DNA of 24,625 nt from a virus. The translations under genes were made by a program, and so were the position numbers. Where the stretch lies: positions 1-24,625 of the IMG/VR virus record IMGVR_UViG_3300026382_000049, one strand, 5' to 3'. Positions within the stretch are counted from its first letter, which is position 1; every line of letters begins with the position of its first letter. The notes beneath the pieces were generated by a model. The model did not search any database and had not been told where the DNA came from. It was given only the letters and a program-made list of their open reading frames with translations. Shown in pieces: positions 1-24,625 of the stretch.

Positions 1-323
1 AATGGATTTTGTTCTTCACCAAAACTTATTTTTTCTAGTCTCTTATCTGTATGTTTTATTTTCTTTAACTTTTTTAATATTTTGTTTCTTACATCTCTCA
101 TGTTTTCATTAAATAAAACAAATAATTGCAATCTAAATTTACAATCTTCCCACACAAGCTTTCTCACGCACTTTTCTAAACGTTTTAAAGAATCTATTTT
201 CTTTTTACATTCATAAAATACAATATCAAAATTAATTGTAGTTCCTACCATTAATATTCCGAGTTCATTGTACTTCTTTTTTGTAATATCTGGAATTATC
301 TTCTTTAAGTCTTTATACATCAT
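1..323 (-). CDS. Hypothetical protein, C-terminal end outside window
   Basis: An open frame starts at a double ATG (321-323 and 318-320) behind the ribosome site AAAAAAGGAG and runs off the left edge after 107 codons. The visible protein begins MMYKDLKKIIPDITKKKYNE and is rich in Lys, Leu and Arg, with alternating charged and hydrophobic stretches that suggest helices. I see no family motif. It lies 13 bases after the stop of the 31-residue membrane gene, so the two are probably co-transcribed from the GUAA-hairpin leader at 479-502. The function is unknown; coding is supported by the ribosome site, the uninterrupted frame and the spacing. Confidence 0.7.
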   Translation of the reverse strand, partial: MMYKDLKKIIPDITKKKYNELGILMVGTTINFDIVFYECKKKIDSLKRLEKCVRKLVWEDCKFRLQLFVLFNENMRDVRNKILKKLKKIKHTDKRLEKISFGEEQNP

Positions 324-336
324 ATTATCTCCTTTT

Positions 337-432
337 TTATCTAAATAAATTTATTACCGCAATAACAGCAAATATAAATAAAAACATCTTAAACATAATT
401 ATTTCAAATGAATCTAAATTTATGTTATTCAT
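337..432 (-). CDS. 31-residue single-pass membrane peptide
   Basis: This short frame encodes 31 residues starting MNNINLDSFE, followed by a strongly hydrophobic stretch (about residues 11-27, rich in I, F, V, L, M and A) and ending NLFR. That is the shape of a single transmembrane peptide. AAAGGAT sits upstream of the ATG at the right distance. It is the first gene after the 479-502 hairpin leader and is followed closely by the partial gene at the left edge. Small phage membrane peptides of this type can be holins, antiholins or superinfection-exclusion factors, but nothing here tells which. No homologue is recognised. Confidence 0.6.
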   Translation of the reverse strand: MNNINLDSFEIIMFKMFLFIFAVIAVINLFR

Positions 433-502
433 TTTTATCCTTTTGTATCTTTGTATAAGCAAATAAAAATTTAAGGGTTTTTAGCCGCTTACGCGACTAA
501 AA
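433..502 (-). promoter_or_regulatory. 5'-UTR leader with GUAA-tetraloop hairpin (copy 1)
   Basis: On the minus strand a nearly perfect stem (479-488 with 493-502) is capped by GTAA, a GNRA tetraloop in RNA. After it come TAAATTTTTATTTGCTTATA and then the ribosome site of the 31-residue gene. The same hairpin and the following TAAATTTTTCTTTGCTTA occur at 14275-14311 (minus) and 19016-19057 (plus), each time upstream of a gene. Unlike those two, no GGTATATATA precedes this copy. It may therefore be a processing or stabilising element on a longer transcript coming from the structured region at 503-1045. Confidence 0.6.
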
Positions 503-515
503 TTTTTATTTTATT

Positions 516-538
516 GGTTTTATCCTCTTTTCCTTGAG
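516..538. repeat. AAGGAAAA-loop hairpin motif, copy 1
   Basis: Plus-strand order: GGTTTTATC, then CTC, TTTTCCTT, GAG. The 3-bp stem CTC/GAG (525-527 with 536-538) encloses the 8-base loop. Minus sense gives a loop AAGGAAAA followed by GATAAAACC. Compare copies at 735-757, 871-893 and 3111-3133, in which loop and flank are kept but stem bases differ in a pairing-preserving way. Confidence 0.6.
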
Positions 539-734
539 TCGTAGAACAGCCCCACCTGGTTACCTGCTGTCTACATTTTTGTCTCTCCTTATCAACCATA
601 CATTTCTACGACACACAACTGAGACAAGGGTTGTGTGAAGCCCCGATATTTAGCCTTTTATAGTCGCTGCTTAGGACTGGTTCACTTCCATATAGCCTGC
701 TGTAGCCTCGCTAGGAAGGGCGTGCTATATGTAG

Positions 735-757
735 GGTTTTAACGACTTTTCCTTGTC
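735..757. repeat. AAGGAAAA-loop hairpin motif, copy 2
   Basis: Plus-strand order: GGTTTTAAC, then GAC, TTTTCCTT, GTC. The stem is GAC (744-746) with GTC (755-757). Relative to copies 3 and 4, the middle pair is flipped between A-T and T-A, a compensatory change; all other bases of the motif are identical. Confidence 0.65.
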
Positions 758-870
758 ATGGCTCTTAGCACTTTTAGGTCGCCACTCTAAAAGCGTCTCT
801 CTGTTTCCTAGGTAAGAGAGATGTTGACCTGACTTTTACATTATCTCTCCCCATGCGGGGCAGCTCAATG

Positions 871-893
871 GGTTTTAACGTCTTTTCCTTGAC
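871..893. repeat. AAGGAAAA-loop hairpin motif, copy 3
   Basis: Plus-strand order: GGTTTTAAC, then GTC, TTTTCCTT, GAC. The stem is GTC (880-882) with GAC (891-893). It is identical to copy 4 at 3111-3133, about 2.2 kb away in a different transcription unit. Confidence 0.65.
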
Positions 894-1054
894 ATAATAC
901 TCTGTAATAATACTGGATCTTAGACCCGTATTATTACTAACTACTCGAAGCTGAGCGACGGTCCTCTGGGTTTGAAGGTAACCGCACTACCTACCCTCTT
1001 TTTTACACTATCAGGTTATTTTTGATAGCAACCTTTTGCAAGGATTTTTACGCT

Positions 1055-1219
1055 TTATTTGTAAATGGGTTTTATCTCCCATTTAATTAAAGCTACATTT
1101 ATTCCTGTGTTATCATAGATGCTTAGCATCTTTTGGATATATCTTTTTGCTTCTCCTATAGTTCCAAACTTCGCTTCTTGGTTCCACACTTTTGCTTTAT
1201 ACCCTACTATTTTTGCCAT
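1055..1219 (-). CDS. 54-residue hypothetical protein
   Basis: An ATG follows AAAAGGAGAAAAAA and opens a 54-residue frame (MAKIVGYKAKVWNQEAKFGT to KWEIKPIYK). The sequence looks like a small alpha/beta protein with a central helix around GEAKRYIQKMLSIY; no family is recognised. It is the only gene between the promoter module at 1252-1288 and the structured region below 1045. Its C-terminus (IKWEIKPIYK) resembles peptides readable through two copies of the AAGGAAAA motif (LKEKRIKPIK at copy 1, VKEKTLKPIK at copy 4). That may mean shared origin or chance. The pseudoknot-like fold begins about 20 bases after its stop. Confidence 0.7.
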   Translation of the reverse strand: MAKIVGYKAKVWNQEAKFGTIGEAKRYIQKMLSIYDNTGINVALIKWEIKPIYK

Positions 1220-1251
1220 TTTTTTCTCCTTTTATTTTATTTTTTTGAAAT

Positions 1252-1288
1252 GAGAAGTTGGCAAACTTCTCTTTCATATATATATACC
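1252..1288 (-). promoter_or_regulatory. Phage promoter module GGTATATATA plus 5' hairpin (P1)
   Basis: Minus strand: GGTATATATA (1279-1288) followed at once by a perfect 8-bp hairpin, GAGAAGTT/AACTTCTC (1252-1259 with 1264-1271, loop TGCC in minus sense). It lies upstream of the 54-residue gene. The same arrangement occurs at 2406-2442, 3207-3243 and 3843-3881. About 21 bp upstream is ATTAGGACGAATATCG (minus sense, 1310-1325), shared with the modules at 2442 and 3243. Confidence 0.7.
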
Positions 1289-1291
1289 GCG

Positions 1292-1325
1292 GAATATCAA
1301 TTTTTTCCGCGATATTCGTCCTAAT
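1292..1325 (-). promoter_or_regulatory. Upstream element with GAATATC inverted repeat
   Basis: GAATATC (1292-1298) and GATATTC (1311-1317) form an inverted repeat with 12 bases between, a half-site spacing of about two helical turns. The outer half lies in the 16-base block CGATATTCGTCCTAAT (1310-1325) that recurs at 2462-2477 and 3265-3280. The position upstream of GGTATATATA suits an activator or repressor site. This is inferred from repetition and spacing only. Confidence 0.45.
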
Positions 1326-1332
1326 AATAAGC

Positions 1333-1377
1333 AAAAAAAAAGGGAGTGGGAGTGGGAAGAGTTTAAGAGATTACTCC
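1333..1377 (-). terminator. Probable terminator of the 334-residue gene
   Basis: Minus strand: GGAGT (1373-1377) pairs with ACTCC (1343-1347), followed by CTTTTTTTTT. The stop codon at 1363-1365 lies inside the loop. The stem is short and the loop long, so it is weaker than the terminators at 3285-3325 and 3670-3700. Confidence 0.45.
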
Positions 1378-2367
1378 GTTTAGTAGAGCTTTCTTTAGCT
1401 CACTATCCCAATCGTAATCAGGTACAACTTCGTACCCCTCTGGGATTGGAGTTATTACTAACTCTTTAAGAGGTGGTTGATTTTTAAGCTTTTCAAGCTC
1501 TTTTTTCGCCTCCTCTGTAAACTTATTTCTCTCTCCTGGATACAGTTTATCAACTGCATCGAGTATACCGACCCTTTGGTCGATAACCCTTGCAGCTCTG
1601 TATCCATCAGAGCTTTCCCCCACAGAAATATCTCCCGTCCAATAGACATTCTTCCCTTCTTGGTTAAGAGTGAATCCTGCAGAGAACATTAGTTCTCTAT
1701 CACTCCTATTATCATTGTGGGCTTTAAGTACTTCCCTGTGCAGCCCGTGTTTAATTTGGTCTTCTAAATCAGAGATTCTTTGAGACAGGTTTTCCGGATA
1801 TACAGTTATCCTGTATTCCTCTCTGTTTTTGAAGTATGATCCCCTGATAACATTATAAGGGATTTTGATGATATGACCCTCCCACTCATATTCATCAAAC
1901 ATAACACTTCTACGCTCGATCCCATTTTCTTCAAGTGTTTTTTTCACTTGAAGACTTAAATAACTCCTTGACACTTTTTTGAACTCTGGGATTATTTGAA
2001 AATTCGGGTCATCTTCAATTTCTTTAACCCTTTTTTCAATCAGTTTCATGTTTTCTCTTTCTTCTTTTTCTTTTTCTAATTTTTCTTTTCTCATTTTTTC
2101 TTTTTTCTCTACTTTTTCTACATACTCTTTTAGCACAGAGATCTCCATATTGAAGATGAAGAAGTTTGGTTTTTCAAAAACCACTTTAACATCTTCTTCG
2201 TTCACAAGCATCATAACCGGTAGAGAGTTAAATAATTCTACTGCCTCTCTACTACCCTTTTTATCAAAGAAACCAAATTTAGTCCCTTTGATACTTTTCT
2301 TGCTTAACACTCTACCACTCTCGTTTTTTCTATCTCTTACTACCCTATATTCAACATAACTAACCAT
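1363..2367 (-). CDS. 334-residue hypothetical protein with coiled coil
   Basis: A complete frame starts behind AAAAGGAGAAAAAA. The N-terminal 75 residues look like a small alpha/beta domain. Residues about 78-118 are a highly charged Lys/Glu coiled coil. The rest is mixed, with a hydrophobic motif near DEYEWEGHIIKIPYNVIRG and a C-terminal segment rich in Pro, Glu and Asp. I recognise no family. It is driven by the hairpin promoter at 2406-2442 and ends in the terminator at 1333-1377, so it is a one-gene unit. Base use is visibly less AT-rich than in the virion block, as in the neighbouring genes up to 3615. The strong leader and solitary transcription suggest high expression; the role is unknown. 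Confidence 0.85.
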   Translation of the reverse strand: MVSYVEYRVVRDRKNESGRVLSKKSIKGTKFGFFDKKGSREAVELFNSLPVMMLVNEEDVKVVFEKPNFFIFNMEISVLKEYVEKVEKKEKMRKEKLEKEKEERENMKLIEKRVKEIEDDPNFQIIPEFKKVSRSYLSLQVKKTLEENGIERRSVMFDEYEWEGHIIKIPYNVIRGSYFKNREEYRITVYPENLSQRISDLEDQIKHGLHREVLKAHNDNRSDRELMFSAGFTLNQEGKNVYWTGDISVGESSDGYRAARVIDQRVGILDAVDKLYPGERNKFTEEAKKELEKLKNQPPLKELVITPIPEGYEVVPDYDWDSELKKALLNGVIS

Positions 2368-2442
2368 TTTTTTCTCCTTTTATTTTTTTATTTTTTTTTT
2401 GAAATGAGAAGTTGGCAAACTCCTCTTTCGTATATATATACC
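2368..2442 (-). promoter_or_regulatory. Phage promoter module GGTATATATA plus 5' hairpin (P2)
   Basis: GGTATATATA (2433-2442, minus) is followed by GAGGAGTT/AACTTCTC (2406-2413 with 2418-2425, one G-U pair in RNA), an A/T-rich spacer and the ribosome site of the 334-residue gene. The shared block CGATATTCGTCCTAAT is at 2462-2477. Here the inner GAATATC half-site is missing. Confidence 0.7.
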
Positions 2443-2484
2443 ATTAATGTGTATATATTTCCGATATTCGTCCTAATAATAAGC

Positions 2485-2529
2485 AAAAAAAAACTGGGCA
2501 GAAATTACCTTACAATTACATCTTCCCAG
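2485..2529 (-). terminator. Terminator of the 107-residue gene unit
   Basis: Minus strand: CTGGG (2525-2529) and CCCAG (2494-2498), with an inner AGA/TCT pair, are followed by nine T residues. It lies about 160 bases after the stop of the 107-residue gene and just before the next promoter module. Confidence 0.65.
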
Positions 2530-2684
2530 GATGCAATTGATACTACTCGCACTACTGTTGCTTTCGTTGACACTTCTTTATTTGTGGTGTGCCCAACCCT
2601 CTGACGGCTGGTAATAATAACTTTTAGAGAAATGACTCCCTCTCTGTTATTATTACCATACCCGAAGTCCTAGCTAACCAGGTA
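2530..2684 (-). other. Structured 3' untranslated region
   Basis: Noncoding stretch between the 107-residue gene and its terminator. It contains a perfect 12-bp stem, GGTAATAATAAC (2610-2621) with its complement at 2646-2657. A further 5-bp stem sits inside (2626-2630/2641-2645) with a 10-base loop. There is no T-tract beside this hairpin, so it is not itself a terminator. The TAATAATA-type stem resembles the one at 905-936. Confidence 0.6.
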
Positions 2685-3008
2685 CTAAGATCTAACGAAT
2701 CCAGGCACACTTACGATATGCCCTTTTTCGTTTCTCTTAGCAGCCCCAGTATTAGGAGCAATCAGATCTGCTCTGTCAGGTCTTAACCCAAGTACCATCG
2801 CTGATACTATAAGGTAAACACCATCAACAGGAGCAGGTAGATTGTCTCCTACTACTGTGTTAGCCACTACTTCGAAACCGTCCACCTCACCTACCACTGT
2901 AGATTCAGTGATAACTCTAGCAACAAGCCCATCAGGCTCATATACTTTTGAGCTAACACCGTTATCAACTGTGATAGCGTGAGGCGTTAGATTTCTAATA
3001 GAAACCAT
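2685..3008 (-). CDS. Small phage protein of the LTPHAI type
   Basis: A complete 107-residue frame starts MVSIRNLTPHAITV. The N-terminal LTPHAI motif, the middle VARV...VGEVDGFEVV segment and the C-terminal DLIAPNTGAAKRNEKGHIVSV segment match a small conserved protein I have seen repeatedly in phages and related elements, usually annotated hypothetical. The family assignment is from memory of these motifs; its biochemical role is not known to me. The ribosome site AAAGGAG lies about ten bases upstream. It is the only well-supported gene of the unit 2485-3243, with a long folded leader and a folded 3' region. Confidence 0.8.
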   Translation of the reverse strand: MVSIRNLTPHAITVDNGVSSKVYEPDGLVARVITESTVVGEVDGFEVVANTVVGDNLPAPVDGVYLIVSAMVLGLRPDRADLIAPNTGAAKRNEKGHIVSVPGFVRS

Positions 3009-3206
3009 CCTCTCTTTCTCCTTTCGGCACTAGCGTTGAGAGCCCACTAGCCCAGTGATTTTTAGGTCACATTGGACCGGACGCGTTTTATAAGATGTCC
3101 CGACTTAATTGGTTTTAACGTCTTTTCCTTGACAGTAACTATGACATCATGTGCCGCTCCACCCATTATGGCCACTTGGACACTATGTCCTTTTAATGGG
3201 TATATA
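3009..3206 (-). promoter_or_regulatory. Long structured leader of the 107-residue gene
   Basis: About 200 bases between the promoter hairpin and the LTPHAI gene hold a nested fold: ACCCATTA/TAATGGGT (3161-3168/3194-3201) enclosing GGACA/TGTCC (3178-3182/3186-3190). After it come the AAGGAAAA motif copy 4, GGTC/GACC (3065-3068/3075-3078) and CACT/AGTG (3045-3048/3054-3057). A 56-codon frame from the ATG at 3230-3232 to the stop at 3062 also runs through here, with no ribosome site and with its start inside the promoter hairpin. The region could therefore be a folded leader, a small gene, or both. Confidence 0.5.
3111..3133. repeat. AAGGAAAA-loop hairpin motif, copy 4
   Basis: Plus-strand order: GGTTTTAAC, then GTC, TTTTCCTT, GAC (stem 3120-3122 with 3131-3133). 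It is identical to copy 3. In the minus-strand frame of the 56-codon candidate it reads VKEKTLKPI. Confidence 0.65.
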
Positions 3207-3243
3207 GAGAAGTTATCAAACTTCTCATTCATATATATATACC
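3207..3243 (-). promoter_or_regulatory. Phage promoter module GGTATATATA plus 5' hairpin (P3)
   Basis: GGTATATATA (3234-3243, minus) is followed by the 8-bp hairpin GAGAAGTT/AACTTCTC (3207-3214/3219-3226), here with loop TGAT in minus sense. Upstream, GAATATC (3247-3253) and GATATTC (3266-3272) repeat the 12-base spacing seen at P1, and CGATATTCGTCCTAAT is at 3265-3280. Confidence 0.7.
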
Positions 3244-3284
3244 GCAGAATATCTATTTTTTCCGCGATATTCGTCCTAATGAGT

Positions 3285-3325
3285 AAAAAAAACACGGGGG
3301 TTATTTTAGTTGGATTTTCCCGTGT
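3285..3325 (-). terminator. Rho-independent terminator overlapping a gene end
   Basis: Minus strand: ACACGGG (3319-3325) pairs with CCCGTGT (3292-3298), followed by a run of T. The stop codon of the 104-residue gene (3301-3303) lies in the loop and its last codons form the upstream arm. Confidence 0.75.
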
Positions 3326-3615
3326 TTTTCTTCTAATTGTTTAAGCAGTCTAGCCTGCTTTGATAATAATTTGCCCCTAACATCACGTGGGGCATATAAT
3401 TTTCCGTCCCTAAGGACACATATTACTGTGCCCATTTTGTTTGATTTTATAGGCACCAATTTGGCACCATTTTTCTTAGCCCATTCTTGGGCTTTTTTGT
3501 TAAAATTTTTAACCCCTTTTGTTGCTTTTTGTGAAACCCAACCATTCCACTCTAAGCCATTTATAAATCTATCAGCCGGGTCATTGCTGATTGCTCTTTT
3601 AATAATGTTTAACAT
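3301..3615 (-). CDS. 104-residue basic hypothetical protein
   Basis: A complete frame with ribosome site AAAAAGGAGAAAAA before the ATG. The protein is rich in Lys and Arg. It begins MLNIIKRAISNDPADRFING, has an amphipathic middle (GVKNFNKKAQEWAKKNGAKL) and a compact strand-like segment (MGTVICVLRDGKLYAPRDV), and ends in a Lys-rich helix. No family is recognised; the charge would suit nucleic-acid binding but that is only a possibility. It lies downstream of the 40-residue gene, from which it is separated by a terminator, so it depends on read-through or on a promoter I cannot identify in 3616-3669. Confidence 0.75.
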   Translation of the reverse strand: MLNIIKRAISNDPADRFINGLEWNGWVSQKATKGVKNFNKKAQEWAKKNGAKLVPIKSNKMGTVICVLRDGKLYAPRDVRGKLLSKQARLLKQLEEKHGKIQLK

Positions 3616-3669
3616 TTTTTCTCCTTTTTATTTTTTTATCTGCTTATCGCCACTACCTCGCACACACTC

Positions 3670-3700
3670 AAAAAAAAAGACAGTTTTAACTTAAACTGTC
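3670..3700 (-). terminator. Strong terminator overlapping the 40-residue gene end
   Basis: Minus strand: GACAGTTT (3693-3700) pairs perfectly with AAACTGTC (3679-3686), loop AAGTTA, then nine T. The stop codon of the 40-residue gene (3686-3688) falls at the loop edge. It separates this gene from the 104-residue gene downstream. Confidence 0.8.
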
Positions 3701-3808
3701 CACTAATTTTATTACCGGATACCCAGCAATAAAACTAATCACTGTAATCAACCCAACAACACCGTCTTCTCTAACTTCTCTTTTCAATAAGTTAATGATC
3801 TTTGCCAT
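3686..3808 (-). CDS. 40-residue small protein with hydrophobic core
   Basis: This short frame starts at ATG behind AAAAGGAGAAAAAA and encodes MAKIINLLKREVREDGVVGL, then a hydrophobic stretch of V, I, L, F, A and G (about residues 18-34), ending KLVDSLS. That fits a single membrane-spanning peptide with a charged N-terminus. It follows the promoter module at 3843-3881 and ends in a strong terminator, so it is its own transcription unit. The function is unknown. The start context is the same as that of the 54-residue gene (AAAAGGAG, A-run, ATGGCAAA). Confidence 0.65.
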   Translation of the reverse strand: MAKIINLLKREVREDGVVGLITVISFIAGYPVIKLVDSLS

Positions 3809-3842
3809 TTTTTTCTCCTTTTATTTTTTTATTTTTTTAAAC

Positions 3843-3881
3843 GAGAAGTTGGCAAAAACTCCTCTTTCATATATATATACC
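3843..3881 (-). promoter_or_regulatory. Phage promoter module GGTATATATA plus 5' hairpin (P4)
   Basis: GGTATATATA (3872-3881, minus) is followed by GAGGAGTT/AACTTCTC (3843-3850/3857-3864) with a 6-base loop. The ATTAGGACGAATATCG block of the other three modules is absent upstream, where the divergent HNH promoter sits instead. Confidence 0.7.
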
Positions 3882-3892
3882 TTTATTTTAGA

Positions 3893-3898
3893 TATAAT
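3893..3898 (+). promoter_or_regulatory. Host-like -10 for the HNH gene
   Basis: TATAAT preceded by TTTTAGA, with AAAAAAGGAG and the HNH start 20-odd bases downstream. It is divergent from and nearly adjacent to the phage promoter at 3872-3881. Confidence 0.6.
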
Positions 3899-3919
3899 TC
3901 CATTAAAAAAGGAGATATT

Positions 3920-4264
3920 ATGGCTGATTACCACCATACAAAAGAATATAGAATATGGAGAGCAAAGATAATAAGAAGAGATAAAAAATGTTTAGTTTGT
4001 GATAGTATGAGTAAAAGAGTCGCACATCATATAAATAGTGCTTCTTACTTCAAGGATGACATGTATAAAATTGAAAATGGTGTGTGTTTATGTGAAAGAC
4101 ATCATACAATGTATCACACATCATACAATAGTAGTTTTAGAAAAAAAACAGATGTTAAGAATTTTTGTAATTTTTTAGAAATGATGATCAAGATAGCAGA
4201 AGAAACAGGTAGTTACAACAAAGAAAGAATGAAAGAGTTTAAGAATTATTTGGAAGCTGATTAG
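3920..4264 (+). CDS. HNH endonuclease
   Basis: This 114-residue protein has the classic compact HNH layout: C24-x2-C27, the AHH core (H36, H37) and a NGVCLCERHH segment (C58, H61, H62) followed by H66. The two Cys pairs plus the ββα-metal His residues fit a Zn-ribbon HNH nuclease. Such proteins make single- or double-strand DNA breaks and in phages are homing enzymes or packaging cofactors. It is alone on the plus strand inside a minus-strand region, has its own TATAAT promoter, and overlaps the end of the convergent 4239-4568 gene by 26 bases. This favours a free-standing homing gene over a packaging gene. Confidence 0.85.
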   Translation: MADYHHTKEYRIWRAKIIRRDKKCLVCDSMSKRVAHHINSASYFKDDMYKIENGVCLCERHHTMYHTSYNSSFRKKTDVKNFCNFLEMMIKIAEETGSYNKERMKEFKNYLEAD

Positions 4265-4568
4265 CAGCTTTTAATTCTTTTAATTTTTTTCTTTCATTTG
4301 CTTTGTATTTTTTGTATCCAGTTTGACCTGCATATAAGCTACCAGCACCTATAACAGTACCATATCCTAATCTTTTTATAGACTTCTTCCTTTCTTCTTC
4401 AATCTCATTTTTTTGTTTCTCTAATTGATTAAGTAAAGGTTTTCTAGATTCTGCTATTTGATCTGCTATAAGTGCTTTTTCTGACTCACTCATTATTTCC
4501 GTTGGATTTTTTAAATGCTTATGTGGGTCGAGAAACGCTTTAACTGCCATTGTAAATCTATTAGCCAT
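4239..4568 (-). CDS. 109-residue putative virion-associated protein
   Basis: A complete frame with AAAGGAGCGTT before the ATG. A charged central coiled coil (about residues 28-65) is followed by a Gly/Ala/Tyr-rich hydrophobic segment (GYGTVIGAGSLYAGQTGY) and a Lys-rich tail. The same design (Lys/Arg helix, glycine-rich hydrophobic segment, basic tail) closes the 337-residue protein just upstream, so the two C-termini may be related or do the same job. It is the last gene of the virion block. No family is recognised; head or internal virion protein is a guess from position. Confidence 0.7.
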   Translation of the reverse strand: MANRFTMAVKAFLDPHKHLKNPTEIMSESEKALIADQIAESRKPLLNQLEKQKNEIEEERKKSIKRLGYGTVIGAGSLYAGQTGYKKYKANERKKLKELKAANQLPNNS

Positions 4569-4601
4569 AACGCTCCTTTGTAGGACTGGGTGGAGGAAAG
4601 A

Positions 4602-5615
4602 TTATCTTTCGTCTTTTCTTCCAGTTAACCCTCTATATGCTCCATAACCAAGTGTTCCAGCTCCAGCTGCTGTTCCACCTATAGCGTAAGCTTGTCTTCT
4701 TTTAATGCTTTTAAGAGATTTTTCTGCTTTCTTAGTACTCTCTTCTAATCTCTTTGCTGCTGCAGTATGTTTTTTAGCTTCTTGTTCGTGTCTATATTGT
4801 GCTTTACTTCCTAATGCAGATGCTTTTTTAGGATTGCTTTTACCCATCCCTACCATATCATCATAGGCTTTTTTACCTTTTTCTCTTTCCTCGTTAGCTC
4901 TTTGTATTGCTTTTTCTCTAATAGCTTTTGTAGATTCTATTCTTTTTTTTACCTTATCTGCTCCCTTTCCTGTTATAGCTGCTTTATAGCTTCCCCAAGC
5001 TCTTTTTCCCATATTTTTTAGGTCACCCTCGTATATTTCTTTAGATTTTTTCACAGCACTGTCAACAAAACCTTTAATACTAGCTGCTTCTTTTGCAATT
5101 ACAAGTGCTTCATCAGGTGTAATACCTAGGTCTTCATACATAGCTTGTGCTACTTTTTCAGAAAATTCTAAATGTTCATCAGTATATCCTACAGCAATAG
5201 CTTCATTTGCAACTTTTTCATCAACTCCATCTTCAGTTGATGCACTAGCAAGAATCATAGCATCTTCAAATGGCATACCAGCTTCTTCTACATATGCTGC
5301 ATATTCAGCAACTTTTTCAATTAAATTCTCTGCATTTGCACTAATTTCTAAAGCAATTGAAGCAACTTTTTCATCTACTCCACCTAAATATTCAGCAACT
5401 TCTGCTAATACATTAGCTTGTTCAGGATTTAATTCAGCTTCTGCTATAGCAGCAACTTTCTCGTCAACAATATTTAAATTTGCATCTGTATTTGCTAATA
5501 AAGTCAAACCTCCGATTGCATCTATACCATGAGATTCCATATAATCCATTGCTTCCGCAACTTTATCTTCTAAGTTATATTGGTCGTAACCAGCTAATTT
5601 TGTTAAAGTTAACAT
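4602..5615 (-). CDS. 337-residue virion-type protein with repeated EKVA motifs
   Basis: A complete frame behind AAAGGAGAAGTTA. The N-terminal half is Ala/Glu-rich and acidic and carries six copies of a (D/E/S)-(D/E)-K-V-A-like motif with KVA at about residues 18, 53, 83, 101, 134 and 153, each starting a short helical segment. The C-terminal half is very basic and coiled-coil-like and ends with a glycine-rich hydrophobic patch (AIGGTAAGAGTLGYGAYRGL). The periodic motif could be a helical repeat or a series of prohead-protease sites in an internal head or scaffold protein; the sequence alone does not decide. It lies directly downstream of the portal gene, which supports a head role. Confidence 0.75.
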   Translation of the reverse strand: MLTLTKLAGYDQYNLEDKVAEAMDYMESHGIDAIGGLTLLANTDANLNIVDEKVAAIAEAELNPEQANVLAEVAEYLGGVDEKVASIALEISANAENLIEKVAEYAAYVEEAGMPFEDAMILASASTEDGVDEKVANEAIAVGYTDEHLEFSEKVAQAMYEDLGITPDEALVIAKEAASIKGFVDSAVKKSKEIYEGDLKNMGKRAWGSYKAAITGKGADKVKKRIESTKAIREKAIQRANEEREKGKKAYDDMVGMGKSNPKKASALGSKAQYRHEQEAKKHTAAAKRLEESTKKAEKSLKSIKRRQAYAIGGTAAGAGTLGYGAYRGLTGRKDER

Positions 5616-5650
5616 TAACTTCTCCTTTGTTTTTTTATTATTTTAACTAA

Positions 5651-5679
5651 ATTTTAATATCTTTTCAACATAAAGTCAA
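5651..5679 (-). promoter_or_regulatory. Possible sigma70-type promoter of the EKVA gene
   Basis: Minus strand: TTGACT (5674-5679) and TAAAAT (5651-5656) are separated by exactly 17 bases. The -35 overlaps the portal stop codon. Promoters of this form with a good -35 are otherwise not seen here, so this is only a candidate. Confidence 0.4.
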
Positions 5680-7439
5680 GTATTTGTTGTTATTGTGCTT
5701 GATTTTTTGGCTTCCGTTTCTTGTTTTTGTTTCATAAATTCCATTCTCCATTTAACAACAGCATACAATACAGGATTTTCTTTTGCTAATTCGTCCATTT
5801 TAGATTTAAGTAAACCAGGATCAAGTTGACTATATTGTTGCACATACCCATCAGCTTCTTGTAAGATAGCACTTTGATTAAGATTCCAAGCACTTGAATT
5901 TTGCATCATACTTTCTTGTTTTATTTTATCTTCTAAATCTGTAGCCACTGTTTGTTGGAATCTTTGTAATTCTAATTGTCTTCTTATATCTGCTTTTTGT
6001 TCTTCAAGAATTCTTTGTTGCTCTTCTCTATAATCTATATCAAAGAAATTTAGAGCTGTGTGATTACTTACTTTGTTTGCTTGCATCATAGCAATCATAT
6101 TTTGTTTATCACTAATATCATCTATAAGTTTTATAGGTATTAATTTAACTCTTACTGGTTCTTTTTTTATATAAGAAGATACTCTTTTTATTATAAAGTT
6201 TGCCACTAACTCTAGAGATGTTGTTAATTCCATCAATTGATTTTGTAATACTCTTAATGATGCACCAGCTCCAGAATAAGATAATCCACCCTTAACAAAT
6301 TCAACTGGAACACCAACTGCTTGCATAATCATTGTTGTGTATGAATCTATTTCTGCAGCTAAATTTAATGCCTTACCCTCACCAAATAAATTTATTGGTT
6401 CAAGTGGAATAGGGAAGAACTTGATACCGGTTGGGTCTTTTTTCCAACTTTTCAATATACCATTAATTTTCTTTTTCATATCATCCGCATTTATATAATT
6501 ATAAGCTGGATTATTATCAACACCTTGAACTCTAGGGACAACACCTCTAAATGGTAACATCATATCAGAATATATTTTTTCGTTTGTTTTTCTTAATAAC
6601 ATTAAAGATATCATGTCTGGAATAGCTGATGTAAGCATAGGCATACCCCAAGAAGTATCTGTAGCATTCAATTTTCTTGTTCTTATATGATATATAGCAT
6701 TATCGTTAAATTTAACTTTTCCTTCTTTTAAAGAAGCTATTATTATATCTTTAGGTAGATTGAACAACTTATCTTTATTGCCTTTTTCTAGCAATTCTTT
6801 ATCATGAGCCAAAGGAGTATAATAAAATGTTTTTACACCTGTTATTTCATCTTCATACAATTCAATTCTATTTACCGGCCATTTAATTATCTTTAACTTA
6901 TCTAATTCCATATGCTGTTCATCTTTAACATCAAATACAACATCCATTCTACATTCTGGGCACTTACCTTTAAACAATAATTGCTTATCTTCTGTTACTA
7001 CAGGTTCTATTTTTACATGTTCAACTTCTTTTCTCTTAAAAACAGAGCTACATTTCCTACATACAATTTTTCTATCTACAGGAAAATGTATAGACACAAA
7101 CTGATTACCATATAATAAAAAATTATATGCTATTTCCTTTAGTTCTTGCTTAATATTTAACTTGTTTTCAACTATACTCTTCCAATTCATGGCCTCATCT
7201 TGGTTAAGTTCAGCCAAATCTTTTGATAAATAATTTATACTTGTTATAGCAATAGAACTCATTTTATCTAAAGCTGATTGCACAGTAGGCACATTAGCAA
7301 CAATGAAACTAGTCCACTTAAATATTTCTTTTATATTGTTTGGTAGTACATTCTGATACACAGAAGACAAATAATTATACTTATTTAAAAAAGTATTATC
7401 ATACATACTGGTATTTATTTTAGTAAAAGATTCAACCAT
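5676..7439 (-). CDS. Portal protein with zinc-finger insertion
   Basis: This 587-residue protein has the overall layout of a tailed-phage portal: N-terminal helices, a central α/β part, then a motif region (MIMQAVGVPVEFVKGG, SGAGASLRVLQNQL) of the kind found in portals where the stem and crown helices follow. The C-terminal 100 residues are Gln-rich helices. Unusual is a Cys4 insertion (C127, C130, C160, C163) between two strands, probably a structural zinc ribbon. The portal forms the dodecameric DNA channel at one head vertex and binds the terminase. Position upstream of head-type genes and downstream of an HTH-like gene fits a packaging module. Assignment rests on motif recall, not on a search. 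Confidence 0.8.
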   Translation of the reverse strand: MVESFTKINTSMYDNTFLNKYNYLSSVYQNVLPNNIKEIFKWTSFIVANVPTVQSALDKMSSIAITSINYLSKDLAELNQDEAMNWKSIVENKLNIKQELKEIAYNFLLYGNQFVSIHFPVDRKIVCRKCSSVFKRKEVEHVKIEPVVTEDKQLLFKGKCPECRMDVVFDVKDEQHMELDKLKIIKWPVNRIELYEDEITGVKTFYYTPLAHDKELLEKGNKDKLFNLPKDIIIASLKEGKVKFNDNAIYHIRTRKLNATDTSWGMPMLTSAIPDMISLMLLRKTNEKIYSDMMLPFRGVVPRVQGVDNNPAYNYINADDMKKKINGILKSWKKDPTGIKFFPIPLEPINLFGEGKALNLAAEIDSYTTMIMQAVGVPVEFVKGGLSYSGAGASLRVLQNQLMELTTSLELVANFIIKRVSSYIKKEPVRVKLIPIKLIDDISDKQNMIAMMQANKVSNHTALNFFDIDYREEQQRILEEQKADIRRQLELQRFQQTVATDLEDKIKQESMMQNSSAWNLNQSAILQEADGYVQQYSQLDPGLLKSKMDELAKENPVLYAVVKWRMEFMKQKQETEAKKSSTITTNT

Positions 7440-7454
7440 AATTCTTCCTTTGTT

Positions 7455-8213
7455 TTATTTTTTAGAGTTTTCCATATTAAGGTCAATAACTTCAAAACTA
7501 CTACTCCACGTAGAGTTATTCATAACCTCATCATTAAGTTCAACAAGATATTTTTTAATATCATCAATTCCAGAACCATTATTTGTTTGCATTGTTTTTT
7601 GCATATCTGAAGCAGCACTAATTAACTGTTTACCATTTCTTATATGATTTTCTATATCTTTCGCATCTGTATTAAAACTTTTTTCCATATGTTTGAAATA
7701 CATATCTTTGAATGTATTCTTCACCGCATGCTCAGGTGTTGTATATGATGTGTTTAATGCGAATTTCCACTCTATATAATCAGAACCAAATATATGTGCT
7801 GCTTTTAATATAACTCCTAATTCTTGCATATTTCTTTCGTCAGAAAAAAGCATTTTTTTAAAAAAACTAACTTTTCCTAGAACTCCTCTAAATTTCGACA
7901 CATCAAAGTATATTTGCTTAAACAATTCTACTGCCTTAACTGATACACCAACATATTCTGCTATTTTCTCAATATCATACCCAACAAATAACATTGATGC
8001 AGTAAACATGAAATTTAAATCATCTTCTTCTATGTATAGAATTTCATCAACCAAATGAGTAGCCTTGCTTCTATCTTTCTTTTTTTTGCTGTCAATTTCT
8101 GGGCATTTTATTTTTAATATTTCATTAACAACTTTTACTATTTTAGTTGGAACAGATATGTTGTTTTTTAGACAATAGTATTGGTTAAACAAAGACACTT
8201 CTTCTATCAGCAT
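7455..8213 (-). CDS. 252-residue HTH-containing protein next to the portal
   Basis: A complete frame whose most recognisable part is a helix-turn-helix-like segment at about residues 79-108 (YDIEKIAEYVGVSVKAVELF), followed by a YFDV motif. A C-terminal helical region ends in an Asn/Ser-rich tail. Proteins with this HTH plus a motif like (Y/F)FDV are often found upstream of portals in large phages and could be DNA-packaging or small-terminase-like factors; that is inference. It has its own TATAAT promoter (8240-8245) and lies 15 bases from the portal start, so the two are probably one operon. No large terminase is visible in the window. Confidence 0.65.
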   Translation of the reverse strand: MLIEEVSLFNQYYCLKNNISVPTKIVKVVNEILKIKCPEIDSKKKKDRSKATHLVDEILYIEEDDLNFMFTASMLFVGYDIEKIAEYVGVSVKAVELFKQIYFDVSKFRGVLGKVSFFKKMLFSDERNMQELGVILKAAHIFGSDYIEWKFALNTSYTTPEHAVKNTFKDMYFKHMEKSFNTDAKDIENHIRNGKQLISAASDMQKTMQTNNGSGIDDIKKYLVELNDEVMNNSTWSSSFEVIDLNMENSKK

Positions 8214-8239
8214 ATTCCCTCTTATGTGTTTTTTTGTGT

Positions 8240-8245
8240 ATTATA
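8240..8245 (-). promoter_or_regulatory. Host-like -10 for the HTH/portal operon
   Basis: Minus strand TTTTTTTGATATAATACAC: an extended -10 with upstream T-tract, 27 bases before the ATG at 8213. It shows that the head genes use host-style promoters and not the GGTATATATA type. Confidence 0.65.
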
Positions 8246-8277
8246 TCAAAAAAAGGCGAGAAGTTAGAGAGAGTCTA

Positions 8278-10761
8278 TTAAATAGATTCTACTTCTAACA
8301 CAAAATCTGTCATTTTTTTAGCTAATGACTTACCTTTATTTAGGAAAGACGATAATACGCTATCACTAACACTATCTAACATATTCTTATAATTTGAATC
8401 AACAATCATAAGAATTCTAACCATTCCATTAACACCATTTTTAAGTTCTTCAATATACTGTTTTACTGTAGATTCAGGTGTGTCTATTGTTGACAAATAT
8501 GATATTATAGAAGACTCTAACACTTTTTTGTCAGCCAATTCTTTTAATGTTTCCAGCATTTCTGGATCTATATTTTGTGGCATAAAACCATTTTCATCTG
8601 TTTGAACTTGTTGTTGCTGATCATCACCTTGCATCTGAGAAGGATCTTGTGTTTGTTGTTGTGCAGGGTCTTGTGCTTGCATTTGTGATGGGTCTTGTGC
8701 TTGTTGTTGTGTAGGGTCTTGTGTTTGTTGTTGTTGTGCAGAAGCACCTTGTTGAGCCACATAATTTTGTAATTGAAGTAATAAATCATCCATAGACATA
8801 CCCTGTTTTTTAGCTTCTGCTATCAAATTAGAAGGGTCTTGTCCAATCTGTTGAGCAAGCACAGCTATTTGCTCTTCAGGCGAACTTTGTCCTTGTTGTG
8901 ACATATCATTAGTGTTAGTTGCAGTATTGTTATCTTGAACTTCATTTGTTTGAGTAAGTTGTTCATCACCTTGTTGTGTTTGATTTAATGCCCCAGCCTG
9001 TTGTAATAAAACTTGATTTGTTTGATCTATAGACTCTTTAATAGAACCAAGTAACATTATAACTTGTTGCATTGTTAGATTTTGATTTTGAACTTGACTT
9101 ACTAATTGCGCAGTTTGCTGATTTAATGCCATTAAAGGTGTCTCTATATTCTTGTTGTCTTTTGCTGTTTTTATTATCTTTTTAATACTATCTTCTGTAT
9201 ATCCTTCATGAGCTAATTTAACAACAAGTTGTTTTTCTCTAAGAGCAGAACCTTTATATCTAAATATTTCATCATCAGAATAATGAATAGAAGCTGTTTT
9301 ATTAAAAAACATACTTTCTAAATCCATATCTGTCATAAAGTTATTTAATTTAAAACCTTGTTCACTTCTTTTCACAAAGAATGTATTAGATTCTGGAACA
9401 TACATAGTGCCTTCATTTATTATAATTCTATTAATTTCTGAATTAGGAGTGATTATTATCCTATTCCAACTATTTGTTTTAATAGTAATATCAGCAATAA
9501 TTCTATTTCTTATCTTTGTTATATTAAGATTATAAGTATCATAATACATTATCTCTTTATCATTTGCTATAATTAAAAAATCTGCATGTTCAAAATCAGA
9601 CACTTTGTTTTTTAAATGCATATTTAGCACATCTAAATAACCCATTCCATGATTTTCTTTTTTTACTCCAATAAGATTAGATGTGTTCGATTTAATAACG
9701 TTATCATCAAACATGAATACTTTATTAATTTTTTTAGATTCACGGTAAGAATATGGATATGTAGACTGGACAGAATCAGCGTTAGAAGCAACAATAACTG
9801 TTTTTGTTTTTAAATCTTTAGTAAACATAGTCCAAATACCAGAAGAATTAACATCTGTAGTACTCGACAGTATTGTTCTGCTTACCAATTGTTTTATTTT
9901 TTCAGTATTAGTTTCTGCTTCTTTTGTAAGAGTGTCTTTGTTTTTTATATAAAATCCTTGTGTTGCTATTTTAGTAATAGCTTCAGCCCTTTTTTCTATA
10001 GGCAGTAATTTAGTTTCATCTATTTTAGTGTATACAACTGGTTTATTACTTCTTTCATTAGCAATTTTTGAAAGAATGTGTGAGTTAATTATAGAATCTA
10101 ACTCTTCTTTATTTACACCTATACTCTCTAAAAGACTACTAAATCTATTATCCGAAGCAAGTTTATTTAATTTTATAGCTATATTTTTATCTTTATAAGC
10201 CATATCCATTAACATAGAATCATCATTGTAATTACTAGCTTCTTTTATTAGACCTACTTTTTTAAATTTTGCTCTCATAAATCCTTTTTTCACTGCATCA
10301 AAGTCTATATAGTGACTACTTTCTTTGCTAAGTAATGATGCTACTTTAGGCGAAAAAGTCATTGGTGTAGCAAATAAGCTACCTATAATACCTCTATCAA
10401 CAACATTGTTATCTTGCTCATCATTTAATTCTTTCTTTGTTATTGCTGTGCCTAAAGCATTACTTATGCTATTTATTAATTTATTATAAAGTGTTTTTGT
10501 TAAAGCATAATATCTTCCACTTTCATCATCACCTATATAAGACATAGCATCAACAGAGCCATCTCTATAAATAATAGGAATTGTTAATTTTTTACCAGCT
10601 ATAATCAAGATAAAATAACCTATAGCTGAAGAACCATCATCATTAACATCAGAAATAGTATATTTAGCTATAAATTGAACAAATCCTGGATAATTCTCCG
10701 TTAATTGTTTATGTGCCTCATCTAACACATTTTGCTTTAATATTTTAATATTAACACTCAT
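8278..10761 (-). CDS. 827-residue virion-type protein with Gln-rich repeats
   Basis: The largest gene of the window. Residues 1-120 form an α/β domain (segments such as GKKLTIPIIYRDGSVDAM). The middle is mixed and contains several short K-(I/V/L)-A motifs like those in the 337-residue protein. Residues about 540-720 are strongly Gln/Asn/Asp-rich with a tandem 8-residue repeat (QAQDPSQM type). The C-terminus is helical. Such low-complexity, protease-motif-bearing proteins are typical of head or internal virion proteins of large phages, but I cannot name a family. It lies between the 62-residue gene (stop one base upstream of its start) and the HTH/portal operon, all in the same direction. Confidence 0.75.
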   Translation of the reverse strand: MSVNIKILKQNVLDEAHKQLTENYPGFVQFIAKYTISDVNDDGSSAIGYFILIIAGKKLTIPIIYRDGSVDAMSYIGDDESGRYYALTKTLYNKLINSISNALGTAITKKELNDEQDNNVVDRGIIGSLFATPMTFSPKVASLLSKESSHYIDFDAVKKGFMRAKFKKVGLIKEASNYNDDSMLMDMAYKDKNIAIKLNKLASDNRFSSLLESIGVNKEELDSIINSHILSKIANERSNKPVVYTKIDETKLLPIEKRAEAITKIATQGFYIKNKDTLTKEAETNTEKIKQLVSRTILSSTTDVNSSGIWTMFTKDLKTKTVIVASNADSVQSTYPYSYRESKKINKVFMFDDNVIKSNTSNLIGVKKENHGMGYLDVLNMHLKNKVSDFEHADFLIIANDKEIMYYDTYNLNITKIRNRIIADITIKTNSWNRIIITPNSEINRIIINEGTMYVPESNTFFVKRSEQGFKLNNFMTDMDLESMFFNKTASIHYSDDEIFRYKGSALREKQLVVKLAHEGYTEDSIKKIIKTAKDNKNIETPLMALNQQTAQLVSQVQNQNLTMQQVIMLLGSIKESIDQTNQVLLQQAGALNQTQQGDEQLTQTNEVQDNNTATNTNDMSQQGQSSPEEQIAVLAQQIGQDPSNLIAEAKKQGMSMDDLLLQLQNYVAQQGASAQQQQTQDPTQQQAQDPSQMQAQDPAQQQTQDPSQMQGDDQQQQVQTDENGFMPQNIDPEMLETLKELADKKVLESSIISYLSTIDTPESTVKQYIEELKNGVNGMVRILMIVDSNYKNMLDSVSDSVLSSFLNKGKSLAKKMTDFVLEVESI
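8640..8735. repeat. 24-bp tandem repeat coding for Gln-Asp-Pro units
   Basis: About four imperfect 24-base units inside the 827-residue gene, each coding for QDP plus five Gln/Ala/Ser/Met residues. Such repeats change length easily by slippage. Confidence 0.7.
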
Positions 10762-10762
10762 A

Positions 10763-10951
10763 TTAATCCTTTGTATTTATTACTTCTCTTTTATCAGTTT
10801 CGATATTATATGATACAAATGGAACTCCATTTTCATCATATATAGTATCACTTCTAAAATTCCCATTAACTGAATAGTTTAACTCTTTAACCACATTTTC
10901 ATCCATTATAACATTTTCAACGTTTTTATCTAATTTTACATTCTTCTGCAT
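10763..10951 (-). CDS. 62-residue hypothetical protein
   Basis: A complete frame behind AAGGATAG, starting MQKNVKLDKNVENVIMDENV. The N-terminal half is rich in Asn, Val, Asp and Glu; the second half (TIYDENGVPFVSYNIETDKR) looks like a β-hairpin. It ends one base before the start of the 827-residue gene, with which it is probably translated as a unit. An extended TATAAT lies at 10980-10985. No family is recognised. Confidence 0.65.
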   Translation of the reverse strand: MQKNVKLDKNVENVIMDENVVKELNYSVNGNFRSDTIYDENGVPFVSYNIETDKREVINTKD

Positions 10952-10979
10952 TTTTTCTATCCTTAAGAATATTTAAGAA

Positions 10980-10985
10980 ATTATA
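10980..10985 (-). promoter_or_regulatory. Host-like -10 for the 62/827-residue genes
   Basis: Minus strand TTTGTGATATAATTTC: extended -10 TGATATAAT, about 30 bases upstream of the 10951 start. A small inverted repeat (CTTAA...TTAAG, 10961-10976) lies between it and the ribosome site and could be an operator. Confidence 0.6.
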
Positions 10986-11192
10986 TCACAAATGATTCCT
11001 CATTGAAACAAATGTTGAGAATCTAGCTTCTATTTTCTCAATAAAAATCTCATGTCCAAAACTTATATCTATCTTATTTTTTATAGTATGCTTTGCTTTT
11101 ACTGCTTCTTTATAGTCTGTTGTTAAGAGTATAACTTTTTCTTCACCTTTTCCATCTATGATAGATACTTTATATATCTTTTTTAATGTCAT
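10986..11192 (-). CDS. 68-residue hypothetical protein
   Basis: A complete frame with ATAAGGAGTAAAT before the ATG. The protein (MTLKKIYKVSIIDGKGEEKV...) begins with two predicted strands, has a helix around DYKEAVKAKHTIKNK and a last strand-turn segment, so it looks like a small folded α/β protein. A TATAAT at 11235-11240 (minus), inside the end of the 51-residue gene, could drive it past the terminator at 11208-11246. The function is unknown. Confidence 0.65.
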   Translation of the reverse strand: MTLKKIYKVSIIDGKGEEKVILLTTDYKEAVKAKHTIKNKIDISFGHEIFIEKIEARFSTFVSMRNHL

Positions 11193-11207
11193 ATTTACTC
11201 CTTATGC

Positions 11208-11246
11208 AAAAAAAAACAAAGGGAATTAATATTTATTATATCCCTT
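11208..11246 (-). terminator. Terminator after the Rep/51-residue operon
   Basis: Minus strand: AAGGGA (11241-11246) with TCCCTT (11219-11224), then TG and a run of T. The stop codon of the 51-residue gene is inside the loop, as with two other terminators of this window. It separates the replication operon from the virion block. Confidence 0.65.
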
Positions 11247-11381
11247 AATTATGATTTTCATAGAATTATTAGCATCATCATGTGTTTCTATGATCTTTGT
11301 TTTATTACCGTTGTATCTTTGTATAGGCATAGCACTGTAACTACAAACAATAATTAATAAAATTGATATTATCTTTTTCAT
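11226..11381 (-). CDS. 51-residue secreted or lipoprotein-like peptide
   Basis: A frame starting MKKIISILLIIVCSYSAMPI has a typical signal sequence: two Lys, a hydrophobic core and a small-residue region. A Cys at position 13 lies in a loose lipobox-like setting, so it may be a lipoprotein or simply a secreted peptide. The remaining 30 residues are polar and unrecognised. The ATG overlaps the TGA of the Rep gene (ATGA) and AAGGAGG is just upstream, so it is translationally coupled to Rep. Possible roles include entry exclusion or lysogenic conversion; none is demonstrated. Confidence 0.6.
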   Translation of the reverse strand: MKKIISILLIIVCSYSAMPIQRYNGNKTKIIETHDDANNSMKIIIKGYNKY

Positions 11382-12481
11382 TGTTTTTCCTCCTTTATTT
11401 TTAACATTGAATTATATATTCTATGCATTAAAGAAATATTGTTAAGATATAAATCTTCAAAACATAGACCTTCATTAATAAATGCCCTTATCTCATCAAT
11501 TTTTCCATAATATTCATTAACAGCTTTAAATACTCTTAAACTTTCTATCTTATCAACATCAATATATTCAGAATTTATCTTTTTAAACATATATCCTTTA
11601 GAGTCTATACCATAGAAAACTACTTCTTTGTTATTATTATAATTAAATATAAATTTCTTACCATTACCTGCATATTTGTTTCTTATAATATCTATCACTT
11701 TGTATCTATGTTCGTTGTTAGTATCAGATAACTTTATATAAAAATCAAGCATCTTTACTTTATTTTTATCTTTTATTTCAGTTACTCTTTCTATTTTTAT
11801 ATCAGTACACTCTTCAAAATCATCGATAGCTTTAGATATAAAGCGTTTTTTTATTTTATAATAGTCATATGTATCAGATATGCTTAAAGTCTCTCTAATC
11901 TCTTGTAATGAGCAAATAAAAGCATATTTATTGTTACTTTTAGTCTTTCTGTATTCATATTTTATTTTTTCATATAATCTAAGCATATAAACTGAACTTA
12001 AATTTGTTATATTTTTTAGATTATACAACAGATATTTTCTTTTTGAATATTCTGAATATAATTCAATAAAATCAGTGTTTATCTTAAAATAAACAATATT
12101 ATTTTTTTTATCGAGATATATTTTTGAAATAATAGATACATAACTTGCTTCTAAATCATTATTAAATGAAATATAAGAGTTTTTTATTATATCATGTAGA
12201 GATTTTATTAAATTATTTTTTACAGAAGATTTTACTTTGTTTTTAAATAAAGAAGCTAAAGCCATTAAATCAATAGAGTAAATTTTACTCTCTATCTTTA
12301 ATTCAGTTGTTAATATATTGAACATAATTAAAGAATAGAAATTGAATTTATTTGTTATTTTTAAGAATAACTCTGGTTTCTTTATCAAATAGTCTTCTTT
12401 AATATTTATCTTAAAACTACTATCAATCTCTTCTTCCTTGAAAGGTTTAAGAAAAGATATATTTGTATTTTTTCTGTTCAT
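11378..12481 (-). CDS. Plasmid-type replication initiator, Rep_3 superfamily
   Basis: This 367-residue protein matches the two-winged-helix layout of Rep_3 (RepA/RepB/π-type) initiators. The first winged helix spans about residues 45-150. The second begins at NLSSVYMLRLYEKIKY (160-175), continues with LQEIRETL (192-199), the YKIKKRFISKAIDDF segment (208-222) and closes with KVKMLDFYI (242-249). These proteins bind iterons and melt the origin. Three 33-bp iterons lie just upstream at 12596-12680, which strongly supports the assignment. It is coupled to a 51-residue gene and is the likely basis of a plasmid state. Divergent sequence means a search should confirm it. Confidence 0.8.
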   Translation of the reverse strand: MNRKNTNISFLKPFKEEEIDSSFKINIKEDYLIKKPELFLKITNKFNFYSLIMFNILTTELKIESKIYSIDLMALASLFKNKVKSSVKNNLIKSLHDIIKNSYISFNNDLEASYVSIISKIYLDKKNNIVYFKINTDFIELYSEYSKRKYLLYNLKNITNLSSVYMLRLYEKIKYEYRKTKSNNKYAFICSLQEIRETLSISDTYDYYKIKKRFISKAIDDFEECTDIKIERVTEIKDKNKVKMLDFYIKLSDTNNEHRYKVIDIIRNKYAGNGKKFIFNYNNNKEVVFYGIDSKGYMFKKINSEYIDVDKIESLRVFKAVNEYYGKIDEIRAFINEGLCFEDLYLNNISLMHRIYNSMLKIKEEKQ

Positions 12482-12526
12482 TTTTTTGTCCTTTTTTTGT
12501 GTGATTTTTTTCCCTTTCTTTTTATT

Positions 12527-12532
12527 ATTATA
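12527..12532 (-). promoter_or_regulatory. Probable -10 of the rep gene
   Basis: Minus strand AGTAATATAATAATAAA contains TATAAT about 45 bases before the rep start. The perfect inverted repeat at 12563-12578 is at the -35/-45 position and could be a Rep autoregulation site. Confidence 0.5.
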
Positions 12533-12562
12533 TTACTATATATTATTAGCGGCCCTTTCAAA

Positions 12563-12578
12563 TCCCTTATTTAAGGGA
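12563..12578. promoter_or_regulatory. Perfect inverted repeat TCCCTTATTTAAGGGA
   Basis: Two 7-base arms separated by two T, lying between the rep promoter and the iterons. In iteron plasmids an inverted repeat at this position is often the operator bound by Rep dimers; here the arms do not match the iteron core, so that role is uncertain. Confidence 0.45.
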
Positions 12579-12595
12579 CAAATGAAGGATGAAAA

Positions 12596-12680
12596 CAGAC
12601 AAACGAGTCACTTTTTTAATAAAAAACGCAGACAAACGAGTCATTTTTTTAATAAAAAACGCAGACAAATTAGTCATTTA
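12596..12680. repeat. Three 33-bp iterons: candidate replication origin
   Basis: Direct repeats begin at 12596, 12629 and 12662, an exact 33-bp period of about three helix turns. The core is CAGACAAACGAGTCA, in the third copy CAGACAAATTAGTCA; the first two also share the following T-run, AATAAA and A-run. Next to them is a very AT-rich stretch (12680-12780) that could be the unwinding site. Placement directly upstream of a Rep_3 gene is the normal arrangement of an iteron-controlled plasmid origin. Confidence 0.8.
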
Positions 12681-12786
12681 GAATTTTAACATTTTTAAAG
12701 TGTAATTACAACAAAAAAACACACTTTTTTTTTACCTTAAAAAAAGATATAATTATTAAATCTATTTTAAATATAAGGAGAAAAAG
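12681..12786 (+). promoter_or_regulatory. AT-rich origin flank and promoter of the 159-residue gene
   Basis: Almost pure A/T DNA with one good -10, TATAAT at 12748-12753 in AAAAGATATAATTATT. It is followed by the ribosome site ATAAGGAG and the start at 12787. It may serve both as origin melting region and as promoter. Confidence 0.55.
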
Positions 12787-13266
12787 ATGTTAGTTGTTGA
12801 TATAAAAACTGCTTTTGAATGGACAGATGCAGAATACAAAAAAGTAGAAAAAATTATAGAATCTTATAGAAGATTCAATAATGAAAGTGTGTCTAGTATA
12901 GTTTCAAATATAAAAGACAAAGAAGAGGATAATGACATTTCAAAAGCTGTTAACTGGTTAAAATATTCAATGCCTTACATTGCTGATAAAGTATATGAAG
13001 GTGTTAAAAGTATAGAAGACCTTCCTGAAGTTGTAAGTAAAATAATATATGAGATACAAAATGAGATAGAAATAACTTATGATAGTGATAACCCTGAAAA
13101 AAGCTCGTTTAACACTATACTTGATGTGTATGTTGATGATGGGCTTAAACCAAAAGATATGGTTAAAGCACTATATAAAGATTGTATAAATTTAGATAAA
13201 TATTGGAAACAAATATTTGATACAGAATCTGGTGATGATAAAGATGATAATAAATATAATCCTTAA
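12787..13266 (+). CDS. 159-residue acidic hypothetical protein
   Basis: A complete frame behind ATAAGGAGAAAAAG. The protein is acidic and mostly helical, starting MLVVDIKTAFEWTDAEYKKV and ending in an Asp/Lys-rich tail (ESGDDKDDNKYNP). No catalytic motif or membrane segment is visible. It is divergent from rep across the iterons and ends in the hairpin terminator at 13268-13290. Position would suit a copy-number or partition accessory, but the sequence does not show it. Confidence 0.75.
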   Translation: MLVVDIKTAFEWTDAEYKKVEKIIESYRRFNNESVSSIVSNIKDKEEDNDISKAVNWLKYSMPYIADKVYEGVKSIEDLPEVVSKIIYEIQNEIEITYDSDNPEKSSFNTILDVYVDDGLKPKDMVKALYKDCINLDKYWKQIFDTESGDDKDDNKYNP

Positions 13267-13267
13267 G

Positions 13268-13290
13268 AAATAACCCTTATGGGTTATTTT
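13268..13290 (+). terminator. Hairpin terminator between convergent genes
   Basis: AAATAACCC (13268-13276) pairs perfectly with GGGTTATTT (13281-13289), loop TTAT, followed by a short T/A run. It lies between the converging 12787-13266 and 13284-14240 genes and may act for both strands. Confidence 0.65.
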
Positions 13291-14240
13291 AGATATATCC
13301 TTATTTTATCATCTTCTATCTTCAATCCAATTTTATCATGACCCAATGTAATACTCTCATCTTCTGTAGAACCTTTTATTTTTTTAACCCAAGCATCAAA
13401 TATTTCTATGTAATCTTTTGGATTTTGTTTAGCTATACTTCTCTTTACAACATTTTCACCAACACCAGATAAAGTTATATATGTCTCTATATTGGAACTT
13501 TCTTTTACCATAAATGTAACATTACCGGTAATCGGCTTTTCATTAAACACAATAGTATTATTGTTTATTTTGTTTATTATAGAAGTATCGCTTATACTAA
13601 CTATTTCAGCATTATCCATAAATATTTCTAAAGATTTGTTTAAATTGTCTTCTAAAATATTATCTTTTTCTTCATTAACATTGTCTGCAGTTTTTATAAT
13701 AATTTCACTTGTATCACTCTCATTATTTATATCTTCAGAAGATTCTGTTTCTATTCCTATATTATTATCACAAATAACATCATTTTCAATGTGTTCTGAA
13801 TTGTTAATATTAGAAGCTTTATCTCTTATAGAATCAAAAAATGAATTTTCCTGTTCGGGCAACCTAAATAAAACGACATCTTTATTTATTCTATTTAAGT
13901 CTATACTTCTATTGTTTCCTATTAACTCATTATTTTCACTATTATACATCATTGCATTAAATTCAACACTATCTTTTTTTCCATATAACACAATATCTTT
14001 GTTTTTTATTGGTGTTCTGTTTATATCAAATATAACATTGTTTGTTACAATTAAAACAGAGTCTTTAAACAATGTTTTATTTAGCATCTCACCTTTGGTA
14101 TTTATAAATTCACCATTTAGTCCATATACAACAATATTGTTATTGAAATCAACAAATACATTACTATCTGTTACTTTCGATACAATACCTTTCCCCATTA
14201 CTAAGCATTCTACGTTATCGCCTTTTTTAAATTCATTCAT
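13284..14240 (-). CDS. 318-residue protein with N-terminal KOW/SH3-like segment
   Basis: The first 45 residues (FKKGDNVECLVMGKGIVSKV, then FVDFNNNIVVYGLNGEF) follow the pattern of small β-barrel domains in which G-D-x-V is followed by G-x-G-x-V and a turn. A second, looser region of the same kind seems to follow. The middle (about 130-215) is acidic, Asn/Glu/Ser-rich and likely disordered. The C-terminal 100 residues are α/β and end KIGLKIEDDKIRIYLK. No function is recognised. It is one of only two genes behind the GGTATATATA plus GUAA-hairpin leader; the other is at 19077. Confidence 0.75.
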   Translation of the reverse strand: MNEFKKGDNVECLVMGKGIVSKVTDSNVFVDFNNNIVVYGLNGEFINTKGEMLNKTLFKDSVLIVTNNVIFDINRTPIKNKDIVLYGKKDSVEFNAMMYNSENNELIGNNRSIDLNRINKDVVLFRLPEQENSFFDSIRDKASNINNSEHIENDVICDNNIGIETESSEDINNESDTSEIIIKTADNVNEEKDNILEDNLNKSLEIFMDNAEIVSISDTSIINKINNNTIVFNEKPITGNVTFMVKESSNIETYITLSGVGENVVKRSIAKQNPKDYIEIFDAWVKKIKGSTEDESITLGHDKIGLKIEDDKIRIYLK

Positions 14241-14274
14241 ATGTTCTCCTTTTGTGTTGTTTAAGTGTAAGCAA

Positions 14275-14338
14275 AGAAAAATTTAAGAGATTATGGCCGC
14301 TTACGCGACCAAAGATTTCTCTTCTATTTATATATACC
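14275..14338 (-). promoter_or_regulatory. GGTATATATA promoter with GUAA-tetraloop leader (copy 2)
   Basis: GGTATATATA (14329-14338, minus), then AAAT and a leader with stem TGGTCGC/GCGGCCA (14305-14311 with 14294-14300) and GTAA loop, flanked by a GAGA/TCTC outer pair. The following TTAAATTTTTCTTTGCTTA is identical to the leader of the 19077 gene. From GGTATATATA to the end of this block the two copies are nearly identical. Confidence 0.75.
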
Positions 14339-14347
14339 TTGTTTTAA

Positions 14348-14557
14348 CTACCATTTCCTTCTACCACCTACTTTTTTTGCTCTTGCACTCATTCTAAACA
14401 TAGATTTTCCTCTAGTTCCACTTCTCATTCTCATCATTGATTTTTGTGTTCTATCTCTTTTTTGACTTAAATAACCATAACCTTCTTTTTCCATATCAGT
14501 CTCAACATCAATATCTGTTTTGTTATCTATACATTTTTTAGCTATTTTGTATATCAT
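14348..14557 (-). CDS. 69-residue very basic small protein
   Basis: A complete frame whose second half is strongly basic with Met, Ser, Arg and Gly (KRDRTQKSMMRMRSGTRGK, then SARAKKVGGRRKW). This is typical of nucleic-acid-binding tails or of small internal head proteins. The N-terminal half is acidic and amphipathic. It follows the holin gene by 11 bases and precedes the GGTATATATA leader, so it ends the polymerase/holin operon. No family is recognised. Confidence 0.65.
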   Translation of the reverse strand: MIYKIAKKCIDNKTDIDVETDMEKEGYGYLSQKRDRTQKSMMRMRSGTRGKSMFRMSARAKKVGGRRKW

Positions 14558-14568
14558 AATAATTCCTT

Positions 14569-14826
14569 TTAATGTTTATCTGTTACATTAAAATATTTTT
14601 CAGCTGTTCTTAGTCCTGCTATAAGACCACCTGTTAATAATAAGTTGTTTAAGTTATCTATTATGATTTTAGGTATCTCTAAATCAATGTCATATATTTT
14701 ACCTATTGCATATGCTATCGGGAATAATATATAAACATACATAGTTGATACAACTACTATCCACGCTAATGTTGGTCTCCAAGTCGCATTAAGTTTCTCT
14801 ATTAATATCTTAAGTTTTTCATTCAC
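14569..14826 (-). CDS. Putative holin (GTA-type three-TM family)
   Basis: This 85-residue protein has two clear hydrophobic segments (about 19-42, PTLAWIVVVSTMYVYILFPI; and about 60-75, NNLLLTGGLIAGL), a W-RP motif before the first, and the conserved-looking ending GLRTAEKY. This combination matches, from memory, the family described as holin of three TMs for gene-transfer release (PF11351). Holins form the membrane lesion that lets the endolysin reach the wall. Here it lies between the RNA polymerase gene and a small basic gene, not beside the endolysin at 19376. The family match is fair but unconfirmed. Confidence 0.65.
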   Translation of the reverse strand: MNEKLKILIEKLNATWRPTLAWIVVVSTMYVYILFPIAYAIGKIYDIDLEIPKIIIDNLNNLLLTGGLIAGLRTAEKYFNVTDKH

Positions 14827-14835
14827 GTTTTCTCC

Positions 14836-16575
14836 TTATAATATACCAAGTGTATATTTTGTTCTATCAGATAATAATTTGTTTTTATCTGTTTTCTTAT
14901 TATACAATAATTCATTACTAATACCTTTTTTTATTCCTCTATAATTTAGTTTTTGCCATAAAACAGAATTAGCAAGTGGTTTTTGTTCATATGTTTTATA
15001 TACAGGAACAATAGGTGCTTCTGAATGAGATACTTTTATTTCATTTATTTTATGCTCTTTCATTTTTTTTACAATAGGTTCTGTTATTTTTGTTCCAACA
15101 GAATAATGTAAAAAAGGTTCTGCTAAATATTTATTAGTTATTTGTTTGTCTTTTACACTAATAGTTGATGTGTGTGGAAGCTCTGTATCTTTAATTAATC
15201 CATCATATCTGTATATTTGATGCATATCATCATTTTTGTTTTTTGCTAACTCTAAATAACCTCTTGCTAATATTGAGAATTGTCTTTTATCAATATCTCC
15301 ACCATTAGCTTCATATAGTTTATCAGTAACAAACTTTCTTGCTTGGTTCATACCAGAATACTTCATCACATCTCTTGTTGATGGTAATCCAGTACTTACA
15401 CTGTCTCCCTTGTTTACAAAATCACCAACTTTAACTTTAACATTTACTTCAGGCGCAACATAGTGTTCTTTGTCTGCTATATAAACATTATATCCACCAG
15501 TGTTAAGTTTATCTATTTTTGTTACTTTTCCATCTGTAGATGATAATGTTGCTTTACCTCTAAAATTTTCTGGAGTATTTAATAATATTTTTTGAGCTTC
15601 GAACCCAGTAGGAACTACAGATTTTAATTTACCTTTGATATCATGTTTTGCTGATAATACCAACTGCGTTGCTTTTTCAGCAACTGTTTGAGCAGCTTGA
15701 ATACCTACATTCATACCTATATCCAAATGTTTTCCTTGTCCATCATGACCGTAACACATTTGGCATATTCCATCTTTTCCTTCACAAGTTATCGGATCTC
15801 TAACAATAATTTTCTTTTTACCGCTTTTTTTAAGTTGGTTTAGATAGTCTTTTGTTATAAGTTTATTTGTTCTTGCTTCATATCTTCCGATAATAGAACC
15901 ATCATTTATATCATGCTCAATACCATTTTTTGTACCACAATCTTTACAACATATCTTTAAGTGTTCTGTATTTGCTACAAGCACTTTACCCATAGCACCA
16001 GGTTCAGAAGTAGAAGTTGCAGCTTGAACTGCCGCATATCTGGCTTGAGAACCAGCCGCAAACATTTCGTGAGACCTATATCCTTCTGATAATGAATTCT
16101 TTAACATAAATGGAAATGGTTCTGAATTCATATCTACAGTATATATCGGTGCACCTAATGTTCTTGTTATAGTGGCTGGGTTACCTCTACCTCTTGAATT
16201 CCCTTGATCTACTAAATGATTATTGTCTATACTCATTGTCTTTTTTTGAACATCAGAAAATAATTCTATCAATCTAGCTTTCTTTTTCTCATTAGACATT
16301 AAGGATAGTTTTTTATCTTCTTTCTCTAAGAATTTTTTAATTTCTTTTCTTTTTGGGTGTAACAAGTCATTAAGACCAACATGGTGGCCATGTGTATATG
16401 CAACTTCTTCACCTAAATCACCTATTAAATGAATGTTTTTCTTATATAATTCTGGATTTTGTTTAGCAAATTCAACTAATCTTTTTTTTAGTTTTGCTTT
16501 TGTTAAAGGTGCATCCTCTTTCTTAAAATGAAGATTGTCTGGCAATAAACTGTTTAATTGTTTTATTATTTCCAT
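14836..16575 (-). CDS. Phage RNA polymerase beta' subunit, C-terminal part
   Basis: This 579-residue protein aligns by eye with the C-terminal half of multisubunit RNA polymerase beta'. Residues 125-145 (SRGRGNPATITRTLGAP) and 165-205 (bridge-helix region: EGYRSHEMFAAGSQARYAAV) match the F-bridge area. CxxC near 210-213 and C264-x6-C271-x2-C274 (ICQMCYGHD) match zinc site 2. The trigger loop follows at 289-312 (NVGIQAAQTVAEKATQLVLSAKH), with the conserved Gln-Leu pair and the trigger-loop His at 311. The Arg next to the bacterial Met-Arg pair is Ser here. The NADFDGD catalytic motif is absent, so it must be in a second subunit outside the window, as in phiKZ/AR9-like split polymerases. Divergent TATAAT promoters precede it. 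Confidence 0.85.
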   Translation of the reverse strand: MEIIKQLNSLLPDNLHFKKEDAPLTKAKLKKRLVEFAKQNPELYKKNIHLIGDLGEEVAYTHGHHVGLNDLLHPKRKEIKKFLEKEDKKLSLMSNEKKKARLIELFSDVQKKTMSIDNNHLVDQGNSRGRGNPATITRTLGAPIYTVDMNSEPFPFMLKNSLSEGYRSHEMFAAGSQARYAAVQAATSTSEPGAMGKVLVANTEHLKICCKDCGTKNGIEHDINDGSIIGRYEARTNKLITKDYLNQLKKSGKKKIIVRDPITCEGKDGICQMCYGHDGQGKHLDIGMNVGIQAAQTVAEKATQLVLSAKHDIKGKLKSVVPTGFEAQKILLNTPENFRGKATLSSTDGKVTKIDKLNTGGYNVYIADKEHYVAPEVNVKVKVGDFVNKGDSVSTGLPSTRDVMKYSGMNQARKFVTDKLYEANGGDIDKRQFSILARGYLELAKNKNDDMHQIYRYDGLIKDTELPHTSTISVKDKQITNKYLAEPFLHYSVGTKITEPIVKKMKEHKINEIKVSHSEAPIVPVYKTYEQKPLANSVLWQKLNYRGIKKGISNELLYNKKTDKNKLLSDRTKYTLGIL

Positions 16576-16596
16576 TTTTTTAAGCCTTGTTTTTGA

Positions 16597-16616
16597 TATA
16601 ATTTACTAAAATTATA
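16597..16616. promoter_or_regulatory. Divergent overlapping promoters
   Basis: Plus-strand -10 TATAAT at 16597-16602 (TTTTGATATAATTTAC) serves the 16637 gene. Minus-strand TATAAT at 16611-16616 (read TTGTTATAATTTTAG) serves the RNA polymerase gene. The two -10s are only 8 bp apart, so occupancy of one probably hinders the other. Confidence 0.6.
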
Positions 16617-16636
16617 ACAAAAAAAAAGGAAATAAT

Positions 16637-18349
16637 ATGAAAAGTGTATTTGTTAAAATAAAAGGTTTTTCTGATAGAGAAAATTTTGGAGATTATAAGT
16701 TATATTTGACGGCCTATGTTAAAGAACCAGATAAAAATGTGTATAGACTGCCATTTATTGATGTAGATGCTGAAACAATGGAATACAAATTTAGCAAAGA
16801 TATTTGTTATAAATTTGCTAAAGATACAAAGATACTGTTTGCTGTGTATACAAACAAACGAACTTCTAATTTACAAAATTATATAGGGACAGCTACTTTA
16901 AATTTTGATCCATTCAAAACATATGGTAGTGTTGAGATACAATTAAAATCTTATCGTAGTGATAGACAGACACTCAGAAATATGCGTGTTAGCATAAAAA
17001 ACAAGTATGATGTAGAAATAGGAAAATCTTTAACGTTAAAAGATTTAGTTGTGGAAGAAAATTGGATAAACGAATTTTACGGTACAACTATATATCCTTA
17101 TATAAAAAGAACATTTTACATTAAATTGAATGATAGCGATGTTGTGTTTAGTGAGTTGAATGTATTAGATGATGAAGAAAAAATTATAAAACTTAAAGTC
17201 TCATACAGAGATTCTTATTATGAAACAGGGTATGTTGACGTAAAGATAAACCCAATAAACAAACAAGAAGAAAAAGAATATCTAACTTTAAGTAAGATAG
17301 AATATTCGTATGCATTTTTCTCTATTTTAAGAAAAAATAATTACAAGCCAACTATTCCGGTTGCTATATTTGTTTCTGATAATTTTAATTTGAAATCTAT
17401 AGATATATATATAGATGGTGAAAAATATGATTCTATTAAAGAAATAGATAATCTTATTGATGTAAATGTATCTTCTGTTGAACCTTTTGTTGAACATGAA
17501 TTGAAATTAATCTTTAATGGAGTTAATAGTAATGGTGAATCTATAACAAAAGAACATGCTAAGAATTTTATTGTATCAGATGTGATTGAAGCTGATTTAG
17601 GTTTAGAATACAATTCAGATGATGAAAGTTATACAATAAATTTAAGTACTACTTCTGAAACATATGATAATATAAACAATATAATATGGAAAGTTACTTT
17701 CGACTCTTATGTTTTTCAGAATATATTAGATGTAGAAGATGTGGATGGGATGATGAAAACAGATGTTATTTTTGAAAAAATGACAGATAAAGAAACAAAT
17801 TCTATTACTGTTAAGTTATCTCAAATAGGTAAATACACAATAGAAGCCTATCTTATAGATAAGGGTGGAAATGTAAAAATACTCAGTAAAGAAATAGTTA
17901 ATGGTACTTCTGCTGATGATTCATCGTTTAAAATAGGTGATAAAATAAATGTTAGTATTTTAAATAAAACACAAAATACACCAACTATGGTTGTTTACAA
18001 TATAAATAGTAGTGGAGAGTTCTCTAGAGTAACTACAAATATAATGGATAATGTAGTTGATAATATATACACTTCATCTTTTAGTGCTGAAATAGATAAT
18101 AGTTTATATATAGCAAAAATAGGGAAATTAATAAAAACTTATAATATAGGTAGTTCAAGAAATATATCTATATTATATAATCCATCTTACGATGAAAATA
18201 CAGTTATTGATTATGAATTAAAAAATGACAATGATGAAACTATAAAAAAAGGTAACATGAAATATGCTAAAGATGGTATATTCTATTGTGTTACTGATGC
18301 AGACAAACATGGTATTATTAGAATAGGAAGACATTATAAAAATGTATAG
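16637..18349 (+). CDS. 570-residue probable virion or tail-associated protein, Ig-like
   Basis: A complete frame behind AAAAAAAGGAAATAAT. The protein is rich in β-strand-forming residues throughout, with repeated segments of alternating hydrophobic and polar residues and short turns, in the manner of consecutive Ig-like domains. Examples are YKPTIPVAIFVSDNFNLKSI and NNIIWKVTFDSYVF. I find no enzymatic motif. Ig-like phage proteins are usually on tails, baseplates or capsid surfaces. It overlaps the next gene by 8 bases, so the pair is one operon with a TATAAT promoter at 16597-16602. Confidence 0.75.
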   Translation: MKSVFVKIKGFSDRENFGDYKLYLTAYVKEPDKNVYRLPFIDVDAETMEYKFSKDICYKFAKDTKILFAVYTNKRTSNLQNYIGTATLNFDPFKTYGSVEIQLKSYRSDRQTLRNMRVSIKNKYDVEIGKSLTLKDLVVEENWINEFYGTTIYPYIKRTFYIKLNDSDVVFSELNVLDDEEKIIKLKVSYRDSYYETGYVDVKINPINKQEEKEYLTLSKIEYSYAFFSILRKNNYKPTIPVAIFVSDNFNLKSIDIYIDGEKYDSIKEIDNLIDVNVSSVEPFVEHELKLIFNGVNSNGESITKEHAKNFIVSDVIEADLGLEYNSDDESYTINLSTTSETYDNINNIIWKVTFDSYVFQNILDVEDVDGMMKTDVIFEKMTDKETNSITVKLSQIGKYTIEAYLIDKGGNVKILSKEIVNGTSADDSSFKIGDKINVSILNKTQNTPTMVVYNINSSGEFSRVTTNIMDNVVDNIYTSSFSAEIDNSLYIAKIGKLIKTYNIGSSRNISILYNPSYDENTVIDYELKNDNDETIKKGNMKYAKDGIFYCVTDADKHGIIRIGRHYKNV

Positions 18350-18971
18350 AACCTCTCAGTTAAAACCATTCTTTACTGGTAACTTATTTATCAGGACGAA
18401 AAACAAAGAATCTATATCTGTATATTATTACAATATGGATTCTGTTGTTGAATTAGAATATGATTCTAAAAAAATAAATGATTATTATATTCTTAATGTA
18501 ACAACAATAAAGGATGGTTATTATATTATAAGCAATAATAAAAAGATAGATGTGTTTTACAAAGGGATGATGCCATATTGCTTATTTATGATTAACAAAA
18601 CAGGTGATACAAGTGAAACAATAGATGCTGTAGTAGAAGATATAGAAGGTAATGAAAATAATATATCTTTTGAGTTATTAGTTAAAAATATATACATATC
18701 AAAACAAGATGATAAAGACTTTATAGGATTTGTAACTATAAAAGACAAGATAAAGTCACCGTTTAGTATAAACAATTCTAAGAAATATACTAATAAGTAT
18801 TTTGTGTCTAAAATAAACAAAACAAATGCTTCTTCTTCTACAACAGTATCCGAGCTTAGACGTAAAAGAACTAAATCAACAGTTAGTGATACTAACAATG
18901 CCTCAACAATAAAAAATAACCATATAAAAACAACTTTAAAACAAACGTTAGTTTCAAGTAGTATAGAGTAA
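18342..18971 (+). CDS. 209-residue partner of the Ig-like protein
   Basis: The start ATG lies within the last codons of the previous gene (8-base overlap). The first 140 residues are β-rich (MYRTSQLKPFFTGNLFIRTK, then SISVYYYNMDSVVELEYD) and the last 60 are Ser/Thr/Asn/Lys-rich, probably a flexible tail. It is likely a structural or surface protein working with its upstream neighbour. No family is recognised. It is followed within 20 bases by the GGTATATATA leader of the next unit, with no visible terminator between. Confidence 0.7.
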   Translation: MYRTSQLKPFFTGNLFIRTKNKESISVYYYNMDSVVELEYDSKKINDYYILNVTTIKDGYYIISNNKKIDVFYKGMMPYCLFMINKTGDTSETIDAVVEDIEGNENNISFELLVKNIYISKQDDKDFIGFVTIKDKIKSPFSINNSKKYTNKYFVSKINKTNASSSTTVSELRRKRTKSTVSDTNNASTIKNNHIKTTLKQTLVSSSIE

Positions 18972-18990
18972 GAAAAATTCAGTAAATCGT

Positions 18991-19060
18991 GGTATATATA
19001 AATGGGAGAAATCTTTGGTCGCGTAAGCGGCCATAATCTCTTAAATTTTTCTTTGCTTAT
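18991..19060 (+). promoter_or_regulatory. GGTATATATA promoter with GUAA-tetraloop leader (copy 3)
   Basis: GGTATATATA (18991-19000), then AAATGGGAGAAATCT, then the stem TGGTCGC/GCGGCCA (19016-19022 with 19027-19033) with GTAA loop and CATAATCTCTTAAATTTTTC after it. It is nearly identical over more than 50 bases to the minus-strand leader at 14275-14338. A strong ribosome site (AAAGGAGG) follows. Confidence 0.75.
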
Positions 19061-19076
19061 ATGAAAGGAGGCGCAA

Positions 19077-19223
19077 ATGAAAGGATTTGATCGTTTAACA
19101 AAAACATTAAACGGTAGACTACCAAATAAAATTTGGACAGAAGGTAATGTTGAGTATTTAGAATACAATAGGGTCATTATAGGATGTATGGGTGATAAAA
19201 TTATTTTAAAAAAAAGGAGATAG
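19077..19223 (+). CDS. 48-residue small protein behind the structured leader
   Basis: An ATG after AAAGGAGGCGCAA opens a 48-residue frame (MKGFDRLTKTLNGRLPNKIW... to KKRR). The sequence is compact, with basic N- and C-termini and a central strand-like segment (VEYLEYNRVIIGCMGDK). The nearly consensus ribosome site and the leader shared with the 318-residue gene suggest strong expression. No family is recognised. Its stop is six bases before the possible upstream start of the endolysin frame. Confidence 0.65.
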   Translation: MKGFDRLTKTLNGRLPNKIWTEGNVEYLEYNRVIIGCMGDKIILKKRR

Positions 19224-19344
19224 AAGAAATGGGTGGAAGTCTCGTTGAGTTACAGTGTATTTATAAAAAAATAAAAAACTATATAAAATACAACATCTAT
19301 ACATATAAAGCATATTTTATGTTATTGTTTGAACCCAAAAATGA

Positions 19345-19350
19345 TATAAT
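19345..19350 (+). promoter_or_regulatory. Host-like -10 of the endolysin gene
   Basis: TATAAT in AAAAATGATATAATTAAA, 26 bases before the preferred endolysin start at 19376. Confidence 0.55.
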
Positions 19351-19375
19351 TAAAAAAAACAAAAAGGTAAAAACA

Positions 19376-19738
19376 ATGGAATATAAAAAACAAAACTTTG
19401 CTAGACATGAATTTGCTTGCAAATGTGGATGTGGTTTTAGTGCTATGGATGCTGAGTTGTTAGAAGTGTTGGAAGATGTTAGGGCACACTTCAATTCTTC
19501 AATAAAAATAAATTCTGGATGTAGATGTCAGAAACACAATAGAGAAATTGGTGGAGTCGAAACATCTATGCATATAAAAGGAATGGCATGCGATTTTGTT
19601 GTAACAAATTTAGACAATCAAGACCCTGTTGCAGACTATCTTGAAAACAAATACCCAAATAAATATGGTATAGGAAGATACATTGGTAGAACGCATGTTG
19701 ATGTTAGAGAAGGTAAAGCAAGATGGGACAAGAGATAA
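19376..19738 (+). CDS. M15-family peptidase, probable endolysin
   Basis: From the preferred ATG this is a 120-residue zinc peptidase of the M15A/M15_3 type. It starts with the usual cell-wall-enzyme segment FARHEFACKCGCG, then SGCRCQKHN, the zinc motif SMHIKGMACD (H66, D73) and the third ligand region THVDV (H107). These enzymes cut peptidoglycan cross-links and act as phage lysins. The frame is also open 49 codons upstream to an ATG at 19229 with its own weaker ribosome site; I chose 19376 because the domain begins there and a TATAAT plus AAAAGGTAAAA lie just before it. It overlaps the following HNH gene by 16 bases. Confidence 0.85.
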   Translation: MEYKKQNFARHEFACKCGCGFSAMDAELLEVLEDVRAHFNSSIKINSGCRCQKHNREIGGVETSMHIKGMACDFVVTNLDNQDPVADYLENKYPNKYGIGRYIGRTHVDVREGKARWDKR

Positions 19739-20097
19739 ATGGAACTGAAAGATGGGTTGATATAAACAATTTCAACAACTATCAAGTTCACCCGACCCTT
19801 GGAATAAGAAACAAAAAGACTGGTAGGTTACTGAAAGGAAGAACGTGGCTCGGGTATCCAAGAGTAACTCTTATGTCAAATGGAAAGAAGCACGAGATAA
19901 AAATACATAGGATTGTTGCTGAACATTTTATAAAAAATCCCGACCCAAAAAACAAATTAGTTGTTAACCATAAAAATGGTAATAGATCGGACTTTACTGT
20001 TAACAATCTGGAATGGATGAGCCAATCAGAGAATATGTTTGATAGGTGGGCCAACAGGGGGAAAAGACCTAAATATGTTCCAGAGTATATAAAATAA
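19723..20097 (+). CDS. HNH endonuclease with NUMOD4-type N-terminus
   Basis: This 124-residue protein begins with a NUMOD4-like segment (WVDINNFNNYQVHPTLGIRN) followed by an HNH core: H62, then LVVNHKNGNRSDFTVNNLEW with H83 and the Asn residues. It is a typical free-standing phage homing endonuclease. It overlaps the endolysin by 16 bases, starting inside it with GAAGG as ribosome site, so it was probably inserted there by homing and is now co-expressed. The recognition site is expected at the endolysin end of relatives lacking it. Confidence 0.85.
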   Translation: MGQEINGTERWVDINNFNNYQVHPTLGIRNKKTGRLLKGRTWLGYPRVTLMSNGKKHEIKIHRIVAEHFIKNPDPKNKLVVNHKNGNRSDFTVNNLEWMSQSENMFDRWANRGKRPKYVPEYIK

Positions 20098-20121
20098 AAA
20101 AAACAAAAAAAGGACTAAAAA

Positions 20122-21093
20122 ATGAATAGAAAAACACAAAACCCTTATGCAGTTGATAGTATAATTAACTTTTTTAAATTAAAAGACGATAGCGATACAG
20201 AATTAAAAATAAGTTACTTATCAAAAAAGATATTAAATGCAAATAGTAATATGGATGTAAATAGTTTTTACAACATATTAGAGACGGTATTAATGTTTGA
20301 CAAAACTCTATCATCAATTGATGATTTCTATTTCTACAAATATGGACCATCTGTTAAAGTTGAATTAAGATACACATTCTGGCCTAAAAAATTAATTGAA
20401 TATGGTGTAGCGAAACAAGTAGATGCATATATTGTAAGGGAAGGTGAATTCTTTGAAGTTGATATAGATGGGGATAAAATGACAGTTAAACATAAAGCCA
20501 ATCCATTTAAAACAGATGGTAAAGTTATTGGTACATATGCAAGAGCTGTTTTAGCCAATGGACAAACTGTTTTTGCATTTGCTAATGCAGATGAAATAGA
20601 AGCAGCGAAAAGAGCTAGTAAAAGCAAAGGTGGTGCAGTTTGGAAAACATGGGAACTTGAAATGTCGAAGAAAATACCACTAAAAAGACTAATGAAACTT
20701 ATACCTATTCCAACAGAAATAAGTAAAGCTGTTGAGTTAGACAATACAAATTATAAAGACTTAAAGGATGTAGAGAAAGAAGAGTCTGTGAAGAATATGG
20801 AAGATGCTGTTAACGAGCTTAATTCTGAAATAGAAAAAGCGTATACTATAGCTGAGGTTTTATCATTAGAAGGTATTAAATTCGAGCTAATTAAAGGATA
20901 TGTTAAAGTGAATATAGATGAAGTAACTGATGAGCAAGCTAATACTATAGGTTTAAAATTACATCCAAAAACAAAAGATTGTTATATAGCAAAAGCTAAT
21001 GACAAAACTGAATATAAACCCACAAAAAAACAAGAAGAAGATGAAGAAGAAGATGTTGCAGAAGAAATAGTATATGAACCAGTAGAACAATAA
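20122..21093 (+). CDS. recT: RecT-family single-strand annealing protein
   Basis: This 323-residue protein shows the RecT core: YGVAKQVDAYIVREGEFFEV, then KVIGTYARAVLANGQTVFAF with EIEAAKRASK, and WKTWELEMSKKIPLKRLMKL. These correspond to the segments seen in RecT/Bet-like annealing proteins that pair complementary single strands. A long Glu/Lys-rich extension follows, ending acidic. The next gene is a RecE-like nuclease, giving a standard phage exonuclease-annealase pair for recombination-dependent replication or repair. The ribosome site AAAAGGACTAAAAA precedes the ATG. The symbol is used for the family, not for a characterised orthologue. Confidence 0.8.
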   Translation: MNRKTQNPYAVDSIINFFKLKDDSDTELKISYLSKKILNANSNMDVNSFYNILETVLMFDKTLSSIDDFYFYKYGPSVKVELRYTFWPKKLIEYGVAKQVDAYIVREGEFFEVDIDGDKMTVKHKANPFKTDGKVIGTYARAVLANGQTVFAFANADEIEAAKRASKSKGGAVWKTWELEMSKKIPLKRLMKLIPIPTEISKAVELDNTNYKDLKDVEKEESVKNMEDAVNELNSEIEKAYTIAEVLSLEGIKFELIKGYVKVNIDEVTDEQANTIGLKLHPKTKDCYIAKANDKTEYKPTKKQEEDEEEDVAEEIVYEPVEQ

Positions 21094-21134
21094 AATATAA
21101 AAATAATAAAAAAAATAAAAAAAAGGATTTAAAA

Positions 21135-22130
21135 ATGGCAAAAAAATTTATGGAATTAACATTTGACGAAGTATATGCAAATAATACAAAAAAAGACATG
21201 CTTAATCTTATTGGTATAAGTGAAATAGAATGGGATATGATGAGTGAACTTGAACAATTAGAGTATTTAGGTATCCCTCTTAACAAATGGATTAAATTGG
21301 AAGATTATTTATATCACAATCCAATTACTCCCGGATTAAGTAGTAGTGGTATGAAATCTATCTATCACAATACTCCTGCAAAATATAAAGCTTTTAAGGA
21401 TAATCCAGAGTCTGGCAGCAGAGATGCTTTAGTTTTCGGAAGAGCTGTGCACAAAAAAATACTTGAGCCAGAAGAATTTGATAAAGAATATTTTATTTAC
21501 CCTGGTGAAGTTAGAAAGAATAGTGCTGCATACAAAAAATATGTAGAAGATGCTAATGGTAGGGAGCTTATCAAAAGCACAGCTATGGAAGACATTATAG
21601 GAATGGAAGAATCTTTAAGAAATCACTATAACTTCTTAGAGTTATTAAGAGGTGGTTTTAATGAAAGAGCAATGTTTGTGTATGATAAAGAATTTAATGT
21701 TGTTCTGAGAGTAAAGGTTGATGCGGACACAAAAGATAAAGTTATAGATTTAAAAACAACTACTGACGCTTCACCTGAAGCATTTGCTGGAAGTGCTGCT
21801 AAATTTGGATATGATATTCAAAGTTGGTTATATCTTAGAATTGCTGAATTAGGTGGAGATAAGAAAAAAATGTTTGGATTTGTTGCAATTGAAAAAACAA
21901 GACCATATCTTGTTAATGGATTGGTTATAAATCAAGAAGACATTAATTACTATACAGATAAAATATGCAGGAAAGTGTTAGAAGAATATGCATATTGTAT
22001 AGAGACTGGTGATTGGTTTGGATATGAAATGGTTGACTTTCAAAATAAAACTAAACAACCGTTTAAAATAATATCTATGCCAAATTGGTATAAATACAAT
22101 ATAGATGAAAAATTTGGGTTTGAGGGATAA
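21135..22130 (+). CDS. PD-(D/E)XK exonuclease, RecE/exonuclease VIII type
   Basis: The 331-residue protein has the usual order for this nuclease family: the GLSSSGMKSI...TPAKYK entry segment, the helix with the key His (ALVFGRAVHKKILEP), the catalytic pair D...DLKTT (RVKVDADTKDKVIDLKTTTD) and the QSWLYLRI helix. It would chew 5' ends to expose the strand on which RecT acts. It directly follows recT with only 41 bases between, and a weak ribosome site AAAAGGATT. It is shorter than E. coli RecE, matching the nuclease domain alone. Specificity is inferred from the family. Confidence 0.8.
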   Translation: MAKKFMELTFDEVYANNTKKDMLNLIGISEIEWDMMSELEQLEYLGIPLNKWIKLEDYLYHNPITPGLSSSGMKSIYHNTPAKYKAFKDNPESGSRDALVFGRAVHKKILEPEEFDKEYFIYPGEVRKNSAAYKKYVEDANGRELIKSTAMEDIIGMEESLRNHYNFLELLRGGFNERAMFVYDKEFNVVLRVKVDADTKDKVIDLKTTTDASPEAFAGSAAKFGYDIQSWLYLRIAELGGDKKKMFGFVAIEKTRPYLVNGLVINQEDINYYTDKICRKVLEEYAYCIETGDWFGYEMVDFQNKTKQPFKIISMPNWYKYNIDEKFGFEG

Positions 22131-22146
22131 AAAATAGGAGACGAAA

Positions 22147-23547
22147 ATGATTCACAATGTTGTAAGCGAAAGAGTGGTTCTTTCCACTCTTATAAATAAC
22201 AAAGAAATAAGAGAAGAAGTTATAACAGAAATAACATCTGATGTTTTTTTTAATGATTTAAATAAAAATATATTTGATTTTATTTTTGATTTGTATGTAT
22301 CTAAGAAAGAAATAACTCCTGATGTTATTATTGCTGAGTTTAATGAATTCTCGAATAAAGTAGAAGATATATTGTTTACAGCTCCAGCAGTATTGAAAAC
22401 TATACCAATACATATAAAGAATATAAAACAGGCTGCTTACAATAGAAAAATACTTGCAAAGATAGATTTGATAAAAGAAAAAATAAAAAATGGTGAATTT
22501 GTTAACATTAATTCTGAATTTAAGAATATAGAAGTAGAAAGTGATGAGCAAGAAATAAGGTCGTTATCAGACATTATAAAGTCTTATGAGGAGCAAGTTG
22601 AAAAACTTGATGAAAACAACACTGCTACAGGTATACCATCACTTGACAAAAAGATATATACTTCCCCTGGAGATTTGATTATAATTGGAGCAAGACCTTC
22701 TATGGGTAAAACAGCATTTATGTTATCTATAGCACTAAATAAAGTATCTCAAGGATTTGGAGCAACAATTTTTTCTTTAGAAATGCCTGAAGAGAAAATT
22801 ATAGGAAGAGCAATATCTCATCTTGGTAAAATACATATGAAAGAGATAGTTAGAGGTAAATTTAGTGATTATGTAAAGTATAGGGAAACTAAGAACAAAT
22901 TAATAGAAAAGGATGATAGCCTCAAAATCATAGATTCTGTTAACTATCTTCATTCGATATGTATGCAAATAGAAAGGATACATAAAAAGAATCCAAAAAT
23001 AGAAGATTATTTTATAGATCATGCTGGTTTTATAAGAACTAAAGAGGATATTACTGACGACCATAAGAAATTAGGTTTTATAACAAAAGAATTAAAATCT
23101 TTGGCTAAACGATTAGGTGTTAAAATATGGTTACTGTCTCAGTTAAATAGAAATGTTGAACAAAGACCCAACAAAAGACCTACATTATCTGATCTTAGAG
23201 CATCCGGATCAATAGAAGAGGATGCTGATTTAATTTTAGGGTTATATAGAGATTCTTATTATAGAGTAAAGGAAGGTAAAGAAAAAGAAGAGATACACCC
23301 AAATCCTATGGAGATACTTATGTTAAAACAAAGGGATGGTGAAACAGGTACTGTTGAATTAAGTTTTAATGGTCCAATAATGACAGTTGGAGACAATTTT
23401 GCTCAAGAATATATGGCATCACCTAGTAATGTAATTGAGTATGAAAGTCAACCCAATGAAGAAACAAAACAGGGGATAGAGGTTCAATCTTTTCAACAAA
23501 CAGAGATAGATATGCCTGTATTAGATGATTTACCACCAGCATTTTAA
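22147..23547 (+). CDS. dnaB: DnaB-type replicative helicase
   Basis: A 466-residue protein with the DnaB N-terminal helical domain, a linker and the RecA-like motor: Walker A GARPSMGKTA (about 181-190), motif SLEMPEEK, Walker B region DYFIDHAGFI, LLSQLNRNVEQRP and the ASGSIEEDADLILGLYR segment. It unwinds DNA at the fork. The Walker-B partner is DHAGFI where bacterial enzymes have DYLQL, so it is diverged. It has AGGAGACGAAA before the ATG and sits between the nuclease and a loader-like gene, making a compact replication module that may serve the origin at 12596. Confidence 0.9.
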   Translation: MIHNVVSERVVLSTLINNKEIREEVITEITSDVFFNDLNKNIFDFIFDLYVSKKEITPDVIIAEFNEFSNKVEDILFTAPAVLKTIPIHIKNIKQAAYNRKILAKIDLIKEKIKNGEFVNINSEFKNIEVESDEQEIRSLSDIIKSYEEQVEKLDENNTATGIPSLDKKIYTSPGDLIIIGARPSMGKTAFMLSIALNKVSQGFGATIFSLEMPEEKIIGRAISHLGKIHMKEIVRGKFSDYVKYRETKNKLIEKDDSLKIIDSVNYLHSICMQIERIHKKNPKIEDYFIDHAGFIRTKEDITDDHKKLGFITKELKSLAKRLGVKIWLLSQLNRNVEQRPNKRPTLSDLRASGSIEEDADLILGLYRDSYYRVKEGKEKEEIHPNPMEILMLKQRDGETGTVELSFNGPIMTVGDNFAQEYMASPSNVIEYESQPNEETKQGIEVQSFQQTEIDMPVLDDLPPAF

Positions 23548-23565
23548 ATAAAGAAAGGAGCGTAA

Positions 23566-24243
23566 ATGATTAAAAACCCAATAGTATTTGATGGTGAGAT
23601 AGCAAAAAAAATAGGAGTTAATGAGTCTATAGTGTTACAATTTATTTACCAAAACGATGGAGATAAATTGTCAGATATAAAACAAGACATTTGGACATAC
23701 GATCAACTACACAACATAGTAAAAGGATTAATGGAAATAGACTTGGTAAATATGGATAAACCAGGTGTTTATAGTATAAATAAGAAATCAGTATCAATGT
23801 TGTACAAAGAAGAGATTAACAATGCTGATGAACTTGTAAACATAGTATCTAAATATAGTAAGAAATTTGAAGAGATATGGGAGTTTTATAACAAAGACAA
23901 AACTAATAGGGGGTCTAAAAAAAATGCATTTGATAGATGGAATAAATCACCTATATCTAAGTTGCCAATCCCAGTAATAAAAGAAATTATATCTTATTAC
24001 AGGGATACTGTAGAGGATGTTAAATTTACTAAACATTTTTCTACATTCTTATCACAGAAAATTTATGAGAATTACGCCCCAGAATTATGTAAAATAAAAG
24101 ACAAAAATAATGTTGTGTGGAAAGGTTATCTATTTCCGAATTACAGATTTTTTGCTATAGATGGTAATAATGTGTATGCTGTTTATTTTTCTAAGCCAGA
24201 TATAGATAATTACAGAAAAGAAGGTAAAATATGGCAATTATAG
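23566..24243 (+). CDS. Replisome-organiser or helicase-loader-like protein
   Basis: This 225-residue protein begins with a short helical winged-helix-like region (GEIAKKIGVNESIVLQFIYQ...YSINKKS). In the middle it has FEEIWEFYNKDKTNRGSKKN with AFDRWNK, a pattern seen in phage replication initiators that recruit or load DnaB. The last 60 residues are β-rich. Position right after dnaB, with AAAGGAG upstream, supports a role in helicase loading. It overlaps the next gene by 13 bases. No ATPase motif is present, so it is not a DnaC-type loader. Confidence 0.65.
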   Translation: MIKNPIVFDGEIAKKIGVNESIVLQFIYQNDGDKLSDIKQDIWTYDQLHNIVKGLMEIDLVNMDKPGVYSINKKSVSMLYKEEINNADELVNIVSKYSKKFEEIWEFYNKDKTNRGSKKNAFDRWNKSPISKLPIPVIKEIISYYRDTVEDVKFTKHFSTFLSQKIYENYAPELCKIKDKNNVVWKGYLFPNYRFFAIDGNNVYAVYFSKPDIDNYRKEGKIWQL

Positions 24244-24476
24244 AAATACCAGAGCAGAAACGTAGGGAGTTAGAAGAATGGTTAATAAAAAACTCAGGAA
24301 AACAGGTAACAATAAAATACAAAATAGAAAATGATGATTGGATAGGGCTTGGTTTTGAGTATAACAATCATTTAATTGAAACATTGGAATTTTCAATGGA
24401 CACAAATAAATTATTGTTTAATATAATGAATAATTTAAAGTTTAATAAATACAATAAAGTCCTAAACTTTCTATAG
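24231..24476 (+). CDS. 81-residue hypothetical protein
   Basis: The start lies inside the end of the previous gene, with GAAGGTAAAAT as ribosome site. The protein (MAIIEIPEQKRRELEEWLIK...) has a helical beginning, a short strand region (KQVTIKYKIENDDWIGLGFE) and a helix at the end. No family is recognised. Overlap with the loader-like gene suggests coupled expression. Confidence 0.6.
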   Translation: MAIIEIPEQKRRELEEWLIKNSGKQVTIKYKIENDDWIGLGFEYNNHLIETLEFSMDTNKLLFNIMNNLKFNKYNKVLNFL

Positions 24477-24483
24477 TTTTTGA

Positions 24484-24489
24484 TATAAT
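24484..24489 (+). promoter_or_regulatory. Host-like -10 of the last gene
   Basis: TATAAT in TTTTTGATATAATTAC, 20 bases before the ATG at 24510; same extended -10 form as at 16597 and 8240. Confidence 0.6.
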
Positions 24490-24509
24490 TACATAAAAAA
24501 GGAAGACTA

Positions 24510-24625
24510 ATGTTAAAAAAAGAAATGCAGATGTATTTGGATACATTTAAGGAATATGAAACAGAAGAAAAAGAAGCGTTAAAAAAGATTTCAATAGCAG
24601 CACAATCACTAACTGATGAAGAAAT
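24510..24625 (+). CDS. Partial gene cut by the window end
   Basis: An ATG after AAAAAAGGAAGACTA opens a frame for at least 38 codons (MLKKEMQMYLDTFKEYETEE...), helical and highly charged, running off the right edge. No function can be given. Confidence 0.55.
   Translation, partial: MLKKEMQMYLDTFKEYETEEKEALKKISIAAQSLTDEE

Follow-up and report, generated by a model that had tools for sequence, protein, structure and literature searches.

The conserved part of the structured region at nt 479–1045 of the window (the whole 24,625-nt stretch of virus DNA analysed here) is a pseudoknot of 23–26 nt, which many phages and some rRNA leaders carry as a single copy or as a series. It is built of a 3–6 bp stem, a loop of 8–9 nt (AAGGAAAA or NNNGAUAAA) and an A-rich tail, the final two bases of which pair with two loop bases. 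Compensatory changes show that the repeated unit is maintained as an RNA fold. On the minus strand of the window, three such modules spaced by other hairpins form a structured noncoding array (479–1045).

A preliminary description had characterized 479–1045 as a dense array of helices in a gene-free, GC-rich stretch, and this holds. No ORF of at least 40 aa lies inside it on either strand, the GC content is 42.7% compared with 29.2% for the window, and inverted repeats are found at 461–475/497–511, 904–916/925–937 and 535–546/604–615. The ORFs of 20–36 aa reach at best a 4/6 match to the Shine-Dalgarno sequence, in agreement with the earlier statement that no gene there has a ribosome site. 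The minus strand folds with a minimum free energy of −157.3 kcal/mol; 200 dinucleotide shuffles average −136.5 (sd 6.5, z −3.19), and none is as low; a second folding run gave z −2.97. The plus strand is on a par (z −3.15), and folding energy alone therefore cannot pick the strand. It is the asymmetric repeated motif that assigns the array to the minus strand.

The 54-aa ORF said to precede the stretch lies directly upstream in the same direction (1055–1219, minus strand; no family match). The promoter placed at 1279–1288 does not stand as a sigma-70 promoter, but it does as a copy of a repeated sequence, GGTATATATATATGAAWGAGAAGTTTG, found four times on the minus strand. The whole AT-rich, promoter-like repeat (GGTATATATATATG, followed by the 5′ hairpin GAGAAGTT/AACTTCTC) spans 1262–1288 and recurs on the same strand at 2416–2442, 3217–3243 and 3855–3881, each time with a short 5′ hairpin, where no copy is expected by chance. 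Judged by sequence, it is plausible, if unproven, that these four elements are phage-type promoters. The window phage, whose promoters are not sigma-70-like, carries an RNA polymerase gene at 14836–16575, which is beta′-like with homology to the beta/beta′ family. The array could possibly be read as a 3′ UTR, in that it trails the 54-aa ORF and runs into the leader of the next genes.

A repeat search revealed what the preliminary description lacked, namely a family (D1) of direct repeats of about 26 nt, three of them near-identical within the stretch. The repeated unit, stem-AAGGAAAA-stem-UUAAAACC, is located at 871–896, 735–760 and 516–541, plus 3111–3136, all on the minus strand. Copy 1, the first in the transcript, reads TATGTC-AAGGAAAA-GACGTTAAAACC (871–896; 38.3 bits with covariance model R1). 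In copy 2, CATGAC-AAGGAAAA-GTCGTTAAAACC (735–760; 39.0 bits), the stem is compensated relative to copy 1, and copy 3, CGACTC-AAGGAAAA-GAGGATAAAACC (516–541; 32.2 bits), has a third compensatory stem. As RNA the cores are GUC-AAGGAAAA-GAC-GUUAAAACC, GAC-AAGGAAAA-GUC-GUUAAAACC and CUC-AAGGAAAA-GAG-GAUAAAACC; that is, three different perfectly paired stems (GUC/GAC, GAC/GUC, CUC/GAG) share one loop and tail. The copies are spaced at 136 and 219 nt, and the intervening parts are unrelated. Copy 4 (3111–3136; 38.0 bits; BLAST match 3104–3134, 94% identity) lies in the 5′ leader of a 107-aa ORF (2685–3008, minus strand).

Further helices surround the copies on the same strand. Candidate closing stems (P0) of six perfect pairs each can be drawn for copy 2 (GUGCUA 766–771/UAGCAC 722–727, spanning 722–771) and copy 4 (GAUGUC 3143–3148/GACAUC 3094–3099, spanning 3094–3148), with the caveat that P0 has no statistical support in the 8-nt-loop class as a whole (7.50 versus 6.13 with swapped flanks). 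For copy 1, inspection of the sequence offers either a candidate closing stem with two wobble pairs (GUAUUAU 894–900/AUAAUGU 838–844, spanning 838–900) or a hairpin, CAUU/AAUG, directly 3′ of the pseudoknot. Just upstream of copy 1 is a long hairpin (904–937; inverted repeat I6, 92% complementary), and the 3′ strand of a stem TCGTAGAA/TTCTACGA (535–615; inverted repeat I11) abuts copy 3. Just after copy 3 stands a hairpin with the core GTCGCGTAAGCGGC (475–511), which does not score as terminator-like. The core occurs at 482–497 (minus), 14294–14309 (minus) and 19018–19033 (plus), three matches where none is expected; since it stands before other genes too, it is more likely a gene-leader element of the window phage than a terminator. 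At these three positions the hairpin core, GTCGCGTAAGCGGCYA, precedes three genes on both strands, and a U/C change in it is matched by A/G on the opposite arm. A second GC-rich stretch, 2500–3220, contains a strong hairpin at about 2608–2660 (GGTAATAATAAC/GTTATTATTACC) besides copy 4 and may be another structured leader or 3′ UTR; the GC content of 2521–3220 equals that of 479–1045.

The stem of the H-type pseudoknot is backed by covariation. In 529 kb of virus DNA, from loci fetched for holding the motif with patterns that left two of three stem pairs free, 106 of 205 AAGGAAAA sites are closed by at least three Watson-Crick pairs, compared with 48 of 2844 sites of 27 permuted control octamers. 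Among the added copies, many stems are ones that the fetching patterns did not ask for. A 63-row alignment gave a covariation score of 0.642, against 0.162 when shuffled and at most 0.135 in slid controls, with changes on both sides of four stem pairs. Because three pairs were required of every row, the percentage paired is inflated, as is this score in part; the variety of pair types is unaffected.

The pairing between loop and tail is established in the class with the 9-nt loop (NNNGAUAAA). In the 8-nt class, that of the window copies, GG:CC is nearly invariant and is therefore no proof of the pairing there; a scan for covarying 8-nt versions gave mostly coding matches, with two paired and two mismatched of four. 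A sister form with the loop AAGGAUAAA is present in cultured gammaproteobacterial phages, and there the loop and tail have changed together, to AG:CU in Klyazma and UG:CA in MR5. These changed pairs were the reason for a scan of IMG/VR with GTCNNNGATAAAGACGTTAAAAC, which left loop bases 1–3 and the base after the tail C free. At all 29 distinct sites of the 9-nt class, loop base 3 and tail base 2 form a Watson-Crick pair (G-C 20, U-A 4, A-U 4, C-G 1), whereas none of 200,000 permutations reached 29, the best giving 24. The lone C-G site, whose loop is atypical and which lacks an obvious promoter, may have matched by chance. The closing stem P0 is also real in this class (9.46 versus 3.38 with swapped flanks). 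These results establish the 9-nt class as an H-type pseudoknot, and by analogy the window copies would form the same loop-tail pair.

At least 40 virus records contain the element. When IMG/VR was scanned for exact matches to CAAGGAAAAGNCGTTAAAAC, at least 26 contig stretches from very different genomes were returned, and a looser pattern gave at least 58; among 84,980 bacterial and archaeal genomes there were at least 77 matches, many of them stemless chance ones. R1 matched in 41 of 41 virus records, all picked for holding the element, with 15–17 copies in three records and 12 in a fourth. In a control of 245 genomes of one bacterial order, searched with stricter filters, no match at E≤1e-4 was obtained except in G046. 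No copy was found in Arash and Vibrio D69, which among named phages are closest to the window phage. Neither in the window nor at 20 further loci is the element covered by an Rfam family. A literature search, outside which most subscription papers lay, did not find the core sequence in a relevant setting; an earlier description is possible.

The contexts share a theme of host-type promoters and mostly untranslated RNA. In cultured phages the element occupies early leaders of LUZ100, Bonnellvirus J8-65 and forsur, and Pseudomonas phage MR5; further early leaders are those of the Zobellviridae VPMCC5 and Klyazma, Slicky01, the phi29-like KonjoTrouble and an inovirus record, so that T7-like, phi29-like and Zobellviridae phages are all included. 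In LUZ100 it lies just downstream of P1, a mapped promoter (PMC10134795), in J8-65 about 600 nt from the first annotated ORF, and in KonjoTrouble within about 870 nt before ssb. For the 9-nt class, a sigma-70 promoter is found within 110 nt upstream in 20 of 30 cases (2.5 expected), and the −10 box mostly ends 22–31 nt before the knot. In G005–G008, successive genes are each preceded by a TTGACA-17-TATAAT-type promoter, with the knot 9–18 nt later and then AGAAAGG and the ATG; the stems vary from gene to gene with compensation, the tail CC is 2 nt before AAAGG, and the ATG is 32–39 nt from the loop. The early regions L144–L147 consist of monocistronic units of promoter, pseudoknot leader, small ORF and terminator-like hairpin, in which a palindrome, TTAGATGTTAAACATCTAA, precedes the next promoter (seen in L144). 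Genes of L144 end in terminator-like hairpins at 43 sites, against 10.7 expected.

Large phages have the element in tRNA, tmRNA and ROOL neighbourhoods, and one contig, L024, holds ROOL, tmRNA and the element together. As read from the sequence, L148 and L057 bear noncoding arrays of about 1 kb upstream of an ssb-like ORF, and comparable noncoding arrays occur in L027, L010 and L040; the window array looks most like those of the L148/L057 type. In L148, L057, L027 and L040, small hairpins with A-rich tails (e.g., CGUU-loop-AACG-UAAAA) directly follow each AAGGAAAA knot and are possibly a second element type. Among bacteria, rRNA-operon leaders of one Oscillospiraceae genus of the gut have nine copies in five genomes, with differing stems. 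They stand between the leader element CTTGAAAATTGAAC and the 16S gene, some 95 nt from the latter on contigs long enough to include it (16S confirmed in L238). These loci (L228, L232, L234, L236, L238–L240) represent several operons and species of the genus. Finally, 22 model matches were obtained in G049, the uncultured Bacilli MAG Lapin-017 bin6 (e.g., L075, L104, L217–L225). The copies inspected lie in 3′ UTRs, directly after the stop codon; the genes concerned encode surface proteins that look variable and are possibly targets of diversity generation. These copies have stems GTC/GAC or GAG/CTC and are followed by an invariant TTCATAGACTTAATCC and a terminator-like hairpin.

Recurrence of one fold across these contexts suggests, without proving, an RNA signal of general use by which RNA polymerase is kept moving. 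In leaders of cultured phages, tRNA arrays, the 1-kb arrays and rRNA leaders alike, long untranslated RNA is made by host-type transcription. Bacteria and phages employ antitermination in this setting, and an element acting on the polymerase is therefore favored. From its position near the starts of host-promoter transcripts or inside untranslated RNAs, in different phages and some bacteria, and from its conservation, our best explanation, in which we place a little under even confidence, is a nascent-RNA element that would act on the elongation complex in antitermination or anti-pausing, like HK022 put or boxA. The knot would engage the elongating polymerase on leaving the RNA exit channel, either directly, as put RNA does, or via Nus-type factors, as boxA does. 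The polymerase would then resist pausing and termination and could complete RNAs that are structured or long and untranslated, each further copy restoring this resistance. In the window, the array would carry polymerase beyond the 54-aa gene, across some 570 nt of untranslated RNA, and on into the genes that follow. A wider proposal is more tentative: a single pseudoknot family, absent from Rfam, may be a broad phage antitermination signal for polymerases of different phyla, taken into the rRNA leaders of a gut Bacillota genus, with the three copies in a row in the window driving transcription through long untranslated RNA.

Several observations count against antitermination. In G006–G008 the genes behind the element end in terminator-like hairpins, where an antiterminator would seem wasteful, and the inspected copies among the 22 of G049 stand shortly before such a hairpin. 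The window phage has its own RNA polymerase gene and promoters unlike sigma-70. The leaders of G005–G008 and the 3′ UTRs of G049 fit antitermination less well, and there the element could have a role in stability or translation.

An unlikely alternative, yet one compatible with any host, is that the compact knot blocks ribonucleases, either RNase J acting 5′ to 3′ in Bacillota or the entry of an endonuclease, and so protects leaders, tRNA arrays and noncoding RNAs. Its place near the 5′ end of many early mRNAs, its presence in processed, stable RNAs such as tRNA arrays and the rRNA leader, and the 3′ UTR copies of G049 would all agree with such protection. The first pair, however, is set in from the expected 5′ end, beginning 9–18 nt after the −10 box; a roadblock would make little sense in a leader that needs trimming to yield 16S; and the loop and tail are conserved beyond what stability needs.

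It is quite unlikely that the knot is a translation leader or operator, at which a phage or host protein, or the ribosome, would bind by the Shine-Dalgarno sequence and set early translation, the arrays being decoys. CsrA-like proteins recognise A-N-GGA in hairpin loops, and the loop contains AAGGA, comparable with that motif; the short distances from tail to AAAGG and from loop to ATG in G005–G008 are also as this reading would have them. Against it, the J8-65 element is remote from the first annotated ORF, the element is found in rRNA leaders and tRNA arrays, and the 9-nt class exchanges GG for AG or UG along with the tail, which a reader of GGA would not tolerate.

We consider it improbable that the 560-nt stretch is one large ornate RNA of a new class like ROOL or GOLLD, as the preliminary description had surmised, in which the knots would be building blocks only. 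The dense helices and low folding energy speak for it, and ROOL and GOLLD are often near phage tRNA islands (PMC12286853), where the knot also occurs. Folding was better than in shuffled sequence, and the repeated unit shows compensatory changes across phages. With the whole stretch as query, BLASTN against phages and plasmids gave short chance-level pieces only, one 23-nt piece being the motif, and no relative of the stretch as a whole was found; nor did IMG/VR hold relatives of the 54-aa ORF or a portal-like ORF. Rfam at gathering thresholds returned no match in the window, ROOL, GOLLD and ARRPOF included, consistent with the earlier remark that no likeness to these was seen; the sole weak lead was GP20-b. 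With neither homologue nor Rfam family, a new RNA of this type cannot be shown, and the uneven spacing of the copies and the unrelated parts between them also disagree with it. What survives is a structured noncoding region, by folding and by covariation of the unit; a single conserved 560-nt molecule is not supported. Equally improbable is a processing signal read by a host nuclease or ribosome-assembly factor that would cut nearby, for which the rRNA and tRNA contexts speak, since the knot also stands in short monocistronic mRNA leaders, where cutting would free no evident product, and no conserved cleavage-like sequence was seen.

HK022 put is the sole case of protein-free antitermination by a phage leader RNA met in our literature search. 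Were the action on polymerase true, put-like antitermination would be common rather than exceptional, and this could be tested with reporters; behind it would stand the early promoters of T7-like, phi29-like, Zobellviridae and large rumen phages, tRNA arrays and rRNA leaders. Even if the role is in stability or translation, the knot marks early phage transcripts, and it is a compact tag by which noncoding phage RNAs overlooked by Rfam can be located and annotated.

Among known RNAs, a preQ1-type riboswitch was considered by general shape only and set aside. Rfam GP20-b (RF03003) resembles the window in a second hairpin with an 8-nt A/G loop followed by an A-rich tail; the window scores 22.8 bits against a cut-off of 36.2, and of 24 records searched 19 had no match even at E≤1 and none scored above the cut-off, so that GP20-b was dropped. 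A CsrA sponge of the CsrB type was rejected because the loop GGA is not invariant: in the 9-nt class, which this test covers, AG or UG replaces GG together with the tail, while GGA is near-invariant in the 8-nt class. Type III antitoxin RNAs (ToxI-type) are tandem small pseudoknots, but the repeats here are neither identical nor regular, and copies elsewhere are mostly lone elements of leaders. Beside the window repeats no toxin-like gene was recognised, and the downstream ORFs (the last cut by the window end) have no Pfam match; with spacings of 136 and 219 nt and no ToxN-like neighbour, this identity was rejected. ROOL and GOLLD are likewise phage noncoding RNAs near tRNA islands, but are much larger single RNAs.

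The element shares with boxA of rRNA leaders and lambda nut the occupation of both rRNA leaders and early phage leaders. boxA, however, is a linear sequence read by NusB-S10, whereas the element is a covarying pseudoknot. An rRNA-type boxA (TGYTCTTTAACAATCTGG; boxA-like TGYTCTTTAACA) lies near the knot in noncoding early leaders of LUZ100 (L154, 647), forsur (L156, 2420) and J8-65 (L157, 771).

The put sites of HK022 (putL and putR) differ in several respects. The put RNA of about 70 nt folds in two parts, stem I containing a minor-groove triplex (PMC9378689), whereas the element is a single H-type pseudoknot of 23–26 nt with a closing stem in the 9-nt-loop class only, and its distribution is far wider. 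R1 had no match in HK022 24–34 kb, and a self-similarity search of HK022 did not recover the put pair; the lack of an R1 match and the near-invariant GG:CC of the window class count against the antitermination reading. Nevertheless, both are short structured RNAs in early phage leaders just downstream of host promoters, a placement that is found for the relatives and not for the window copies. The put RNA acts from the early leader without a dedicated protein (PMC9378689). It binds the beta′ zinc-binding domain and suppresses termination, and the pseudoknot may act likewise.
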